Below, piece after piece: positions 1 to 64,000 of a stretch of 64,000 nt of DNA. The translations under genes and the position numbers were made by a program. The stretch comes from Eubacteriaceae bacterium (GTDB lineage: Bacteria; Bacillota; Clostridia; Eubacteriales; Anaerofustaceae): contig JAFXKY010000026.1 in assembly GCA_017531485.1 (NCBI GenBank), positions 1-64,000 of the forward strand, in the 5' to 3' direction. The notes beneath the pieces were generated by a model. The model saw only the letters and a program-made list of their open reading frames with translations. It did no database searches and had not been told where the DNA came from. Numbering within the stretch: position 1 is the first letter of the stretch; each line of letters starts with the position of its first letter.

Positions 1-127
1 GCTTCGCTCCGCGAAGCCGCAGCCCGTGGCGGAGCCACGGGCAAGCGATGCGAAGCATCGCTTGCGGCGCGGGAGGGGGTGGGTGGGCGGGGATCAAATA
101 AAAGAAAAATGCTGAGCATTTTTCAAC
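1..127. repeat. GC-rich hairpin-array element, copy R1 (left end cut by window edge)
   Basis: Three consecutive perfect hairpins with three-base loops are visible: GCTTCGC/GCGAAGC, GCCCGTGGC/GCCACGGGC and AAGCGATGC/GCATCGCTT. A G-rich flank and an A-rich tail with a small AAAAATG...CATTTTT hairpin follow. The same architecture recurs at 18624-18906, 42955-43214, 47376-47660 and 62590-62850. The CCCGTGGC arm is shared with the 62.6 kb copy. No coding potential is apparent. The element continues beyond the window start. Confidence 0.8.
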
Positions 128-290
128 ATTATTAACACCCGCGGAAATCCCATTTCCGCGGAAAAGGACGGAGGAATACCTGCGGAGTCAGGCGCACTGC
201 CTTCGGCAGTTCCTGACGGAGGCACGGTATTATGACGTCCGTGGGTGGGGATCAAATAAAAGAAAAATGCTGAGCATTTTTCAACATCGT
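128..290 (+). repeat. Second module of the hairpin element (candidate structured RNA), copy A
   Basis: A 10-bp hairpin (139-161) is followed by a long imperfect stem. The pairings are GGACG 166-170 with CGTCC 236-240, AATACC 175-180 with GGTATT 226-231, TGC 181-183 with GCA 222-224, GTCAGG 187-192 with CCTGAC 212-217, and an apical ACTGCC/GGCAGT hairpin (196-210) with a TTC loop. A symmetric GGA/GGA internal loop (184-186 and 218-220) sits between two stems. The tail repeats the A-rich end of module 1. A homologue in the opposite orientation lies at 42796-42954, and its differences preserve pairing. The orientation of the working strand is inferred from the order of modules. Confidence 0.7.
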
Positions 291-321
291 TGCCTTTACA
301 TTCCTGATCGCACCGTCATAT

Positions 322-343
322 AAAAAAGCGCTTCCGCGCTATT
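322..343 (-). terminator. Intrinsic terminator of the SRP RNA gene
   Basis: On the minus strand, AGCGC-GGAA-GCGCT is followed by a run of six T. It sits about 25 bases beyond the predicted 3' end of the SRP RNA. Confidence 0.6.
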
Positions 344-364
344 CTTACTGCCTCGTAAATAAAA

Positions 365-632
365 AATCGCACACCTCGCCTTGAACCGGTCACGGGAAAG
401 GTTACATCTCATCCGGCTCAGATCAGGCAACTTCGCGGCACACACGCTTGCCCGCTACTGCTGCTTCCTTCCGGACCTGACAGGGTTTACAGGGGCGCAT
501 TGCACGAGACCCGACCTTCAACACTTTCAAAGATGCACTTCTTGCCCGGGACAGACCCGCAACAAGGAATTCAGTCCTGCTATGGCGGATTACAGGTACA
601 GGGAACCGCCAGCTCCCCACTTAGTGCGACTT
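365..632 (-). ncRNA. ffs: Signal recognition particle RNA, large bacterial type
   Basis: This RNA is the scaffold of the signal recognition particle that delivers nascent membrane and secreted proteins to the translocon together with Ffh. The minus strand carries the invariant domain IV core, in which GTCAGGTCCGGAAGG is followed by AGCAGC. The predicted 5' end (TCGCAC, 624-629) pairs with the 3' end (GTGCGA, 367-372). This gives a molecule of about 268 nt, the Bacillus/Clostridium size class with an Alu domain rather than the short 4.5S form. A consensus promoter lies at 637-665 and a terminator at 322-343, so it is a stand-alone gene. In Bacillus it lies next to dnaX; here dnaX is about 51 kb away. 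Ends are estimated from pairing. Confidence 0.95.
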
Positions 633-636
633 TAGT

Positions 637-665
637 ATTATATAATCAAAAATATAAAAAGTCAA
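637..665 (-). promoter_or_regulatory. Promoter of SRP RNA
   Basis: Minus strand: TTGACT (-35), 17-bp spacer, TATAAT (-10). The -10 box ends about five bases before the predicted 5' end of the SRP RNA at 632. Confidence 0.85.
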
Positions 666-697
666 TATTTCAGATAAATTTCCCATTTTATGCCATA

Positions 698-720
698 AAA
701 AAAAGCCGGGTCCACCGGCT
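698..720 (-). terminator. Terminator of the marR gene
   Basis: Minus strand: AGCCGG, 5-base loop, CCGGCT, then a run of T. It lies just after the MarR stop codon at 732. Confidence 0.8.
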
Positions 721-731
721 CAAAAATCATT

Positions 732-1160
732 TCATTTCAATTTTTCAAGGATAATACTTACGCTTTCGAGAACCTTGTTCTTTTCATCATCCGTAAGATT
801 GCAAAATACAGGTTCAAGTTTTTCCTCAAGTCTTTTCCTGATCGCTTCAACAACTTCTTCGCCTTTTTCAGTCAGCTCAAGGTTGACGATCCTCTGATCA
901 TGATAATCCCTTGTCTTTTTAAGGAATTTTGCGCCTTCGAGCTTCTTGCATATAGGTGAAAGGTTGCTTTTGCTCATCTCAAGCTTGCCGCACAGATCCT
1001 TCATCGATATGGCTTTGTTCAGTTTTACTTCCATGATCGCCTTGATCTGCACGCTGCTAAGCCCATATGCTTCGGAAAATTCGTCGAAAAAAGCCGAGAA
1101 GAACGCGTCTATTTCCTTGAATCCCTTCATGACCACAGCTTCAAATGATAGTTTGCTCAT
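732..1160 (-). CDS. MarR-family transcriptional regulator
   Basis: This 142-residue protein has the size and layout of MarR winged-helix regulators. Helices at the N-terminus serve dimerisation. A helix-turn-helix region lies around residues 50-75, with a recognition helix near MSKSNLSPICKKLE. A wing follows around RDYHDQRIVNLELTEKG, which matches the family's D-x-R-x(3)-L-x-LT-x-KG signature. It is a single-gene unit with its own terminator, transcribed towards the SRP RNA. The ligand and targets cannot be read from the sequence, and no adjacent efflux or stress gene suggests one. MarR proteins usually repress their own promoter; the upstream AT-rich stretch has no clear palindrome I could defend. 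The start at 1160 is preceded by a GGGGAGAA-type ribosome-binding site. Confidence 0.85.
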   Translation of the reverse strand: MSKLSFEAVVMKGFKEIDAFFSAFFDEFSEAYGLSSVQIKAIMEVKLNKAISMKDLCGKLEMSKSNLSPICKKLEGAKFLKKTRDYHDQRIVNLELTEKGEEVVEAIRKRLEEKLEPVFCNLTDDEKNKVLESVSIILEKLK

Positions 1161-1401
1161 GGTATTCTCCCCTTTTACTTTATTTAAATAATAAGTATCT
1201 GCATTTGGATTATAACATTTTTATATTTTAAAATCAATAATTATTCTTTTGAGAATATTTATTCAATATTTAAGTTTCGTCATTTCATATTTCAAAGAAA
1301 AATCGAAATATAGTTATTTTTTGTTGATGAAAATTAAAAAATAAAAGGAATACTTTCGGAATATTCTGTTTTTTGCTGAATAAAATTTATCGGGAGGGGA
1401 T

Positions 1402-1845
1402 ATGAAAAGAGGGATCCGAAAAATTTTCGTACTGATAGTCCCATTAATTTTATTGATTGTGTGGTTTATAAAAAATGAACATGTGTCGCATTTAATGTTC
1501 GACGCGCGATTTAATGCTACGACACAACAAATAACAATTATAGACAATAAGCTATCAATGACGAATTACATTAAAGACAACATCATTGACTGTCCAGACA
1601 GTGTTTATTTTGATGAGGAGTATTTTAGCGAAAACGTCGTCCTCGCGCTTTATATATCTGAGCCGAGTTGTGACATAACTCACGAGATAAGATCTTTGAA
1701 TGTGCGGAGAGATTCACTTACCGTAAAAATAAGAAGGATAATTCCGCGGAAAGTGTCGTCCGTAAAAGGCGGAAAAGTATATTTCATATCTATGGAAAGA
1801 AAGATCATTCCGAAGATAGATAATTACAACATTGAGTACACATAA
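1402..1845 (+). CDS. Hypothetical membrane-anchored protein
   Basis: The 147-residue product is not recognised. Residues 1-7 are basic (MKRGIRK) and 8-23 form one hydrophobic segment, so it is probably an N-terminally anchored protein or has an uncleaved signal. No lipobox cysteine follows the hydrophobic stretch. The remainder is soluble and mixed alpha/beta in character, with no catalytic motif I can identify. A strong ribosome-binding site (GGGAGGGG) precedes the ATG. It is transcribed alone: the next gene starts 39 bases later with its own TATAAT-like box just upstream. Codon use resembles that of the neighbours. Confidence 0.6.
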   Translation: MKRGIRKIFVLIVPLILLIVWFIKNEHVSHLMFDARFNATTQQITIIDNKLSMTNYIKDNIIDCPDSVYFDEEYFSENVVLALYISEPSCDITHEIRSLNVRRDSLTVKIRRIIPRKVSSVKGGKVYFISMERKIIPKIDNYNIEYT

Positions 1846-1883
1846 AACTATCATTTTTCCAGAACTCGGGTTATAATATCCGT

Positions 1884-2642
1884 ATGGACAATTTTATTTT
1901 AAAACCGACACATCGACTTGATGATCTTCAGAACAAAAATATGAAAATATGGCAGGACACATCCGAATTCTGTTTCGGAATGGATGCTGTGCTTCTTGCG
2001 GACTTCGCCGCATCTAAAATGAAAAACAAGGATGTTTCCGCCGATCTCTGCACAGGAAACGGAATCATACCGCTGCTTATATATGCCAGAGTAAATAAGC
2101 TTGATATGACGGCGGTGGAAATAAATCCGGAAACGGCAGAGCTTGCGAAATACAACATGCATTACAACGGCGTGGAAGAAAGCATAAATGTAGTATGTGA
2201 CGACGTCAAAAGATTCGCGAGAAACAACCTCAACAAATTCGACGCAATAACCGTCAATCCGCCTTACATCCCCATCGGGCACGGATTCACTTCACAGAAA
2301 TCTTCCGTATCAACGGCGAGGCATGAAGTTGAGCTGACGCTGGAAGAGCTTTTACATTCCTGCTGCATGCTTTTAAAGGACAAAGGCAGGATGTTTATGG
2401 TGCACCGCGCTCACCGTGCGGCGGAAGCCATCGCCCTCATGCAAAGGCATCGCATTGAAGCAAAGACTATCACCTTCATCCATCCGAAAAAGGGAGAAGA
2501 AGCAAATTTATTTCTTGTAGAGGGAGTAAAAAACGCGGGCCACTGGCTGAAAGTTACGGAGCCGTTAATCGTATATAACGACGACGGCAGTTACACGGAT
2601 ATGATCCATGAAATATACAAAAGAGGACACAAGGATGAATAA
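1884..2642 (+). CDS. tRNA1(Val) adenine-37 N6-methyltransferase family
   Basis: This is a class I SAM-dependent methyltransferase of the YfiC/TrmN6 (YabB) type, predicted to methylate an adenine in the tRNA anticodon loop. The SAM-binding motif I is seen as DLCTGNGIIPLL at residues 54-65, with the acidic ribose-binding residue in VEIN (residues 78-81). The catalytic N6-adenine motif NPPY is at 125-128. The length of 252 residues is normal for the family. The gene overlaps the start of the DNA glycosylase gene by 8 bases, so the two are probably translated together. In Firmicutes the same family is often annotated YabB; exact substrate is inferred by homology, because PrmC-like enzymes also carry NPPY. 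Confidence 0.85.
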   Translation: MDNFILKPTHRLDDLQNKNMKIWQDTSEFCFGMDAVLLADFAASKMKNKDVSADLCTGNGIIPLLIYARVNKLDMTAVEINPETAELAKYNMHYNGVEESINVVCDDVKRFARNNLNKFDAITVNPPYIPIGHGFTSQKSSVSTARHEVELTLEELLHSCCMLLKDKGRMFMVHRAHRAAEAIALMQRHRIEAKTITFIHPKKGEEANLFLVEGVKNAGHWLKVTEPLIVYNDDGSYTDMIHEIYKRGHKDE

Positions 2643-3480
2643 TTCATATACAGTAAAAGTTCCCGAAAACTTCGATCTCGGAAAGATCTTTGACTGCGGA
2701 CAGGCTTTCCGTTTCAGGCAGGATGAAGACGGATCTTTTGTGGGAGTTGCTCATGGAAGAGTATTGAAAGTATCGCAGAATGAAGACATTCTGACGCTTT
2801 ACGACACAACAAAGGAAGAATACGAAAACATATGGTCGGAATATTTCTGCATGGATATGGATTATGCGGCAATAGACGTACTTCTATCGACTGATGAAGA
2901 AATAATGAATGCGATCTCTTACGGCAAGGGAATCAGGATCCTGCGCCAGCAGTTGTGGGAGATGATCATCACGTTCATTATTTCACAGAACAACAACATC
3001 CCCCGTATCGCAAAGCTTGTGGAATCACTTTGCGAGAATTACGGCCGGAAGACCGAATATGAAGGAAAAGTTTATTACACCTTCCCGACCCCTGATGAGC
3101 TTTCCGCGGCTACGGAAGAAGAACTTACCGCACTTAAATTCGGTTACCGCGCAGGATACATAACGGGATTTACTTCTCTCGTAAAGGAAGGGCTGTTTGA
3201 TCTCGGAGAGCTTGAAAGTCTTCCGACGGCAGAAGCAAGAAAGATGCTACTTTCCGTCAAAGGCATCGGCGGCAAGGTGGCGGACTGCATACTCTTATTC
3301 GGAATGGGAAGATATGAAGTATGTCCGCATGATACGTGGATAAAAAAAGCACTCAGCGAGAAATATAACATCGAAAACGTCAACGAGAAAAAAGGATATG
3401 AGCTCGTGACCGAAAAGTGGGGAAATTATGCAGGCATCGCCCAGCAATATCTGTTTTACGCCCAAAGGTACACTCAATGA
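2635..3480 (+). CDS. ogg: 8-oxoguanine DNA glycosylase/AP lyase (OGG1 type)
   Basis: A bifunctional base-excision enzyme that removes 8-oxoguanine and nicks the abasic site. The 281-residue protein shows the OGG1 N-terminal fold with FDCGQAFRF (19-27). The helix-hairpin-helix-GPD signature is LLSVKGIGGKVADCILLF (205-222); the lysine at 214 corresponds to the catalytic lysine of OGG1. The aspartate in PHDTW (D233) corresponds to the catalytic acid. The ATG at 2635 is preferred over an in-frame ATG 27 bases upstream because AGGA and AAGG ribosome-binding sequences lie before it and translation can couple to the upstream gene (8-base overlap). The stop overlaps the next start as ATGA. This makes a tight three-gene nucleic-acid maintenance operon. 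Confidence 0.93.
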   Translation: MNNSYTVKVPENFDLGKIFDCGQAFRFRQDEDGSFVGVAHGRVLKVSQNEDILTLYDTTKEEYENIWSEYFCMDMDYAAIDVLLSTDEEIMNAISYGKGIRILRQQLWEMIITFIISQNNNIPRIAKLVESLCENYGRKTEYEGKVYYTFPTPDELSAATEEELTALKFGYRAGYITGFTSLVKEGLFDLGELESLPTAEARKMLLSVKGIGGKVADCILLFGMGRYEVCPHDTWIKKALSEKYNIENVNEKKGYELVTEKWGNYAGIAQQYLFYAQRYTQ

Positions 3481-4631
3481 AGATAACGTCCGTAATTGCG
3501 GAATTCAATCCGCTCCATCTTTCACATGAATACATTATAAAAAAAGCTGATAAATCATCTGATCTGACCGCAGTCATCTTAGGCGGAAATTTCATGCAAA
3601 GAGGAGAAGTCGCCATAACCGACTGTTATTCCCGCGCAAGATGCGCCGTAGAGTGCGGTGCGGATATAGTATTTCTTCTGCCGTACGCATTTTCCGCGCA
3701 GACTGCGGAGATATTTGCGTGGGGCGGGGTGATGATCGCGGACATAATCGGAAGTTCTTCCCTTGTCTTCGGCTCCGAAGATGACGGCCTCCCGTTTTAT
3801 GATGCAGCAAAACTTCTTTACGAAGAGCCGGCAGAATACAGATCCATTCTCCGCGAAGGTCTTGACAGCGGGATGTCATTTGCATCGTCAAGGGAAAATG
3901 CCGTGAGACAGATCCTCGGAGAAGAAGCCGCAGGATGTCTCAGAGGAGCAAACAACATCCTCTCTACGGAATACACCAGGGCGATAATAAAACGAAAAAG
4001 CGGCATTGTTCCCAAAAGCATAAAGAGAATAAGCGTAAATCCTTCCGCAAGTGTCCTGAGAAAGCTCATTTCTGAGGGAAATACAGATAAAGTCATGCAT
4101 CATCTGCCGGAATGTTCACGTGAAATAATAACAGATACGCAGGCGCTCCGTTTTTCCGAAGAATTCAGGGATATTCTTTTTTATCACCTGCTGACGACAT
4201 CGGAAGAACATCTCGGAAGAATCGCCGAAGTTGAAAGCGGGCTTGAGAGAAGGATGATAAAAAACAAATATCTCTTAAGAGACAGCATCGAAGCGTTTTC
4301 GGAAGAAGTTTCCGGCAAGAGATACACAAAAAGCCGCATCAGGAGAATTCTTTACAATTCACTTATGGGATACACTTCTTCCCACCTGAAAAATGCAAAA
4401 GAGCATTCTCTTTCGTCCGTAATAGCACTTGCGGCGAACGGAAAGGGACGGGAGTTTATAAAAAGCAAAAACGGGGACGGAGAAGTGAAGATAATCTCCA
4501 ACCTCTCAAAGGAATATTCTTCTCTCGGAAAAGACCGGTGGATATACGACATGGAATTAAGAGCTTATGAAATATATCACCGGAGAGAAGATATGTCACT
4601 GCTGAAAAGGCACACCATAGTAACAGACTGA
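3477..4631 (+). CDS. tmcAL: tRNA(Met) cytidine acetate ligase
   Basis: TmcAL (YlbM/DUF795 family) activates acetate with ATP and forms N4-acetylcytidine at the wobble position of elongator tRNA-Met. The 384-residue protein starts with the nucleotidyltransferase-like segment VIAEFNPLHLSHEY. The two histidines (14 and 17) match the HxGH motif, but the middle residue is Ser instead of Gly (family usual NPFHNGH). Downstream, GGNFMQRGE is the second recognised family block. The ATG at 3477 gives an ATGA overlap with ogg; an in-frame ATG at 3417 would lie inside ogg and lacks a ribosome-binding site. A bidirectional terminator follows the stop. Confidence 0.93.
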   Translation: MKITSVIAEFNPLHLSHEYIIKKADKSSDLTAVILGGNFMQRGEVAITDCYSRARCAVECGADIVFLLPYAFSAQTAEIFAWGGVMIADIIGSSSLVFGSEDDGLPFYDAAKLLYEEPAEYRSILREGLDSGMSFASSRENAVRQILGEEAAGCLRGANNILSTEYTRAIIKRKSGIVPKSIKRISVNPSASVLRKLISEGNTDKVMHHLPECSREIITDTQALRFSEEFRDILFYHLLTTSEEHLGRIAEVESGLERRMIKNKYLLRDSIEAFSEEVSGKRYTKSRIRRILYNSLMGYTSSHLKNAKEHSLSSVIALAANGKGREFIKSKNGDGEVKIISNLSKEYSSLGKDRWIYDMELRAYEIYHRREDMSLLKRHTIVTD

Positions 4632-4645
4632 ACTTACAACGGCAA

Positions 4646-4676
4646 AATCCCCCTTCCGGATGAGGAAAGGGGGATT
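4646..4676. terminator. Bidirectional terminator between convergent genes
   Basis: AATCCCCCTT and AAGGGGGATT pair around an 11-base loop. It lies between the convergent tmcAL and the receiver/PepSY remnant. The flanking A and T tracts are short. Confidence 0.7.
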
Positions 4677-4691
4677 AATATATCAGCTGAT

Positions 4692-5116
4692 TTAATCTCT
4701 GTCTATTTCTTTGTCGATGATCTTGCCGGAAAGGCTGATCTCGTATTCATACTCAACTCCCGCTGAGCAGAATTCTATCTCATAATAGCTGACTCCGTCA
4801 TCACGGTCTTTTCTGGCCGTCGTGAAAGTCGCTTCTCCGGATGAAACTCCTGCATTTTTAAGGGCGATAGACTTCGCTTCCGCAAGGGTCACTTCCGAAG
4901 ATTTTTTTTGGGGTTCACTCTTTTGGGTCTCCTGTTTTTCTGATTCGCTTTTCTGAGATAAATTTTTCGTATCTGATGGAGATTTTTTTACGAAATCATC
5001 GTCATCTTCCGCATCTTTTCCGTTGAAACAACAATCGACGCGGTATCCTTCACGCTTTAATGTTTTTCGATGAGTCTGTTAAGGTCTTTTTCATCTTCAA
5101 CAACGAGTATTCTCAT
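4692..5116 (-). pseudogene. Frameshifted remnant: response-regulator receiver start joined to a PepSY domain
   Basis: From the ATG at 5114-5116, with a GGAGG ribosome-binding site, the minus strand reads MRILVVEDEKDLNRLIEKH then stop. This is the beginning of an OmpR-type receiver domain. Dropping back one base in the A5 run (5063-5067) restores TLKREGYRVDCCFNGKDAED, the expected continuation of the same domain. The frame then stays open through a Ser/Lys/Gln-rich linker into a PepSY-like domain (TLAEAKSIALKNAG...KIIDKEIDRD). The phospho-acceptor aspartate region of the receiver is absent. I infer a truncated or fused gene with a one-base deletion; a sequencing error at the homopolymer is also possible. 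The PepSY part alone could be translated from an internal ATG at 4892. Confidence 0.75.
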
Positions 5117-5293
5117 AAATCACCTCCGCGGACATTTTTCAGATAATATATTAAGACAATAATATTAGAAAATCTTTAAATTGAAAAGACAAAAACGATA
5201 TATCAGGCAATTTATTTTCATATATCCACACATTTGTCCCGGTATCGCATAATTTCAACGAAACGAAATATATTATACAAAGGAGGAAATAAA

Positions 5294-6148
5294 ATGAATA
5301 TGAAATTGAAGGATATACCCTCATACATATCACAAAAGCTGTCACGTCTGAAAAAAAGACCCTTTGATCACATTTCCGTAATCTCGGCTGTCCTGGCGGC
5401 GCTGCTTATTTTTCAGGTCGCGGGGATCGGAAGAGAAGTATATACCGCAGTTTCAGGCGGCTGCATTGACTGGGGGCTGAGTTTCCCCGAAGAAGGAAAG
5501 ACTCCTGTGGGGAATTCGTCGTATGAATATTTAAAGGAGTATGACGCTTATTTTGCGGACGTGGGAAGAGATGGAAAGATATATCTCACGTTTGATGCGG
5601 GATATGAAAACGGTTACACGGAAACGATCCTCGATACTTTAAAGGAAAAGGATGTAAAAGCCGCGTTTTTTATCGTGGGGCATTATGTAAAGACCAATCC
5701 GGAACTTGTCAAAAGGATGGCCGAAGAAGGGCATCTCGTATGCAACCACACTTTCACGCATCCGGATATGACGAGTCTGTCAAAAGAGGACTTTACTTCC
5801 CAGCTCACAGACATGGAGAAGCTGTTTTATGATACGGTGGGGTGTGAGATAAACAAATTTTATCGTCCGCCAAGCGGCAAATACAACGAAAACACTCTCT
5901 TATGGGCGAAAGAAGCCGGTTACAGGACCATCCTGTGGTCCCTTGCGTATGCTGACTGGGACAACGACAAACAGCCCACGAAGGACACGGCATTCAAGAA
6001 AATCATTCCAAGGCTTCACGACGGATGCATCCTCCTTCTTCACTCCACCTCAAAGACGAACAGTATCATATTAGGGGAGCTCATTGATGAGATCAGAAAC
6101 AAAGGATATACCTTTGAAAGCCTTGACAATCTGGGGGATGCGGTTTGA
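5294..6148 (+). CDS. pdaA: Polysaccharide deacetylase, PdaA-like (peptidoglycan MurNAc deacetylase)
   Basis: A carbohydrate esterase family 4 (NodB) enzyme with a membrane anchor at about residues 27-45. The motif LTFDAGYENG (98-107) is the PdaA form of motif 1, in which the usual second Asp of TFDDG is replaced. The metal-binding pair is in NHTFTH (H152, H156), RPPSG follows, and a late LLLHS supplies the last catalytic histidine. PdaA converts muramic acid in cortex peptidoglycan towards muramic delta-lactam in spore formers. The ATG at 5294 has AGGAGG immediately upstream. The stop TGA overlaps a TTG start of a second deacetylase, so the two are translationally coupled. Cortex function is inferred; a wall-modifying role in growing cells is possible. 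Confidence 0.88.
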   Translation: MNMKLKDIPSYISQKLSRLKKRPFDHISVISAVLAALLIFQVAGIGREVYTAVSGGCIDWGLSFPEEGKTPVGNSSYEYLKEYDAYFADVGRDGKIYLTFDAGYENGYTETILDTLKEKDVKAAFFIVGHYVKTNPELVKRMAEEGHLVCNHTFTHPDMTSLSKEDFTSQLTDMEKLFYDTVGCEINKFYRPPSGKYNENTLLWAKEAGYRTILWSLAYADWDNDKQPTKDTAFKKIIPRLHDGCILLLHSTSKTNSIILGELIDEIRNKGYTFESLDNLGDAV

Positions 6149-7002
6149 AAAAGAAAAAGAAATTTTATGAAAATATAATGCTCGTTCTCCTTATGGGAGT
6201 AATACTTCTCGCTTCAAAGAGAGCATCTCTTCCCGCAAGCGGCGGAGGAGAAGAGAAGTATGATGTGCCGATAATAATGTATCATGCGGTGATGAAAGAC
6301 GAAGGGAGAAGCGGGAAATACGTGATAACGCCGGAAGTTCTTCGGGAAGACATAGAGTATATACTTGATATGGGTTATGAACCCGTATTCATATCGGACA
6401 TAATAAATTTCGTATATTCTGACTCTCCCCTTCCGCAAAAGCCCATCGTGCTGACATTTGACGACGGGTATTACAACAATTATCTTTACGCATATCCAAT
6501 TTCAAAGGAGTACGGAATAAAAGCCGTCATCTCCATCATCGGAAAACACACCTATCTTCAGTCAGAATCAGGAGAAAAGCAGGCAGAATCTTATTCCCAC
6601 GTATCATGGGAGCAGTTGAAGGAGATGTCGGACAGCGGACTTTGGGAAGTGGGGAATCATACGTATGACATGCATAACACGGGAAAGAAAAACGGACTTC
6701 TGGCAGCATCCGGGAAAAATACGGAGGAAAAAAACAAAAACATCATTTCCGACATTACAAAGCTGCAGGATCTCATAAAAGAAAATGTGGGAGTTACTCC
6801 GAAGACGTTTGTTTTTCCGTTCGGAAGTTATGACGAAAACACGAATGCTCTCATAAGGGATCTCGGATTTGAGGCGACGCTTTCCTGCATAGAAGGAATA
6901 AATGAGATAAGCCGCGGCGGAAATACGGAGCTGTTATATCGCTATAACCGTCCTGCGGGAGTAAGCACAAAGGAATTTTTTGCCGGCATCTTTAATAAGT
7001 AA
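6145..7002 (+). CDS. Second polysaccharide deacetylase (CE4, NodB fold)
   Basis: The 285-residue protein begins at a TTG that forms a TTGA overlap with the preceding stop. A lysine-rich tip (residues 2-6) and one hydrophobic helix (9-22) anchor it outside the membrane. VPIIMYHAVM (41-50) and VLTFDDGYYN (102-111) are the CE4 signature blocks, with Asp106/Asp107 as base and metal ligand. NHTYDMH later supplies the two metal histidines, and FVFPFGSYDE matches motif 3. Unlike its neighbour it keeps the complete TFDDG. The substrate is probably peptidoglycan or a secreted N-acetylated glycan. The pair looks like an ancient duplication with diverged motif 1. Confidence 0.88.
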   Translation: MKKKKKFYENIMLVLLMGVILLASKRASLPASGGGEEKYDVPIIMYHAVMKDEGRSGKYVITPEVLREDIEYILDMGYEPVFISDIINFVYSDSPLPQKPIVLTFDDGYYNNYLYAYPISKEYGIKAVISIIGKHTYLQSESGEKQAESYSHVSWEQLKEMSDSGLWEVGNHTYDMHNTGKKNGLLAASGKNTEEKNKNIISDITKLQDLIKENVGVTPKTFVFPFGSYDENTNALIRDLGFEATLSCIEGINEISRGGNTELLYRYNRPAGVSTKEFFAGIFNK

Positions 7003-7038
7003 GTTTTACACTGTTTTTGGGGGATTACCCACATTTTC

Positions 7039-7176
7039 TGTGGATAAGTTGTTGATAATGTTGATAACTTTATTGAAAAAAGCGGCAAAAAGGCTTTAAA
7101 AAGCAAAAAATCATGAATGTGGAGTAGTGAATAACATAATTTTCCCATTGTGGACAGCGGTGGAAAATGTGGATAA
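7039..7176 (+). other. Cluster of DnaA-box-like 9-mers in a 300-base non-coding gap
   Basis: The gap 7003-7302 holds no gene. Four same-orientation boxes are present: TGTGGATAA at 7039-7047, TGTTGATAA at 7050-7058 and again at 7059-7067, and TGTGGATAA at 7168-7176. TGTGGATAA is the reverse complement of the consensus DnaA box TTATCCACA; the others have one mismatch. An A-rich stretch (7076-7112) lies between them. This could be a replication-origin component or a DnaA-titration/regulatory site. dnaA itself is not in the window. Confidence 0.6.
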
Positions 7177-7302
7177 GTTGTGAATTCCGTTGACAAGTCA
7201 AAAAAATAAATAAAGGAATTTGTCGGATATACCTACTTTATGTTTGCGGAGGAATGTGATATAATCGGATAAAGAAGCGTAAAAATTATTGCGGAGGCAG
7301 AA

Positions 7303-8208
7303 ATGAATACACAAAAGATATACAAGGAATATTTATCAACTTCGGAAATAAACACAGATATACTCGCTTCATTTCCTGATGAAGCATCAAAAATACGCGC
7401 TATGGCGGAAATAATCATTTCCGGCAACGTCACCGATGCGGTATTTGCGGAAAAATACATGAGAGCTCTCGGTTATGACGCGCAGGCATCCGATCTCGCA
7501 GTAAAATTCCTTTCACTTACAGATGACAAACGCGCAGCAAAGGTATTTTCCGGCGATGTGGCGGTAAGGGAGGCGGTAATAAATCATTATTGTTCGGTAA
7601 TGGCGAACTTCATCGTCTTCTCTACGGCACAGAGAAAGAATCTCAAGGACACGGCTTCATACAACCGTCATATTGACAAGGCTCTTCCGGAAATGTGTGA
7701 ATCGCTGACTGTTCTGTTTGAGCTCGGCGCAAACGAAGGGGAATATCTCACTTCTCTTGACAAATATTTTGAGTTCACCTATTACGTCAACACCCCCGAT
7801 TCATGGAAGCTGTTCAACAGTCTTTATGTATATGATGATTTCAGAAAGTATGTAGAGTCCATAAAAGACAAATTCCTCGGAATATATCTCAGAAGTGCGC
7901 TTTTGCCGGAGGCGGTGGAAGTATTCATTCTTGAGGGGGATGAAAAATTTACTGAAGCGTTCATAACCGCAGTATCCGAGCTTGCATCGGAAAACATTTC
8001 TCAGGCGAGAAAGACATATTCAAAAGCCGTCACCGTCGAAAATGATGAAAATTTCATTGAAAACATGATCGATCTTTATGACGGAATGAAATACAAAAAC
8101 GCCATAGCTCATTTCAAGGCAAACAGCGGCAAGTTCCATCTCTCTGCGCTTTCTCACGCGAAGGATTATTACGAATACGAAGAAAGCCCGCGCGCGAAGG
8201 AGTTTTAA
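7303..8208 (+). CDS. Hypothetical protein, helical, 301 residues
   Basis: Not recognised. The protein appears soluble and almost entirely alpha-helical, with short leucine/alanine-rich repeating helices reminiscent of TPR- or HEAT-like folds. No signal peptide, membrane segment or catalytic motif is visible. A strong GCGGAGG ribosome-binding site precedes the ATG and a TATAAT box lies about 40 bases upstream. The next gene starts with GTG directly after its stop TAA, so the two form an operon with a P-loop kinase-like protein. The conserved gene pair may act together, but no function can be assigned from sequence alone. Confidence 0.75.
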   Translation: MNTQKIYKEYLSTSEINTDILASFPDEASKIRAMAEIIISGNVTDAVFAEKYMRALGYDAQASDLAVKFLSLTDDKRAAKVFSGDVAVREAVINHYCSVMANFIVFSTAQRKNLKDTASYNRHIDKALPEMCESLTVLFELGANEGEYLTSLDKYFEFTYYVNTPDSWKLFNSLYVYDDFRKYVESIKDKFLGIYLRSALLPEAVEVFILEGDEKFTEAFITAVSELASENISQARKTYSKAVTVENDENFIENMIDLYDGMKYKNAIAHFKANSGKFHLSALSHAKDYYEYEESPRAKEF

Positions 8209-8856
8209 GTGGGGAAATATGATAACGTATATTTCGTAACGGGGACGGCATACGCCGGAAAATCCACTCTCGTCAAAAACCTCGCGGAGAAATATAACGG
8301 AATATTATGCGAGGAGAATTATCACGACAGATTCTTCCCTTCCCCGGACAAAGATGAGTTTCCGAATCTCGCGTACACGGCGGGGCTTACGGACTGGCAT
8401 GATTTCATAAGAAGGACGCCTGATGAGTATGAAGCGTGGATCGACGGAGTGTCAAAGGAGTGTGAGATACTGGAACTGAGGATACTTGAAGGACTCTCTG
8501 CGCAGGAAAGGCCCGTATTCGTAGACACGAACGTTTCCGTATCGACCTTAAAAGAGATCTCCGACGAAAAGCACGTTCTCATCATGCTTGCGCCGCCGGA
8601 GATATCCGTAAAGAATTTCTTTGATCGTCCCGACAAGGAAAAGCAGTTTTTATACCGGCTTATCCTTGAAGAAGATGATGTGGATTTTGCCATGGAGAAT
8701 TTCAGGCAGTGTCTTGCGAGAATAAATTCCCCCGGGCGACATGAAGCTTTCCGCAACTGCGGCTTCAGTGTGATCCTCAGGGATGAAGAAAGGACCCAGG
8801 AAGAAACAGTATCTCTTGCGGAAAAATATCTCGATCTGGAAAAATGGATGAAATAA
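8209..8856 (+). CDS. P-loop nucleotide-binding protein (kinase-like)
   Basis: The 215-residue protein starts at GTG immediately after the preceding stop codon. VYFVTGTAYAGKST (residues 7-20) contains a Walker A loop of the form GxxxxGKST following a beta strand, as in small-molecule kinases such as shikimate, adenylate or gluconate kinase. FVDTNVS near residue 105 could be a Walker B-like strand, and a basic segment RDEERTQEE lies near the end. I see no specific substrate signature. A terminator follows within 10 bases. The tight pairing with the upstream helical protein suggests a shared function. Family assignment beyond P-loop NTPase is not secure. Confidence 0.8.
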   Translation: MGKYDNVYFVTGTAYAGKSTLVKNLAEKYNGILCEENYHDRFFPSPDKDEFPNLAYTAGLTDWHDFIRRTPDEYEAWIDGVSKECEILELRILEGLSAQERPVFVDTNVSVSTLKEISDEKHVLIMLAPPEISVKNFFDRPDKEKQFLYRLILEEDDVDFAMENFRQCLARINSPGRHEAFRNCGFSVILRDEERTQEETVSLAEKYLDLEKWMK

Positions 8857-8861
8857 AAATC

Positions 8862-8890
8862 ACAGACCGCATATAATGCGGTCTGTTTTT
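8862..8890 (+). terminator. Intrinsic terminator
   Basis: ACAGACCGCAT pairs with ATGCGGTCTGT and is followed by TTTTT. It closes the two-gene unit 7303-8856. Confidence 0.9.
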
Positions 8891-8908
8891 GGGTGCGAAA
8901 CTTCAGCT

Positions 8909-9571
8909 TCAGCACATATCGTCGGGATAAAACTGCGGAAACGGGGTGAGGGTCTCGTCAAGAAACGTTTCGCAGAAATTTTCTTCGCACTGTTCGTCGC
9001 ATCCTGAGTTGAACTCACAGAAACCGTAGTTGGGGATGCGGAGAGAAACGTCGGATGTGACTCTCACCACGAGGAATACTCCGAGGCTTACAGTGATGAC
9101 TTCTCCCCTGCAGCCGCTTACACAGCCCGTTTCGATATACGTTTCCGCCTGAACATCAAATCTTCCCTGCCTGAGGAATTCTTTCGGTGCATAGACCACA
9201 CCTGTGACTTTAATTTTGATATGATTGTCGCACTGCACAACGCCCGAACATATCGGATGAGCAGGAAGGGCAAAGATGCGTTTATCGCATTTTCTTTTAA
9301 GTACCACATATACCGGGACGGAAACGATGATATTCACTCTTGCGTAATTGTCGTCTTTTTCCGTAAGGACAGCTTCCCCTTCGCAGGGATGAACCTCTGC
9401 TTTTCCGAACTGAGTGTGCAGGAAAACATAATCATCCAGACATCCGCCGGGAAGCTGCACTTCGAACGGAGTATTTTCAAGGCACTCCCTTTTTGAAAAT
9501 GCGTCGTATACTTTTTTGACCACAAGGCAGTCCACTCCCCTGAGGCAGTTTATGGTAATGTTATCGTCCAT
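8909..9571 (-). CDS. Cys-rich protein, possibly spore-coat/exosporium related
   Basis: The 220-residue protein has twelve or more cysteines spread over its length, no signal peptide and no membrane segment. Its beginning (NCLRGVDCLVVKKVYDAFSKRECLEN) resembles a group of uncharacterised clostridial proteins in which a Val-Tyr/Phe-Asp motif precedes a Lys-Asp/Glu-Cys-Leu motif, often found in spore-forming species. The middle contains beta-strand-like segments (RVNIIVSVPVYVVL, VITVSLGVFLVVRV). The C-terminal tail is acidic and Cys-rich. A structural role in the spore surface is a guess from that resemblance; a metal-binding role is also possible. The gene is monocistronic, divergent from glpK, with AAGGAGC upstream of the ATG. 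Confidence 0.65.
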   Translation of the reverse strand: MDDNITINCLRGVDCLVVKKVYDAFSKRECLENTPFEVQLPGGCLDDYVFLHTQFGKAEVHPCEGEAVLTEKDDNYARVNIIVSVPVYVVLKRKCDKRIFALPAHPICSGVVQCDNHIKIKVTGVVYAPKEFLRQGRFDVQAETYIETGCVSGCRGEVITVSLGVFLVVRVTSDVSLRIPNYGFCEFNSGCDEQCEENFCETFLDETLTPFPQFYPDDMC

Positions 9572-9646
9572 TTATTAACGGCTCCTTTCTTGTTATGTTA
9601 CATAATATGAATTCTGCTTATTCTTGTGACATTTACGGCTTAACAT

Positions 9647-9675
9647 TTGCAATATGAGAAAATTTGGCTTATAAT
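9647..9675 (+). promoter_or_regulatory. Promoter of glpK
   Basis: TTGCAA, 17-bp spacer, TATAAT, ending 36 bases before the glpK start codon. No catabolite-repression palindrome was recognised in the short upstream gap. Confidence 0.7.
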
Positions 9676-9711
9676 GTAATAAAGAATACGATTCGTGATG
9701 CGGAGGAAGAT

Positions 9712-11193
9712 ATGAAATACATACTCGCCCTCGATCAGGGCACAACAAGCTGCAGAAGCATCATTTTCAATGAATACTTTGAAATGATCTCAATGGCTCA
9801 GGAAGAATTCACACAGATATACCCTCACCCGACGTGGGTGGAACATGACGGAGAAGAAATTCTCCGCACACAGATAAAGACATTAAAGGACGTAATAAAG
9901 CGTTCCGGCATCGACGTTTCCGAAATCTCATCAATCGGCATCACCAACCAGCGTGAGAGCACTATCGTATGGGACAGGGAAACGGGCTGTCCGGTATATA
10001 ATTCAATCGTATGGCAGTGCAGAAGAACTGCGGATTATTGCGACGAGCTGGAAGAAAAAGGATATTCGGAATACATTAAAAACACCACCGGGCTTACCAT
10101 CGACGCATATTTTTCCGCAACGAAGATAAAATGGATCCTTGAAAACGTTCCGGGAGCAAAGGCACTCGCAAAGGAAGGCCGCCTCGCATTCGGAACAATG
10201 GACAGCTGGCTTATTTACAATCTCAGCGGCAAAAAAGACCACATCACGGATTATACCAACGCATCAAGGACCATGCTTTATGACATAAACAACTTATGCT
10301 GGGATGAAAAGCTGCTTGAAATAATGGATATCCCCGCATCAATGATGCCGACGGTGGTTTCTTCAAGCGGAGAGCTTTCATATCTTGATGAAAGCATCCT
10401 CGGAAGAAGTATCCCCATTACGGGAATCGCCGGAGATCAGCAGTCCGCCCTTTTCGGACAGGGATGCGTGACATACGGAGATGTAAAGAACACATACGGC
10501 ACGGGATGTTTCCTTCTTGCAAACACGCTTGATGAAAAGATCGACTCAAAGTGCGGTCTTGTTTCGACGCTTGCATGCAAGGATGACGGAAGTGTATGTT
10601 ATGCGCTTGAAGGAAGCGTATTTATCGCAGGCGCCCTCATACAGTGGCTCCGCGACGAAATGGGGCTCATTCACTCAGCGGCAGAGTCGGAATATTACGC
10701 GAATCTCGTTGACGGCTCCGACGGAGTATATATCGTGCCGGCATTTTCAGGCCTCGGCGCTCCGCACTGGGACATGAGGGCAAAAGCAATAATCACAGGT
10801 CTCAGCCGCGGTTCAAACAAAAACCACCTCATCAGGGCATCTCTGGAAGCAATCGCATTCCAGCTCAACGACCTTCTGACTGCGCTCAGGGAAGATCTCG
10901 GAGAGAACATCGCGGTTCTTAAAGCCGACGGAGGAGCGTGTGCCAACGATCTTCTCATGCAGCTTACGGCAGATATAGCAGCAATTACCGTTGACCGCCC
11001 GAAAAACATAGAATCCACAGCTCTTGGTGCAGCAATGCTTGCAGCGATCGGATGCGGAATGTATAATAGTGTGAGTGATATGCCCTCAAGGGTAACAGAC
11101 AAGAAATTTTATGCGGGATATTCTCCCGAAAAGAGAGAAACTCTTCTCAAAGGATGGAATGAGGCGGTAAAGATGTGCCGTTCTCACGAATAG
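9712..11193 (+). CDS. glpK: Glycerol kinase
   Basis: GlpK phosphorylates glycerol with ATP to sn-glycerol-3-phosphate in the cytoplasm. The 493-residue protein is of standard length for the FGGY carbohydrate kinase family. The N-terminal DQGTTSCRS contains the phosphate-binding loop. ITNQRES, VWQCRRT, GTMDSWL and GITGIAGDQQ-type blocks line the glycerol site, and YGTGCF and ADGGACAN form the second ATP-binding region. The ATG at 9712 is chosen because CGGAGGAAG precedes it; an in-frame ATG further upstream overlaps the promoter. No glpF or glpD lies adjacent, unlike many Firmicutes. It is followed 9 bases later by rseC-like and ung, which may be cotranscribed but are functionally unrelated. 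Confidence 0.97.
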   Translation: MKYILALDQGTTSCRSIIFNEYFEMISMAQEEFTQIYPHPTWVEHDGEEILRTQIKTLKDVIKRSGIDVSEISSIGITNQRESTIVWDRETGCPVYNSIVWQCRRTADYCDELEEKGYSEYIKNTTGLTIDAYFSATKIKWILENVPGAKALAKEGRLAFGTMDSWLIYNLSGKKDHITDYTNASRTMLYDINNLCWDEKLLEIMDIPASMMPTVVSSSGELSYLDESILGRSIPITGIAGDQQSALFGQGCVTYGDVKNTYGTGCFLLANTLDEKIDSKCGLVSTLACKDDGSVCYALEGSVFIAGALIQWLRDEMGLIHSAAESEYYANLVDGSDGVYIVPAFSGLGAPHWDMRAKAIITGLSRGSNKNHLIRASLEAIAFQLNDLLTALREDLGENIAVLKADGGACANDLLMQLTADIAAITVDRPKNIESTALGAAMLAAIGCGMYNSVSDMPSRVTDKKFYAGYSPEKRETLLKGWNEAVKMCRSHE

Positions 11194-11202
11194 GAGGAAA
11201 CA

Positions 11203-11619
11203 ATGCGTGAAAAAGCACTCGTGACAAAATTAAAAGATAACAATATTGCGGTCGTTGAAGTAAAACGTTCGACGGCGTGCGAAAGCTGCGGAGCATGCAG
11301 CGTCGGAAAGGATAAGCTCATCGTTTCTGCGGAAGTTATAAACACCGTGGGCGCGCAGGTAGGCGATGAAGTGGATGTGGAAATGGAATTCTCGGGAGTT
11401 CTCGGCGCATCTTTCATTATGTACGGAACCATGTTTGCTTCTGTTATGGCAGGATGCATCCTCGGTTTTTACGGTCTTTCAAAATTAATACCCCTCAACG
11501 AAAACCTTCTCGGATTCATTACCGGAGCAGTATTCCTCGGAATCGACTTCCTCGTAATAAAAGCACTTGACAAGAAGGGCACTTTCGGAGAAAAATTCAA
11601 GATCAGGATCATTGACTGA
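11203..11619 (+). CDS. RseC/SoxR-reducing-system family membrane protein
   Basis: The 138-residue protein has an N-terminal cytoplasmic part with a cysteine cluster (C26, C29, C32 in [12 protein letters not shown]) and two transmembrane helices at about 66-88 and 95-117. This is the layout of the RseC/MucC family. In proteobacteria RseC is tied to the sigma-E and SoxR-reducing systems, and in anaerobes such proteins often accompany Rnf complexes; no rnf gene is seen here. An iron-sulfur or redox-active role for the cysteines is plausible. The gene starts 9 bases after glpK with AGGAGG and its TGA overlaps the ung start (TGATG). Confidence 0.85.
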
Positions 11620-12290
11620 TGGCAGTTTTGTTTGAAAACGACTGGGGCGAAATACTCAGGGAAGAATTCGAAAAGGATTATTACAAGACTCTCAGGGTGA
11701 ATCTCGCGGCGGAATATAAAAACCATCAGGTATTTCCCGATATGTACGACATATTCAACGCGTTTCACCTTACGTCCTTCGAAGACACAAAGGTCGTCAT
11801 CCTCGGGCAGGACCCGTATCATGATGACATGCAGGCGCACGGGCTGAGTTTTTCCGTAATGAAGGGAGTGGACATTCCGCCGTCGCTGAGAAACATATAC
11901 AAGGAACTCAATGAAGACCTTGGTTGCGACATACCTCAGCACGGATGTCTTGTAAAGTGGGCGGAAGAAGGGGTGCTTCTTCTGAACAGCGTACTCACCG
12001 TACGCGCACATCAGGCCGCATCCCACAAAAACCTCGGCTGGCAGAATTTTACGGACAGCGTCATTTCAATTCTCAATGACCGCGAAAAGCCGGTGGTATT
12101 TATATTATGGGGAGCTTATGCGCAGAGCAAGGAAGTTCTCATCACATCCCCTCAGCATCTCATAATCAAATCCCCTCATCCTTCTCCCCTCTCCGCGTCA
12201 AGAGGATTCTTCGGGAGCAGACCGTTTTCGAAAGCAAATGATTTTCTTATTAAAAACGGATTTTCGCCCATAGACTGGCAGATAGATTAA
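11619..12290 (+). CDS. ung: Uracil-DNA glycosylase, family 1
   Basis: Removes uracil from DNA arising by cytosine deamination or dUMP misincorporation. The 223-residue protein is standard in length. The water-activating motif GQDPYHDD is at 63-70 with catalytic Asp65. The uracil-binding phenylalanine lies in LSFSV and the DNA-intercalation loop is [18 protein letters not shown] near residue 188. [14 protein letters not shown] is another conserved block. Translation couples to the preceding gene through the TGATG overlap. There is no sign of unusual composition. Confidence 0.97.
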
Positions 12291-12308
12291 AAAAGTGAAA
12301 TTTGGGTA

Positions 12309-12336
12309 TTGACTTTTTGTCGCAATTATGTATAAT
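12309..12336 (+). promoter_or_regulatory. Promoter of tRNA-Glu
   Basis: TTGACT, 16-bp spacer, TATAAT, with the -10 box ending 13 bases before the tRNA. Confidence 0.85.
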
Positions 12337-12349
12337 TAGAAAAGTCAGT

Positions 12350-12424
12350 GGCCCCTTGGTCAAGCGGTTAAGACATCGCCCTTTCACGGCGGTAACAGGG
12401 GTTCGATTCCCCTAGGGGTCACCA
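12350..12424 (+). tRNA. tRNA-Glu (anticodon UUC)
   Basis: A complete cloverleaf. The acceptor stem GGCCCCT pairs with AGGGGTC, including one G-U pair. The anticodon loop is CTTTCAC with anticodon TTC, and the T arm is CAGGGGTTCGATTCCCCT. The 3' CCA is encoded. A single tRNA with its own promoter and terminator. Confidence 0.97.
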
Positions 12425-12442
12425 TTCAAATCGAACAGAATC

Positions 12443-12468
12443 AAGACATCGTAAGATGTCTTTTTTTT
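12443..12468 (+). terminator. Terminator after tRNA-Glu
   Basis: AAGACATC, 4-base loop, GATGTCTT, then T8. Confidence 0.9.
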
Positions 12469-12517
12469 ATTTTTCTCAGTTTTTTATTCTCATTATGCCA
12501 AACAGGCTCCGAAGAAA

Positions 12518-12542
12518 TAAAAAAGAACCGCTTTGCGGTTCT
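12518..12542 (-). terminator. Terminator of the DUF1129-like gene
   Basis: Minus strand: AGAACCG, 5-base loop, CGGTTCT, then T6, immediately after the stop codon of the gene at 12547. Confidence 0.85.
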
Positions 12543-12546
12543 ATGA

Positions 12547-13203
12547 TTACTTTTTACGTTTCCATTCAGTATAACTCTTTTCCCTGAGGATCGCTTTAAT
12601 CTTATTCGCGCCGAATCCGAGCAACGCAAAGGCTGCTGCAAGGATAAGGGGATTTACGTTTACGGCAAAATCTTCCACATTTTTGAAAATGATGTCAAAA
12701 GTGTTGTTCGCCGCCATATATACCATCGTGATAATAAGGATAAGTGTCATCTGCGAACGCATTTTTTTCTTCTGCAGATATATTATTGCAACAAGTCCCA
12801 CGACGAGGAGTATCCCCCATCTGACGAGGGAAAGAACAGACAAGGGCATTACCTTTCCGATAAACAGGGCGCCTGCCATGAATCCTGCGGCAAATACCCA
12901 TCCGAGGATGCCGAGAGCTTCGCAGACCGTTTCCGCCGGCTTCTTCTTAGGCTTTCCGTCGCAGAGTTTTTTGATATAGCCGTCCATATCCCCGCCGAAA
13001 AATTCTTCTTCCGCAAGGCCCTTTTTCTGTCCCCTGATGATCTCGTCCATGACTTTCATCATTACGTTCATATAAGAAAATGTATTCAGATTTTCTGAGG
13101 AAACGGCGCTGACAGCTTTTGAATAGAGCTTTGCGTGTTCCTTTGAGATCTGCTTTTGTTTTTCGTCAAATTTGTTGTTATATTCCTTAATGTTCGGTGC
13201 CAT
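12547..13203 (-). CDS. DUF1129-like integral membrane protein
   Basis: The 218-residue protein has a soluble N-terminal third and five or so hydrophobic segments in the C-terminal two thirds. The segment IIRGQKKGLAEEEFFGGDMDGYIKKL resembles the N-terminal signature of the DUF1129 family, where a QKKG...LFG-like motif precedes the membrane part. The start at 13203 is chosen because an AGGAGAAA ribosome-binding site precedes that ATG; the longer in-frame start 57 bases upstream has none. Function is unknown for the family. It stands alone between two terminators. Confidence 0.72.
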   Translation of the reverse strand: MAPNIKEYNNKFDEKQKQISKEHAKLYSKAVSAVSSENLNTFSYMNVMMKVMDEIIRGQKKGLAEEEFFGGDMDGYIKKLCDGKPKKKPAETVCEALGILGWVFAAGFMAGALFIGKVMPLSVLSLVRWGILLVVGLVAIIYLQKKKMRSQMTLILIITMVYMAANNTFDIIFKNVEDFAVNVNPLILAAAFALLGFGANKIKAILREKSYTEWKRKK

Positions 13204-13268
13204 TTTTTTCTCCTGTGTAAGTAATGGATAAATTATAGCACGAAAGATGAAAATATGCAAATTTGCAT

Positions 13269-13297
13269 ATAAAAATCCCTCACAGGGGTGAGGGGTG
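13269..13297 (-). terminator. Terminator of the coiled-coil membrane gene
   Basis: Minus strand: CCTCAC, CCCT loop, GTGAGG followed by GATTTTTAT, just past the stop codon at 13302. Confidence 0.7.
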
Positions 13298-13301
13298 AAT
13301 G

Positions 13302-14183
13302 TTATTTTAAGTAATTTGCCGCAGCAAAGTATGCAGTTGCTTTTGTGTTTGCTTCTATCATTTCGAGGTATGTATTTCTTTCTTCGTTTGATGCAATGAT
13401 ATTGTCAAGCTTTGCACGCATGGATTTTGCATGAGCTTGCTGTAATTGATGCGTTTTTCGCTGATTTGCAATCATAATTTGCTGATTAAGGATTGCTTGC
13501 GACTGTTGCTGAATAATCGTATCCAAACGAGACTTGATCTCTTCGAGAACGTAAAGTGTAAGAGCTCTTTCGAGGTCTGTGGATTGACTTGTTTTGAAGT
13601 AATCATAGAGATACACAGCGGCATAAAGGTTGCGGTATTGAGAAGGAATAATATTTACATTGTAAAACTCCCTCAAAAGATCTCTTGCTTTTTCCAAATC
13701 CCCAACGCATATTTTTCTCTGTGCTTCTAATTGAGGAACCATCGCTGTCAGCTTCTCGTTTTCAACAGCGTTCATTTTCACGGTAGCCAATGCCTTTTCG
13801 TAAGATTCCTTTTTCTCCTTATTCTCGATTTCTGTTACTTCCTTGCTCAGGTGAATATATCTGAAGAAACCAAAAGTTATGCCACCATAAAATAATGAAG
13901 CAAACACCTGGAACCCACCTAGGAAAGGATCCACGATGTAACTTATAATGCAAAGGACGCAAAAGACTAAAGATATACTCCCTAAGATTAATGCCACAGG
14001 ATGATTAAATACAGAAAAAGTTTCATAAACAGGTGGCTTTGGAGGCGTTGTGTTATAACCTCTTTTCATAGCATTTATTCTGTTGTGATGTTCGTTGTTC
14101 ATTTTACTTAGTTTCTCGGTTGCCAGATGAAGCGCACAAATACTCTCCAAATACGGCACCAAAAACTCTCTGTTGTAATTCAT
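13302..14183 (-). CDS. Hypothetical two-helix membrane protein with coiled coils
   Basis: Not recognised. The 293-residue protein has a soluble N-terminal part of about 60 residues and then two close hydrophobic segments (about 62-85 and 88-108). A long Glu/Lys/Gln-rich coiled-coil stretch follows (IENKEKKESYEKALATVK and QQQSQAILNQQIMIANQRKTH). The ATG at 14183 has GGAGG eight bases upstream; the alternative ATG at 14198 would overlap that site. It is divergent from a small XRE regulator, with about 145 AT-rich bases between them. Proteins of this appearance are common beside XRE regulators in accessory regions, but I know of no characterised member. Confidence 0.65.
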   Translation of the reverse strand: MNYNREFLVPYLESICALHLATEKLSKMNNEHHNRINAMKRGYNTTPPKPPVYETFSVFNHPVALILGSISLVFCVLCIISYIVDPFLGGFQVFASLFYGGITFGFFRYIHLSKEVTEIENKEKKESYEKALATVKMNAVENEKLTAMVPQLEAQRKICVGDLEKARDLLREFYNVNIIPSQYRNLYAAVYLYDYFKTSQSTDLERALTLYVLEEIKSRLDTIIQQQSQAILNQQIMIANQRKTHQLQQAHAKSMRAKLDNIIASNEERNTYLEMIEANTKATAYFAAANYLK

Positions 14184-14329
14184 AATGTAATCCTCCATTT
14201 AAAATATTACGGTTCATATCGCAAAGTTAATTATAAGGTTGATTTTGACACTTGTCAAGTTACAAATATTATTTTCCACGTTATGGATTATGTAAAAATA
14301 AACGGATATACTTTTTATGAGGTGGCAAC

Positions 14330-14554
14330 ATGAAGGATACTCATTACGGAAAATACCGTTCACTCGGTCTGAATATCGCATATTACAGAAAACAAAAAGG
14401 ATTTTCTCAGGAACAGCTTGCAGAGAAAATCGACATAAGCAGGACTCACATGAGCAGGATAGAAACTGCCGATTGTGCTGTATCACTCGATGTAATATTC
14501 GATATCTGTGAAGCTCTTGAAATTCCATCTTATAAAATTTTTAAATTCAGATAA
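14330..14554 (+). CDS. Small XRE-family helix-turn-helix regulator
   Basis: The 74-residue protein is essentially one Cro/CI-type HTH domain. LGLNIAYYRKQKGFSQEQLAEKI gives helices 1-2, ISRTHMSRIE gives the recognition helix, and LDVIFDICEALEI gives the last helices. There is no extra sensory domain. A GAGGTGG ribosome-binding site precedes the ATG. It is transcribed divergently from the coiled-coil membrane gene at 13302-14183, which it may control. It has its own terminator. It could be phage- or integrative-element-derived, but no integrase or att site is nearby. Confidence 0.9.
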   Translation: MKDTHYGKYRSLGLNIAYYRKQKGFSQEQLAEKIDISRTHMSRIETADCAVSLDVIFDICEALEIPSYKIFKFR

Positions 14555-14559
14555 TAAAT

Positions 14560-14587
14560 GTGGCACCTTTTCAGGTGCCACTGTTTT
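14560..14587 (+). terminator. Terminator of the XRE gene
   Basis: GTGGCACC, 6-base loop, GGTGCCAC, then TGTTTTT. Confidence 0.9.
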
Positions 14588-14607
14588 TATGGAAAATTAT
14601 GTATTAA

Positions 14608-17010
14608 TTAAAACTTTTTACGAAGAATCCTCATCGCATTCAGCGTTGCGAGGAGGGCTGTTCCCACGTCTGCGAAGACGCCGTGTGCCATGGAGACATG
14701 GTTTGTGAAGGCTGAGAGGCCGAGGAAGAGGAACTTGATGGCGAGAACGAAGACGATGTTCTGGATGACGATCTTTCTTGAGAATTTAGCCATACGGATG
14801 ACTTTTTCAACTTCCGAAAGTTTATCCGTCATTACCACAACGTCTGCCGCTTCGATTGCCGCGTCACTTCCCAGTGCGCCCATTGCGATCCCTACGTCTG
14901 AGAGCGCGAGGACAGGTGCGTCATTGATGCCGTCGCCGACATAGATCTTCGTGCCTTTTGATGTTATCTTATTATAAGCATCGACTTTTTCGTCGGGAAG
15001 GAGCTCGGAATATACTTCGTCGATATGCGCCTTCTTCGCGATAGCTTCTGCGGCTTTTTTAATGTCGCCGGTGAGCATATATGTCTTTTTGATGCCGAGT
15101 TTTTTCATCTTGTCGATAGCTTCGACGCTGTCGGCTTTGATTGAATCTTCGAGGACGATATGGCCTGCATAAGAACCGTTGACTGTAAGATAAACGACTG
15201 TGCCGGCTGTGGTGATTTCGGGAACTTCTGTTTCAACATGGCTGTCCGTTCCTGCTTTGAGTTCCACACCCTTATATTTAAGGCTGACGCCTTTACCTGA
15301 AGCTTCTTTATAATCCATAACGTCGCCGCTTGAAATCTTGACTCCGTAGGAAGAATTGACGGTCTTTGCGATGGGGTGGTTGGAAAGGCTTTCTGCGGCG
15401 CAGAGATATTCCTTGAAGAGTTCCTTGTCGATTGTGATATTTTCTTCTGTGATAGTAAAATCACCTTTTGTTACTGTTCCCGTCTTGTCGAGGATGACAG
15501 TATCTGCCTTACAGAGAGCTTCGATATATGTAGCGCCTTTGATGAGGATACCTTTTGCGCTTGCTGCACCGATTGATGCGAAGTAGCTGAGGGGAATACT
15601 CAGAACGAGTGCGCAGGGGCAGGAGATTACGAGGAACACAAGGCCTTTTCTGAGCCAGTAAGCAAATTCGCCCATTCCCATCATCGGCGGGATCACTGAC
15701 AGAAGGAGAGCTGAGATAACGACTGCGGGAGTGTAGTATCTCGCGAAAGTCGTGATGAATTTCTCGGTCTTCGCCTTGTTCTGTGCGGCATCTTTTGTCA
15801 TGGCGATGATCTTTGCGACCATTGAGTTTTCGTATGTATTCTTCGCGCGAAGGGTGATCGATGCGTCTGTTACGATATATCCCGCATAAACTTCGCTTCC
15901 TCTTTCAACGTGGCGGGCAACGGATTCGCCTGTTACTGATTTGGTATCAACATATGCAGAACCCTTTACGATCTTTCCGTCTACCGGGACGGCTTCGCCG
16001 GGTTTTACGACGATGAGGTCATTGATACGGACTTCTTCGCAGGGGATCTGTTTCGTTCCGCTCTGGGTAAGGACAGTTGCGTAAGGAACTTTGAGTTCTA
16101 AAAGGGAATTGATGCTTCTGATGGATTTCTGCTGTGCGTATTCACTGAGGGATTCGCCGACTTTATAGAAAAGCATAACAGCGACACTTTCCGTATAGTC
16201 CCCGAGGGCTATTGCGCCGATGGTGGCAACGCTCATGAGGAAGTTTTCGTCGAATACCTGACCCTTTAAGATATTCTTGAATGAGAATTTCAGAACGTCA
16301 TATCCGATAAGGGCATATGCCATAAGGAACAGCACCGTCTTGAGCCATGCGGGCTCGATTACGAGGAGGGCGATGATAAACAGCATTACCCCGATAGTTT
16401 CCGGAAGGAACTTCTGAATAAAGCCCCTGATTCCTTTTACTTCCTCTTCTTCAACTGCCGCAGGAGTCCGGGAAACTGTCTTTGCAACTTCCTTTACTTC
16501 CGGTTCAGGCGGAATTACGGTTACGCCGGATTCGTACTTATTGACGATAGTCGTGACGTCCGCAATAATGCCGTCAAGATCCTTAAAGCCGAAGTGTTCC
16601 ATTTTAAGCTGCTGGGTCACGAGGTTATAACTCGCGTCCTTTACATACGCAAGTTTGTTGATATCTCTTTCGATCTTCGCAGAGCAGTTCGCGCAGGTGA
16701 GGTCTTTTAAAGTGATGAGGAGTGTTCCCGCTTCGAGCTTTCCGGCAACCACGGGAGTGTGGCTGTGGGTATGTTCTTTCGGGGCTTCTGTTTTCGGCGG
16801 AATGACCGTTACGCCGGATTCGTACTTATTGACGATGGTCGTAACGTCCTTTACTATCTCATCAAGGCTCTTTGTTCCGTCGTCCGTAAGTTTAAGCTGC
16901 TGGGTCACGAGGTTATAGCTCGCTTCTTTGACATATTCAAGTTTATTGATATCTCTCTCGATCTTTGCGGAGCAGTTCGCGCAGGTGAGATTTTTTAATG
17001 TAATAAGCAT
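14608..17010 (-). CDS. Heavy-metal P1B-type ATPase with two HMA domains (Zn/Cd/Pb type)
   Basis: This 800-residue pump exports soft divalent metals using ATP. Two heavy-metal-associated domains open the protein, each with CANCSAKIE (C10/C13 and C106/C109). They are separated by a His-containing linker (EHTHSH, about 79-84). The repeats are nearly identical over about 75 residues, so a recent internal duplication is likely. The transmembrane metal site is SCPCAL near residue 463. DKTGTVTKG (about residue 506) holds the phosphorylated Asp, and GDGINDAPVL closes the hinge. The CANC form and the CzrA-like regulator directly upstream favour zinc, cadmium or lead rather than copper. The start follows the regulator's stop codon directly, with GAGGAGG inside the end of the regulator gene. 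Confidence 0.93.
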   Translation of the reverse strand: MLITLKNLTCANCSAKIERDINKLEYVKEASYNLVTQQLKLTDDGTKSLDEIVKDVTTIVNKYESGVTVIPPKTEAPKEHTHSHTPVVAGKLEAGTLLITLKDLTCANCSAKIERDINKLAYVKDASYNLVTQQLKMEHFGFKDLDGIIADVTTIVNKYESGVTVIPPEPEVKEVAKTVSRTPAAVEEEEVKGIRGFIQKFLPETIGVMLFIIALLVIEPAWLKTVLFLMAYALIGYDVLKFSFKNILKGQVFDENFLMSVATIGAIALGDYTESVAVMLFYKVGESLSEYAQQKSIRSINSLLELKVPYATVLTQSGTKQIPCEEVRINDLIVVKPGEAVPVDGKIVKGSAYVDTKSVTGESVARHVERGSEVYAGYIVTDASITLRAKNTYENSMVAKIIAMTKDAAQNKAKTEKFITTFARYYTPAVVISALLLSVIPPMMGMGEFAYWLRKGLVFLVISCPCALVLSIPLSYFASIGAASAKGILIKGATYIEALCKADTVILDKTGTVTKGDFTITEENITIDKELFKEYLCAAESLSNHPIAKTVNSSYGVKISSGDVMDYKEASGKGVSLKYKGVELKAGTDSHVETEVPEITTAGTVVYLTVNGSYAGHIVLEDSIKADSVEAIDKMKKLGIKKTYMLTGDIKKAAEAIAKKAHIDEVYSELLPDEKVDAYNKITSKGTKIYVGDGINDAPVLALSDVGIAMGALGSDAAIEAADVVVMTDKLSEVEKVIRMAKFSRKIVIQNIVFVLAIKFLFLGLSAFTNHVSMAHGVFADVGTALLATLNAMRILRKKF

Positions 17011-17337
17011 TTATTCCTCCTCATAAGGGTCGTGGGTATGGCTGACGTGTTCAAGTCCGATCTCGAAGATGTCTTTGATATGTTCATCGTCGAGGGAGTA
17101 ATACACATTTTTGCCGTCACGTCTTGACTTCACTATATTATTGGTCTTTAAGACCTTCAGCTGGTGGCTGACTGCCGACTGGCTCATTTCAACCGCTTCC
17201 GAAAGGTGGTTCACGCAATATTCTCCGCCAAGAAGAGTATTGATTATCTTCACCCTCCCCGTATCTCCGAATACGGAAAAGAGGATAGCGAGTTTCTGAA
17301 GGGAATATTCCTGAACTTCTTTATCTGTATGTGTCAT
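17011..17337 (-). CDS. ArsR/SmtB-family metal sensor, CzrA-like
   Basis: The 108-residue winged-helix repressor precedes the metal pump in one operon. The DNA-reading helix is QSAVSHQLKVLKTNNIV (53-69). The C-terminal alpha-5 site carries D84, H86, H97 and H100 (in LDDEHIKDIFEIGLEHVSH). These are the four zinc/cobalt ligands of CzrA at the same residue numbers. The alpha-3 cysteine site of CadC-type sensors is absent apart from one Cys at 41. Zinc binding should release the repressor and derepress the ATPase. The start at 17337 has GGAGGT upstream; the alternative ATG at 17352 overlaps the operator. The operator is at 17352-17377. Confidence 0.93.
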   Translation of the reverse strand: MTHTDKEVQEYSLQKLAILFSVFGDTGRVKIINTLLGGEYCVNHLSEAVEMSQSAVSHQLKVLKTNNIVKSRRDGKNVYYSLDDEHIKDIFEIGLEHVSHTHDPYEEE

Positions 17338-17351
17338 TATATTTACCTCCA

Positions 17352-17377
17352 TTCATATGAATGATTGTTCATATGAA
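17352..17377 (-). promoter_or_regulatory. ArsR/SmtB-type operator
   Basis: An inverted repeat with half-sites ATATGAA and TTCATAT separated by six bases (TGATTG). It matches the TGAA...TTCA operators of CzrA/SmtB-type repressors. It lies directly upstream of the regulator's ribosome-binding site, as expected for autoregulation. Confidence 0.85.
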
Positions 17378-17494
17378 GTTTCACGCATATATTAACACTT
17401 CATAATTAAAAAAGCAACATATTTTTACATATTTCTATTTTTAATTTTACATAAAAAACATCCTGTGATATCATAAAGAAAAAAGGCTTACGGT

Positions 17495-18283
17495 ATGGAT
17501 AACAGATATATTTTAAACACGGCACTCATGCAGTCTGCGGAAGATCTTTCATGCAGTCCGGAGGATCTTATGAAGGATGAGAACACGGTAGTAATATCCC
17601 GTAAAAATGAAAAAGCGAGGAGATATTTATCTCTTCCGTTTGAACTGAATCTCGTGACTTACGGAAGAGGGATCGTGGCTTCCTGCAGTGAGGAGATTTC
17701 AGGGATCATCGGAAAGTACATTGATGTTGAAAACAAATATTCATGTTTTGAAGCGCCTTATGTGAATCATCTTGCGGATATGGTCTCGCCTTACGGTTTA
17801 AAACCCTGTTTCATGGCGGAATATTTTCTTCCGGATGTGGAAAGAGAGATTGAAATGTCCTGCAAATATGAAGTTAAAGTTCTTCATCCCGAAGATTTTG
17901 CATCGCTTTATCTTCCCGAGTGGTCAAATGCCATATGCGAAAAGAGAAAGCATCTCGACATTCTCGGTCTCGGGGCGTATGATGACGGAAAGCTCGTCGG
18001 TTTTGCCGGATGCAGCATGGATTGCGAAGAGATGTGGCAGATAGGCATTGATGTAATTCCTGATTATCGCAGGGAGGGCATCGCGAGTTATCTGACGTAC
18101 AATCTCTCACGGATGATAGTAAAAAACGGAAAGGTTCCGTTTTACTGCGCCGCATATTCCAACATCCCGTCTGTACGAAACGCCATCAGAAGCGGATTTT
18201 ATCCTGCGTGGGTGGAGCTGACCTGCAAGCCGTCGGAGTTTACAGACGAAATGAACCGCAGTATTTACGGAGGTCGGGGATGA
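17495..18283 (+). CDS. GNAT-family N-acetyltransferase
   Basis: The 262-residue protein carries a C-terminal GNAT fold. The acetyl-CoA-binding motif A is seen as QIGIDVIPDYRREGIASYLTYNLSRMI (about 188-214), with the R-R-x-G-I-A turn. The N-terminal ~110 residues are not recognised and may set substrate choice. The ribosome-binding site is weak (AAAAAGG). The stop overlaps the next start as ATGA, so the two genes are coupled. The acceptor substrate cannot be predicted. Confidence 0.83.
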   Translation: MDNRYILNTALMQSAEDLSCSPEDLMKDENTVVISRKNEKARRYLSLPFELNLVTYGRGIVASCSEEISGIIGKYIDVENKYSCFEAPYVNHLADMVSPYGLKPCFMAEYFLPDVEREIEMSCKYEVKVLHPEDFASLYLPEWSNAICEKRKHLDILGLGAYDDGKLVGFAGCSMDCEEMWQIGIDVIPDYRREGIASYLTYNLSRMIVKNGKVPFYCAAYSNIPSVRNAIRSGFYPAWVELTCKPSEFTDEMNRSIYGGRG

Positions 18284-18600
18284 GTAAAGTAAAGATACAT
18301 TTTCTGATCCCGTCGCGCAGAAAAATAAAGCGCGGGGAATCATTGAACATTCTCGTCGGCATACACACAGATGAAGAAGAATCATTCATTCACGAGTTCA
18401 AAATATTCGGCGACATCGGATATGGTTTCAGGGAGATACTTTCACGGAAGAACATGGTTGAGCCGGGAGGCAATCCTCATTATTACCTGACCATTCCATC
18501 TGAAGTTTTCTGCGATGATTACTGGGGAGAAGAGATTGAGGAAATTTTCATAGCGATGGATGAAAGGGGATCTCATGGAAGCATGATATTCATCGAGTAG
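18280..18600 (+). CDS. Small hypothetical protein coupled to the acetyltransferase
   Basis: The 106-residue product is not recognised. It starts at the ATG of the ATGA overlap, with GGAGG nine bases upstream inside the acetyltransferase gene. It is soluble, with several short beta-type segments and charged ends (SRRKIKRGES near the start; EEIEEIF near the end). No cysteine pair, HTH or membrane segment is present. The coupling suggests a shared process with the GNAT protein. Confidence 0.7.
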   Translation: MSKVKIHFLIPSRRKIKRGESLNILVGIHTDEEESFIHEFKIFGDIGYGFREILSRKNMVEPGGNPHYYLTIPSEVFCDDYWGEEIEEIFIAMDERGSHGSMIFIE

Positions 18601-18623
18601 TCGGCATTACACATTTAAAAGGT

Positions 18624-18906
18624 CGCTTTGTGCAGACGCACAAAGCTTCTTTTTATATTCCCGCCACCCACCCCTGCCGCCGCCACCGCCGCCTGCGCCG
18701 TGCATGCACGGCGCAACAAAGGGGCTCCGCCCCTTTGTTGCGAAAGCTCCGCTTTCGCGCGGCGGCGCGCCGCGCAGGACGCAGCAGGCGTCCTGCACCC
18801 AAAGGCGGAGCCTTTGGGAACCGATGCTGCGCATCGGTTGCGGCGCGGGCGGGAGTGGGCGGGGATAAAAATAAAAGAAAAATGTGAAGCATTTTTTCAC
18901 ATTATT
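18624..18906. repeat. GC-rich hairpin-array element, copy R2
   Basis: The element fills the gap between two convergent genes. In order it holds an end hairpin CTTTGTGC/GCACAAAG with a T-rich tail, a C-rich flank, and then perfect hairpins at 18695-18714, 18715-18739 (11-bp stem, TCC loop), 18740-18758, a central GC-only palindrome, 18774-18796, 18798-18818 (GGA loop) and 18819-18839 (TGC loop). A G-rich flank partly complementary to the left one and an A-rich tail with a final hairpin close it. Open frames in it are by-products of the high GC content. Confidence 0.85.
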
Positions 18907-18936
18907 AAAATCTGTCGGGAAAACGGAAAAGAAAAA

Positions 18937-18957
18937 ACGACCGTAAGGTCGTTTTTG
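18937..18957 (-). terminator. Terminator of the M28/M29 peptidase genes
   Basis: Minus strand: AACGACC, 3-4-base loop, GGTCGTT, then T6, just beyond the stop codon at 18960. Confidence 0.85.
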
Positions 18958-18959
18958 TC

Positions 18960-20279
18960 TTATTCATCTTTCTTTTCTTCAGCTTCTTCAGCTTTGTCTT
19001 CTTTTTTCTCTTCTTCCTTTTCTTTTTCAGGTTCACCGAACATCTTCTTCTGTGCGTCGAGTTTTTCTTTTACGCTGTCCGCAAACTTTCTCGGGATCGG
19101 ATTTACAGATGCGTTTGCGATCTGTTCTGAGAAGAGTGCGACGAATTCAAGTGTGATCATGAATGAATCCGGATCGATGCGGTCCATAGTATCTGTGTTG
19201 TTATGGATCTGCGCGCCGCCCATAGCGTTGAGTCTTGCAAATGTACATGCGGGAACGCCTGCTGACGCAAAGCTCGTTGAGTCGGATGAGTATGTTCCGA
19301 GATCGGCTGAGAGAGGATAATTATTGACTTTCGCGAGGTATTCGATTGCGTGGAGCGTATCTTCGCTTGCTGTTACACAGCATTTTTCAAAACCGATAGT
19401 AACGCCTGTCATATCAAAGTTGATGTTGAAGATATAATCCTTGAGTTCTTCTTCATGCGCCTTGCAGAATTCCTTTGATCCCACAAGTCCGATTTCTTCA
19501 GAGCCGCACCACACGAACTTCAATGTTCTTCTTGTGCCTTTTTCCTTGAAGTAATGCATGAGTTCCATTATCGTTACAGAACCTGTGCCGTTGTCCCAGC
19601 TGCCTTTTGAATAAGGAACTGAGTCGTAATGTGCACTGAATGCGATAACTTCATCTTTAAGGTCTGTTCCCGGAATCGTTGCAACGACGTTATGGGATGT
19701 GCCTTTTACTGTTTCGGCCTGCATGGTGAGTTTAACTTTCGTCGGTTTTGAAAGGACGAGTTTTTCTGCGTCTGTGATATGAAGTTTGACTCCCGGGATG
19801 GGGTGATCCTTTCCGAACGCATTTGACGGGCGGAGTTCGTTTTTGATGGATTCATCTTCATAGATGTTTCCTGCTATAAGGATATATCCGAGAGCACCCT
19901 TCTTCTGAAGCTTTTCGTAAAGTTCGGGTGTTCCCCTGCCCTGCATAAGCACGATCTTGCCTTCAACGTCTGTGATGTTTGCATCGGAGCCGTCTTCGAT
20001 ATATTTGAATCCGCCGGTAACTCCCTCATCAGGTGTTGATGCGGTTTTGCCGATTCCGATAACGTGATATTCATGATATTCAGGTTCGAGAACTTCAAGT
20101 TTCGCAACGCTGATATTTACCATATCGATCTCGAAGTCTTCGATGACTGCTTCAACGCCTGATTTTTCGCAGACATCCTTTAAAATATTCGCAGCCTTTA
20201 ATTCTTCTTCTGTTCCCGCAACGCGGACAAAGCTGATCTCTTCGAGAAGTTTCCATGCTCTGAGTTTATCAAGTGTCAT
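18960..20279 (-). CDS. M28-family zinc metallopeptidase with PA domain
   Basis: The 439-residue protein resembles bacterial aminopeptidases of family M28. A PA-type insertion occupies roughly 85-180. The dizinc catalytic domain shows AHYDS (His217), SWDNGTGS (Asp229), GSEEIGLVGS (Glu261/Glu262), NFDMTG (Asp289) and a late GAQIHNNTDT histidine. There is no signal peptide, so it should act in the cytoplasm. An unusual low-complexity Lys/Glu-rich tail follows residue 415; its role is unknown. It lies 16 bases after the M29 aminopeptidase gene, which suggests one operon for intracellular peptide breakdown. Confidence 0.9.
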   Translation of the reverse strand: MTLDKLRAWKLLEEISFVRVAGTEEELKAANILKDVCEKSGVEAVIEDFEIDMVNISVAKLEVLEPEYHEYHVIGIGKTASTPDEGVTGGFKYIEDGSDANITDVEGKIVLMQGRGTPELYEKLQKKGALGYILIAGNIYEDESIKNELRPSNAFGKDHPIPGVKLHITDAEKLVLSKPTKVKLTMQAETVKGTSHNVVATIPGTDLKDEVIAFSAHYDSVPYSKGSWDNGTGSVTIMELMHYFKEKGTRRTLKFVWCGSEEIGLVGSKEFCKAHEEELKDYIFNINFDMTGVTIGFEKCCVTASEDTLHAIEYLAKVNNYPLSADLGTYSSDSTSFASAGVPACTFARLNAMGGAQIHNNTDTMDRIDPDSFMITLEFVALFSEQIANASVNPIPRKFADSVKEKLDAQKKMFGEPEKEKEEEKKEDKAEEAEEKKDE

Positions 20280-20295
20280 AATTCTCTCCTTTAAG

Positions 20296-21501
20296 TTAAA
20301 TTACAAAGTCGCCGTTTTCAAAGATCGCAACTTCTTTTCCGTCAGGTGTAGTACCTGTAATTCTCATATCCTTAGTTCCAACCATAAAGTCGATGTGGAT
20401 TGATGAGTCGTTGAATGTCCACGGGCTGTCAGCGGGAAGCTGCGGGCCGAGAGCTCTTCCGAGAGCCATATGGCAGGAAGCGTTTTCGTCGATGAGCGTC
20501 GTATAGAATACGATATTTGACATAGAGATCGGTGAAGAATATTCAACGAGGGCAGCTTCTCCGAGGTATGCAGCGCCTTCGTCCGTATTTACGAGAGCTT
20601 CCAGCATTTCTCTTCCTTCGTTTGCGATGACTTCAACGACTTTACCCTTCTCAAAGCGGAAGCCGAAGTTTTCGATGCTCTTTCCGCCGAGAACGAGGGG
20701 TTTGGATGCGTAGATGACGCCTTCCGTGCCGTATTTTTCAGGTGTTGTACAGATCTCTTCGGACGGGATGTTCGGAACGAACGGAACGGCGATAGGCGGC
20801 ATATTCATTCCGTATTTTGAGAACGGAGTCAGCGCGATAGTGAGGTCTGTGCCGTTTGATGCGGTGTAGTGGATATGAGTAAAGTTATAAGAGTCGATTC
20901 TGAGGCCTCTTTCGTTTTTCTTTACCGCATTTTCCTTCCATGTCTTTTCAACGTCGTTGTCTTCTCCGACATAGCAGATTTTGAGGATGATCTTCCAGAG
21001 TTCTTCAAGTGCGTTTTCTTTCGGAACGTCCTTTAAGATATATTCCGCCCATGACTGTGTGGGAACGGTCGCGATGAGCCACTGGCAATGTTTTTCCCTG
21101 CTTGCCTTACGCATGATGTTTCTTACTCCGTCCGTATGGGCAAAGATAGCGTTCGCCTGATTTTCGGGAACGTCAGCCATAAGCGGCGGATTTACGCTTT
21201 CGAGGCGCACATAGCATGCTCCTTCGTCAAGGTATTTCTGGCACTGAAGTTCTTCCCAGTCTTCGATTTTCTTTACGTCTTCTTCGCTGCGGTATTTAGC
21301 GGCGATCTTGAGGTTCGGTTCGTCGAGATAGTGAACGATGACGTTTGATGCGCCGAGTTTATAACATTCTTCCGCAAAGACCGGAGTGAAGTATGCAGCT
21401 TCGATATTTGCTTCCACCAGGACGGGCTGATCTTTCTGTACGTTAAGACCTACTTTTGCAAGGGTGTAGGCATATTTTCTTTTCATTTCATCAAGATTCA
21501 T
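20296..21501 (-). CDS. M29-family aminopeptidase (AmpS/PepS type)
   Basis: The 401-residue enzyme fits the thermophilic-aminopeptidase family M29. Metal ligands expected in this family are visible in order: Glu in NIPSEEICTTPE, Glu in YLGEAALVEYSS, His in NASCHMALG, and His and Asp in SSIHIDFMVGT. The N-terminal domain (AYTLAKVGLNVQKDQPVLVEANIEA) is the regular substrate-gating part. Length is normal. No signal peptide. It is the first gene of a two-gene peptidase operon. Confidence 0.94.
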   Translation of the reverse strand: MNLDEMKRKYAYTLAKVGLNVQKDQPVLVEANIEAAYFTPVFAEECYKLGASNVIVHYLDEPNLKIAAKYRSEEDVKKIEDWEELQCQKYLDEGACYVRLESVNPPLMADVPENQANAIFAHTDGVRNIMRKASREKHCQWLIATVPTQSWAEYILKDVPKENALEELWKIILKICYVGEDNDVEKTWKENAVKKNERGLRIDSYNFTHIHYTASNGTDLTIALTPFSKYGMNMPPIAVPFVPNIPSEEICTTPEKYGTEGVIYASKPLVLGGKSIENFGFRFEKGKVVEVIANEGREMLEALVNTDEGAAYLGEAALVEYSSPISMSNIVFYTTLIDENASCHMALGRALGPQLPADSPWTFNDSSIHIDFMVGTKDMRITGTTPDGKEVAIFENGDFVI

Positions 21502-21750
21502 TTTATACCTCTTTCAAATAATATATCCGCGGCATATTTACCGGAATGCCGCATTATGTTAATATCGTACTATTTAAAAAGGATTTAGTCAATTGTAATA
21601 TTATATTTTTTTGCATCTTGCCGTATTTAATTTTGAAAATATCCGGATAAGGCAAAATGGTGATACATATGAGCAATAATTTACTAACTTATGTGCTGAA
21701 ATGCGCCATTATATGATATAATAAAATATAAAACAAAACAAGGAATCAAC

Positions 21751-22539
21751 ATGGACCGCAATCTGCCAATCGGAATACTCGACTCAGGCGTCGGCGGGCT
21801 GACTGCCCTCTCCCCGATGCAAAAACTTTTACCGGATGAATCGGTAATATATTTCGGAGATTCACTCCGCATGCCATACGGGAACCGCCCGAAGGAAGAG
21901 ATCGTTTTTTATGCGCAAAAGATGATAGATTATCTTCAGGACAAGGGAGTAAAAGCAATACTCCTCGCCTGCAACACCATTTCTTCACACATTGACTCCC
22001 TTCACTCCGACGTGAAGCTGTTTTCCATTGTGGAAGCAGGATGCATGGCGGCGAAGGAAACCGTTAAAAATTCATCTCTCGGCATCATCGCCACCTGCGC
22101 GACGGTGGAAAGCGGGGTTTATGAAAAGATGATGGCAAAGACCTGTCCGGAAATCACCCTCACACTCAATTCCAGCAAATCCCTTCCGAAAGTCATCGAC
22201 AGTCAGATCGAAAACACCGTCCTTCTGAATGAAAAGATCCGTGAATGCATTGATCCGATAATCCGTGAAGACAGTGCCATAAAGGATCTCATTTTAGGGT
22301 GTTCACATTTTCCCATAATCAGCGAGGAGATAAACTCTATTTATCCTTCACTGCATCTTATCGATCCGGCGGTAAAGCAGGTAGAGATGTTAAAGGAATA
22401 TCTTACGCAAAATGACCTGACAAATCTCTCAAAGCGCACCATCACCCTTTACACCACTGCGGAAACTTACGAATTTGCCGCAGCAATCAAAAGACTTAAA
22501 CTTGAAATAGATACATTAATGAAAGTGGAGCTTGTTTAA
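21751..22539 (+). CDS. murI: Glutamate racemase
   Basis: MurI makes D-glutamate for peptidoglycan. The 262-residue protein has the two catalytic cysteines, Cys74 in LLACNTISS and Cys184 in LGCSHFP. The GILDSGVGGLT block (Asp11) is at the N-terminus. GDSLRMPYG replaces the more common GDTARVPYG but keeps the PYG turn. Its stop overlaps the addB start (TAATG), so it is coupled to the recombination genes, an unusual partnership. Confidence 0.95.
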   Translation: MDRNLPIGILDSGVGGLTALSPMQKLLPDESVIYFGDSLRMPYGNRPKEEIVFYAQKMIDYLQDKGVKAILLACNTISSHIDSLHSDVKLFSIVEAGCMAAKETVKNSSLGIIATCATVESGVYEKMMAKTCPEITLTLNSSKSLPKVIDSQIENTVLLNEKIRECIDPIIREDSAIKDLILGCSHFPIISEEINSIYPSLHLIDPAVKQVEMLKEYLTQNDLTNLSKRTITLYTTAETYEFAAAIKRLKLEIDTLMKVELV

Positions 22540-25500
22540 TGATTAACATTTACACCGGAAGAGCAGGACGAGGACAAAGCGAAGCTATATACAAAGATGT
22601 TTTAAGCCTTCCTCATAACGAGAAGGCTTTTGTTGTCGTTCCGGATCAGTTTACGTACGAAACGGAAAGGCGCCTTCTGGAAGGACGAAGCGTCAACCTT
22701 CAGACAGAGGTCCTGAGTCTGAAGAGGCTGTCTTACCGCCTTGAAAACGAATGTGCGAAGGAGAAGATAAATCTCGTTTCCCAAGAGGCGGATTCTATCC
22801 TCATCCGCAGGGCAACGTCACTGGTTTCAAAGGAGCTGAAAGCGTTTTCGGGAGTGTGTCACACGCAGGGTTTCTGCGAAGACGCCCTTGAATTCATTTC
22901 AGAGATGAAAAAAGCAGATGTGGACATCTCCTCCATCGACATCTCTCCGGACGAGCCGGAAAGCGTAAAAGAAAAGATCGGTGACATAAAAAAAATATAT
23001 GAGAAATACCTTTCCCTTATTCCGGAGGGATATATCCCGTCGGATGATTATTTTTCATTTATTGCAAAATGTGCTGTAAATTCGGAAATAATAAAAAACT
23101 CTCACTTTTATTTTGACGGGTTTTATTCCTTCGACAAAAATGAATATTCCCTCATCTCTCTCATCATGCAAAACGCAAAGAGCGTGAGTTTTTCGTTCAT
23201 TACGGATGACGAGAAGATGTTTTATTGCTCACAGATCACACTCGGGGAAATAATGGGAATGATAGATGAGTATTCCCTTGAATACAAGACAGACACTTTC
23301 ACGGACAGTCTTCTTCACGAAGAAGGGACATTCCTTGAAGAGAACCTCATGGGATATGAACGGGTGGAGTTTCTGGACGACACGGACAGGATCAGTCTTG
23401 CCGTGGCAAAGAAAAAAAGTGATGAATGTGATTATGTGTGTTCGGAAATAAACCGCCTTATCAGAAACGAAGGGTACAGATATTCCGACTTTCAGATCAT
23501 CGCAACGGACAAGAGCTATTTCGGGATGATGAAAAATATCTTACGTCGCCATGACATAGAGTTCTTCATCGACGAAAACAGGGAGATCTCTTCCACATCT
23601 CCCGTCAGGGCGTTTTTATACATCGCGGACATGCTCTCTTCTTCATTCACCACAAACGAAGTCATTTCATTTGCGAAGTCCGGATATGCGGATGTGAGCG
23701 AAGATGAATATATGCTCATTGAGAATTATGCCCTTGAAATGGGGATCCGCTCTTCAATGTGGGAAAAGGATTTTTATAAAAACAACCCCGAAGAGAGCTA
23801 TGACATCGAAAAGATAAATGAAATAAGAAGAAAACTCATAACTCCCGTAATGAACATAAGGGATAAAGTATCGGATTATGAAAACGTAAGCGATTTTGTC
23901 CTTCGGTTCTCCGAAGCCCTTGAGGAGATACGTTTTGAAGAAAACATTCAGGAGAATATCGACGGGTTCGTAAAAGACGGGGATTATGAAAGCGCGAATA
24001 TATATTCCCAGATAAACAACAAGATCCTCATGATCCTTTCTTCCCTCGACGAATTTTTCGGAAAAGATGAATTATCCGTCCGGGAAATTTATGAGCTTCT
24101 TTCCTTCGCCCTTTCTTCATGCAAAGTCGGCATCATTCCTTCAAGGGTGGATGCGGTAAGCATAGGGGATGTCATAAGGAGCGTCAACAAAAATACGAAA
24201 GTGATGTTCATTCTCGGATGTGCGGAAGGGCTGATGCCGTCGTCGGATCATAAAAAACCGATCCTTACGGAAAGAGAACGAAACTCCCTTTCAAGCTTCT
24301 CCGTCAAAAATTCCGGGGATTATCTCAGAAAGAGGGAAAATTTTGTGTATTACACATATATCTGTTCCCCGAAAGAAAAGCTTTATCTGTCATATTCAAA
24401 AGACGAGGATGACGTTTATCCCGGAAGATTCTTCTCGCGTATCGGTGAATTATTCCCGCGATCCTGTCATATTGATGTTTCGAAAGTGCTTTCCGCTCAG
24501 GAAATGGTAGACACGAAGAAATATTCTTTCTATCGCCTTACGGATCTCATGCCGGCTTATGAATCGGAAGAGATGAGTGACAGAGAGGAAAAAGAGCTGA
24601 AAGCAATGATCTCTTCACTCAGGGGAGAAGCGGAAGAAGATCACCTGAAGATGATCCGCAGCGGGCTTTTCTTTGACAACGATTCAAGGATAAGAAGGAA
24701 GGGAGTATATTCCGGAGTATTGGGAAGTCCGCTTGTGACGTCGGTAAGTATGCTTGAAAATTACGGAAAATGCCCATTTTCGTTTTTCATGAACTATATA
24801 ATAAAGCCGAAAGAAAGGCGCCTCAAAGAGATCCGCACCACGGACATCGGAAGTATTCTCCATAAGGTAATAGAGACCATCTCACGGATGATAATCTCGG
24901 AAGAGGTGGATATAAATACCCTGACGGATGAAGAAATATCTGTCATTGCAGAAAAGGCGGTGGATGATATTCTTGAAAAATACCGCGGAGGGGTCTTTGA
25001 CGGGATAACCCACGGAAAATATCTCCACAGAAAGCTCATAAATTCATCTGTCGGCGCAATCAAAGAACTTGTTTCCCAGCTCAGGCGTTCGGATTTTGTC
25101 ATTCATGACAGCGAAACGTCTTTCGGAATGAGGGATAAGTATGATGCGATAAAGATAATGACGGACGACGAAAGAGAAGTCCTCGTCCGCGGCATCATCG
25201 ACCGCATCGACTTCGCAGAGCTCGGCAGGGGGAAATTCGTGAAAGTAATTGATTACAAAAGCTCAAAGAGATCATTCAGCCTTTCGAAACTAAACGGCAA
25301 CATCTCATTCCAGCTTCCTGCGTATGCTCTTGCGCTCAGAAAAATGGGAGATGTGGCGGGAGTATTTTATTTCCGCCTCGCGTCGCCGCCTGTGGAGATA
25401 AAGGCTCAGACAAATACGGAAGCATTGAAAAAGAAGATCAAAGCTGAAAGAAAATTAAACGGGCTGACGTTGAAAGACATGGATATTGTCCTGTCCCTTG

Positions 25501-25820
25501 ACAGGAATGCGGAGAGCGATTCATTCATCGGAAATGTTTCCATCAAAAAGGACAAGACTTTCTCCGAAAGAGAAGGGCTTTACACAAAAGAAGAGCTTGA
25601 TGCGCTTCTCAGGCTGACCCAAAGCGGAATGAAGGACGTTTCGGAAGATATCCTTGGAGGAGAGATCCCCGTTCATCCATACCGATATCAGAAGACGGAA
25701 AACGCCTGCACCTTCTGCGAATACGGCGGAATATGCAAATTCTCAACATCGTTTGATAAAAACTCATACAGAAACATTCAGACAGTGAAGAAAGATATAT
25801 TACTGAAAGGAGGAGAGTAA
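22539..25820 (+). CDS. addB: ATP-dependent helicase/nuclease subunit B
   Basis: AddB is one half of the AddAB double-strand-break resection complex. The 1093-residue protein has a C-terminal RecB-type nuclease domain with VIDYKSSK. Four cysteines form the iron-sulfur staple: Cys in NYGKCPFSFF (about 744) and CTFCEYGGIC (about 1057-1066). The N-terminal nucleotide-binding loop reads GRAGRGQSEA where B. subtilis has GRSGSGKT. The Walker A lysine is therefore replaced by glutamine (codon CAA). ATP binding by this subunit may be lost while nuclease and Chi-scanning roles remain. Length is near the usual ~1160. The addA start follows one base after its stop. Confidence 0.94.
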   Translation: MINIYTGRAGRGQSEAIYKDVLSLPHNEKAFVVVPDQFTYETERRLLEGRSVNLQTEVLSLKRLSYRLENECAKEKINLVSQEADSILIRRATSLVSKELKAFSGVCHTQGFCEDALEFISEMKKADVDISSIDISPDEPESVKEKIGDIKKIYEKYLSLIPEGYIPSDDYFSFIAKCAVNSEIIKNSHFYFDGFYSFDKNEYSLISLIMQNAKSVSFSFITDDEKMFYCSQITLGEIMGMIDEYSLEYKTDTFTDSLLHEEGTFLEENLMGYERVEFLDDTDRISLAVAKKKSDECDYVCSEINRLIRNEGYRYSDFQIIATDKSYFGMMKNILRRHDIEFFIDENREISSTSPVRAFLYIADMLSSSFTTNEVISFAKSGYADVSEDEYMLIENYALEMGIRSSMWEKDFYKNNPEESYDIEKINEIRRKLITPVMNIRDKVSDYENVSDFVLRFSEALEEIRFEENIQENIDGFVKDGDYESANIYSQINNKILMILSSLDEFFGKDELSVREIYELLSFALSSCKVGIIPSRVDAVSIGDVIRSVNKNTKVMFILGCAEGLMPSSDHKKPILTERERNSLSSFSVKNSGDYLRKRENFVYYTYICSPKEKLYLSYSKDEDDVYPGRFFSRIGELFPRSCHIDVSKVLSAQEMVDTKKYSFYRLTDLMPAYESEEMSDREEKELKAMISSLRGEAEEDHLKMIRSGLFFDNDSRIRRKGVYSGVLGSPLVTSVSMLENYGKCPFSFFMNYIIKPKERRLKEIRTTDIGSILHKVIETISRMIISEEVDINTLTDEEISVIAEKAVDDILEKYRGGVFDGITHGKYLHRKLINSSVGAIKELVSQLRRSDFVIHDSETSFGMRDKYDAIKIMTDDEREVLVRGIIDRIDFAELGRGKFVKVIDYKSSKRSFSLSKLNGNISFQLPAYALALRKMGDVAGVFYFRLASPPVEIKAQTNTEALKKKIKAERKLNGLTLKDMDIVLSLDRNAESDSFIGNVSIKKDKTFSEREGLYTKEELDALLRLTQSGMKDVSEDILGGEIPVHPYRYQKTENACTFCEYGGICKFSTSFDKNSYRNIQTVKKDILLKGGE

Positions 25821-25821
25821 A

Positions 25822-28800
25822 ATGGCCGCAGAGATCAGATGGACAGAAGAGCAGCTTATGGCGATAAACATCACGGACAAAAACCTCCTCGTTTCAGCCT
25901 CCGCAGGAAGCGGAAAGACGGCTGTTCTCGTAGAGAGGATCATCCGCATGGTCAAAAACCGCACCATTCAGACAGATGAGATCCTTGCCATTACTTTCAC
26001 AAAAGCCGCCGCAGGAGAACTCAAAGAACGAATCAGAACTTCCCTCACACAGCAGATCGCCTTGTCGAAAAAGGCGGACAAGGAATATTTTTCGGAGCAG
26101 ATCGAAAAACTCGACCGCGCGGCCATATCAACGCTCCACTCGTTTTGTTACTCCGTAATAAAAAAATATTATCACCTCATCGGCCTTGATCCGCAGGTGA
26201 AGATAATGCGCGACGAAGAAAAGGCGATTCTTTATTCGGACTGCATCAATATGCTCTTTGAAGAGTATTACGAAAATGATGACAACTTCTTCATCGAGTT
26301 CATCGACACTTTCTCTTACGCAAACGACGACGAGAACATCAAGGAGACAATAATCTCTTCTTATGAACAGCTCCGGAATATCGCGGATTATGAAAAAGTG
26401 ATAAAGGAATTTGCGGAAAGTTACCCGTGTGACGAAGAAAGTCTTTCTTTGTCTTCTGCCGCGAAGTTCGTGACGGAGAAGTGCGCCGGCATCATCAGCG
26501 AAGCGAGGGCAAAATACGTTTCGGCGCTTAATATCGCAAGGGGCGAAGATGATGAAAAGAGAAGCGTATCCTCAAAGCTTGAAGACATCATTTCCGTCAT
26601 AGACCTTTATGAACAAAAACGCCTTGAATCCTTCAGGGCATTTGCGGATATAATACATTCAACTCCCCTTCCCCGTCCGTCAGTAAAGAAGATCGGACGG
26701 CTTGAGGAGATAAATTATTATCGCGACAGCGGCAGGGACATCATCGGGGAGTTAAAGACATTCGTTCCCTTTGATTTTGAAACGACGCTTTACTATACGA
26801 CGCAGATGCAGCCGTATGTAATGAAATACACGGAAGTTCTCATGCGTTTCGAAGAACTTCTCGAAGCGAGAAAAAGAGAAAAGAAGATGGTGGATTATTC
26901 CGACCTTGAGCATATGTGTCTTAAGATCCTTTCGGATGAGAATGCGGCAGAGGAAGTCAGAAGTTCCTTCGGTCAGGTGCTGGTTGATGAATATCAGGAC
27001 ATAAACGGGGTGCAGGAAGCCATAATACAGAAAGTTTCTTCCGGAGATGATCTGTTTATGGTCGGCGACATCAAGCAGTCGATATACCGCTTCCGTCAGG
27101 CAGATCCGGGAATATTTTATGATAAGTACGTCCGTTTCCGCGCCAGCAGTGACGAGGACAAAAACAAGCTGGTATATCTCTCCCGCAACTACCGTTCGTC
27201 AAAGGTGATAATAGACTTTGTGAATATGGTATTTTCGGAAGTAATGACGAAGAAGACAGGCGGAGTGGATTATTATCCCGACGAAGTCATGAATCCGGTC
27301 CATCCGGTTCTCATCGACGAACCGGTCCATATGCGTATCGTGGATTGCAGGGAAGTGAAGAGCGATGAAGACATCGAGGACAACCGCGAAGCGGAAGCCA
27401 TGTATGTCGCTTCTCTCATCAGAAACGAGATCCTTCAGAAGACATATACGGATCATTCCGGCGCTCCGCTCCGTTTCAGACCTTCGGACATTGCAGTCAT
27501 CGACCGTTCGATGAAAGCGAAGGCGGCATATTTTCTCAGCGCCTTCGAAAGCTGCGGGCTGAAGGCAAATATCGTGGACGACAGCAAGTTTTTTGATGCG
27601 TATGAAGTGACGCTGACAATAAATCTTCTCAGGGTCATAGACAACGAACTCAACGACATCGCCCTTTTGTCGGTGATGCGGAGCTTTTTATATAATTTCG
27701 ACGAAGACGACATCACTCTCATCCGTTCGGAATATCCGGATAAGATGTATTACCACGAAGCGGTGGCGGAATATGTCATTTCGGGAAAAGACGCAGGGAT
27801 AAGGGATAAGCTTGAAGGGATGTATTCGGAAATAAGGCGTTACAGAAAGTTAAGCCGCCACACTTCCATAAGGGATCTCATCGAGATGATATACGAAGAG
27901 AAGTATGTTTTTCCGTTTGTAAGCGCCATGAGCGACGGAGACAAGAGAATCGAGAATCTGAATGAACTGATGAATATCGCTTCCGACTATGAGTCGTCCC
28001 ACGTCAAGGGGCTTTATGACTTTATCATATATGCGGACCGCTGCAAGGAAAAGATGAAAAGAAAGCCTGCGGCAGAGGACGCGGAAGGAGTAAAGCTGAT
28101 GACGACGCACTCCTCAAAAGGTCTTCAGTTCGAAGTCGTAATCGTCACGGGATGCGCAACGCAGATCAAAAACGACAAGCACCCGTCGGGGATTTTCATC
28201 GACAAGAATTTCGGAATCTGCCCCAAATTCACGGACATGAAATTAGGTTACAAGACCGACACCCTTGCCCTCACGGCAAAGAAGAGAAACTCCGCCCTTG
28301 AAAACAAGGCGGAAGAGATGAGGATACTTTACGTTGCGGCAACAAGGGCGAAAAAGCTTCTTTATCTCACGGCGGCTGTGGACAGGCAGGATGTTCTGAG
28401 CAAGGTATATACGGAAAAGCTCGGCGAACACGAGCTTTCGGGAATGAATGATTATCTCAGCTGGATAAGGTACGCGGCGGATATGAATCCGGAAGTGGCG
28501 GAAAAGATATTTGATATTAAGATCGTTGATGCGGCTCAGGCAGGAGAGATGACCCGTAAAAGGGCTGCGAGAAATATTTTTGAAGATCTTTCCGCGGATG
28601 AGGAAACTGTCACGGCGATAAGGAAGAATTATGAGTATGAATATCCTTATCATTCTTCCATGATCCCCACAAAGCTCTCGGTCAGCGCACTGAAAGATCA
28701 GGAGAACATTTCCTCCGACAAACTCATTGAGAGAAAGTCAATACGAGAAGAGCTTTCCGACAAGCTTTCAAAGGCTCAGGCTGCAAAACGAGGAAACATG

Positions 28801-29289
28801 ATCCACAAGATCATGGAACTTGCGGACACATCTCTCCTGAAAAGCGGAGATGTGGAAAAAGCCATCGACGAAGCTGTGCGGCAGGGAAAGATAGCGGCAG
28901 AAGATGTCACGGAAGAAGACAGAAGGATGATAACGGAGTTTTTCGGTTCGGACATAGGAAAGATGATGATAAATTCTTCATCGCTTCACAGGGAACAGCC
29001 GTTTATCTTAAAAGAAAAGGCGAAGGATATAAATCCTTTGTGGGAAAAAAGCGAAGATGAGATCCTTGTTCAGGGGATCATCGACTGTTGGTTTGAGTAC
29101 GGCGGAGAAGTTTATGTGGTGGACTTCAAGACGGACAGAATAAAGAGTAATGAACATCTTTTAAGTCTTAATGAGAAATATTCCACTCAGCTTTATTATT
29201 ACAAAAAAGCCCTCTCCTTATCACTGGGAAGAGAGATAAAAGCGGCTTATATATGTTATCTCAGGAAAAATATCGCATTTTCCGTTTAG
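25822..29289 (+). CDS. addA: ATP-dependent helicase/nuclease subunit A
   Basis: AddA is the UvrD-type motor and nuclease subunit of AddAB. The 1155-residue protein has an intact Walker A (SASAGSGKTAVL, about 29-40). Helicase motif Ia follows (AITFTKAAA), then VDEYQDIN (motif II, DEYQD), VGDIKQSIYRFRQADP (motif III), NYRSS (motif IV), TTHSSKGLQFEVVIV (motif V) and LYVAATRAKKLL (motif VI). The C-terminal nuclease domain has VVDFKTDR. It completes the murI-addB-addA operon. Confidence 0.97.
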   Translation: MAAEIRWTEEQLMAINITDKNLLVSASAGSGKTAVLVERIIRMVKNRTIQTDEILAITFTKAAAGELKERIRTSLTQQIALSKKADKEYFSEQIEKLDRAAISTLHSFCYSVIKKYYHLIGLDPQVKIMRDEEKAILYSDCINMLFEEYYENDDNFFIEFIDTFSYANDDENIKETIISSYEQLRNIADYEKVIKEFAESYPCDEESLSLSSAAKFVTEKCAGIISEARAKYVSALNIARGEDDEKRSVSSKLEDIISVIDLYEQKRLESFRAFADIIHSTPLPRPSVKKIGRLEEINYYRDSGRDIIGELKTFVPFDFETTLYYTTQMQPYVMKYTEVLMRFEELLEARKREKKMVDYSDLEHMCLKILSDENAAEEVRSSFGQVLVDEYQDINGVQEAIIQKVSSGDDLFMVGDIKQSIYRFRQADPGIFYDKYVRFRASSDEDKNKLVYLSRNYRSSKVIIDFVNMVFSEVMTKKTGGVDYYPDEVMNPVHPVLIDEPVHMRIVDCREVKSDEDIEDNREAEAMYVASLIRNEILQKTYTDHSGAPLRFRPSDIAVIDRSMKAKAAYFLSAFESCGLKANIVDDSKFFDAYEVTLTINLLRVIDNELNDIALLSVMRSFLYNFDEDDITLIRSEYPDKMYYHEAVAEYVISGKDAGIRDKLEGMYSEIRRYRKLSRHTSIRDLIEMIYEEKYVFPFVSAMSDGDKRIENLNELMNIASDYESSHVKGLYDFIIYADRCKEKMKRKPAAEDAEGVKLMTTHSSKGLQFEVVIVTGCATQIKNDKHPSGIFIDKNFGICPKFTDMKLGYKTDTLALTAKKRNSALENKAEEMRILYVAATRAKKLLYLTAAVDRQDVLSKVYTEKLGEHELSGMNDYLSWIRYAADMNPEVAEKIFDIKIVDAAQAGEMTRKRAARNIFEDLSADEETVTAIRKNYEYEYPYHSSMIPTKLSVSALKDQENISSDKLIERKSIREELSDKLSKAQAAKRGNMIHKIMELADTSLLKSGDVEKAIDEAVRQGKIAAEDVTEEDRRMITEFFGSDIGKMMINSSSLHREQPFILKEKAKDINPLWEKSEDEILVQGIIDCWFEYGGEVYVVDFKTDRIKSNEHLLSLNEKYSTQLYYYKKALSLSLGREIKAAYICYLRKNIAFSV

Positions 29290-29301
29290 GGGAATAAAAT
29301 A

Positions 29302-29336
29302 TCCCTCCCCGGTGAAAATAACAACACCGGGAGGGA
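29302..29336 (+). promoter_or_regulatory. Hairpin enclosing the Shine-Dalgarno of the small Cys-rich gene
   Basis: The 3' arm CACCGGGAGGGA (29325-29336) pairs with TCCCTC-C-CCGGTG (29302-29314). The result is a 12-bp stem with one bulged C and a 10-base A-rich loop. The GGGAGGGA ribosome-binding site three bases before the ATG at 29340 lies inside the stem. There is no T run, so it is not an ordinary terminator. It should repress translation unless opened. Confidence 0.7.
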
Positions 29337-29339
29337 GAA

Positions 29340-29561
29340 ATGAATATTTACAGAGCAAACGATATTTACAGCCGCGTCGGCACAAACTGTCCGTCGTTTT
29401 ATCCTGATTTTTCTTCAAAGAAGAGTTGTCCGGAGATCAGTCACGGAAGCTGCCGCAACTGCAGGAATTTCAATATGGCAAAAAATAAATGTATGATCGA
29501 GATGTTCGACCGTATCATCGACGGAATGTTCACGGACTCTGCGCCGAAGGACTTTAAGTAA
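29340..29561 (+). CDS. Small Cys-rich hypothetical protein
   Basis: The 73-residue protein holds five cysteines: one in TNCPSF, one in KSCPEI, two in SCRNCRNF, and one in NKCMIE. Their spacing suggests a zinc or iron-sulfur site. No known family is recognised. It has no signal peptide. The ATG is preceded by a very strong GGGAGGGA site that is buried in a hairpin (29302-29336). It sits between addA and the rpmH promoter and has no terminator of clear quality after it. Confidence 0.65.
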   Translation: MNIYRANDIYSRVGTNCPSFYPDFSSKKSCPEISHGSCRNCRNFNMAKNKCMIEMFDRIIDGMFTDSAPKDFK

Positions 29562-29620
29562 ACAGATTCCAAAACAGGAACGTTTTTTGAGGAAATTTCG
29601 GCAGAATTAAGTAATAATAC

Positions 29621-29649
29621 TTGACAAACCCGCCTTTTATGGGTAAAAT
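29621..29649 (+). promoter_or_regulatory. Promoter of rpmH
   Basis: TTGACA, 17-bp spacer, TAAAAT; the -10 box ends 37 bases before the rpmH ATG. Confidence 0.85.
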
Positions 29650-29685
29650 ATTCAGGCATATGTTTTAAGGAAAGGTGGGATAAAC

Positions 29686-29820
29686 ATGAAAAGAACATTC
29701 CAACCCAATAACCATAAAAGAAAAAAGAATCACGGCTTCAGAGCAAGAATGGCTACTCCGGGCGGAAGAAAAGTCCTTTCTGCAAGAAGAAGAAAGAACA
29801 GAGCGAAACTTTCAGCTTAA
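29686..29820 (+). CDS. rpmH: 50S ribosomal protein L34
   Basis: The 44-residue basic protein starts MKRTFQPNN and ends with the Arg/Lys-rich stretch [15 protein letters not shown], diagnostic for L34. AAAGGTGGG precedes the ATG. In most bacteria rpmH lies next to dnaA at the origin; here addA and a small Cys-rich gene are upstream and dnaA is absent. rnpA follows after 124 bases that hold a long stem-loop. Confidence 0.97.
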
Positions 29821-29859
29821 TTGTTTGGATGATCACTTTATCGTTATTGAACAAACAGA

Positions 29860-29910
29860 CAAGGTATCTGTGTTAATGTAGGTTTACCTCAAAATAATAT
29901 AGATACCTTG
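29860..29910 (+). other. Stem-loop between rpmH and rnpA
   Basis: CAAGGTATCT (29860-29869) pairs perfectly with AGATACCTTG (29901-29910) around a 31-base loop that contains AGGTTTACCT, a smaller stem. It is followed by TTTTG. It may attenuate or process the rpmH-rnpA message, which would explain high L34 and low RnpA output from one promoter. Confidence 0.6.
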
Positions 29911-29944
29911 TTTTGTATGGAATCAACTTCCAAAAAGAGAAATA

Positions 29945-30295
29945 ATGCATTTAAATTTCATTAAAAATAACAGGGAATTCCGATACATATACAACAAAGG
30001 AACATCCCTCGCAAACAGAAACGTCGTTTGCTACAAACATCCCAGAAGAGAAGAAAAACCACGCTTCGGAGTGTCTATATCAGGTAAAGTCGGAATAGCG
30101 GTAGTCAGAAACAGGATAAAACGACAGATCAAGGAAATTCTGGCAGAATTCATTAAATCGGGAATTCTCTCCGACGAATACGATATTATTTTTATTGTCC
30201 GTGTAAGATGCGCGGGGGAAGACTTTCAGTCCATCCGCAAAAGCGTCTACGACATTTTAAGAAAGCAGCAGCTTATAGTTAAGAAAGATGAATAA
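29945..30295 (+). CDS. rnpA: Ribonuclease P protein component
   Basis: RnpA is the protein cofactor of the RNase P ribozyme that matures tRNA 5' ends. The 116-residue basic protein shows the RNR region as [16 protein letters not shown] (about 56-71) and the FGVSIS strand before it. Length is normal. The end overlaps the yidD start by eight bases. Confidence 0.95.
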
Positions 30296-30497
30296 AATAA
30301 TGCTTTTTCTGATAGGTCTTTATCAGAAACACATCTCCCCTCACACAAAAGCTCATTGTCGCTTTAAACCAACATGTTCGGAATATGCACGCCAGGCGTT
30401 TACAAAATACAATTTTTTCAAAGGGCTGTATCTCAGCATAAGAAGGATATTGAAATGTCATCCTTTTCACCCCGGCGGATACGATCCCTTGCCATAA
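30288..30497 (+). CDS. yidD: Membrane protein insertion efficiency factor YidD
   Basis: The 69-residue protein has the family core [20 protein letters not shown] followed by EYA and ends with [13 protein letters not shown]. YidD associates with the inner membrane and helps YidC insertion. It overlaps rnpA and lies 18 bases before yidC, the standard order. Confidence 0.95.
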
Positions 30498-30515
30498 TAA
30501 CGGAGGAACAAAAAA

Positions 30516-31280
30516 ATGAACCAGATGTTCGGCACGATCCTGAGAGGCATCTATGACCTTGTCGGAAATTACGGACTTTCGATCGTCGTATTTACTCTCA
30601 TCACAAAGATCATTCTTCTTCCGCTTTCAATCAAGCAGACGAAGACAACAAAACTCACTCAGGCGCTTCAGCCCAAAATCGAAGAATTAAAGAGAAAATA
30701 TCCCCACGACCAGGAAAAGCAGAATGAAGAGACAATGAAGTTATATCAGAAATATAACTTCAACCCCCTCGGCGGATGTCTTCCGATCCTCATTCAGTTC
30801 CCCATCATCATCGCCCTTTTCGGCGTAATGAGAGAACCGACGAGATATGTCTTCACAGCAGAAGAATTCGCAACTGTTGACCAGACGTTCTTATGGATCG
30901 AAAACCTCACAGCTCCTGCCATCGACGTAATCAAAGCAGAAGGCTTCGGAATGGCTTCAATCATGGCATGTGTGCTTCCGCTTATCAACTTCGGCGCTAC
31001 ACTCATCCAGCAGAAGATGACTCCGGGTCAGGAAAACCAGCAGGCAGGCGGAATGGGCGCATTCATGAAATTCATGCCATTCCTTATCGGTTATACGGCA
31101 TTCACATTCTCACAGGGCTTATCACTTTACTGGGCTTGCTCAACTATCATGGGTATGCTCCAGACGGTTCTTCTTAACAAGATCGTAAACGTTGAGATCA
31201 AAGTAGAAGAAACACCGAAGAGAGAAAGTCTTGTATCTCACAAGGCAAAAACAGACGACAGAAGAGGCGGCAGAAGATGA
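30516..31280 (+). CDS. yidC: YidC/Oxa1-family membrane insertase
   Basis: The 254-residue insertase has the five-helix Oxa1 core. NYGLSIVVFTLITKIILLPLSIKQTK is the first core helix with the cytoplasmic hairpin after it. NPLGGCLPILIQFPIIIALFGVMR is a highly conserved core segment. LSLYWACSTIMGMLQTVLLNK is the last helix, and a basic tail follows. It starts very close to the first core helix, with no lipoprotein signal as B. subtilis SpoIIIJ has; this short form is seen in clostridia. The stop overlaps jag (ATGA). Confidence 0.95.
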   Translation: MNQMFGTILRGIYDLVGNYGLSIVVFTLITKIILLPLSIKQTKTTKLTQALQPKIEELKRKYPHDQEKQNEETMKLYQKYNFNPLGGCLPILIQFPIIIALFGVMREPTRYVFTAEEFATVDQTFLWIENLTAPAIDVIKAEGFGMASIMACVLPLINFGATLIQQKMTPGQENQQAGGMGAFMKFMPFLIGYTAFTFSQGLSLYWACSTIMGMLQTVLLNKIVNVEIKVEETPKRESLVSHKAKTDDRRGGRR

Positions 31281-31912
31281 GAACAGTAACAGCAAAAGGC
31301 AAGACCGTTGAAGAAGCTATCCAGAATGCTCTTCAGATGCTCAATACGACACAGGATAAAGTAACCACAAAGGTAATCGACCTTCCCACAGCAGGATTTA
31401 TGGGAGTTTTCGGTTCAAAACCGGCAAAAGTTGAAGTATCTGTAAATGATGACATTGATGATGTGATCAAAGAATTCCTCGGAGATGTTTTCGAAAAGAT
31501 GAACATCAAAGCTGAACTTGAGATCCGTTTTGACGAAGAAGAAAATATGCTCGTCGTTGACATCAAGTCAGATCAGACAGGCGTAATTATCGGAAAACGC
31601 GGACAGACACTCGATTCACTTCAGTATCTCACATCCCTCGTAGCAAACAAGGACAAGGAAGAATACACAAAGATCACTCTCGACGTTGAAAATTACCGTG
31701 AAAAACGCAAACGCGCGCTTCAGGATCTCGCGGACAAGATCGCGCAGAACGTTCAGAGAAAGAGAGGACGTTATGTTCTCGAACCGATGAATCCGTACGA
31801 AAGACGAATCATCCACTCAGCACTTCAGAATTACAGAAACATCATCACATATTCAGAAGGCGAAGAACCCAACAGACATATCGTCATTGAATATAAGAGA
31901 GATAAGGTGTGA
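31277..31912 (+). CDS. jag: RNA-binding protein KhpB/Jag
   Basis: The 211-residue protein has three parts. A Jag-N domain (MRTVTAKGKTVEEAIQNAL to about residue 55) comes first. A KH domain follows with the loop GKRGQTLDSLQYL (about 106-118). An R3H domain with EPMNPYERRIIHSAL is near 170. Jag/KhpB binds RNA with KhpA and affects cell elongation in Gram-positives. It ends the rpmH-rnpA-yidD-yidC-jag cluster. Confidence 0.95.
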   Translation: MRTVTAKGKTVEEAIQNALQMLNTTQDKVTTKVIDLPTAGFMGVFGSKPAKVEVSVNDDIDDVIKEFLGDVFEKMNIKAELEIRFDEEENMLVVDIKSDQTGVIIGKRGQTLDSLQYLTSLVANKDKEEYTKITLDVENYREKRKRALQDLADKIAQNVQRKRGRYVLEPMNPYERRIIHSALQNYRNIITYSEGEEPNRHIVIEYKRDKV

Positions 31913-31920
31913 AAACAACA

Positions 31921-31951
31921 AAGCCTGACAAAAAAACGTCAGGCTTTTTCA
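31921..31951. terminator. Bidirectional terminator between jag and merR
   Basis: AAGCCTGAC pairs with GTCAGGCTT, with A-rich and T-rich flanks. The stop codon of the convergent merR gene (TCA at 31939-31941 on the plus strand) lies inside the stem. Confidence 0.9.
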
Positions 31952-32394
31952 TTTTCCTGCTCATCATACGGGCAGTCTTCACATTCATAATACGGACAGC
32001 CTTCACATTCGTAATCATAATGAACAGCTTCTGTTCCCGCTTTAATGGCAATTTCGTAGTACCGGCACTTATATTCTATGACTTCGAGAGTTTTCTGCAG
32101 TTCTTCGATCTGCTTTTCAACCGCTTTTTTGCGTTCGAGGAACATATCATATCTTTCCTGAAGGGAATCGTCCCCTTGTTTGACCCACATTGTAAAGTTC
32201 TTGATGTCTTTGATGGGCATTTTCGTCTTTTTCAGGCATTCGATCATTTCCATGAATTCCACATCTTTTTTTGAGAAAAGTCTGTATCCGCCTTCGCTTC
32301 GGTGGATAAACGGGAGGATCCCTTCTTTGTCGTAATATCTTATGGTGCTTGCGGGGATGCCGAACTTTTCGGCAACTTCCTTGATCGTATACAT
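31939..32394 (-). CDS. MerR-family regulator with Cys-rich tail
   Basis: The 151-residue protein opens with the MerR winged HTH (YTIKEVAEKFGIPASTIRYYDKEG, then GYRLFSKKDVEFM). A dimerisation coiled coil follows (ERKKAVEKQIEELQKTLEVI, about 95-115). The tail has five cysteines: one in YKCRYY and four in YECEGCPYYECEDCPYD. Metal or redox sensing is a plausible reading. The single HTH plus tail resembles NmlR/TipA-like proteins without an extended effector domain. It is convergent to jag. Upstream, facing promoters overlap a TTGACTTTAAACTCAA palindrome-like site. Confidence 0.88.
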   Translation of the reverse strand: MYTIKEVAEKFGIPASTIRYYDKEGILPFIHRSEGGYRLFSKKDVEFMEMIECLKKTKMPIKDIKNFTMWVKQGDDSLQERYDMFLERKKAVEKQIEELQKTLEVIEYKCRYYEIAIKAGTEAVHYDYECEGCPYYECEDCPYDEQENEKA

Positions 32395-32409
32395 TTTTAA
32401 TTTCCTCTC

Positions 32410-32440
32410 TTGACTTTAAACTCAACTTCAATGTTATACT
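32410..32440 (+). promoter_or_regulatory. MerR-type promoter with 19-bp spacer, divergent from merR
   Basis: Plus strand: TTGACT (32410-32415), 19-bp spacer, TATACT (32435-32440). The overlong 19-bp spacer is characteristic of promoters activated by MerR-type DNA distortion. TTGACTTTAAACTCAA within it has partial dyad symmetry. The promoter fires away from merR into a non-coding stretch that ends at the terminator 32540-32572. A minus-strand TTGACT at 32454-32459 may start merR itself. Confidence 0.5.
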
Positions 32441-32539
32441 TATTCCACCAAAAAGTCAAGCAAAGAAAATTTGTTTGCATAGCCCGGACGTACGGGCAGG
32501 CTTCAGGTGTCTGAAATTATTTCAGTTTTCTCACAAAGG

Positions 32540-32572
32540 CAGTGGGCGGAAGATTCCGTCCTCTGTTTTTTT
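32540..32572 (+). terminator. Intrinsic terminator in the merR-trpX gap
   Basis: CAG-GGGCGGAA and TTCCGTCC-CTG pair, followed by T7. It could end a ~120-base non-coding transcript from the promoter at 32410-32440. The stretch 32450-32540 has small hairpins (CCCG/CGGG, TTCAG/CTGAA) but no start codon. Confidence 0.75.
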
Positions 32573-32624
32573 CGGATACAATAATTACCGAAAATAAAAA
32601 ATCTGAAAAATCAAAAAATTTCTG

Positions 32625-32653
32625 TTGACAACGAACTCCTTCGGTGATATAAT
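32625..32653 (+). promoter_or_regulatory. Consensus promoter of the leader peptide and ABC operon
   Basis: TTGACA, 17-bp spacer, TATAAT: a perfect sigma-A promoter. Transcription should begin near 32660, about 55 bases before the leader peptide. Confidence 0.9.
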
Positions 32654-32714
32654 GACCGCAATCAGAAAAGATATGAGAATATTCTGAAATTTAATCGAAA
32701 GGAAACGCAGTATA

Positions 32715-32789
32715 ATGAAAAACAGATTCTATTTCTATTATTATTACTTTAGAGATGCGGCGAAACGTTGTACTGCAGATACCCTTTAA
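32715..32789 (+). CDS. Phe/Tyr-rich attenuation leader peptide
   Basis: A 24-residue peptide starting MKNRFYFYYYYFRD. Residues 5-12 are all aromatic, five Tyr and three Phe codons in a row. It lies behind a perfect promoter and an AAAGGAAA site and ahead of an intrinsic terminator, upstream of an ABC importer. This matches ribosome-mediated attenuation leaders such as those of pheA and pheST. Stalling at scarce Tyr/Phe codons would leave GTTGTAC (32767-32773) free to pair with GTACAAAAC in the terminator's apical part and allow readthrough. When tyrosine and phenylalanine are plentiful the ribosome reaches the stop at 32787 and the terminator forms. The alternative pairing is my reading; the codon run is directly visible. 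Confidence 0.88.
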   Translation: MKNRFYFYYYYFRDAAKRCTADTL

Positions 32790-32810
32790 GATTTAAGGAA
32801 TTTGTAAAAT

Positions 32811-32862
32811 AACGTCCGTCGCTTCGTTTTCGTACAAAACGTGTTGACGGACGTTTTTTTAA
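32811..32862 (+). terminator. Attenuator terminator of the aromatic ABC operon
   Basis: AACGTCCGTC (32811-32820) pairs with GACGGACGTT (32846-32855) and an inner CGTTTT/AAAACG stem sits between them. A T run follows directly. It lies between the leader peptide and the first transporter gene. Confidence 0.9.
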
Positions 32863-32892
32863 TACAACACAAATTTATCGGAGGAAAAAATA

Positions 32893-33894
32893 ATGAAAAA
32901 AGCTCTCTCTTTAATCCTTGCGGTACTCCTTATCGCATCACTGGCAGCCTGCGGAAATGACAACTCAGGCGATGACACAATCAAGATCGGCATCATGCAG
33001 TTCGGCGAATTCGACGCACTCATCAACGCCAAGAACGGCTTCGTTGACGGCCTCAAAGAAGCAGGTTACGTTGACGGCGACAACATCACCATCAATTATC
33101 TCTCAGCAGCAGCTGACACAGCTAACTGCCCGTCCATCGCTGACACACTCATCAACGACGGAAGCGACCTCATTCTCGCTATCGCAACACCGTCAGTTTC
33201 AGCACTCAAAGAAAAGACAACGACAATTCCTGTTCTCTTCACGGCAGTAACAGATCCGGTCGCAAGCGGAATCATTCCCGATGCCACTACACCGGGCGGA
33301 AACATCTCAGGTTCTTCAGACCTCAACCCCGTTAAAGAACAGATCGATCTCATCAAGCAGATCCTTCCCCAGAGCAAGACCATCGCTGTTATGTACTGCT
33401 CAAGCGAATCCAACTCCGCAGCACAGTACGAACTTGCAAAAGCTCAGATCGAAGCTCTCGGAATGACATGCGTACAGAAGACTATCGCTGACGTATCAGA
33501 AATCAAATCAGCAGTTGAATCACTTCAGGGCGCAGTTGACGCTATCTACATCCCCACAGACAACACACTTGCAGACGCTATGACGACAGTTGCGGCAGCA
33601 GCTATCGAATGCAAGATCCCCGTAGTTCCGGGCGAACCGGGCATGGTTAAAAACGGCGGCCTCGCAACATTCGGAATCGATTATTACTCACTCGGCAAAC
33701 AGACAGCTGAAATGGCAGTAAAAGTACTCGAAAGTGAAGATCCTCTCAAGACAGTGGGAACACTTCCGGTAGTATACCAGACAGATGCTTCTGATTGCGA
33801 AACAGCCATCAACACAGACACGGCTGCTGCGATCGGAATCACAATTCCGGATGAAGTAATGAACATCGCTGTCAAATACACAACTCAGCAGTAA
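32893..33894 (+). CDS. trpX: ABC transporter substrate-binding lipoprotein (TrpX-like)
   Basis: The 333-residue lipoprotein has a lipobox ending LAAC with the acylated Cys20. The remainder matches the ABC_sub_bind family (IKIGIMQFGEFDAL, NGFVDGLKEAGYVDG, FTAVTDPVASG, YIPTDNTL), which includes TrpX and relatives predicted to bind tryptophan or other aromatic amino acids. The Tyr/Phe-rich leader suggests tyrosine or phenylalanine as ligand here. The protein should sit on the outer face of the membrane and feed the permease and ATPase encoded next. A GGAGG site precedes the ATG. Confidence 0.9.
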   Translation: MKKALSLILAVLLIASLAACGNDNSGDDTIKIGIMQFGEFDALINAKNGFVDGLKEAGYVDGDNITINYLSAAADTANCPSIADTLINDGSDLILAIATPSVSALKEKTTTIPVLFTAVTDPVASGIIPDATTPGGNISGSSDLNPVKEQIDLIKQILPQSKTIAVMYCSSESNSAAQYELAKAQIEALGMTCVQKTIADVSEIKSAVESLQGAVDAIYIPTDNTLADAMTTVAAAAIECKIPVVPGEPGMVKNGGLATFGIDYYSLGKQTAEMAVKVLESEDPLKTVGTLPVVYQTDASDCETAINTDTAAAIGITIPDEVMNIAVKYTTQQ

Positions 33895-33924
33895 ATTTTC
33901 ATTTCCATTCCATAAACCAACAGG

Positions 33925-33968
33925 GCGAGAGCCCGTGCCGGGGGGTGCCGGAAAGCACTCCCTTTGGC
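33925..33968 (+). other. Intercistronic stem-loops between binding protein and permease genes
   Basis: GGGC-GAGA-GCCC at 33925-33936 is followed by a larger GGGGTGC/GCAC-CCC hairpin and TTT. Such stems often stabilise the binding-protein message and reduce expression of the permease. No other role is evident. Confidence 0.55.
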
Positions 33969-33992
33969 ATATTTAAAACACGGAGAAAAATT

Positions 33993-34922
33993 ATGATAAG
34001 ATTAGTCACCCTCCAGAGTGGTATCGCTCAGGGGCTTTTATGGGCGATACTCACAATAGGAGTATACATAACATACCGTATTCTCGATTTCGCGGACCTC
34101 ACCATCGAAGGAACCTTCCCTCTCGGCGCCGCGGTTACCGTCGTGCTTATAAATTCGGGCATGAATCCGTTTCTTGCGACGGCCGTTGCAATGCTTGCGG
34201 GACCGCTCGCAGGTCTTTCGACGGGAATACTCAACACAGTATTTAAAATCCCGGGGATCCTTTCGGGGATCCTGTCAATGATCGCGCTTTATTCCGTAAA
34301 CATCAGGATAATGTCCGACAAGGCGACTGTTGCTATCGCAGGGAATTCCATAAAGAAGATCGTTGCAACCCTCTTCCCCGCAGGAACGGTTTCAAACACC
34401 CTTTCAACCACAGTCGGCATCATAGTATGTGCGGCATTGATCGCGACATTATACTGGTTCTTCGGAACGGAAACCGGTTGTGCCATCAGGGCAACGGGCA
34501 ACAACTCAAAAATGTCACGCTCCATGGGTATCAACACGGATATGATGACGATAATCGGGCTGATGCTCTCAAATGCCATCGTTGCACTTTCGGGAAGTCT
34601 GATCGCACAGTTTGATTACGGTTCAGCTCTCGTAAACATGGGACAGGGAACCATCGTCATCGGTCTTGCGAGTGTCATCATCGGTGAAGTCATTCTCATT
34701 CACAAGGAACACAATTTCGCATACAGGCTGTTTTCGGTAGTTTTCGGAGCGATAGTATACCGCACGATCATCTCTGTCGTTCTTACTATAAGCGGATTCA
34801 AAGCAACGGACATCAAGATCATCACGGCAATCATCGTTGCCATCGCCCTTTCAATTCCCGTTTTCAAAGAAAAAGCGGCAATGAGAAAGAAAAGAAATCT
34901 CGCCATGAAGGAGGGAAAATAA
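33993..34922 (+). CDS. trpY: ABC transporter permease (TrpY-like)
   Basis: The 309-residue integral membrane protein has about eight hydrophobic helices and belongs to the BPD_transp_2 branched-chain/sugar permease superfamily. Typical blocks are TLQSGIAQGLLWAILTIGVYITYRI, FADLTIEGTFPLGAAV and IRATGNNSKMSRSMGIN, the last being the cytoplasmic coupling region. The ATG at 33993 has CGGAG 10 bases upstream; the longer in-frame start lies in the intercistronic hairpins. The ATPase gene begins directly after its stop codon. Confidence 0.92.
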   Translation: MIRLVTLQSGIAQGLLWAILTIGVYITYRILDFADLTIEGTFPLGAAVTVVLINSGMNPFLATAVAMLAGPLAGLSTGILNTVFKIPGILSGILSMIALYSVNIRIMSDKATVAIAGNSIKKIVATLFPAGTVSNTLSTTVGIIVCAALIATLYWFFGTETGCAIRATGNNSKMSRSMGINTDMMTIIGLMLSNAIVALSGSLIAQFDYGSALVNMGQGTIVIGLASVIIGEVILIHKEHNFAYRLFSVVFGAIVYRTIISVVLTISGFKATDIKIITAIIVAIALSIPVFKEKAAMRKKRNLAMKEGK

Positions 34923-35717
34923 ATGCTTGAGATCAAAAATTTAAACAAATCCTTCAATGTGGGAACGGTAAACGAAAAGCACGTAATAAATGACATCTCC
35001 CTGACGGTAAATGACGGGGATTTCATCACAATAATCGGTTCAAACGGCGCGGGAAAATCCACCCTTCTCAATCTCATCGCAGGAACATACATGCCCGACA
35101 GCGGAAAGATCGTCCTTGACGGAAAGAACATCACTTTTTCCTCCGAGATCAAAAGGGCGAAAGACATCGGTCACGTCTTTCAGGATCCGATGATGGGAAC
35201 GGCGGCAGACATGTGGATCGAAGAAAACCTCGCCCTTGCGTACAGAAGGACGAAAAAACGCAGTCTTTCATGGGGAATATCAAACAAAGAGAGAGAAATA
35301 TATAAAAAAGAGCTGTCCCGTCTTGGGCTCGGGCTCGAAAACAGTCTGAACAAAAAGATCGGTCTTCTTTCAGGCGGACAGAGGCAGGCTGTAACCCTTC
35401 TCATGGCGACGCTTCAGAAGCCGAAAGTACTTCTTCTTGATGAGCACACAGCGGCTCTCGACCCGAAGACAGCGGCGGCAGTCCTCACGCTGAGTGATCA
35501 GATCATCAGGGAGGACAATCTCACGGCGATGATGGTAACGCACAACATGCAGAACGCCATTGATTACGGCAACCGCCTCATCATGATGCACGCAGGGAGA
35601 ATTATTCTCGATCTGAGTGGCGAAGAAAAGAAAAACCTCACCGTTGAAATGCTTCTCAGGCAGTTTGAAAAAGCAAGCGGAGAAGAATTTGTTAATGACA
35701 GAGCTTTATTATCATAA
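34923..35717 (+). CDS. trpZ: ABC transporter ATP-binding protein (TrpZ-like)
   Basis: The 264-residue ATPase has Walker A GSNGAGKSTLL (about 39-49), Q-loop VFQDP, signature LSGGQRQA, Walker B VLLLDEHTAALD and the switch His in MVTHN. DEHTAALDP, with His after the catalytic Glu, is typical of this ABC subfamily. It powers the importer encoded by the two preceding genes. A terminator follows at 35737-35763. Confidence 0.95.
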   Translation: MLEIKNLNKSFNVGTVNEKHVINDISLTVNDGDFITIIGSNGAGKSTLLNLIAGTYMPDSGKIVLDGKNITFSSEIKRAKDIGHVFQDPMMGTAADMWIEENLALAYRRTKKRSLSWGISNKEREIYKKELSRLGLGLENSLNKKIGLLSGGQRQAVTLLMATLQKPKVLLLDEHTAALDPKTAAAVLTLSDQIIREDNLTAMMVTHNMQNAIDYGNRLIMMHAGRIILDLSGEEKKNLTVEMLLRQFEKASGEEFVNDRALLS

Positions 35718-35736
35718 AATCTTACACTACGAATGC

Positions 35737-35763
35737 AGTCCGCCGGTATGGCGGGCTGTTTTC
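35737..35763 (+). terminator. Terminator of the aromatic ABC operon
   Basis: AGTCCGCC, GGTAT loop, GGCGGGCT, then GTTTT. Confidence 0.85.
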
Positions 35764-35840
35764 ATTGTATGTCACGCAGAAAGCATAGCTGAGATGACAG
35801 GACAGGCATGAAAAAACGATATGTCTTTCCCCGAAACCGC

Positions 35841-35871
35841 TTGACTCTTACGTTACGTCATGGTTTATGAT
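35841..35871 (+). promoter_or_regulatory. MerR-activated promoter with 19-bp spacer
   Basis: TTGACT (35841-35846), 19-bp spacer, TATGAT (35866-35871). The spacer holds ACGTTACGT, typical of TipA/Mta-like operators. Autoregulation by the gene 22 bases downstream is likely. Confidence 0.75.
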
Positions 35872-35892
35872 ATAATCACCGTGGGAGGGAAT

Positions 35893-36618
35893 ATGAAGAC
35901 CGTAAATGAAATAAGCAAACTCAGTGGTGTCAGCGTAAGGACACTTCATCATTATGACCACATCGGTCTTTTGAAACCTGCGAAGGTGACAGAAGCAGGG
36001 TACCGTCTTTATGACGAAGAGAACATCTCCCGTCTTTTCAGCATCCTTCTTTTCAGAGAGCTGAGGTTTTCTCTTTCGGAGATAAAGGAGATCCTTGATG
36101 ATGAAAATTTCGACATGAAGAAAGCTCTCTCGGAGCAGATCAGGCTCCTCGAAACGGAAAGAGAGAGGATCGAAGGAATAATTACCCACGCGAAAAGATT
36201 ACTCAAAGGAGAAGGAACAATGAATTTCGATATGTTTGACGAAAAAAAGCTTGAGGAATACAAAAAAGAAGCCAAAGAAAAATGGGGAAACGCTCCTGCA
36301 TATGCCGAAAGCGAAGAAAAGACGAAGGGAAAATCAAATAAAGAGCTTTTCGCAACAGGCGAAGAACTTATGGATATCTTTTCACAGCTCGGAAAGATGA
36401 AAGACCTTGATCCGTCGGAAAAGGAAGTTCAGGAAAAGACGGAAGAGATCAAAAACTTCATCACGAAAAATTTCTACAACTGCACAAACGAGATCTTCTA
36501 CGGTCTGGGGCAGATGTATGTTTATGATGAGCGTTTCAGAAACAACATCGACGCAAAAGGCGGAAATGGAACTGCGGAATTCGTGAAGAAAGCAATAGAG
36601 ATATATTGCAAAAAATAA
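35893..36618 (+). CDS. MerR-family regulator of TipAL/Mta type
   Basis: The 241-residue protein joins an N-terminal MerR HTH (VNEISKLSGVSVRTLHHYDHIGLL, then GYRLYDEENISRL) to a coiled coil and a C-terminal TipAS-like drug-recognition domain. That domain ends FYGLGQMYVYDERFRNNIDAKGGNGTAEFV, a hallmark of TipAS. Such regulators bind diverse drugs or thiopeptides and activate their own gene. The ATG at 35893 has GGGAGGGA upstream; an in-frame ATG 33 bases earlier lies inside the operator. No drug pump is adjacent. Confidence 0.92.
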   Translation: MKTVNEISKLSGVSVRTLHHYDHIGLLKPAKVTEAGYRLYDEENISRLFSILLFRELRFSLSEIKEILDDENFDMKKALSEQIRLLETERERIEGIITHAKRLLKGEGTMNFDMFDEKKLEEYKKEAKEKWGNAPAYAESEEKTKGKSNKELFATGEELMDIFSQLGKMKDLDPSEKEVQEKTEEIKNFITKNFYNCTNEIFYGLGQMYVYDERFRNNIDAKGGNGTAEFVKKAIEIYCKK

Positions 36619-36632
36619 CTGCGGATAAAAAT

Positions 36633-36676
36633 AACCGGATGAGATTATCAGCTTGTGGAGATCTCATCCGGTTTTT
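36633..36676. terminator. Bidirectional terminator between tipA-like gene and pyk
   Basis: AACCGGATGAGAT pairs with ATCTCATCCGGTT around a 15-base loop; T5 on the plus side and A/T-rich on the minus side. Confidence 0.85.
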
Positions 36677-36687
36677 ATTTCAGGCTT

Positions 36688-38097
36688 TTATCTTACCTTT
36701 TCAACCCTTATCGTATTCGTCGTTCCCTTGACATTCACGGGAAGGCCTGCAGTGATGACGACAGTATCCCCGATATTTACGAGCGAGTTATCCCTCGCCG
36801 TATCAAGGCATGTTGAAAGGAGGCTTTCGAAGTCGTCTTTTTTGTCTATCTTCATGGGGATGACGCCGTAAGTCAGGTTAAGCTGACGGAGGACTCTGCC
36901 TTCCGCGGAAAATGCGATGACGGGAACATCCGGGCGGTATTTGGAAACCATCCTTGCTGTATATCCGCTTGTGGTGGGAGTAAATATAGCTTTCGCTCCG
37001 ATAATTTCCGCAGTGCGGTATGAAGAATAACTTATGGTTTCGGAAATGTCCGCATTTCCGTCGATCTCATAATGAGGAATGAGGTATTTTTCGTTTTCCG
37101 CGCTGATGACGATCTCTGCCATGGTCTTTACGGCTTCCACGGGGTGTGCTCCTGCGGCAGTTTCTCCGGAAAGCATTACGCAGTCACTTCCGTCAAAGAC
37201 GGCGTTTGCCACATCCCCTACTTCCGCTCTTGTGGGACGGGGGTTTTTGATCATGCTGTCGAGCATCTGGGTCGCGGTGATGACGGGTTTTCCTGCGAGG
37301 TTACATTTTCTGATCATCTTTTTCTGAACTACGGGCACTTCCTTTGCGGGGATCTCAACGCCCATATCTCCTCTTGCGACCATTACTCCGTCGCTTTCCG
37401 AAATGATCTCGTCCATATTGTCAACACCCGTGCGGTTCTCGATCTTGGAGATGATCATTATTCCCTTGCCACCGTTTTTTTCAAGGAGCTTTCTTATTCC
37501 CTTTACGTCGTCGGCACATCTGATGAATGACGCGGCGATGATGTCGATATTGTTTTCTATTCCGAATAAAATATCCGATATATCCCTGTCCGTGAGGGCA
37601 GGCAGGTTGATATTCACTCCGGGAATATTGATGGACTTATTGTTGGAGAGTTCTCCGCCGTCGATAACTGTGCAATGAATATCTTTATCTTCGATACTTT
37701 CCACCATTATCTTAATGAGTCCGTCGTCGATGAGAAGCTCATTTCCGGGGATGAGTTCGTTATACAAATTATCATACGTCACGGAGATCTTTTCATCGTT
37801 TCCCGCTGTATCATAACAGCACAAAGTAAATTTATTTCCCGGGAAAAGTTCAGCCTTTCCCGTTTCAAACTGCTTTATTCTGATCTCGGGGCCTTTTGTG
37901 TCGAGCATGATGGCGATATTTTTGCCGAGCTCATCTGCCACCTTCCTGACGCGGTCCATACGGATCTTCTGTTCTTCATGGGTTCCGTGGGAGAAGTTGA
38001 ATCTTGCGACGTTCATTCCCGCAAGCATCATCTCTCTTAAAATGTTTTCGTCGTCGCAGGCAGGGCCCATTGTGCAGACTATACGTGTCTTTTTCAT
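36688..38097 (-). CDS. pyk: Pyruvate kinase
   Basis: Converts phosphoenolpyruvate and ADP to pyruvate and ATP. The 469-residue protein is the short form without the C-terminal PEP-utiliser extension. NVARFNFSHG, DTKGPEIR, the active-site IISKIENRTGVDN (catalytic Lys near 215) and VMVARGDMGVEIP are all intact. TATQMLDSM and SGETAAGAHPVEAV follow. It sits 12 bases after pfkA, so two committed glycolytic kinases share an operon. Confidence 0.97.
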   Translation of the reverse strand: MKKTRIVCTMGPACDDENILREMMLAGMNVARFNFSHGTHEEQKIRMDRVRKVADELGKNIAIMLDTKGPEIRIKQFETGKAELFPGNKFTLCCYDTAGNDEKISVTYDNLYNELIPGNELLIDDGLIKIMVESIEDKDIHCTVIDGGELSNNKSINIPGVNINLPALTDRDISDILFGIENNIDIIAASFIRCADDVKGIRKLLEKNGGKGIMIISKIENRTGVDNMDEIISESDGVMVARGDMGVEIPAKEVPVVQKKMIRKCNLAGKPVITATQMLDSMIKNPRPTRAEVGDVANAVFDGSDCVMLSGETAAGAHPVEAVKTMAEIVISAENEKYLIPHYEIDGNADISETISYSSYRTAEIIGAKAIFTPTTSGYTARMVSKYRPDVPVIAFSAEGRVLRQLNLTYGVIPMKIDKKDDFESLLSTCLDTARDNSLVNIGDTVVITAGLPVNVKGTTNTIRVEKVR

Positions 38098-38109
38098 AAT
38101 ATCTCCTTA

Positions 38110-39066
38110 TTAAATGGAAAGGTGCATTGCAACTTCGTAGCTTTCTTCGTCAAACGGGCTTGACATTGAGAGGGCTTCGTCAAGGTCCATAGCAACATAA
38201 TCTCCGCCACGGTAGCATACTGCCTTATATTTTTCACCGTTTTTCAGAAGTTCTACCGCCATTGATCCCATTCTTGCGGCGAGGATGCGGTCAAATGCCG
38301 TGGGAGAACCGCCGCGCTGAATATATCCGAGGTCTGTCACGTTTACGGTCAGTCCCGTAAGTCCTTCAACTCCTGATGCGAAGTCGTTGATATCCCCTGC
38401 GCCTTCCGCAAAGACGATGATGGAGTGGAGCTTTCCGCGGTCCTTACCTTTTATCATCTTTTCGCATATCTTCGAGAGGTCATATTCCCTTTCGGGGACG
38501 ATGATGGCTTCCGCGCCGCCGGCAAGTCCTGAGGATATTGCGAGGTTTCCGCAGTTTCTTCCCATGACTTCCACCACGCTTGCGCGGTTATGGGAAAGGG
38601 ATGTGTCCCTTATTTTTGAGATCGCTTCGACGACGGTATTTACTGCCGTATCAAAACCGATGGAATAATCGGTGCAGGCAACGTCGTTGTCGATGGTTCC
38701 GGGGATAGTGATGACGTTTATATCATACTTCGCGAGACTTCTCGCGCCTTTGTATGAACCGTCGCCGCCGATGACGATGAGGTTGTTTATGTCGTTTGCC
38801 TTTAATGTGTCTGCGGCTTTTTTTACGCCTTCTTCTTCGTACATTTCCATGCAGCGTGAAGTTTTGAGGATAGTGCCGCCGCGCTGGATGATGTCTGCGA
38901 CGGAATAGACGTTCATTTTATAGATATTGTTGTCGATAAGTCCCTGATATCCGAATTTTACGCCGAAAACCTCGATATCGTTATAGATGCACTCCCTGAC
39001 AACGGCTCTTATTGCCGCGTTCATGCCGGGAGAGTCGCCGCCGCTGGTGAGTAATGCGATTCTCAT
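38110..39066 (-). CDS. pfkA: ATP-dependent 6-phosphofructokinase
   Basis: The 318-residue group I enzyme has LTSGGDSPGMNAAIR at its N-terminus, GGDGS (100-104) with Gly instead of Asp at the position that would mark pyrophosphate use, and the catalytic PGTIDND (122-128). MGRNCG and YIQRGGSPTAFDR complete the fructose-6-phosphate and effector sites. An AAGGAGG site precedes the ATG. Confidence 0.97.
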   Translation of the reverse strand: MRIALLTSGGDSPGMNAAIRAVVRECIYNDIEVFGVKFGYQGLIDNNIYKMNVYSVADIIQRGGTILKTSRCMEMYEEEGVKKAADTLKANDINNLIVIGGDGSYKGARSLAKYDINVITIPGTIDNDVACTDYSIGFDTAVNTVVEAISKIRDTSLSHNRASVVEVMGRNCGNLAISSGLAGGAEAIIVPEREYDLSKICEKMIKGKDRGKLHSIIVFAEGAGDINDFASGVEGLTGLTVNVTDLGYIQRGGSPTAFDRILAARMGSMAVELLKNGEKYKAVCYRGGDYVAMDLDEALSMSSPFDEESYEVAMHLSI

Positions 39067-39080
39067 AATATCCTCCTTGT

Positions 39081-39539
39081 TTATTTATGATAAGATTCGT
39101 TGTGGTTTATCTTGAAAGCGCGGTATATCTGTTCTGCGAGAATGACCCTGAAGAGCTGATGCGGAAGGGTCATCTTTGAAAACGACAATGCGAAGTCGCT
39201 CCGCTGTTTTACGCTGTCGTCAAGTCCGCAGCTTCCGCCGATGATGAAGGCGATGTCCGGGGAAGAGTAGGTGTATATATCGCTTATCTTGGAAGCGAAC
39301 TGCTCGCTTGTGAGCTGTTTTCCGAGTATCTCCGTCGTTATGACATACGCTTTTTTCGGGATCTTCTCAAGGATCCTTTCCGCTTCTTTTTTTCTGGCGA
39401 TGTTTTCATCGTCGGTGTTTTCGTCTTTAAGTTCTATGAGTTCGAGTTTGTCAAAGCGGGAGATCATCTTTTTATAATTCTCAAAAGCATCTCTCATAAA
39501 GCTTTCCTTCATCTTGCCCACTGCTATAATATATATCAA
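39081..39539 (-). CDS. rlmH: 23S rRNA pseudouridine-1915 N3-methyltransferase
   Basis: RlmH is a SPOUT methyltransferase acting on helix 69 of the assembled ribosome. The 152-residue frame from a TTG at 39539 starts IYIIAVGKMKESF, matching the family beginning (IIAVGKLKE). The knot region is FIIGGSCGLDDSVKQRSDFALSFSKMTLPHQLFRVILAEQIYRA, fully conserved. The TTG start is chosen because GGAGG lies five bases upstream and the TTGA overlaps the stop of the preceding thioesterase gene; no ATG is suitably placed. Confidence 0.93.
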   Translation of the reverse strand: MIYIIAVGKMKESFMRDAFENYKKMISRFDKLELIELKDENTDDENIARKKEAERILEKIPKKAYVITTEILGKQLTSEQFASKISDIYTYSSPDIAFIIGGSCGLDDSVKQRSDFALSFSKMTLPHQLFRVILAEQIYRAFKINHNESYHK

Positions 39540-40279
39540 ATCTTCCTCCAGTAACTTTCCATGACAGCCGCGGTTTCTCCGCCTGAAGAACAAATCTTCT
39601 GGCTGAGCTTTATTCCGTCCTCTGTGTCTTCCATGAGGTAAGACATGGTATTGCCGTCTTTGTGGTTTATTCCGCCGACAAAGTTCAGAAGGATCTCGTC
39701 GGGAACGTAATTTTCATAATCCATCACGTCGTCACATTCGTACATAAAAGAAAAGTATTTCGCGTTGTTGACGTGCAGGTTAGTATCGAAATCATCCGTG
39801 CGGATATATATGGGGGTCGTGTGGGAATAATCCGTATTTTTCGCCATTTTCTTATCCGTCTTTGAGGTTATCCCGCCGTCATGGGTGAAGCGTGAATATT
39901 CTTCCGGCACGCTTACTATCTTCATCTTTTCATAGTCCCTCACCGACCAGAAGCTGACGATGCGGATGAGGACATTGTCGTTTTCGTCGCATACTGCATA
40001 TATCCTTTCGCAGAAGTGTCTTGTATAACGGCTCTGGTATGTGATGAGTTTTATTATGTCGTCTTTTTGGGGGAATGAGTATATTTTGATGTCGTATTTG
40101 TTTATTATCCAGCTTGTAGTGTTTTTCGGAAAGTCGCACTCCTTTTCCCACAGGTCCGTCTGTTCCCCTGCCATATCAACAAAGCGCTCGATGACGGATG
40201 AGAGCTTGAGTTTTCCCGTTTTATCGCAGAGGCTTCCTGCGAGTTTCATTGTATTTTCGTATATTGTAAGGTTATTCAT
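39536..40279 (-). CDS. Acyl-ACP thioesterase (FatA-like)
   Basis: The 247-residue protein has a double hot-dog fold. The catalytic segment FDTNLHVNNAKYF near residue 170 contains the Asn-His pair used by plant-type and bacterial acyl-ACP thioesterases. TTSWIINKYDIKIYSFPQKDD matches the N-terminal hot-dog. It releases fatty acids from acyl-carrier protein. It is the first gene of the thioesterase-rlmH-pfkA-pyk operon. Confidence 0.88.
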   Translation of the reverse strand: MNNLTIYENTMKLAGSLCDKTGKLKLSSVIERFVDMAGEQTDLWEKECDFPKNTTSWIINKYDIKIYSFPQKDDIIKLITYQSRYTRHFCERIYAVCDENDNVLIRIVSFWSVRDYEKMKIVSVPEEYSRFTHDGGITSKTDKKMAKNTDYSHTTPIYIRTDDFDTNLHVNNAKYFSFMYECDDVMDYENYVPDEILLNFVGGINHKDGNTMSYLMEDTEDGIKLSQKICSSGGETAAVMESYWRKI

Positions 40280-40365
40280 GGTTCCTCCGATTGATATATT
40301 TTACCATAATCAAGGGATAAATTAAAGAAATTGGCGTAAGGTTGTTGTAAAAATCAGATTATAAA

Positions 40366-40390
40366 ACCGCTTTCTCAGGCTGAAAGCGGC
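40366..40390 (-). terminator. Terminator of the nuclease-helicase gene
   Basis: Minus strand: CCGCTTTC, 7-base loop, GAAAGCGG, then TTTT, directly past the stop codon at 40397. Confidence 0.85.
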
Positions 40391-40396
40391 AAAATA

Positions 40397-42670
40397 TTAT
40401 CTGATATATCTGATGTTGTCATAATGCGGCGGAAAACAGCGGCGGTACTTTTGGTGCATAAACCTCTCGTCCATGAGATACGCGATGCCTTCGTCGTCGG
40501 AAGTGCGGATAACTCTTCCCATGGACTGAAGTATCTTATTCATGGCAGGGATGATGTAGGCGTATTCAAAGCCGTCCCGTCCGCCTTTTTCGAAGTGCTC
40601 ACGGATGAGTTCGTTTTTCACGGAAACCATAGGGAGAGCGCAGCCGACGATAATGGCTCCGTAAAGCTTATCTCCTGTCAGGTCGATGCCTTCGGAGAAT
40701 ACTCCTCCCGAAACGGCAAACAGCGTCACGTTCGCATCCGGCACCATCATGGAGATTATTTCATCTCTCTCGGCTTCCGTCATGGCGCGCCGGGAGAGGA
40801 TGATATTGTGGGTGGGGTATTTACTCTCATATTTCTCGTAAACGCTGTGCATAAAGTCATACGACGGGAAAAATGCGATATAGTTGGCGCGTTTTTCGGT
40901 TATGACACTATATATCTTATCGGAGATGATGTCGTAATAAGATGCCCTTTGGGCATAGCTGGTCTTTACGGACGCGTCCACGGTTATTCTGAATTTATCC
41001 TTGTCAAAAGACGACGGCACGTTCATGAGATAATCCGTACTTTCGCCGCCGAGCAGTTCGCAGTAATAGCTCAGCGGTGAGAGCGTGGCCGAGAAGAACA
41101 CTGCGGAGCGTGCCATTTTCAGTCTGCTTTCGAGATATTTTCTTGCGTCGGTACAGAAAAGAATGAGGCTGTCTTCGGAATAGTCGTAATAAACTATATG
41201 GCTGTCCCCCATGAGTTCATATATCCTCAGAAAAGCCACGGTTTCGAAGTACAGTTCGTGGATCTCATTATAAGCATCGCTGTCGGAGTGTTCCGTGAGG
41301 TATTTATCCGCGGCAGTCTGGAATTTATACATAAGATTCACCACGTCTTCCGGCACTCCGTCAAGGAGGGTTATTCCGTCTTCGTCCGCAGTCTTCTTTA
41401 TGGCAAGCAGTTTTGCTGACAGCTTTCTCAGAGTCGGGTTAAGGGATTTATTGCTTTTCACCTTATTTGCGGCGGAGTTTATTCTTTCACGTTTCATCAC
41501 CGAAGAATACATCTCCCTGCTTCGTCCCACGAGGTTATGGGCTTCGTCCACGAGGAAGAGGTATTCACCTGTCTTTTCTTCAAAATATCTCTTAAGGGCA
41601 GCGGCAGGGTCGAAGACGTAGTTATAATCACACACTATAACATCCGACCAGTCGCTCATATCAAGGGACAGTTCGAAGGGGCAGACGGTATATTTTTCGG
41701 AATATCTCTCAAGTACGGTCTTATCTATAAGAGTTTCGTTTTTTAGAATATCGTTTGTGACGTCCCAGAGTTTGTCGTAATAATTCACTGCGTACGGGCA
41801 GTCGTCGGGATTACAGCTCGGTTTTTCGAGGCGGCATACCTTTTCTTTGGCGGTTATCTCAACGCTGACCGCCCTCAGTCCGTTATTTTTAAGTATGGCG
41901 AGGTTATACATCGCCACGTTTTTCTGAGTTGATTTGGCGGTAAGGTAAAATATTTTGCCGTCGGAGAGTTTCGGATAAAGTTTCAGGGAAGGGAAAAGTG
42001 CGTTTATTGTCTTGCCGGTTCCTGTGGGGGCACAGACAAACATATTCTTCTTTTCCTTCTGTGAATTATATATTTTAGCGATGACCTGTTTCTGATAGGT
42101 ACGGTATTCAAACGGGAAGTCCATTTCGGAGATACTTTTATTGATATCCTTCGAAAGAGCCACTTTGAGTTTTACGTATGAAAAATACTTTTCACATATC
42201 CCGTCAAAGAACTCACTGAGTTCAGCCCGCGTGAATTCATAGGGGAAGTACTTACTTCTCTTTTCGGACATGGAGTAGTAAGTCATGCGGACGTTTATTT
42301 TTTCAAGGGAATGATCTTTTGAGTATATATAAGCGTAGATCTTTGCCTGGGCGAGGTGGGTCAGAAACGGTTCTTCAAGGTCGTCGCAGGAGATATTTGT
42401 TGATTTGATCTCTTCAATAGTGGCTTTTTCCGTTTCATAGTCAAGAACGCCGTCGATGCGGCCTGAAATATTTATATTGATGCCTTCTTTTTCCCATGAC
42501 GTTGAGACCACCATTTCTGAGCGGTCGTTTTCGGAATAGTTTCCCTGAAGAAGGCGGTGGATCTTGCTTCCCTCTTCCATTCTGTTTTTACCGACGTATC
42601 GGTTATCTATATGGCCTTTACGGAGTGCTGTCCGGACGAGCACCTTTACGGACACGCTTAAATTATACAT
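40397..42670 (-). CDS. PD-(D/E)XK nuclease fused to an XPD/DinG-type iron-sulfur helicase
   Basis: The 757-residue protein joins two parts. Residues 1 to about 190 resemble a Cas4/RecB-type nuclease: SKIHRLLQ, GRIDGVLDYE and the IEEIKST motif (D...ExK). A superfamily 2 helicase of the XPD/DinG group follows. Walker A is APTGTGKTINALFP and motif II is DEAH in LVDEAHNL. Cysteines in KVCRLEKPSCNPDDCPY and YTVCPFE are placed as in the XPD iron-sulfur domain. SATLSPL and the motif VI region GRVIRTSDD complete it. The ATG at 42670 has GAGG upstream; a longer frame exists. A repair or branched-DNA processing role is likely. Such fusions are known in Firmicutes but are poorly characterised. Confidence 0.88.
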   Translation of the reverse strand: MYNLSVSVKVLVRTALRKGHIDNRYVGKNRMEEGSKIHRLLQGNYSENDRSEMVVSTSWEKEGININISGRIDGVLDYETEKATIEEIKSTNISCDDLEEPFLTHLAQAKIYAYIYSKDHSLEKINVRMTYYSMSEKRSKYFPYEFTRAELSEFFDGICEKYFSYVKLKVALSKDINKSISEMDFPFEYRTYQKQVIAKIYNSQKEKKNMFVCAPTGTGKTINALFPSLKLYPKLSDGKIFYLTAKSTQKNVAMYNLAILKNNGLRAVSVEITAKEKVCRLEKPSCNPDDCPYAVNYYDKLWDVTNDILKNETLIDKTVLERYSEKYTVCPFELSLDMSDWSDVIVCDYNYVFDPAAALKRYFEEKTGEYLFLVDEAHNLVGRSREMYSSVMKRERINSAANKVKSNKSLNPTLRKLSAKLLAIKKTADEDGITLLDGVPEDVVNLMYKFQTAADKYLTEHSDSDAYNEIHELYFETVAFLRIYELMGDSHIVYYDYSEDSLILFCTDARKYLESRLKMARSAVFFSATLSPLSYYCELLGGESTDYLMNVPSSFDKDKFRITVDASVKTSYAQRASYYDIISDKIYSVITEKRANYIAFFPSYDFMHSVYEKYESKYPTHNIILSRRAMTEAERDEIISMMVPDANVTLFAVSGGVFSEGIDLTGDKLYGAIIVGCALPMVSVKNELIREHFEKGGRDGFEYAYIIPAMNKILQSMGRVIRTSDDEGIAYLMDERFMHQKYRRCFPPHYDNIRYIR

Positions 42671-42795
42671 ATTCTTACCTCGGGATGATTTTATCATATT
42701 TTCATGGTTTATTAAAGTCCCATTTGCCGATGTGTGAGATGAGTTGGGGGATCACGTTGTTTTACGATCCTCAGCCGTCAGATTCGTGATTCATT

Positions 42796-42954
42796 TTTAA
42801 CTGCCGCACTTTTCTTTTTTTGATAATTCCCCGCCCATGGGCGTTGAAACACCGTGCATCCGTTAAGCTCATTGGCGGAACATGATCTTAACTCCGCAGG
42901 CATTTCTCCGCCCCGTTCCGCGAAAATGAGATTTTCGCGGGTTTTATAAGGTGG
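42796..42954 (-). repeat. Second module of the hairpin element, copy B
   Basis: On the minus strand this is homologous to 128-290. The leading hairpin is CCGCGAAAAT/ATTTTCGCGG with a three-base loop (42918-42940). The outer stem is GGGCG/CGCCC (42909-42913 with 42839-42843), where copy A has GGACG/CGTCC. A GTTAAG/CTTAAC stem replaces GTCAGG/CCTGAC. CCTGCGGAGT and ACGGA-x-GCACGGT are unchanged. The differences therefore preserve pairing. Confidence 0.7.
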
Positions 42955-43214
42955 AAAAGTGCTGTCGCACTTTTCTTTTTTGATAATCTCCCACCCGCCC
43001 GCCCCGCGCCGCAACCGATGCGGAGCATCGGTTCCCAAAGGCTCCGCCTTTGGGGCAGGACGCCTGCGGCGTCCTGTGCGGCGCGCCGCCGCGCGAAAGC
43101 GGAGCTTTCGCAGCAAAGTGGCGTAGCCACTTTGCTCCGCCGTGCAGGCACGGCGGGCGGCGGGGGTGGCGGGCGGGGATAAAAAAGAAGCTTTGTGCAG
43201 CGGCACAAAGCAAC
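42955..43214. repeat. GC-rich hairpin-array element, copy R3 (inverted relative to R2)
   Basis: It carries the same hairpins as R2 in reverse order. In plus-strand order they are AACCGATGC/GCATCGGTT, CCCAAAGGC/GCCTTTGGG, CAGGACGC/GCGTCCTG, a GC-only palindrome, GCGAAAGC/GCTTTCGC, AGCAAAGTGGC/GCCACTTTGCT, and GCCGTGC/GCACGGC. The GCTTTGTGC/GCACAAAGC end hairpin lies at about 43191-43210. The AGCAAAGTGGC arm differs from R2's AACAAAGGGGC at two positions, both compensated. It lies between two minus-strand genes. Confidence 0.85.
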
Positions 43215-43223
43215 ATTACGGAC

Positions 43224-43949
43224 TTACTCCTTTATCAACCGACTCTCCCCTGTGGAATAATCGATATGTACTCCCGGCTGGATGTTGTGGATAAAGACAT
43301 TCAGGCTTATTCCCTCTCCGTTATCTTCCACGGAAAGGGCTTCGAGGATAACTCCCTTTGCGACAAGGTCACTCTTTTCAAAGACCGGAGTCACGCGGTA
43401 AAAGACGTGGTTGTCCGTCTTTCTCACATATGACGCCACCATATTTTCAAACGGAAGCATTCCCTCCACGTTGAAATATCTCGTTCCCGTCATGAGGTTC
43501 TTCTCATTGGCGTTCTCGCCCGTAAGCTGAAAGCCGATAAGGTGACAGCGGTTATAAAGGTATTTACCTTCGATGATGTCGTCATATCTCACCGTATGCC
43601 AGCCTGAGGGCTTTATCATGCCGATGCCTTCCCGCTCATCGTCAGGCATAAGGTCCTTTCCTATAACAGAAAAGCACACTCCGACCCGTCCGAAGCTGTC
43701 GAGGGGTGAATAGAATTCATAGGATTTATAAGCAAGGTTTTTTACGGTGAAATACGGAATATTGTCGTTCAGTACGGTATATATCTCCCCTTCATACGGC
43801 GGAATATCCCCGGCATACGATTCTCCTCCGTAGATAAGTTCCCTCATATCAAAATACGTAGGTGAATCTTTTTCGCAGGCGGTCGTAATGAGAAGAATCA
43901 GGGTTAATAACATAAGTATAAAAAATAATTTGTCTTTTTTGTTTCTCAT
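43224..43949 (-). CDS. Secreted DNA/RNA non-specific endonuclease, lipoprotein
   Basis: The 241-residue protein has a strongly hydrophobic signal (FFILMLLTLILLITTAC) with a lipobox-like Cys25. The catalytic block YNRCHLIGFQLTGENANEKNLMTGTRYFN contains the His of the beta-beta-alpha-metal nuclease family, as in streptococcal Spd1 (usual D/N-R-G-H). Cys replaces Gly before that His. It probably scavenges extracellular DNA. The gene follows the GC-rich element and has its own start upstream. Confidence 0.88.
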   Translation of the reverse strand: MRNKKDKLFFILMLLTLILLITTACEKDSPTYFDMRELIYGGESYAGDIPPYEGEIYTVLNDNIPYFTVKNLAYKSYEFYSPLDSFGRVGVCFSVIGKDLMPDDEREGIGMIKPSGWHTVRYDDIIEGKYLYNRCHLIGFQLTGENANEKNLMTGTRYFNVEGMLPFENMVASYVRKTDNHVFYRVTPVFEKSDLVAKGVILEALSVEDNGEGISLNVFIHNIQPGVHIDYSTGESRLIKE

Positions 43950-43983
43950 AGAGGGTATTATACCACAGGTTCAGAAATTAAAA

Positions 43984-44009
43984 AAGCTTCCGCTGATGGA
44001 AGCTTCTGG
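43984..44009 (-). terminator. Terminator of the ZIP transporter gene
   Basis: Minus strand: AAGCTTCC, 6-base loop, GGAAGCTT, followed by T5. Confidence 0.8.
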
Positions 44010-44015
44010 CTGTGT

Positions 44016-44786
44016 CTAAATAATTTTAACGAGATACATAAAGCATATACCCCAGAAAGCATATCTTCCGAACCCTTTCTGTCCGCTGTGTATAGCTTCC
44101 ACGAAAAGTTCGTTAAGGCAGATATACACCATTATTCCCGAGATCACCGCGAATATTCCGGCCATGAACACCGGCGTCATATACTTATAAAGGAAGAAAT
44201 ATGCCGTCAGTGCGCCGAGTGGTTCCGCAAGAGATGCGATTGTCATATATATAAATGCAGTCTTTTTATCGGAAGGCTGTTTATATACGCTTGAGATTAT
44301 GCTGACTCCTTCGGGGATATTATGAAGGGCGATGGAGAATGCTATACTCACTCCGAGCCCTACGTCATCAAGGGCGGCGGAGAATGTCGCCATACCTTCG
44401 GGGAAGTTATGAACCGTAAGGGCGAGGAGGGTAAGGACAGCCATCGGGTTATAGTCCCCTTTTATCTTGCCTGTTTCTTTACCGCTTTGGAAAAATTTCT
44501 CCAGCATCTTGTCAAGGCCGTCTGTCAGAAGGTATCCTGCTCCCATGAGAAGGACCGCGAAGATTACTCCCATACCTCCGAAACTCTCCTGAAATATCTC
44601 TATACTGTCGGGAAGAAGTTCACCGAGGGAGATACAAAACATTACTCCCGAAGCAAAGGATATGGAGATAAACATGATCCTGTCATGGTGCTTTTTTGGT
44701 ACATACATAAAAAGCAGGGCACCCATTGTGGAGATTCCGGCGATAAGACTGAGAATAAGGGCATTTGTTGCCGGATTATTTGTCAT
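44016..44786 (-). CDS. zupT: ZIP-family divalent metal transporter, ZupT-like
   Basis: The 256-residue protein has eight hydrophobic segments. The ZIP metal-path motifs are HNFPEGMATF and ALHNIPEGVS in consecutive helices; these His/Glu residues form the binuclear metal site. A charged loop (KFFQSGKETGKIKGDY) lies between the third and fourth helices. It should import zinc and possibly manganese or iron. No zinc-responsive operator was recognised in its short upstream gap. Confidence 0.92.
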   Translation of the reverse strand: MTNNPATNALILSLIAGISTMGALLFMYVPKKHHDRIMFISISFASGVMFCISLGELLPDSIEIFQESFGGMGVIFAVLLMGAGYLLTDGLDKMLEKFFQSGKETGKIKGDYNPMAVLTLLALTVHNFPEGMATFSAALDDVGLGVSIAFSIALHNIPEGVSIISSVYKQPSDKKTAFIYMTIASLAEPLGALTAYFFLYKYMTPVFMAGIFAVISGIMVYICLNELFVEAIHSGQKGFGRYAFWGICFMYLVKII

Positions 44787-44911
44787 TTTTTTGTATTCCT
44801 CCTATAAACATATTATGTAGAAATTAAAATCTGTGCTATAATATAGGGTAACGAAATTTTGAAAAATAGTCAAGAGAAATTCTTATTCAGGAAAAATTTC
44901 CGGGAGGATAT

Positions 44912-46471
44912 ATGAGTAAAACACAAAAGAGCTTTATCTCCGGTGCGGCTGTCCTCGCTGTCGGATCACTTATCGCAAAATTCATGGGGATGTTCTTCAA
45001 GATCCCCGTCACAAACATTCTGGGAGAATACGGTTGCGGTCTTTATGAGTACGCATATCCGATATACAACGCATGTCTTGCGATCTCGACGACGGGACTC
45101 CCCATCGCAGTATCAAAGATGGTTTCGGAAAAGATGTCGTCGGAAGATTATTTCTCGGCATACAGAATATTCAGCGTATCCATGAAAGCCATCACCCTTC
45201 TCGGCGCCGCTATCTCCATCGGGATGTTCCTGTCCGCAAATCTTATCATTGATCTCTGCGGATGGCCTGAGGATACGTATTACTCCATAGTATCCCTCTC
45301 AGTTGCACCGTTCTTCGTTTCCATGGTGTCCACATACCGCGGATTTTTCCAGGGAATGCAGAAAATGACTCATCCGGCAGTCTCGCAGATATGTGATCAG
45401 GTCGGACGTGTCGGATTCGGGCTATTGCTTGCATACACACTCACAAACGCATACGGCGTTGCGATCGGCGCGGCAGGTGCCACATTCGGTGCGACGGCAG
45501 GATCGGTATTTTCATTTATATATCTTTCACTCTCGTTCATGAGAATGAAGAAAAACGATCTACCCGTAATCAGAAAGACATCTCAGGGCAGAACTCCCGA
45601 AAGTGCGAAGGTGATATTAAAAGGCATCATTCTCATGGCGATCCCGGTAATACTGGGAAGTTTTGTGAATACGATAATGGACCTTATCAACGGAGCCACG
45701 ATCCCGAACATTTTCAAATCCCTCGGATATACGGCTGAGGAAACAACGATGATCTTCGGAAGGCTCGCTCCGGCAAACACCCTCACAAACGTTCCTCTCG
45801 TCATCGGTTCTTCTCTTTCCGCAAGCATCGTTCCCTTTATCTCAAGGGCCATTGCTGCAAAAGAAAGCAGGGAGAAGATCAAAAAACAGACTGCGCTTGC
45901 TTTAAAGATGTCGTTTTACGTATCCCTGCCGTGTGCAATAGGGCTTTCGGTTCTTGCGCGTCCGATCTTTGAGCTGATCTTCCCCAACATTCTTGCAGGT
46001 GCGGATCTGATGAAATACTCAGCGCTTGTGGGAATATTCACCATCGCAGGAGGAAACCTTCAGGCGATCCTTCAGGGTTCGGGACATTTTTACAAGGCGC
46101 TCTGCACGATAGTGATCGCAGCAGTGATAAAAGTCGTTGCGAACATATTCTTAGTTGCGGTTCCCGAGCTTAACATTTACGGTGCGATCCTCGCTACGAT
46201 GATCTCGACGGTGGTACTGTTTATCATAAACCTGTTGATGGTAAACAAATACGTCGGCATCGGAAAGTGTTTCGGAAGCATTTCAAAGACCGTTCTTTCG
46301 GCAGTACTCATGGGATTTTTCGCAAAATATTCCTACAGGTTCATTTCAGGCTTCCTCGGCGGAAAACCGGGAGTACTCGTAGCCATCGCGCTCAGTGCGG
46401 TAGTATACGCAGCGCTTCTTTTCATAACAAGAGCGATAACAAAAGAAGACATCAAGGAGATTTTAGGATAA
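44912..46471 (+). CDS. SpoVB/MurJ-like polysaccharide flippase
   Basis: The 519-residue protein has about 14 hydrophobic helices of the MOP exporter superfamily. FISGAAVLAVGSLIAKFMGMFFKIPVTNILGEYGCGLYEYAYP is the recognisable N-terminus of the SpoVB/YtgP group. YRGFFQGMQKMTHPAVSQICDQ is the second conserved block. Relatives flip lipid-linked sugars: SpoVB in sporulation cortex, others as lipid II flippases. Which one applies here cannot be decided. It is coupled to rsmA by a TAATG overlap. Confidence 0.88.
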   Translation: MSKTQKSFISGAAVLAVGSLIAKFMGMFFKIPVTNILGEYGCGLYEYAYPIYNACLAISTTGLPIAVSKMVSEKMSSEDYFSAYRIFSVSMKAITLLGAAISIGMFLSANLIIDLCGWPEDTYYSIVSLSVAPFFVSMVSTYRGFFQGMQKMTHPAVSQICDQVGRVGFGLLLAYTLTNAYGVAIGAAGATFGATAGSVFSFIYLSLSFMRMKKNDLPVIRKTSQGRTPESAKVILKGIILMAIPVILGSFVNTIMDLINGATIPNIFKSLGYTAEETTMIFGRLAPANTLTNVPLVIGSSLSASIVPFISRAIAAKESREKIKKQTALALKMSFYVSLPCAIGLSVLARPIFELIFPNILAGADLMKYSALVGIFTIAGGNLQAILQGSGHFYKALCTIVIAAVIKVVANIFLVAVPELNIYGAILATMISTVVLFIINLLMVNKYVGIGKCFGSISKTVLSAVLMGFFAKYSYRFISGFLGGKPGVLVAIALSAVVYAALLFITRAITKEDIKEILG

Positions 46472-47343
46472 TGGCTTCTACACTTACAAATCCTGCTGCA
46501 ATAAAGCAGATAATGAACAAATATGATTTTTACTTCAAAAAAGATCTCGGTCAGAACTTCCTCATTGACGGAAACATCGCCGACAAGATCGCATCCGCCC
46601 CGCTTTTCACCGGTGACGAAATCGCCGTTGAAGTCGGTCCGGGAATCGGTGCGCTGACGGAGCTTTTATGCGAATACGCAAAAGAGGTCATCGCAGTTGA
46701 GATCGACCCGTTTGCGCTGAACATGCTGAGGGATCTCTTTGCTACGACAGACAACATCAGTTTCGTTCATTCGGACATACTTAAAGTAGATCTGAAAGAG
46801 CTTCTGAGCGAATATCTTGATGAGCCGGAGAAGATAAGTGTAGTATCAAACCTTCCGTATTACATCACTTCCCCCGTCATCCTGAAGTTCCTCGAAAGCG
46901 GCATCAAGTTCAAAAACATCACCGTAATGCTTCAGAAGGAAGTTGCAAAGCGCCTTGCGGCAAAAGTGGGAACGAAGGATTATTCATCATTCACCATCGC
47001 CGTACATTATTACGCTGAGGTGGAATATCTCTTTGACGTATCGAGAAACGTCTTCATGCCTGCACCGAATGTCGATTCCGCAGTCATCAGGATGGTTCCG
47101 AGAAAAACGCCCATCATCGACATCAAGGACGAAGAGACGTTCTTCAAGACGGTAAGGGCAGGTTTTGCCATGAGGAGAAAGACGCTTCTTAATTGTCTTT
47201 CAACGGGATTCTCTTTATCAAAAGATGACGTAAAAATAATAATGGCAAATGCGGGAATTGCCGAAAACGCAAGAGCTGAAAGTCTTACGATGGAAGAGCT
47301 CGGAAAGCTCAGCGACTGCGTTTACGATCATTTTCACAAATAA
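46471..47343 (+). CDS. rsmA: 16S rRNA dimethyladenosine transferase
   Basis: RsmA/KsgA dimethylates A1518 and A1519 of 16S rRNA. The 290-residue protein shows KKDLGQNFLID, the SAM motif EVGPGIGALTELL and the catalytic NLPYYITSP. APNVDSAVI and the C-terminal RKTLLNCL region are also present. The ATG at 46471 overlaps the flippase stop (TAATG); frames extending further upstream lie inside that gene. A terminator follows at 47351-47374. Confidence 0.97.
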   Translation: MASTLTNPAAIKQIMNKYDFYFKKDLGQNFLIDGNIADKIASAPLFTGDEIAVEVGPGIGALTELLCEYAKEVIAVEIDPFALNMLRDLFATTDNISFVHSDILKVDLKELLSEYLDEPEKISVVSNLPYYITSPVILKFLESGIKFKNITVMLQKEVAKRLAAKVGTKDYSSFTIAVHYYAEVEYLFDVSRNVFMPAPNVDSAVIRMVPRKTPIIDIKDEETFFKTVRAGFAMRRKTLLNCLSTGFSLSKDDVKIIMANAGIAENARAESLTMEELGKLSDCVYDHFHK

Positions 47344-47350
47344 GTAAAAA

Positions 47351-47374
47351 GCTCCGTTTATACGGAGTTTTTTT
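47351..47374 (+). terminator. Terminator of rsmA
   Basis: CTCCGT, TTTA loop, ACGGAG, then T7. Confidence 0.88.
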
Positions 47375-47375
47375 G

Positions 47376-47660
47376 ATGCCCCCGCCCACCCGCCCCGCGC
47401 CGCAACCGATGCTCCGCATCGGTTCCCAACGGCTCCGCCTTTGGGGGCCGGACGCCGCAGGCGTCCTGCGCGGCGCGCCGCCGCGCGAAAGCGGAGCTTT
47501 CGCCGCAAAGTGACGCAGTCACTTTGCGCCTGCCGTGCCTGCACGGCAGGCGGCGGGGGCGGGGGTGGGCAGCGGTGGCCGCGAAGCGGGGGAGCGAAAT
47601 TGCAAACCGAAGAAGTGGGAAAAAAAGAGAGTTCCGCCGCTGGCGGCGGAACTCTCTTTC
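47376..47660. repeat. GC-rich hairpin-array element, copy R4
   Basis: It has the same orientation as R3. Hairpins are AACCGATGC/GCATCGGTT (TCC loop), an imperfect CCCAACGGC/GCCTTTGGG, GGACGC/GCGTCC, GCGAAAGC/GCTTTCGC, CGCAAAGTGAC/GTCACTTTGCG and TGCCGTGC/GCACGGCA. The right flank GGGTGGGCAGCGGTGG leads to GGGGAGCGA, shared with R5. A 14-bp stem, GAGAGTTCCGCCGC/GCGGCGGAACTCTC (47627-47656), follows and is backed by A7, so it would act as a terminator on the minus strand. Confidence 0.82.
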
Positions 47661-47789
47661 ACACAAAACTTATGCAGATCTAAAATTTCAAAGTAACCGA
47701 AAGTTACATTCAAAGCTCACAAAAGCATAAAAATGCAGCAAAAGTGAAAAAAACACGTAAAAAATTCACCGAAAAATTAAAAAAGTCTA

Positions 47790-47818
47790 TTGACAACCTT
47801 TTCGCTTTGTCGTATAAT
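47790..47818 (+). promoter_or_regulatory. Promoter of the lysine-riboswitch operon
   Basis: TTGACA, 17-bp spacer, TATAAT: perfect consensus, about 27 bases before the aptamer. Confidence 0.92.
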
Positions 47819-47844
47819 GGCGGCAATAAATCGAACAATGAATC

Positions 47845-47990
47845 GCTCGGATAGAGGCGCGGGGTTCATGAGTATCCGGAGAGTTTTGAGCAATTGCTTC
47901 CGGTGAAAGGGGATACCGCCGAAGGGCGCAGGGATGCTCGGCTCTGCGTGGCCTGGGTCGTCAGGAAATACCTGCCGGACTGTCACATTG
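47845..47990 (+). promoter_or_regulatory. Lysine riboswitch (L box)
   Basis: The aptamer shows the conserved L-box blocks in order: AGAGGCGC at the 3' side of P1, CATGAGTA, GGTGAAAGGGG, ACCGCCGAAGG, and GGCCTGGGTC, ending with CTGTCAC that closes P1 (GATAG with CTGTC). It is followed by a terminator hairpin at 48058-48087. Lysine binding should favour that terminator and shut off the ABC importer at 48123-50679. Transport substrate lysine is therefore well supported. Confidence 0.93.
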
Positions 47991-48057
47991 TAACTTTGTG
48001 AAGCGCTATCGTAATTCGGAGTTGGCAGACTTTTATTTTGCTTATTTCGTAATTTAT

Positions 48058-48087
48058 CAGGATCGCTTGGCAGAGCGATCCTGTTTT
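48058..48087 (+). terminator. Riboswitch expression-platform terminator
   Basis: CAGGATCGCT pairs with AGCGATCCTG, followed by TTTTG. It lies 36 bases before the binding-protein ATG. Confidence 0.88.
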
Positions 48088-48122
48088 GATTTAAAAGCAA
48101 AATAAAGGAAGGTAAAAAACCA

Positions 48123-48968
48123 ATGAAGAAACTCACAGCAATCTTACTCTCAATCATGATGATCGTATCGTTCGCAGCTTGCGGAAATGACAGCGATGAA
48201 CCTTTTACAGGCGTTGAAGACGGCGTACTTACAGTCGCTATGGAATGCGCATACGCTCCGTACAACTGGACACAGTCAGATGACTCAAACGGCGCTGTTC
48301 CCATCAAGGATTCAAACGACTACGCTAACGGATATGACGTAATGATGGCTAAAAAGATCTGCGAAGCTAATGGCTGGGAACTTGAAATCGTTCGTCTTGA
48401 CTGGGACTCTCTCGTTCCCGCTGTTCAGACAGGTCAGGTTGACGCAGTTATCGCAGGTCAGTCAATGACACCGGAAAGAGAAGAACAGGTCGACTTCGCA
48501 GGCCCGTATCTTTATGCAACGATCGTATGCGTAACAAAGGCTGACAGCCAGTACGCAAACGCAGCAGGAATCAACGATCTTTCAGGCGGAAGATGCACAT
48601 CTCAGCTCGGAACGATCTGGTACGACAACTGCCTCCCGCAGATCGAAGGCGCACAGATCCAGACAGCCAAGGACACGGCTCCGGCAATGCTCATGGCTCT
48701 GGAAACAGGCGATGTAGACTTCATCTGCACAGACATGCCGACAGCTCAGGCAGCAGTTATCGCTTACCCGACAATGACTATCCTCGACTTCGCAGACAGC
48801 GACAACGACTTCGAAGTTGATGCAAGCGAAATCAACATCGGTATTTCAGTAATGAAGGGCAACACAGTTCTCCACGATGCGATCGATGAAGTTCTCGCTC
48901 CGATGACAGCAGACGACTTCAACGACATGATGGCAGACGCTATCGAAATTCAGCCGGTAGGTGAATGA
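48123..48968 (+). CDS. Lysine-type ABC transporter substrate-binding lipoprotein
   Basis: The 281-residue family 3 solute-binding protein has a lipobox SFAAC (Cys20). LTVAMECAYAPYNW, GYDVMMAKKIC, DWDSLVPAVQTGQVDAVIAGQSMTPEREEQVDFAGPY and the cleft-lining LGTIWYDN are typical of polar amino acid binders. The lysine riboswitch upstream points to lysine. It sits outside the membrane and delivers ligand to the permease at 49086. Confidence 0.92.
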   Translation: MKKLTAILLSIMMIVSFAACGNDSDEPFTGVEDGVLTVAMECAYAPYNWTQSDDSNGAVPIKDSNDYANGYDVMMAKKICEANGWELEIVRLDWDSLVPAVQTGQVDAVIAGQSMTPEREEQVDFAGPYLYATIVCVTKADSQYANAAGINDLSGGRCTSQLGTIWYDNCLPQIEGAQIQTAKDTAPAMLMALETGDVDFICTDMPTAQAAVIAYPTMTILDFADSDNDFEVDASEINIGISVMKGNTVLHDAIDEVLAPMTADDFNDMMADAIEIQPVGE

Positions 48969-49020
48969 TTTTGATCACGGTAAAATAATACTGTGGAAAA
49001 TATCATAATAAAGTGATACA

Positions 49021-49050
49021 ATAAAGAGTGTCTTCCGGCACTCTTTATGA
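49021..49050 (+). other. Intercistronic stem-loop after the binding-protein gene
   Basis: ATAAAGAGTG pairs with CACTCTTTAT around an 8-base loop, without a T tract. It lies between the abundant binding protein and the permease and probably affects mRNA stability, like the stem at 33925-33968 in the other ABC operon. Confidence 0.6.
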
Positions 49051-49085
49051 TTGTCAGGAAAAAATTATTCAAAGGACTGAAAGAT

Positions 49086-49940
49086 ATGAACAAGTTTACA
49101 GCACTTTATGCGGACATGATAAAGACATGGGAAGGTCATTCCGCGCAGTATTTAAACGGGGTCGTAAGCACACTTTCCCTCGCATTCGTCGCAACGGTCA
49201 TCGGGTGCATCATAGGGCTTGTATGCGGTATATTACAGACCATTCCGTATTCAAAAAAAGACAACCCATTCAAAAAGGCAGTATTATGGCTCATCAGGAT
49301 CATCATCAGAATATACGTGGAAGTCTTCCGCGGAACTCCGATGGTACTTCAGGCGATGTTTGTATATTTCGCGATTCCGTACTTCACAAACAACACCGTA
49401 CGTCTTGACGTTATCCCGACGGCATATCTCGTCGTATCAATAAACACAGGTGCGTACATGGCGGAAACTGTCCGCGGCGGTATTTTATCCATCGACCCGG
49501 GTCAGACAGAAGGCGCGAAAGCCATAGGAATGAATCACTTACAGACGATGCTGTACGTAATCCTTCCGCAGACCATCAAGAATATCATCCCGCAGATCGG
49601 CAACAACTTTATCATCAACATCAAGGATACCTCCGTAATGTTCATCATCGGTTATACTGAGCTTTTCGCGGCGCACAAGGCTATCGTCGGTGCGAAGTAT
49701 GTATATTTCCCGTCAAGCGTTATAACCATGATACTTTACCTTGCGCTTACTGTAATCGCATCAATCATTCTCCGCTGGTGGGAAGATCTTATGGATGGTC
49801 CGGACAACTTTGACGTTGCGACAACGGACACCCTCGCCCTCACAAGCGGCACATACAATTACCGCGGCGACAAGAAAAAGAAGAAAAGAGAAAAACAGCA
49901 GATAGATGCAAATACGGAAAGGGAGGAAAAAAATGAGTGA
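49086..49940 (+). CDS. Amino acid ABC transporter permease
   Basis: The 284-residue permease of the His/Glu/Gln/Arg/opine family has about five transmembrane helices. [21 protein letters not shown] and the EAA coupling loop [26 protein letters not shown] are intact. The ATG at 49086 has AAAGGACTG upstream; the longer frame starts in the intercistronic hairpin. The charged C-terminal tail ([10 protein letters not shown]) is longer than usual. The last eight bases overlap the ATPase gene. Confidence 0.94.
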
Positions 49941-50679
49941 AGTGATCTTACAGGTAAATCATCTTTCAAAATCATTCGGCAAGAACGAAGTTCTTAAAGA
50001 TATCGACTTTTCCGTAAAAAAGGGTGATGTAACCAGCATCATCGGTTCATCAGGTTCGGGAAAGAGCACACTTCTCAGATGTGTAAACCTTCTTGAGACA
50101 CCAACAAGCGGAGAGATCATCTACCGCGGTCAGAACATCGAAACATTAAAAGGCGGTCAGAGCGAATATCGCTCACATGTCGGCATGGTTTTCCAGTCCT
50201 TTAACCTCTTTGCCAACATGTCCGTCCTTAAAAACTGCGTCATCGGTCAGACCAAGGTTCTCGGAAAAACCAAGGATGAAGCTCAGGCAGAAGCCATGAA
50301 GTTCCTTGAAAAAGTAGGCATGGCGCCTTACATCAACGCAAAGCCCCATCAGCTCTCCGGCGGACAGAAGCAGAGAGTCGCTATTGCAAGGGCGCTTGCG
50401 ATGAATCCTGATGTTCTCCTCTTTGACGAACCCACATCCGCCCTTGACCCGGAAATGGTAGGGGAAGTTTTATCCGTAATGCAGGATCTGGCGGCAGAAG
50501 GAATGACGATGCTCGTCGTAACCCACGAAATGGCATTCGCGAAAGACGTCAGCAACAGAGTAATATACATGAACAAAGGTGTCATCTGCGAAGACGGAAC
50601 GCCGGAACAGATCTTCGGCAATCCGCAGAAGCAGGAAACAAAAGACTTCCTCGCGAGATTCCGTTCGCTGAGTGAATAA
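49933..50679 (+). CDS. Amino acid ABC transporter ATP-binding protein
   Basis: The 248-residue ATPase has Walker [12 protein letters not shown] (about 38-48), Q-loop [16 protein letters not shown] signature, Walker [13 protein letters not shown] and the switch VVTHEM. The ATG at 49933 lies behind GGGAGGAAA inside the permease gene. It completes the riboswitch-controlled lysine importer. The terminator is at 50685-50710. Confidence 0.96.
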
Positions 50680-50684
50680 ACAGA

Positions 50685-50710
50685 AGCCGCCATATACGGC
50701 GGCTTTTTTG
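50685..50710 (+). terminator. Terminator of the lysine importer operon
   Basis: AGCCGCC, 6-base loop, GGCGGCT, then T6. Confidence 0.92.
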
Positions 50711-50841
50711 TTTGGGGCCTTTCATTCCATTCGTTTCCGAAAAATTTTCAGATTATATATTTTAAATTCCGCTTGTTACTTTTGTGCTATAATGAAGACG
50801 CGAAATTTACATATTATGTTATGAATAAATTCCGGAGGTAC

Positions 50842-51867
50842 ATGATGAAGAACGAAACAACTCAAAAAATCATCGCAACAATTATTCTCGCCCTTGTCAT
50901 CCTGGGCTCATTCACATTCGGAGTCGATAAGTCAACGGATCCGGCAACATATGAAAAGACGCTGTCTTCCCTGGAAGAGAAAAAAGCGACGGTAATGACT
51001 CTGACAGCATCTTCTGCAATCGCTTCCACAGCCATTGCGGCAATTCCGGGAGATGCTTCAACTCCCATTGCCAACAAGATCGCAGATCTGAGTTCGAGCC
51101 TGCTGATAATTTTATGCGCCATATATCTCGAAATGGCTCTCATCACCCTTACGGGATATGCTTCATGCGGATTTCTCATTCCTGCGGCATGCGCACTCAT
51201 GGGAATACACATCTGGCTGAACAGACCGCAATATAAAATGCTGGCGCAGAAGATGATCTTGTTCGCTTTGGTCATAATGTTCGTCATTCCCGCAGGTGTG
51301 AAGGTCGGGGATATCGTATATGATACATATGACAGTCAGATTCAGAGATCAATGAGCATCATGGACGAGAACCTCGAAGAAACGGCAGACGTTATTACAG
51401 ACGAAAAAGCGGAAACTGCAACATCAACCGAAAAGGCGGACAGTAAAACCGAAGAACCGGACGACGGACTGAAAGGATGGTTCTCGGGAATAAAAGATAA
51501 AGTCACAGACACGGCGACGGATGTGGCGGAAGGAATCGGAAATGCAGTATCAAGCGTAGGTGCAAGCGTTTCTCAGGGCGTCAGCCAAGCGCTTGATAAA
51601 GGAAAAGTTCTTCTGAACTGCTTTATTGATTCGATCGCAATACTCATAATAACTTCATGCCTTATGCCGATAGCAATACTGATGTTTTTCCTGTGGCTGA
51701 CGAAGGCGATCTTTGGTCTGAATATCGACACGCAGTCTGCATATAAAAAAATCAACAGAACGAGAAAAAGTATGTCCGGAAAAATGGTAAGCACCGGAAC
51801 GGCGGCAGGAGCAAAGATGCTTAAAAAAAGCAGCGGATCAAAAACGAAACTTCTCAAAAAGGAATAA
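50842..51867 (+). CDS. Multi-pass membrane protein with amphipathic cytosolic segment
   Basis: The 341-residue protein is not recognised. It has hydrophobic segments near residues 8-24, 85-110, 112-125, 140-160 and 258-290. Between them lie an acidic Thr/Glu-rich linker (ETATSTEKADSKTEEPDDG) and a strongly amphipathic stretch (GWFSGIKDKVTDTATDVAEG, then NAVSSVGASVSQGVSQAL) of the kind that lies on membranes. The C-terminal tail is very basic. Two consecutive ATG codons at 50842 and 50845 follow CGGAGG; either can be the start. It is monocistronic. Confidence 0.72.
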   Translation: MMKNETTQKIIATIILALVILGSFTFGVDKSTDPATYEKTLSSLEEKKATVMTLTASSAIASTAIAAIPGDASTPIANKIADLSSSLLIILCAIYLEMALITLTGYASCGFLIPAACALMGIHIWLNRPQYKMLAQKMILFALVIMFVIPAGVKVGDIVYDTYDSQIQRSMSIMDENLEETADVITDEKAETATSTEKADSKTEEPDDGLKGWFSGIKDKVTDTATDVAEGIGNAVSSVGASVSQGVSQALDKGKVLLNCFIDSIAILIITSCLMPIAILMFFLWLTKAIFGLNIDTQSAYKKINRTRKSMSGKMVSTGTAAGAKMLKKSSGSKTKLLKKE

Positions 51868-51872
51868 CTTTC

Positions 51873-51899
51873 TCCCCCACTTGATGTGGGGGATTTTTT
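51873..51899 (+). terminator. Terminator of the multi-pass membrane gene
   Basis: TCCCCCAC, 5-base loop, GTGGGGGA, then T6. Confidence 0.92.
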
Positions 51900-51939
51900 C
51901 TGTCACAGTATGTCATAGGCGCGCATATTTTCAAATTCC

Positions 51940-51968
51940 TTGAATTAGTACGGATTATGTTGTATAAT
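51940..51968 (+). promoter_or_regulatory. Promoter of dnaX-ybaB-recR
   Basis: TTGAAT, 17-bp spacer, TATAAT, ending 22 bases before the dnaX start. Confidence 0.85.
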
Positions 51969-51990
51969 TATATGACTTATTGGAGGGATT

Positions 51991-53898
51991 ATGAGCTATC
52001 AGGTATTATACAGGCGGTTTCGCCCAAAGACATTTTCCGATATTGCCGGACAGGAGCATATAACGGAAATACTCAAAAATCAAATAAAGAATCAAAGAGT
52101 GGCTCATGCCTATCTCTTCTGCGGAAGCCGCGGCACGGGAAAGACCACCACGGCGAAAGTTTTCGCAAACGCCATCAACTGTCTTGAGCCGGTGGGCGGT
52201 GAACCGTGCGGAAAATGCGCTTACTGCGCAGACCCGTCCGTTGACGTCATTGAGATCGACGCGGCGAGCAACCGCGGCATTGACGAGATAAGAAGCCTCA
52301 GGGACAAGGTAAATTACATGCCTGCTGTCGGACGTTACAGGGTTTATATCATCGACGAAGTGCATATGCTCACCACAGAAGCCTTCAACGCACTTCTCAA
52401 GACCCTCGAAGAGCCGCCACAGCACGTAGTATTTATTTTCGCGACTACGGAAGCCCACAAACTTCTTCCGACGATACTCTCCCGTTGTCAGAGATATGAC
52501 TTCGCGAGGATAGCAGTATCGACTATCGTTGAGAGAATGAAGGAAGTAATGAATGAGATAAACGTAGGGTATGAAGAAGAAGCACTTTATCTCATCGCGG
52601 AAAACAGCGACGGAGCGCTGAGGGATGCGCTTTCGTTCCTTGACAAGGCAATAAACTACGGAAGCGGAGATCATCTGACGGAAAGGGATGTGATCTCTTC
52701 TCTCGGTCTTACGGGCAACAGCACCATAATTGAGATCGCGGAAGGAATCTTGCGTGAAGACGTAAATCACGCGCTTAATTATCTCGACAAAGCGATTCAA
52801 AGCGGCGCGGATATAATAAACATCATCTCTTCCCTTGTGGAATATTTCCGCGACGGAATGATATGTCTTAACGCGTCAAACCCGTCGGAACTCATTCAGA
52901 AATCTTCCGGATACATTCAGAAGGTCAGAGAGTCCGTAAAATTAATAGACAACGAAACCATCGTAATATACATCAACAGCCTTTCACGTCTGAGAAATGA
53001 TGCGAAATATATGTCAGACGCGAGAAGCCTTCTGGAATGCGAGATAATAAGGCTCTCGGAAAGGGAGAAGCTGGTGAGTGATTATTCCCTCACCACCAAG
53101 ATCGCCCAGCTCGAAAAGCGCCTTGCAGGGCTTACCGAAAAAGTCAGGGAGCTCGCAAACGGCGAAGTCAGAGTCATTCAGCAGGTCGTTCAGGCTCCGC
53201 CTCAGGAGGAAGAAAAAGAACCTGAGATGCCGCAGAGAAGACCGGCTGCGATGCTGAACGCGCCGAAGAGCTATATGTATGACAAGGCACAGCTGAGGGT
53301 ATTTCAGGATGCTGTAAACTTCGCGGCGAATTACGTAATGAACCGCGACAGGATAATAATCCTCAAGAGCATTTTTGAAAACCTGAAGGTATACGGATAT
53401 ACGGAAGACACTATTTACGTATACCCCACATCCGTCGCAGTGTCAATAATGTCGAGTTATGATCAGCGCGGCGGCAAGGAGATCCTTGAAAAGGCAATTT
53501 TTGACAAACTCGGCGAGAGATATAACGTAATAGTCACCGCGAAACCGACGAAGAAACCTGATGAATACGCAGGCACTTCATCATCCCCTGCTCCTGCGGC
53601 GCCGACAGTTCCGAACCGTCCGAAGCTTCGGGGGGGCGCGAGAAACGTAAAGGCAGAAGAAGCGGTTAAAAATGACGATGCTTTCGACGACATCCCAATG
53701 GAAGCGTATTCAGCGGAAAATATGGCTGGTATGTCTTATGATGACGCACAGGCAAATGAAGAACCACCCGTCAATATGCAGTATGACGATATTCCGGACA
53801 TCAGCTCTTCGTCAGACGGACTTTCGATAGATTTGTCTGAAGAAGATGATTTTCAGGCACTTATAAATGACACATTCGGCGAACTGACCGAGCTTTAG
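51991..53898 (+). CDS. dnaX: DNA polymerase III subunits gamma and tau
   Basis: The clamp-loader ATPase of the replisome. The 635-residue protein has Walker A GSRGTGKTTT (45-54), the zinc cysteines C64, C73, C76 and C79, DEVHML (Walker B), the SRC motif in ILSRCQRYDF and the sensor-2 region SDGALRDALSFLD. The C-terminal half is variable and acidic and forms the tau-type tail. I saw no slippery A-rich heptamer in frame, so only tau is expected. GGAGGG precedes the ATG. Confidence 0.97.
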   Translation: MSYQVLYRRFRPKTFSDIAGQEHITEILKNQIKNQRVAHAYLFCGSRGTGKTTTAKVFANAINCLEPVGGEPCGKCAYCADPSVDVIEIDAASNRGIDEIRSLRDKVNYMPAVGRYRVYIIDEVHMLTTEAFNALLKTLEEPPQHVVFIFATTEAHKLLPTILSRCQRYDFARIAVSTIVERMKEVMNEINVGYEEEALYLIAENSDGALRDALSFLDKAINYGSGDHLTERDVISSLGLTGNSTIIEIAEGILREDVNHALNYLDKAIQSGADIINIISSLVEYFRDGMICLNASNPSELIQKSSGYIQKVRESVKLIDNETIVIYINSLSRLRNDAKYMSDARSLLECEIIRLSEREKLVSDYSLTTKIAQLEKRLAGLTEKVRELANGEVRVIQQVVQAPPQEEEKEPEMPQRRPAAMLNAPKSYMYDKAQLRVFQDAVNFAANYVMNRDRIIILKSIFENLKVYGYTEDTIYVYPTSVAVSIMSSYDQRGGKEILEKAIFDKLGERYNVIVTAKPTKKPDEYAGTSSSPAPAAPTVPNRPKLRGGARNVKAEEAVKNDDAFDDIPMEAYSAENMAGMSYDDAQANEEPPVNMQYDDIPDISSSSDGLSIDLSEEDDFQALINDTFGELTEL

Positions 53899-53910
53899 GA
53901 GGTAAAAATA

Positions 53911-54264
53911 ATGGGTAAATATTCAAACAAAGGCAACAAATCAATGGGCGGCCTCGGCGGAATGGGCGGCGGCAATATGCAGGCGCTTTTAAAGCAGGCG
54001 CAGAAGATGCAGGAAGAAATGGCAAAGGCTCAGGAAGAGATCACAAACTCTGAATTTGAAGCAACAAGCGGCGGCGGTGCTGTCAAGGTTACTGTCGGCG
54101 GAGACAAGTTCGTGAAACTCATCGAGATCGAACCGGACGTTGTTGATCCGGATGATGTTGAGCTTCTTTCAGACCTCATCACAGCGGCAGTAAACGAAGC
54201 GCTCAGAAAAGTCGACGATATGACGAAGGAAAAGATGGGCGCATTCAGCGGCATGGGAATGTAA
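53911..54264 (+). CDS. YbaB/EbfC nucleoid-associated protein
   Basis: The 117-residue protein has a Gly/Met-rich head (MGGLGGMGGGNMQALLKQAQKMQ) and the family core AQEEITNSEFEATSGGGAVKVTVGGD. A helix ending KVDDMTKEKMGAF follows. YbaB-type proteins bind DNA as dimers. It lies between dnaX and recR, the standard order, with GGAGG before the ATG. Confidence 0.95.
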   Translation: MGKYSNKGNKSMGGLGGMGGGNMQALLKQAQKMQEEMAKAQEEITNSEFEATSGGGAVKVTVGGDKFVKLIEIEPDVVDPDDVELLSDLITAAVNEALRKVDDMTKEKMGAFSGMGM

Positions 54265-54265
54265 G

Positions 54266-54859
54266 ATGGCATACTCGCAGTCACTCAACGAGCTGATCTC
54301 TGCTCTTTCAAAGCTTCCGGGAGTGGGAAGAAAGAGCGCACAGAGAATAGCTTATCATATTGTAACGTCTGAGAAAGATTACGTTAAAAGTCTTGCGGAT
54401 GCAATAATGCTGGCGAGAGAAAGGACGAATTACTGCGCGGTATGCAACGACATGACTGAAGACGAGATCTGTCCCATTTGTCTTTCACCGAAAAGGGACA
54501 GAAGTGTGATATGCGTCGTTGCAGAGCCGAAAGACGTTCTCGCAATAGAAAAGACAAAGGAATACAAAGGGCTTTATCACGTTCTCGGCGGGCTTATTTC
54601 CCCCATGGACGGAATCGGTCCGGAAGACATCTCTGTTTCGAAGCTCATCGGCAGGATCACTCCGGAAGTCACGGAAGTTATCCTCGCGACGGGGCTTAAC
54701 GTCGAAGGAGAGACCACGGCGATGTATATCGCAAGGATGCTTTCCCCTCTCGGAGTAAAGACTTCAAGGATCGCTATGGGGATCCCTGCAGGAAGCGAGC
54801 TTGAGTACGCAGACGAAGCGACTATCGCAAACGCTCTGGAAGGCAGAAGAGAAATTTAA
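54266..54859 (+). CDS. recR: Recombination mediator RecR
   Basis: RecR loads RecA through RecFOR at gaps. The 197-residue protein has the helix-hairpin-helix (LISALSKLPGVGRKSAQRIA), a four-Cys zinc finger (NYCAVCNDMTEDEICPICLS) and the Toprim domain (VICVVAEPKDVLAIEKTKEY, GGLISPMDGIGPEDI). It starts one base after the YbaB stop. Terminator follows at 54867-54891. Confidence 0.97.
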   Translation: MAYSQSLNELISALSKLPGVGRKSAQRIAYHIVTSEKDYVKSLADAIMLARERTNYCAVCNDMTEDEICPICLSPKRDRSVICVVAEPKDVLAIEKTKEYKGLYHVLGGLISPMDGIGPEDISVSKLIGRITPEVTEVILATGLNVEGETTAMYIARMLSPLGVKTSRIAMGIPAGSELEYADEATIANALEGRREI

Positions 54860-54866
54860 ATTAAAA

Positions 54867-54897
54867 ATACTCCGCACATCGTGCGGAGTATTTTTAT
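54867..54897 (+). terminator. Terminator of dnaX-ybaB-recR
   Basis: ATACTCCGCAC, ATC loop, GTGCGGAGTAT, then T4. Confidence 0.93.
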
Positions 54898-55030
54898 GTC
54901 AACTAAATTACATTTTATTTCGCGGCGGATTTTATAATACGGTTTTTTAAGGCTTAGATCATATGGAGTTATTTTTTGGCATTACCGCAAAATATCATGT
55001 ATATTTTCATTAAGAAGGCTTTGCATTTGG

Positions 55031-55226
55031 GTTAGCTATCGCTAACTTACTTTTATTATACTGTTTTTTCATAATTTGTCAATACCCTTTTTACATTTTT
55101 TGTTTTTATTCTTATGGTATCTTGTCAGGTCATGGAGCGTTGTGACAAAATTTCCTATAAACAGACGAATTTATAAACGAATACAAAAACTTATCAACAT
55201 ATCAACAAGTTATTAACTTATCAACA
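55031..55226. other. Non-coding AT-rich gap with DnaA-box-like repeats
   Basis: The gap 54892-55340 has no convincing gene. It contains a GTTAGC-TATC-GCTAAC hairpin (55031-55046) and two direct TTATCAACA boxes (55191-55199 and 55218-55226) with ATATCAACA between. TTATCAACA differs from the DnaA consensus TTATCCACA by one base. The orientation is opposite to that of the cluster at 7039-7176. A small peptide start near 54999 is too short to support. Confidence 0.5.
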
Positions 55227-55340
55227 TTTAAATAATGGAGTTATGGAAAATTATTCTGTTTTGGAATTGGTGATAAGAAAAAATTATCATTGGCAGAAGG
55301 ATGAAATAATGATACAATATTCTTCAGAAGAGGTGAAAAT

Positions 55341-56099
55341 ATGAATACTCAATACTTACAGTCAGTCAACTCACCGATGTTTTATCTTATAGTTTCATTG
55401 GTACTGGCATTTATAACACTTATGTGCTTTGTGTTTTTATTTAAGAGCTACAAAGCGGGATTAAAGATAGGAATGGACAAAAAGATCCTCACGAAGGCGA
55501 TAACTTCAAGCGCGACTTTTACGCTTCTGCCGTCTCTGAGCATCCTTCTCGGAGTCGTTGCCCTCAGCGGTACGCTCGGAGTGCCGTTTTCATGGCTGAG
55601 ACTTTCAGTCATCGGGGCGCTGCAGTACGAACTGAACGTTGCCCAGATCGCATCTCAGGCCATCGGGCTTACGGGGCTTAATGTGGCGGAAATGAGCATC
55701 GGTTCGTTCGTCACGATCGCTCTCGTAATGACGATCGGGATCCTCGGCGGAGTCTTCTGTTGTATATTTTTCCTTAAAAAATACATGACGAAGATAAATT
55801 CAAAACCGTCAGCAGATGAAAAGAAGGAAGATTCCTCCCCGTCATTCGGTTCATTCGCCACAACGGCGATGTTTATCGGGCTTTGCGCCGCATACATCGG
55901 TTCATACATCGGGAAGTTATTCCCCGGCGGCGGCGGGGATCATATGCCGTTTATGGTGGCGGTATGTGCCGCGGCGGCGATGTATGTGTTTGAATATCTC
56001 ATTCAGAAAAAGAACATGAAGAGCCTTGAGAACTTTTCTCTCGCCGCAAGCATGCTCATCGCCATGGGTGTGGCAGTTATTGTGAATATAGTATTATAG
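55341..56099 (+). CDS. DUF5058-family membrane protein
   Basis: The 252-residue protein has about seven hydrophobic helices. MFYLIVSLVLAFITLMCFVFLFKSYKAGLKIGMDKKIL followed by AITSSATFTLLPSLSILLGVVALSGTLG is the DUF5058 pattern as I know it. No function is established. A charged insertion (KINSKPSADEKKEDSSPSF) lies between helices 4 and 5. The gene is followed 9 bases later by a second membrane protein and then an M20 peptidase, so the three may form a transport and cleavage unit. Confidence 0.8.
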   Translation: MNTQYLQSVNSPMFYLIVSLVLAFITLMCFVFLFKSYKAGLKIGMDKKILTKAITSSATFTLLPSLSILLGVVALSGTLGVPFSWLRLSVIGALQYELNVAQIASQAIGLTGLNVAEMSIGSFVTIALVMTIGILGGVFCCIFFLKKYMTKINSKPSADEKKEDSSPSFGSFATTAMFIGLCAAYIGSYIGKLFPGGGGDHMPFMVAVCAAAAMYVFEYLIQKKNMKSLENFSLAASMLIAMGVAVIVNIVL

Positions 56100-56108
56100 G
56101 AGGAAAAC

Positions 56109-56783
56109 ATGAACGACAAAGACAAATTCTTCAGAGAGTTCAATGATTCCCTGCACCGTCTCGGAAGGTTCACTCTTATTCTCGGAAGCATATTTCTCAT
56201 TTCAGTACCGTTTTTAGTCGGGATGATAAATGAGGTATCTCCTGACGGCGCGGGATTTATCAAGGGGTTTATGAGAGTCGGAACCATATACATCCCCGTT
56301 GCGATAGTTGAATTTCTCGTTTATGCGCCGATGCTGGGCGTTGGCGGAAGTTATCTTTCGTTTATTACGGGAAACGTCACGAATATGAAGATCCCATGCG
56401 TAATGAATTCCCAGGACATCGCAGGCACTTCCCCCGGTCAGCCGGAACATGAAATAATCTCCACAATAAGCGTTGCGACGAGCAGCATCGTCACAACTCT
56501 CGTAATAGTCGTGGGAGTTATCCTGATGGTGCCGCTTCAGCCGGTCCTCAGTTCGGAAGTCCTTCTTCCTGCGTTTGACAACGTCGTTCCCGCGCTTTTC
56601 GGGGCGCTGGGGCTTAAATATTTCATCAAGTCCCCGAAGCTTGCTGTCATTCCGCTTGTATTGATGACGGCGATATGCGTATTCATGCCGGGGATGATAA
56701 ATCAGACGAGTGTCTTACTCCTTCCAAGCGGGGCACTTGCGCTTATCTTAGGATATTTCTTATTCAAAAAAGGCAAATTATAA
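56109..56783 (+). CDS. Hypothetical membrane partner of the DUF5058 protein
   Basis: The 224-residue protein has about six hydrophobic helices and is not recognised with certainty. VPFLVGMINEVSPDGAGFIKGF and APMLGVGGSYLSFITGNVTNMKIPCV are the most distinctive parts; the second includes a Gly-rich re-entrant-like stretch. AGGAGG precedes the ATG and the M20 gene starts nine bases after the stop. The size similarity with the DUF5058 protein suggests a heteromeric transporter, which is inference. Confidence 0.72.
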   Translation: MNDKDKFFREFNDSLHRLGRFTLILGSIFLISVPFLVGMINEVSPDGAGFIKGFMRVGTIYIPVAIVEFLVYAPMLGVGGSYLSFITGNVTNMKIPCVMNSQDIAGTSPGQPEHEIISTISVATSSIVTTLVIVVGVILMVPLQPVLSSEVLLPAFDNVVPALFGALGLKYFIKSPKLAVIPLVLMTAICVFMPGMINQTSVLLLPSGALALILGYFLFKKGKL

Positions 56784-56792
56784 GGAGAAAGT

Positions 56793-58226
56793 ATGAAAAT
56801 ATTACTCACGGTTTTATTACTCATCGCATTATTTATCTGTTATCTCATAATCAACACCCTTCGCCTGAAGCCGACTGACGCAAAAACGGCGAAGGTTCAG
56901 CTCGACACGTCCGACCGCGCGAAGAAATACGGCGAGGCGCTTTCGGAGATGATAAAAAAAGAGACCGTTTCTTTCCGGGCTCAGGAAGACAGAAGCAAGT
57001 TTTATGAGTTCCACAAGACTCTCGAAGAGCTTTTCCCGCTTATTCACGAAAAATGCGAAAAGCACGTCTTCAACGGCAGTCTTCTTTATCGCTGGCAGGG
57101 AAAAGGCGAAGGAGATCCGATCCTGCTGATGAGTCATCACGACGTGGTTGAAGCAGGCGGAAAATGGACACACGACCCGTTCAGCGGCCACATCGACGAA
57201 GACGGAAAAGTATGGGGAAGAGGCACCGTCGACACAAAAGCTTCGCTTTTCTGCATAATGACGTCTGTTGAGGAGCTTATCGGGGAAGGATTTATTCCGG
57301 AGTGCGACGTATATATCGCAAGTTCCTGCACGGAAGAGTGGAGTGGAGAAGGCGCACCGGAGACAGTAAAATATTTAAAAGATCAGGGGATCCACTTAAA
57401 GCTTCTGCTTGACGAAGGCGGAATGATCATTGAAGATCCCATCGGCGGAGTTCACGGAACGTATGCAATGGTGGGCATCGTGGAAAAAGGATACGGGGAT
57501 GTACGTTTCACCGCACGTTCGGGCGGAGGACACGCAAGCGCACCGTCAAAAAACACGCCGCTTGTACGTCTCGGGAAGTTTATGGCGGAAGTTGAGAAGA
57601 ATTATCCGTTCTCATCCCGTCTTACGGACGAATTAAAGGAAATGTTCCGTCGTCTTGCTCCGAACATGGATTTCGGAATGAAGCTTATTTTTGCGAACAT
57701 GAATATACTCAGTCCCGTTATCGTAAAAATAATCCCGTCAGTCAGTTCAGCGGCGGCAGCGATGATGAGAACCACTCTCGCCTTCACTCAGGCATGTGGC
57801 TCAGACGGGGCGAACGTCCTTCCGCAGGAAGCGTGGGTCGTCGGAAACATGCGTTACATTCAGCATCAGCCAAATGACGAAAGCATAAAGATCATTTCTT
57901 CCCTTGCGAAGAAGTTCGACATAGAAACGGAAGTCATTTATCAGGCGCAGCCTTGTCCGATAGTTGATTACCGAGGAAGGGAATTTAAGATCGTTGAAGA
58001 GACAGTAAATGAGATATATCCGGGAGTGGGAGTTTCTCCTTACATCATGACCGGCGGTACGGATGCGAAGTCATATTCGGAAATATGCGAAAACGCCATC
58101 CGCTTTGCCCCGCTTTATATCGATCCGCAGCAATATTCATCCATCCACGGCATTGATGAAAACATTTACAGCGGCACACTTCCCATGGGAGTTGATTTTT
58201 ACAAGGCTGTGATCAAGAAATCATAA
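56793..58226 (+). CDS. M20-family peptidase/acylase with N-terminal membrane anchor
   Basis: The 477-residue protein starts with one hydrophobic helix (3-21) and continues as an M20 metallopeptidase close to carboxypeptidase S and PM20D1. Metal ligands and catalytic residues are visible: LLMSHHDVV (His and catalytic Asp), GRGTVDTKAS (bridging Asp), CTEEWSGEG (catalytic Glu and ligand Glu), LLDEGG and SSIHGIDENI (final His). It may cleave peptides or N-acyl amino acids brought in or exported by the two membrane proteins upstream. The gene ends the three-gene unit. Confidence 0.88.
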   Translation: MKILLTVLLLIALFICYLIINTLRLKPTDAKTAKVQLDTSDRAKKYGEALSEMIKKETVSFRAQEDRSKFYEFHKTLEELFPLIHEKCEKHVFNGSLLYRWQGKGEGDPILLMSHHDVVEAGGKWTHDPFSGHIDEDGKVWGRGTVDTKASLFCIMTSVEELIGEGFIPECDVYIASSCTEEWSGEGAPETVKYLKDQGIHLKLLLDEGGMIIEDPIGGVHGTYAMVGIVEKGYGDVRFTARSGGGHASAPSKNTPLVRLGKFMAEVEKNYPFSSRLTDELKEMFRRLAPNMDFGMKLIFANMNILSPVIVKIIPSVSSAAAAMMRTTLAFTQACGSDGANVLPQEAWVVGNMRYIQHQPNDESIKIISSLAKKFDIETEVIYQAQPCPIVDYRGREFKIVEETVNEIYPGVGVSPYIMTGGTDAKSYSEICENAIRFAPLYIDPQQYSSIHGIDENIYSGTLPMGVDFYKAVIKKS

Positions 58227-58284
58227 TTCTGCCCTCCTCAGGATAAGGGGGATGCAGGGGGATGCGACACCCTGCGGCATATAA

Positions 58285-58335
58285 AAAAGATGTTCCCGCA
58301 AGTGCGTTCAAAAGCGCATTTGTGGAACATCTTTT
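58285..58335. terminator. Bidirectional terminator between M20 gene and noc
   Basis: AAAAAGATGTTCC pairs with GGAACATCTTTTT, with a smaller AGTGCG/GCGCATT stem inside. It separates convergent operons. Confidence 0.88.
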
Positions 58336-58357
58336 TGACTTTTAATATAAGTTTCGC

Positions 58358-59146
58358 CTATTTAAACGGGATAGTGATCTTTACGACAACCTTATCGTCA
58401 TACTGCTCTTCGTCATAAATAGCGTCTTTGCCGCTTTTGACGATAGCGTCGTAGCTCTGTTTGATGGTGTTGGTATATATCTTATAGTTGAACACCGTCT
58501 TGATATTCTTTTTCTCGTTTGACGAACGGAGAACGACTTCGCTCTTTAATTTTTCCGCAAGCTGTTCTGTCTGACGGACGCTGAAATCGCGGGAAATGAT
58601 GATGTCGATAGCTTTGAGGCGGAGATTTGTATCCGGAATGGTCAGAAGTGCCCTTGCGTGTCTTTCGGAAAGGTTCGCCTTTGTGAGCTTGTCGAGAACC
58701 TCATCCCCGAGTCTTAACAGGCGGAGTTTGTTGGAAATGGTGGACTGTTTTTTGCCGATCTTTTCCGCAAGTTCCGTCTGGGTAAGGTTGTGGGAATCGA
58801 TGATCTTTTTATAAGCCCTTGCCTCTTCGATATATGTGAGGTCTTCTCTCTGAATGTTTTCCACGAGCATGATGAGCTCTTTTTCTTCATCCGTCGGAGA
58901 GATTATCACGCAAGGCACTCTTTCAAGCCCGATGGACTGCGCCGCACGCAGACGTCTTTCCCCGCTGACGAGTTCGTAAAAACCGTTGTCTTTGTCTATT
59001 ACAGTAAGGGGCTGGATGATCCCAAGCTCCTTTATTGATTCCGCAAGCTCCCTGATATTGTCGTCGTCAAAATATCTTCTCGGCTGATCCGGATTGGGGA
59101 TTATGCGGGAAGTCCTGACGCTCTGAAGCTCCCTGTTAGTCTTCAT
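58358..59146 (-). CDS. noc: ParB/Noc-family DNA-binding protein
   Basis: The 262-residue protein has the ParB N-terminal CTPase motifs (GERRLRAAQ and ENIQREDL), then the HTH (LTQTELAEKIGKKQSTISNKL) and the SERHARALL block. GERRLRAA, rather than GERRWRAA, and the place directly after mnmG are typical of Noc, the nucleoid-occlusion factor; a chromosome-partition ParB is the alternative, as no parA is adjacent. The ATG at 59146 has GGGAGG upstream and overlaps the end of mnmG by 11 bases. Confidence 0.88.
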   Translation of the reverse strand: MKTNRELQSVRTSRIIPNPDQPRRYFDDDNIRELAESIKELGIIQPLTVIDKDNGFYELVSGERRLRAAQSIGLERVPCVIISPTDEEKELIMLVENIQREDLTYIEEARAYKKIIDSHNLTQTELAEKIGKKQSTISNKLRLLRLGDEVLDKLTKANLSERHARALLTIPDTNLRLKAIDIIISRDFSVRQTEQLAEKLKSEVVLRSSNEKKNIKTVFNYKIYTNTIKQSYDAIVKSGKDAIYDEEQYDDKVVVKITIPFK

Positions 59147-61028
59147 TTTTATCCTCCCTTTGTGATTTCGCGAGGTGTACCACGAGAGCAGAGATGTCGC
59201 TCGGGGAAACACCGGAAATTCTGCCCGCCTGACCTAAGTTATGCGGTCTCTGGCGGTTAAGTTTGTCCCTTGCTTCCAGTCTGAGGTTCGGGACTGTTGC
59301 ATAATCGATGTCTTCCGGAAGGAGTCTTGTTTCCATCTGACGGAATTTTTCGATCTGTGCGTACTGTTTTTTGATATATTCTTCGTATTTGATCTCGATC
59401 TCCACAAGCGGAATGAGTTTTTCGTCCATATTCCCGCCTTCAGGATCGAAATCTCTCAGGCATGAATAATCAAGCTGCGGACGTTTGAGAAGATCGTAAA
59501 TACTCATCGTGCCGCTGATAGGTGAAGTTCCGCGGGAAGAAATGATCTCGTTGACTTCCTTTGTTGGCGGGATCTTGACTGTCTTTAATCTTTCGATCTG
59601 AGAATTGATATCTTCTTCTTTTTTGAGAACTCTTTCGTATTTTTCTTTGCTTACAAGGCCGTATTCATATCCAAGGCGGGTAAGTCTTCTGTCGGCGTTG
59701 TCCTGACGGAGATACAGGCGGTATTCAACGCGGGAAGTCATGATCCTGTAAGGTTCTTTCGTGCCTTTCGTTACGATATCGTCGATGAGTACGCCGATAT
59801 AGCTCGTCGAACGGTCAAGAATAAGCGGGTCTGTGCCGTCGATATAGCATGAAGCGTTGATTCCTGCGATGAGTCCCTGAGCTGCGGCTTCTTCATATCC
59901 GCTTGTGCCGTTGATCTGTCCTGCTGTGAAAAGTCCTTTGACGAGACGTGTTTCGAGGGAAAGTTTGAGCTGAGTCGGGTCGATGGCATCGTATTCGATG
60001 GCGTAAGCGCTTCTCATGATCTCAACGTTTTCAAAGCCTTCGATGGTTCTCATGAATTTAAGCTGAACGTCTTCCGGAAGAGAGGAGCTCATGCCCTGAA
60101 TGTATACTTCATCCGTATCAAGGCCTTCCGGTTCCACGAAAAGCTGATGGCGTTCCTTGTCCGCGAATCTGACTACCTTATCTTCAAAACTCGGGCAATA
60201 TCTCGGTCCGACGCCTTCGATCATGCCACTGTAAAGCGGGGAACGGTGAAGGTTCTGTCTGATGACTTCGTGGGTCTTTTCGTTTGTATATCCGAGGTAA
60301 CAGGGAACGTTTCTGACTTCCACTTCCTCGTTGTCGAAAGAGAACGGTGTCGGGACAGCATCGCCGTACTGCGGGGAGAGTTTTGAGAAGTCGATACTTC
60401 TCTTGTTTACCCTCGCGGGGGTTCCCGTTTTAAGGCGGATGATGTCAAAGCCGTGCTTTTTAAGGTCTTCGCTGAGGTAATTAGCCGGCAGAAGTCCGCC
60501 GGGGCCGCCTTCGTATGAAGTGGTGCCGATGATGATCTTGCCTTTTAAGTAAGTGCCGGAGCAGATGATGACAGCCTTGCAGTCATATTTCGCGCCGGTC
60601 TGTGTGATAACGCCTTTTACTGTACCGTCTTCAACGACGAGGCTCACTGCCTGCTGTTGTTTCAGTTCGAGATTGGGGGTCTTTTCGATGACCTTCTTCA
60701 TCTCTACGCGGTATTTTTCTTTATCTGCCTGCGCACGCAGAGAATGAACAGCGGCGCCTTTTGCCGTATTGAGCATTTTATTCTGAATATATGTCTTGTC
60801 GATATTCTTACCCATTTCGCCGCCGAGAGCGTCGATCTCCCTGACGAGGTGGCCTTTGCCTGTGCCGCCGATAGACGGGTTACACGGCATCATCGCAAGT
60901 GCATCGAGGTGCAGAGTCAGGAGGAGCGTCTTTTTACCCTTCCTTGCTGCGGCGAGTGCAGCTTCGACGCCTGCGTGGCCTGCGCCGATAACAACTATGT
61001 CATAATTTCCTGCTTCAAAAATTTCCAT
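59136..61028 (-). CDS. mnmG: tRNA uridine-34 5-carboxymethylaminomethyl synthase subunit MnmG
   Basis: MnmG with MnmE adds the cmnm5 group to wobble U34, including that of the tRNA-Glu found at 12350. The 630-residue FAD protein has the dinucleotide loop VIGAGHAGVEAA (14-25), PCNPSIGGTGKGHLVREIDALGG, GTPARVNK and the C-terminal MnmE-binding helices (HNLGQAGRISGVSPSDIS). Length is standard. It lies six bases after mnmE. Confidence 0.97.
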   Translation of the reverse strand: MEIFEAGNYDIVVIGAGHAGVEAALAAARKGKKTLLLTLHLDALAMMPCNPSIGGTGKGHLVREIDALGGEMGKNIDKTYIQNKMLNTAKGAAVHSLRAQADKEKYRVEMKKVIEKTPNLELKQQQAVSLVVEDGTVKGVITQTGAKYDCKAVIICSGTYLKGKIIIGTTSYEGGPGGLLPANYLSEDLKKHGFDIIRLKTGTPARVNKRSIDFSKLSPQYGDAVPTPFSFDNEEVEVRNVPCYLGYTNEKTHEVIRQNLHRSPLYSGMIEGVGPRYCPSFEDKVVRFADKERHQLFVEPEGLDTDEVYIQGMSSSLPEDVQLKFMRTIEGFENVEIMRSAYAIEYDAIDPTQLKLSLETRLVKGLFTAGQINGTSGYEEAAAQGLIAGINASCYIDGTDPLILDRSTSYIGVLIDDIVTKGTKEPYRIMTSRVEYRLYLRQDNADRRLTRLGYEYGLVSKEKYERVLKKEEDINSQIERLKTVKIPPTKEVNEIISSRGTSPISGTMSIYDLLKRPQLDYSCLRDFDPEGGNMDEKLIPLVEIEIKYEEYIKKQYAQIEKFRQMETRLLPEDIDYATVPNLRLEARDKLNRQRPHNLGQAGRISGVSPSDISALVVHLAKSQREDKNED

Positions 61029-61034
61029 ATAAAC

Positions 61035-62411
61035 TCACTTTCCTAAACAGAAATTCGCAAAAATTTCGTCGATAATGTCTTCCGTGACTGCCTGTCCCGT
61101 TATATTTCCGAGGGATGCCCAGCAGTCGTTGATGTCGACCTGAATGAGGTCTATTTCATATCCCATACTTACGCAGTCCAGCGCCTGACTGACGCTTCTG
61201 AGTGCGTCGTCAAGGAGGCCTTTATGGCGCACGCTCGTTACGACGGCGTTACTCATGACGTCTTCGTTATTTGACAGCACCTGAGAGATGATCATCTCTT
61301 CGAGGACGTCGATGTTTTCTTTGGTGAGTGCGGAAGTACGGAGATTTACTTTATCTTCAAATCTCTTTATTACCTCATCGCATATTCCAAGATCCGTCTT
61401 ATTGAGGATATAAATAACGTTTTTATCCTTTAAGATCTCAAGGATCTTTTCGTCTTCTTCATCGAGGGGATTTGATGCGTCGCACAAGAACAATACGAGG
61501 TCCGCTTCGTTTGCGGCTTTGATACTGCGGTCGATGCCGATCCTTTCGACGATATCCCCTGCTTCGCGGATGCCTGCCGTATCAATGATCCTGACGGGGA
61601 GGCCGCTGAGGGAGATATATTCATCGACGATATCTCTCGTAGTTCCTGCGATATCCGTTACGATAGCTTTTTCTTCATTAAGCAGTGCGTTAAGCATCAT
61701 GGATTTTCCCACGTTGGGTTTGCCGCAGATAGCGACTTTAAGTCCTTCGCGGAGGATCTCGCCTTGTTTATAAGTCTTGAGGAGTTTTTCGATGTCGTGT
61801 TTTATCTCTCTGAGGGAGTCGAGGAGTTCTTCGTTTGTGACGTCTTCGATATCGTATTCGGGGTACTGGATGGTAACCTCCACGTTGGAGATAAGGGTGA
61901 GGATCTTTTGTTTTATCTCATTGATCTTTTCGGACAGAACCCCCGTAAGCTGGCCGATAGCGGCGTTTGCGGCAAGGTTTGTCTTTGCGGTAATGACGTC
62001 GCTGATAGCTTCCGCCTGAGAGAGGTCGATACGTCCGTTGAGGAATGCCCTTTTTGTAAATTCTCCCGGCTGGGCAAGGCGCGCGCCCATACGCGTCACA
62101 AGTTCGAGGACCCTTCTTACGGCGACGATACCGCCGTGGCAGTTTATTTCCGCAACGTCTTCCGCCGTAAAGGTATGGGGTGCAGGCATTTTTGACACCA
62201 GGACCTCATCGAGGATATTTCCCTCTTCGTCGATGATATGGCCGTAGTGGATAGTATTCTTTCCCTGCTCAAGGAAATTCTTTCCGCCGGGGCGACGGAA
62301 TATTTTATTTACAACTTCGAATGCATCCACTCCGCTTACACGGATTATGGAGATTCCGCCGTAACCTGTAGGGGTAGATATGGCGGCGATGGTATCGCGG
62401 TAATAAAGCAT
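61035..62411 (-). CDS. mnmE: tRNA modification GTPase MnmE
   Basis: The 458-residue protein has the N-terminal folate-binding domain (DTIAAISTPTGYGGISIIRVSG), a GTPase domain with GKPNVGKSMM (G1), DIAGTTRD (G2), DTAGIRE (G3) and NKTDL (G4), and the C-terminal FCLGK. The Cys in FCxGK is needed for tRNA modification. G1 has Met after GKS instead of Ser, which still leaves the P-loop. In many Firmicutes mnmE follows jag directly; here jag is ~29 kb away in the other orientation. Confidence 0.97.
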   Translation of the reverse strand: MLYYRDTIAAISTPTGYGGISIIRVSGVDAFEVVNKIFRRPGGKNFLEQGKNTIHYGHIIDEEGNILDEVLVSKMPAPHTFTAEDVAEINCHGGIVAVRRVLELVTRMGARLAQPGEFTKRAFLNGRIDLSQAEAISDVITAKTNLAANAAIGQLTGVLSEKINEIKQKILTLISNVEVTIQYPEYDIEDVTNEELLDSLREIKHDIEKLLKTYKQGEILREGLKVAICGKPNVGKSMMLNALLNEEKAIVTDIAGTTRDIVDEYISLSGLPVRIIDTAGIREAGDIVERIGIDRSIKAANEADLVLFLCDASNPLDEEDEKILEILKDKNVIYILNKTDLGICDEVIKRFEDKVNLRTSALTKENIDVLEEMIISQVLSNNEDVMSNAVVTSVRHKGLLDDALRSVSQALDCVSMGYEIDLIQVDINDCWASLGNITGQAVTEDIIDEIFANFCLGK

Positions 62412-62589
62412 GGTTTCTCCTTTATATTAAGGGTATATTATAATGTATTTCTAACAAATCATTTTAACAAATTCCCGGCAAGTAGTCAATATTTTCGGGA
62501 AATAGTCAGGGAAATAATTTATGGTATTTTAAATTTCTGTTCCACGTGCATGGTTATCATCCGCATTTTTAATACTGTTTACATCTTCA

Positions 62590-62850
62590 CTCCCGCCCAC
62601 CTCCCCCGCGCCGGGATCAAGGCTTCGCCTTGATCAGCCCGTGGCTCCGCCACGGGCTGCGGCTGTGCGGGCACAGCCGCGCGGCGCGGCCGCCGCCGTA
62701 AAATCCGCGAAGCGGATTTTGCCGAAGGCTTCGCCTTCGGCGGCTCAGCGCGAAGCGCTGAGCACGGCGGCGGGGATATGGGTGGGCCGCGGCGGCTGCG
62801 AAGCAGGGGAGCGATCTTAATTCATAAAAGCGCAAGCTTTTATACCTTAT
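62590..62850. repeat. GC-rich hairpin-array element, copy R5
   Basis: The layout is the same as R4 but most arms have new sequence: GATCAAGGC/GCCTTGATC, AGCCCGTGGC/GCCACGGGCT, GCGGCTGTGC/GCACAGCCGC, a GC-only centre, AAAATCCGC/GCGGATTTT, GCCGAAGGC/GCCTTCGGC and CTCAGCGC/GCGCTGAG. Loops are mostly TTC, TCC or GAA. The right flank (GGGTGGGCCGCGGCGG, then GGGGAGCGA) matches R4. It ends with AAAAGC-GCAA-GCTTTTAT. The element occupies most of the gap 62412-62936 upstream of mnmE. Confidence 0.82.
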
Positions 62851-62936
62851 TTTCCACCGGATATGATCTGCGCAAAATATGACATTCATATAAAAATGAC
62901 TGCCGTTTCCGACAGCCTGTGGTTCATAGATTATTT

Positions 62937-63590
62937 TTAATCGCGCATCTTCTTCTGAAAATCTTTTCTTCTCTTGTAAGCCTTAATTCCGTCGCGGATC
63001 TCGGGACCGAAGAAGAGGATGATTCCGCCGAAAGGTGCGAGGATGGTGATCGCGCTTGCTATATCCAGCCACATTATCGCCCTGACCACGTCGATTACGA
63101 TGAGTACAAGATCGAAAAACGCGAGATACCTTACTTCAACAGGTAAGATGAAGAACAGCAGGATCTGATAGTTCGGGTAATAGTAAGCGAAGACAAGGAA
63201 CATACACATATATACATAATATCCCGTATACGCTCCGCCGAAGATCAGCGCGGAAATAACCGTAAATGCGGCGCAGGTGATATAGTATAAATTAAACCTC
63301 GCCGTTCCCATAAGGTTTTCGAGGGCACTTCCGAGAGTGTAATAAAGCATAAGTGAAAACAGTATCCAGAATATGCTGTCTGTCTGCGGAATAAACAAAA
63401 ACGTCACAAGGCGCCATATCTGAAACTTGCCGAAGATGAGGCTTCTGTCGAGATATAAAAACGGCGTGAGTCTGCCGCCTGTGAGTGTATCAACGATGAA
63501 CACTATCATCGTTATGAGGCACACATGCTGCATGAGGTTCTTTATGCCGAAGTTTCTGTGTTTGCGGGCAAAATCATCAATAAAATTCAT
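62937..63590 (-). CDS. Rhomboid-like membrane protein without visible catalytic serine
   Basis: The 217-residue protein has six hydrophobic segments in a rhomboid-like order: WRLVTFLFIPQTDSIFWILFSLMLYYTLGSALENLMGTARFNLYYI is the diagnostic loop-1 to TM2 stretch. The GxSG catalytic serine motif of active rhomboids is not seen (GGAYTGYYVYM stands near that place). It is probably a pseudoprotease of the Derlin/iRhom kind. The basic C-terminus (KAYKRRKDFQKKMRD) is cytosolic. The role is unknown. Confidence 0.75.
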   Translation of the reverse strand: MNFIDDFARKHRNFGIKNLMQHVCLITMIVFIVDTLTGGRLTPFLYLDRSLIFGKFQIWRLVTFLFIPQTDSIFWILFSLMLYYTLGSALENLMGTARFNLYYITCAAFTVISALIFGGAYTGYYVYMCMFLVFAYYYPNYQILLFFILPVEVRYLAFFDLVLIVIDVVRAIMWLDIASAITILAPFGGIILFFGPEIRDGIKAYKRRKDFQKKMRD

Positions 63591-63714
63591 ATCTTTCCTC
63601 CATATGAGAATATAATATTACATTTTCTTCCGGTTTCATAGTCTTTTCGTTTAAATAATATATTTTTGGCACGTAAAGACATCTGCATTACGTATTTTTT
63701 ATCATTACACTCTT

Positions 63715-63739
63715 GTCATTACAGCTTTTCAGTAATGAC
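63715..63739 (-). other. Stem-loop downstream of the QueG-like gene
   Basis: GTCATTAC and GTAATGAC pair around a 9-base loop just past the stop codon at 63747. ATTAC is repeated around it. No T run follows on the minus strand, so termination is uncertain. Confidence 0.4.
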
Positions 63740-63746
63740 ATCATCA

Positions 63747-64000
63747 TTACAATCTCTTGTTTTTCTTCCCTTTCGGGCAGACCTGCATACAGATTCCGCA
63801 TACAAAGCCGTTTCCGATGTGGGAGAAGTAGTTTTTCATGAACTCACTGCATGCGCGAGGGTCATAAAGGTCGTTTCTCTCCATACCTGCGTACCAGTTT
63901 TTACCTGTCTGTGCGCTTGCGGAGCAGTTTCTGACACACAGATTACATTCTCCGCACTCACTCTCCGTTTTAGGTATTCCGACGATCAGCGGTGCGTTTG
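63747..64000 (-). CDS. Epoxyqueuosine reductase-like iron-sulfur protein (C-terminal part)
   Basis: Only the last 83 residues are in the window; the gene continues to the right. CGECNLCVRNCSA and VCGICMQVCPKG give two 4Fe-4S cluster motifs of the QueG-type double-cluster domain, with another Cys in DPRACSEF. QueG reduces epoxyqueuosine in tRNA; many clostridial relatives have no proven substrate. It ends with a basic tail GKKNKRL. Confidence 0.85.
   Translation of the reverse strand, partial: NAPLIVGIPKTESECGECNLCVRNCSASAQTGKNWYAGMERNDLYDPRACSEFMKNYFSHIGNGFVCGICMQVCPKGKKNKRL

Follow-up and report, generated by a model that had tools for sequence, protein, structure and literature searches.

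BOX is a small dispersed repeat of the same kind as bcr1, RUP, ERIC and NEMIS. The RtT RNA of the E. coli tyrT locus (Rfam RF00391) is a repeat that occurs with tRNA 3' ends and includes a 3' fragment of a tRNA, and in this it resembles the module described below. RtT is, however, a local repeat within one operon, unlike the dispersed module, and the Rfam scan gave no RtT match at the module. Repeats and MITEs of the bcr1, RUP, ERIC and NEMIS type are 70–300 bp long, non-coding, dispersed and often foldable (PMC3733652). The CGTC-tagged REP sequences contain a single stem of 8–9 bp within a repeat of 20–40 bp that bears the CGTC tag (Di Nocera et al. 2013, PMC3733652); the same account lists no Firmicutes among their hosts, describes no placement at tRNA ends and knows of no dedicated transposase. 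A further comparison is offered by the mobile/repeat sequence candidates (MRSC), among which MRSC-65-2 forms a single long stem (Narunsky et al. 2024, PMC11109978).

The window, by which we mean the entire 64-kb stretch of DNA that was analysed, comes from the draft genome of an Eubacteriaceae bacterium and carries two 102-nt core copies of a structured module, located at 139–240 on the plus strand and at 42839–42940 on the minus strand. The original prediction had placed a pair of look-alike modules at 128–290 and 42796–42954; both are present in the sequence, but their boundaries had to be corrected, and positions 241–287, which had been counted in the first module, are a flanking direct repeat of 83–129. 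In both copies, the core is composed of hairpin 1 (10 bp with a three-base loop), an AANN linker and a long hairpin 2. From its base inwards, the latter has a GG[A/G]CG foot, the tandem G-A step GA/GA, a helix from which one base bulges, and the GGA/GGA loop, beyond which lies helix 3. The features are as follows.

1–92, no strand assigned: GC-rich hairpin array adjoining copy 1, read from the sequence; similar arrays lie beside copy 2 and beside several of the genome's other copies
83–129, no strand assigned: left flanking direct repeat, outside the core, consisting of GTGGGCGGGGATC and a minus-strand terminator-like hairpin; 98% identity to 241–287
139–161, plus strand: hairpin 1 of copy 1, CCGCGGAAAT-CCC-ATTTCCGCGG, 10 bp with a triloop; 99.7% of cells paired over 32 distinct copies, with two-sided changes at three pairs
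162–165, plus strand: A-rich 4-nt linker of copy 1, from alignments A1 and A2
166–240, plus strand: hairpin 2 of copy 1, from the structure count of alignment A2 (9 + 7 pairs with two-sided changes) and the minimum free energy (MFE) fold
166–170 with 236–240, plus strand: foot of hairpin 2
171–172 with 234–235, plus strand: tandem G-A
173–183 with 222–233, plus strand: helix of hairpin 2, C bulged at 225
184–186 with 218–220, plus strand: GGA/GGA loop
187–195 with 209–217, plus strand: helix 3
241–287, no strand assigned: right flanking direct repeat, 47 nt
367–629, minus strand: bacterial large SRP RNA (Rfam RF01854, 174.7 bits), a neighbour outside the element, separated from copy 1 by 126 nt and encoded on the other strand
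42839–42913, minus strand: hairpin 2 of copy 2, with the architecture of copy 1; scores 100.4 bits with covariance model R1
42918–42940, minus strand: hairpin 1 of copy 2, CCGCGAAAAT-CTC-ATTTTCGCGG

Copy 1 is located downstream of the SRP RNA gene and in the opposite orientation. The terminator-like hairpin found at 83–129 and again at 241–287 is specific to this locus and is duplicated on either side of copy 1. Similar locus-specific flanking duplications accompany copy 2 and the copy at another locus of the genome (L002), and all three look like a long duplication at the site. The GC-rich arrays adjoining the two window copies, at 1–92 and approximately 42997–43190, consist of back-to-back hairpins. 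Part of the second array, 43008–43102 on the minus strand, was called as tRNA-Cys by ARAGORN; it has a cloverleaf-like layout without support from Rfam, and the call is probably false. The window also holds a lysine riboswitch at 47844–48016 on the plus strand (RF00168, 90.3 bits).

How does the module compare with the known systems? With REP and CGTC repeats it shares a short, dispersed, extragenic, strand-specific stem-loop character and many copies, and the complement of its 3' end reads CGTC. Of the defining traits of the CGTC-tagged REPs, this end alone is shared; the module measures 100–120 bp, forms two hairpins with internal loops and resides in Clostridia. MITEs have terminal inverted repeats, whereas none were recognised at the module ends and no target duplication accompanies the one clean empty site. 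Elements of the IS200/IS605 type have subterminal hairpins, one active strand and a TnpA with a fixed short target beside one end; in the module there are two hairpins, and a bias of G-U over A-C appears to pick out one folded strand. Like the MRSC motifs (PMC11109978), the module covaries, has several copies per genome, as the MRSC definition asks, and is inconsistently oriented relative to genes; unlike MRSC-65-2, it has two hairpins and a preference for tRNA ends. Association with a transposase, integrase, nuclease or helicase is also part of that definition, and here no consistent neighbour was seen, while one identical set borne by an integrative element lies near a tyrosine integrase. 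Narunsky et al. list 250 such motifs, and the family may be one of them. The original prediction recognised no known class, and indeed a scan of the window with Rfam 15 gave no match over the module at the gathering threshold, nor did a permissive E-value yield a credible sub-threshold match at several copy-bearing loci of this genome, its sister species (G001) and a genome from another family of the class (G118). Literature searches returned no description of this repeat family. It is a small structured repeat of the REP/MITE/BOX kind, absent from Rfam and previously uncatalogued. Our reading, to which we assign a probability of roughly three in four, is that the module is one copy of a non-coding, non-autonomous, structured mobile repeat of Clostridia, approximately 100–120 bp in length.

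Positions 80–300 fold far better than chance would allow (z = −7.85), and z is −3.06 for 42790–43010 on the minus strand, both stretches including flanking hairpins. The compensatory exchanges originally reported between the two window copies (GGACG/CGTCC to GGGCG/CGCCC, GTCAGG/CCTGAC to GTTAAG/CTTAAC and GGAAAT/ATTTCC to GAAAAT/ATTTTC) are all present, and larger sets of copies confirm that the structure is maintained by compensatory change. Among 12 copies, 18 of the 35 pairs show two-sided changes, compared to 10.2 expected from column shuffles and 1–3 when the partners are slid; 96.2% of cells pair, compared to 85.2% and 36–41%, respectively. Relatedness among the copies inflates the shuffle statistics, while the slid-partner controls retain this relatedness and clearly fail. 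Extending the set to the 32 distinct aligned copies of this genome raises the first figure to 19 of 35 and puts paired cells at 96.6%. When folded one by one, nearly all full-length copies adopt the two-hairpin shape as their MFE structure. An alignment of 114 distinct rows from across the class has two-sided changes in 23 of 24 pairs, although it was fitted to the model and thus favours the model structure. The ratio of G-U to A-C on the plus strand is 50:5 for the copies of this genome and 95:23 for the class-wide set, and this excess indicates that the plus strand is the folded one, which would fit RNA and single-stranded DNA equally well. Two details of the earlier description needed adjustment. 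The blocks said to be kept unpaired include a part of CCTGCGGAGT that does pair, UGC with GCA, and UAU with AUA in other copies (alignment columns 43–45 with 84–86). The GGA/GGA loop holds for the copies of this species but not for the family, in which the widely kept tandem G-A is the GGAG/CGAC at the foot of helix 2.

The two modules first noticed belong to a much larger set. DNA and covariance searches of the 2.17-Mb draft genome located 36 full-length copies in addition to truncated ones, several at contig ends. The copies examined in this genome are intergenic, and simple ORF calls place 18 of them in the same orientation as the downstream gene and 13 in the opposite one; within this simple ORF context, no neighbouring gene is consistent. 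A riboswitch or leader was ruled out by the variable orientation and the unrelated neighbours. In this genome, the core usually sits within longer mosaics of other palindromic repeats, so that it could spread as a passenger. Two other abundant types, GTCCCCCTTAGGATAAGGGGGA and a TGTTCCACGAAC unit, occur in mosaics with the module (for example at L065, L072 and L074).

In order to trace homologues, we chained covariance models, with R1 leading to the sister species G001, R2 derived from G001 and R3 from G118. Outside this genome, matches to R1, at approximately 29–37 bits, were confined to the sister species. Hairpin 1 and the GGAG/CGAC foot are retained in most of its copies, which differ in the internal loop and have two-sided changes of their own. 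R2 recovers the copies of this genome reciprocally and reaches G118, whose copies covary in the same architecture. R3 matches at least 46 of the 391 genomes sampled from the class, representing 32 genera and 17 families and often with several copies per genome, a count that is a lower bound as scoring was limited to nine candidates in each genome. This genome is linked to the class-wide set transitively, by way of R2; E-values of the models are rough owing to short calibration, and many of the genomes were assembled from metagenomes, with repeats falling at the ends of contigs. The homologues found by these searches in clostridial genomes retain the stems, as would be expected if the original prediction were correct. 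An R3 search across the order of G127, which covered nine genomes, added little. A degenerate pattern scan returned at least 119 stretches, from Clostridia wherever the record names the organism, with Ruminococcus bromii, Blautia, Butyribacter, Christensenella, Levyella and Candidatus Gallimonas among the carriers; seven viral contigs also carry the module. A pattern for the subtype of this species had no matches in the genome-contig and viral-contig collections, which at first suggested a genus-restricted repeat, a view overturned by the chained models. Similarity searches of phage and plasmid collections gave nothing decisive. Identical modules, with at least ~1–2 kb of matching flank and a tyrosine integrase gene nearby, were observed at several loci (L287, L288, L320, L341 and L351; also L149 and L196) in Levyella, Blautia, Ruminococcus bromii and Butyribacter, and judging from these sequences the module is carried there by a recently shared integrative element (ICE).

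In relatives, copies are found at the 3' ends of stable RNA genes. For 22 of 113 full copies, the element ends at most 2 nt from the 3' end of an intact tRNA identified by ARAGORN, and in all 22 the tRNA lies on the 3' side of the element in antisense; the isotypes include Ser, Gln, Leu, Pro, Met, Trp, Thr, Gly, Arg, Glu, Cys and Asp. At least four further copies, identified by eye, adjoin an apparent tmRNA 3' end (L186, L194, L199 and L207). Under a generous null, the probability of this tRNA-end placement by chance is 1e-43. None of the copies of this genome abuts a tRNA, so extending the placement to the window copies is by inference; the G118 copies used for R3 do not abut a tRNA either.

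A single precise empty site shows the element as an insertion. At a tRNA-Trp gene, one genome (G253) has the tRNA ending in CCACG and followed directly by its terminator, while in a relative (G392) an element of ~114 nt stands between CCACG and the same terminator, the far flank being 96% identical. The insertion point is 2 nt after the CCA, within the genomic trailer, and no target-site duplication is evident at this one site. Read on the tRNA strand, the inserted copy (L180) opens with 14 bp that perfectly repeat its own end in inverted orientation (GCGTCGGAGCAAAG...CTTTGCTCCGACGC); T5 comes next, and the arrangement looks like a product of snap-back synthesis. At a tRNA-Leu gene the element is present in G169 and absent from two siblings; the far flank is rearranged and not syntenic, so that only the absence can be stated. 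A tRNA-Gly pair (G127 and G095) was rejected as an empty site, since the second genome holds a disrupted remnant and 1.24 kb of other DNA. Comparison of similar copies with different flanks places the left end of the element at RGGGC and the right end at GACG, two sequences that do not form an inverted repeat; many copies have RGGGC at the left, but the clean insertion does not. Copy number varies sharply among close relatives: there are 36 full copies here and approximately 11 divergent ones in the sister species, while a search of 11 further genomes from the family found none. The original prediction of a functional structured RNA is supported in its structural part, but a cellular job finds no support. 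The module is dispersed in many copies, without a constant neighbouring gene or orientation, and has a clean empty site in a relative, which is how a mobile element behaves.

By analogy with REP and IS200-type elements, the folded strand would be the form recognised by a mobiliser acting in trans, in which case the covariation would record selection for mobility and not a regulatory job at each site. Insertion would favour the ends of stable RNA genes, where it is presumably harmless, and there the inner hairpin may be kept or recruited as an intrinsic terminator of the tRNA. The mobile form could be either folded single-stranded DNA, towards which we lean, or RNA copied back to DNA. A search of this genome for the mobiliser found none, and no TnpA was identified. 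The sole match to a Y1_Tnp/RAYT-like gene (L083 1090–1860, minus strand; L085 1459–1743, plus strand) has the HUH motif replaced (PDRANF), is single-copy and has an orthologue in the sister species; its product looks like a domesticated, catalytically dead protein of the transposase family. No module copy was found within the ~1.5 kb fetched on either side. A Y1 transposase beside the repeats was accordingly rejected as the mobiliser, and the arrangement typical of REP/RAYT systems, a RAYT gene flanked by repeats, was not seen in this genome.

The tRNA junctions allow another view, which we consider unlikely: the plus-strand RNA might be reverse-transcribed, with the 3' CCA end of a tRNA as primer or joining partner, producing antisense joins to tRNA ends in the manner of a retroviral primer-binding site. 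For many isotypes and for tmRNA, the junction reads GACG, then 0–1 nt, then TGG, which is complementary to CCA. TGG stands at offset 0 or 1 in 34 of the 101 copies ending in GACG, although many of these are native tRNA genes and most junctions are without TGG. Among the 211 distinct junctions, CCA occurs no more than 3 nt from the end of the element in 76, in some of them by chance; 38 of the 76 also have a full T-arm, tmRNA included. At other junctions, free-standing tRNA 3' fragments break in the T-loop, 18–21 nt from CCA, a distance close to the size of the primer-binding site in retroviruses. By eye, some copies are seen to lie in sense just before the 5' end of a tRNA or before half of one (L284, L344, L362, L300 and L347), and in L300 and L347 the module is joined to tRNA-Pro pieces that start in the anticodon loop; such junctions (L344, L362, L300, L347) are at RNA ends, and the excess of G-U over A-C would also fit. 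Against this, the tRNA at the clean empty site is a native gene and not a retro-copy, the insertion falling beyond CCA in genomic sequence, 135 of the 211 junctions are without CCA, and only about a dozen fragments are informative, not all of them independent and some related by descent. That a minimal bacterial retro-element of ~110 nt spreads in Clostridia by priming on, or joining to, the 3' CCA ends of mature tRNA or tmRNA is more doubtful again; if true, it would be a bacterial counterpart of tRNA-primed retrotransposition.

It is improbable that each copy is a cis-acting element or small RNA with a function in the host cell, dispersal being secondary. The strong covariation would agree with such a role, yet in repeats of this type it does not alone imply a cellular RNA function. 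Some phage copies do count against a mobile repeat, as they lie in sense just upstream of genes, where a cis-acting RNA would be expected; in the viral contigs L398 (~6200–6310, reverse complement) and L403, the module immediately precedes the ribosome-binding site belonging to a gene that resembles those of phage capsid regions. Evidence against a host-serving RNA comes from the variable orientation, from the lack of a downstream gene common to the copies and from the sharp differences in copy number among close relatives.

The idea that the element is a tRNA terminator read on the opposite strand, its structure conserved for termination, can hardly be upheld: an intrinsic-terminator-like hairpin with a T-run does occur inside the element on the tRNA strand in 25 of 28 tRNA-joined copies, compared to 29 of 85 others and 0 of 39 in this genome (Fisher p = 2e-7), but if transcription stopped at helix 3, the hairpin concerned in those examples that were inspected by eye, it would not reach helix 1 or half of helix 2, even though both covary strongly, and the base-pair bias favours the other strand. 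As the native terminator still stands downstream of the clean insertion, we read the predicted terminator as kept or recruited at tRNA sites and not as the reason for the structure of the element.

As a probable structured mobile repeat, the module adds a widespread family to the gut Clostridia, in which intergenic annotation is poor. Antisense placement precisely at the 3' ends of tRNA and tmRNA genes is unusual as a target preference; it provides a direct handle on how small repeats without a mobiliser of their own move, and it suggests a simple route from mobile element to tRNA terminator.

Follow-up and report, generated by a model that had tools for sequence, protein, structure and literature searches.

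A predicted leader-peptide attenuator with tyrosine and phenylalanine codons upstream of an ABC importer operon in a gut Clostridia bacterium

The window (the whole stretch of 64,000 nucleotides that was analysed, from a gut Clostridia bacterium; locus L001) contains an operon for an ABC importer on the forward strand: a substrate-binding lipoprotein (SBP; PF04392, 32893–33894), a permease (PF02653, 33993–34922) and an ATPase (PF00005, 34923–35717). Upstream of these genes and on the same strand is a sigma-70/A promoter (TTGACA-17-TATAAT, with TG ahead of the −10 element; 32625–32653), which matches the consensus at 12 of 12 positions and is the only such match that a consensus scan detected in 5 kb. 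The promoter is followed by a Shine-Dalgarno-like AAAGGA (32698–32703) and by an open reading frame (ORF) of 24 codons plus stop (MKNRFYFYYYYFRDAAKRCTADTL*; 32715–32789), in which codons 5–12 (32727–32750) form an unbroken run of eight Phe or Tyr codons, i.e., three Phe and five Tyr. Between this ORF and the SBP gene is an intrinsic terminator (32811–32860), comprising a stem (32811–32820 with 32846–32855), an inner stem and a U run (32854–32860), with a folding energy of about −21 kcal/mol. The locus thus contains elements by which an attenuator is recognised: a short ORF with a ribosome-binding site situated between a promoter and a structural gene, and an intrinsic terminator situated between that ORF and the first gene. 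The leader peptide with its aromatic codons, the perfect promoter before it, the strong terminator after it and the ABC importer downstream had all been pointed out in a reading of the sequence alone, and each was found in its place. Immediately 3′ of the importer operon is a gene for a MerR-type regulator with a TipAS antibiotic-recognition domain (35860–36618); elsewhere in the window are a lysine riboswitch (47844–48016; Rfam RF00168, 90 bits) and, on the reverse strand, a bacterial large SRP RNA (367–629; Rfam RF01854).

The aromatic leader ORF is not a chance feature: when the upstream region was dinucleotide-shuffled 1000 times, no equally aromatic-rich ORF arose, whether or not a Shine-Dalgarno sequence was required. 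The RNA of the leader and terminator also folds far more stably than its shuffled counterparts (z about −4). SBP relatives were drawn from whole genomes and from GTDB contigs, and their upstream regions were oriented and scanned. Eleven SBP orthologues from ten genomes, that of the window included, are preceded by a short ORF rich in aromatic codons and, after it, a terminator (the other loci being L002, L036, two in L033, L013, L017, L021, L027, L009 and L030). Comparison with relatives had been named in advance as the test on which the proposal of an attenuator could fail, and the aromatic-rich leader proved to be kept at ten further loci. A sister species, represented by L002 (a locus in the only congener, G001, among the searched genomes), has the same consensus promoter layout ahead of its leader. 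The contig of L002 is that of L031, which bears the label Anaerofustis stercorihominis, and the host therefore most likely belongs to Clostridia, Eubacteriales. Across the groups, the leader peptides have little in common beyond their aromatic residues. In a strict shuffle test that required a Shine-Dalgarno sequence, and which leaves out L027 (TTG start) and L009 (Shine-Dalgarno sequence AGGTGAG), nine of the eleven loci were unmatched by any of 1000 shuffles; without that requirement, 0 of 1000 were as good for L027 and 2 of 1000 for L009. The run of codons is kept in relatives in the manner expected of regulatory codons for the amino acid that an operon serves, here probably Tyr and Phe.

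A particular arrangement is found in L033 (787–4113), where two tandem SBP genes, 82% identical, precede one permease and each has a leader and terminator of its own: the leader of the first contains six Tyr and no Phe, and that of the second contains seven Phe and no Tyr. Upstream of the SBP genes of L032 and L034 there is a terminator-like hairpin right after the promoter, with neither a leader ORF nor an antiterminator; CTCGTTTGCG occurs both in the L032 hairpin and in the terminator of L002, as though a deletion had taken out the sensor half. A phylum-wide search of 398 sampled genomes yielded, besides the window itself, no relative with more than 46% identity. In the organism's own genome, no second convincing aromatic leader was found; a TWYx6 pattern was tried for this purpose and abandoned, as matches to the backward-pattern control outnumbered the true matches.

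Attenuation by a leader peptide requires RNA structures that exclude one another, and the pairing first proposed for the antiterminator, GTTGTAC with GTACAAAAC, did not survive: 207 of 500 shuffles did as well or better, and relatives have not retained it. The supported pairing is instead that of 32757–32780 (segment 2) with 32800–32822 (segment 3). When codons 5–10 were masked by a ribosome and the RNA ended ahead of the 3′ arm of the terminator, the minimum-energy fold was the hairpin formed by these segments; as segment 3 overlaps the 5′ arm of the terminator (32811–32820), the hairpin takes that arm and therefore is the predicted antiterminator. The antiterminator was lost when codon 12 occupied the A site. 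With the ribosome at the stop codon, it was disrupted only partly in both L001 and L002, so that release of the ribosome and a further pairing, described below, would have to finish the job. At equilibrium, the full leader favoured the terminator in every case, so that the antiterminator must win kinetically. In L033, the antiterminator was not the best fold upon a mid-run stall.

A MAFFT alignment of the five close leaders put the terminator arms out of register, and pairs were therefore counted directly on L001 and L002, supplemented by duplex energies. The antiterminator helix is 20 bp in length. Relative to L002, it carries double compensatory changes at two pairs, along with two single changes and one broken pair at an end. 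At one of the compensatory positions (32766/32814) there is also a matching third change, at 32852 in the 3′ arm of the terminator; at position 32818, L002 has lost the terminator pair and kept the antiterminator pair. By duplex energy, the antiterminator outdid shuffled sequences in the window group as well as in L017/L021, was marginal in L027, and had no clear advantage over shuffles in L013, L009 and L030. For the window and its close relatives, folding in silico thus predicts an antiterminator that excludes the terminator and is favoured by ribosome stalling.

There is, in addition, a second conserved helix. Segment 1 (GCAGTATAATG; 32707–32717) covers the ribosome-binding region of the leader together with its start codon, and its partner is 32766–32776, in the C-terminal codons of the leader (duplex energy −18.3 kcal/mol; 0 of 500 shuffles). 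A comparable helix is present in L002, L036 and both leaders of L033, and in all five close leaders it is stronger than in shuffles (0 of 500 in four of them, 13 of 500 in L002). This helix overlaps segment 2 and so competes with the antiterminator; it would be the default-off helix, which would also shut the leader to re-initiation.

What the importer carries can be approached from its relatives and from its binding protein. A T-box lies upstream of about forty other SBP orthologues (40–49% identity to the window protein), and the specifiers that could be read are UAC (Tyr) or UUC (Phe). A UGG (Trp) specifier was found only for a paralogue of about 30% identity, L062, on contig C7 of the organism's own genome. 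Related importers in a single genome are thus under different modes of sensing; tyrS and pheS of this genome (gene names read by eye from the protein sequences) also have T-boxes. The description of the operon as TrpXYZ-like holds as a distant family resemblance and not as membership, as the window SBP scores 292.7 bits against the TrpX model NF041285, which has a curated cut-off of 390. The closest solved structure is that of the tyrosine-binding protein CD0873 of Clostridioides difficile (6HNI), in which Glu263 bonds the tyrosine hydroxyl and Tyr279 blocks tryptophan (PMC6816091). Equivalents of both residues are present in the window SBP, as in CD0873, and likewise in proteins with Tyr leaders, Phe leaders, Tyr T-boxes and Phe T-boxes, so that an attempt to assign Tyr or Phe from the pocket had to be given up; the two residues argue against Trp only. 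The paralogue with the Trp T-box has Ala at the position of Glu263. Tryptophan is thus disfavoured, and the protein residues do not separate Tyr from Phe. The operon probably imports Tyr and/or Phe, in agreement with the substrate proposed by the sequence-only reading, and the mixed codons suggest that both amino acids are sensed.

It had further been proposed that ribosome stalling replaces a T-box here. A maximum-likelihood tree of 93 SBPs gathers the Tyr and Phe T-boxes into a single clade (50 rows, support 100/97) and puts the SBPs with leaders elsewhere, at four separate positions (L017/L021, L013/L027, the window group, and L009/L030). The deep forks are poorly supported and many SBPs have neither leader nor T-box; thus, the tree does not choose between leaders having replaced T-boxes, having preceded them, or having arisen repeatedly, and gives the proposed replacement no direction.

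The ORF and its recurrence at eleven loci, the terminator, the competing helices with their compensatory changes, and the Tyr and Phe T-boxes of the relatives are together best accounted for by ribosome-mediated transcription attenuation that senses the charging of tRNA-Tyr and tRNA-Phe, which is very probably the mechanism operating here. Transcription would begin near 32660, and a ribosome would load onto the leader ORF. When charged Tyr or Phe tRNA is scarce, the ribosome would stall in codons 5–11, leaving segment 2 free to pair with segment 3, including the 5′ arm of the terminator; with the antiterminator formed, RNA polymerase would enter the importer operon. When Tyr and Phe are plentiful, the ribosome would reach the stop codon, cover the central part of the antiterminator and depart, upon which segment 2 would pair with segment 1, segment 3 would be freed, the terminator would fold and the importer would not be made.

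A stall anywhere in codons 5–11 would, according to the folding, yield the antiterminator, so that the ORF might also be imagined as a sensor of drugs or stress (of the BmrB or ABCF-leader type), in which any slowdown of the ribosome, rather than starvation for Tyr or Phe, drives readthrough; leaders that stall in this way are known in Gram-positive bacteria (e.g., PMC4191407). What has been kept among the eleven leaders, however, is aromatic codon content and no stall motif, the peptides being otherwise wholly different, and the target is an importer of aromatic amino acids with orthologues controlled by Tyr and Phe T-boxes, which makes a drug or stress sensor very improbable. Slighter still is the chance that the ORF makes a functional small peptide and that the terminator merely sets a low basal level: the C-terminal residues CCTS/CCAA do recur in the closest relatives, but this stretch is explained by RNA pairing, a change from R to C within it coincides with compensatory bases, and the motif is wholly absent from the other groups. 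An uncharacterised ligand riboswitch or T-box-like RNA, with the ORF incidental, is no likelier than the small peptide, since, although an alternative RNA fold exists, the leader region matched no Rfam family at threshold and no T-box (RF00230) even at an E-value of 5, and aromatic ORFs recur at eleven loci of unlike RNA sequence.

Attenuation by the leader peptide, as proposed ahead of an aromatic amino-acid importer by the sequence-only reading, is thus a well-supported prediction from sequence, of a kind of regulation already known in Firmicutes. The trp, phe and his attenuators of enterobacteria have leader peptides with runs of regulatory codons. In common with these, the window has a short ORF, a regulatory codon run, an exclusive antiterminator and terminator, and a target predicted to serve the same amino acid. 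It differs from them in that its codons are a mixture of Tyr and Phe, its target is an importer, the part of segment 1 is played by the ribosome-binding region of the leader itself, and segment 2 begins inside the ORF, directly after the codon run. Among Firmicutes, His-leader attenuators have been predicted for his genes in Clostridia and Bacillus (PMC9413887, PMC2965389); these would likewise control amino-acid metabolism and transport genes by leader-peptide attenuation, in a phylum where relatives have T-boxes, but involve histidine codons, his genes and unrelated sequences. The Leu-rich attenuator peptide of the ilv-leu operon of Staphylococcus aureus, which is experimentally supported (PMC5794164), is likewise a Firmicute leader-peptide attenuator and differs in its amino acid, leucine, and in its target, a biosynthetic operon. 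A Trp T-box is carried by the trpXYZ importer (trpX) of Streptococcus suis (PMC9382623). T-boxes on importers of the trpXYZ type likewise place the same importer family under tRNA-charging control via a terminator, but sense the tRNA directly, without an ORF, and a T-box is absent at the window leader. With CD0873, the likeness is at the level of the SBP only. In capped searches of open-licence papers, neither an attenuator with a Tyr or Phe leader for importers of this family nor any tyrosine-codon attenuator was found. The prediction comprises an unusual Tyr/Phe codon set, a conserved helix that closes the leader's own ribosome-binding site and, at one locus, L033, tandem paralogues with a Tyr-only and a Phe-only leader.

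Few leader-peptide attenuators have been described in Firmicutes, where tRNA charging is usually sensed by T-boxes and transcription is regarded as running ahead of translation. Bacillota are assigned to the class with runaway transcription, whose RNA polymerase leaves the ribosomes behind (PMC13323073). This would count against the proposed attenuation, as coupling would be weakened unless the polymerase pauses; by the same token, working attenuators of this type in Clostridia would be informative. More speculatively, and with doubt predominating, the Tyr/Phe attenuators may be a family that couples ribosome and polymerase tightly enough to register starvation, in a phylum assigned to the runaway class, with the segment 1 helix making re-initiation at the leader part of the switch, and with leader codons that co-evolve with the ligand of the SBP, as in L033. 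The Tyr-only and Phe-only leaders of the paralogues in L033 are a natural experiment on the joint evolution of the specificities of sensor and transporter. As the organism's own genome has T-boxes on tyrS, on pheS and on the Trp-type paralogue, both modes of sensing could be compared in one cell, and the leader codons offer a testable substrate for importers that are otherwise annotated as tryptophan importers or as of unknown substrate.
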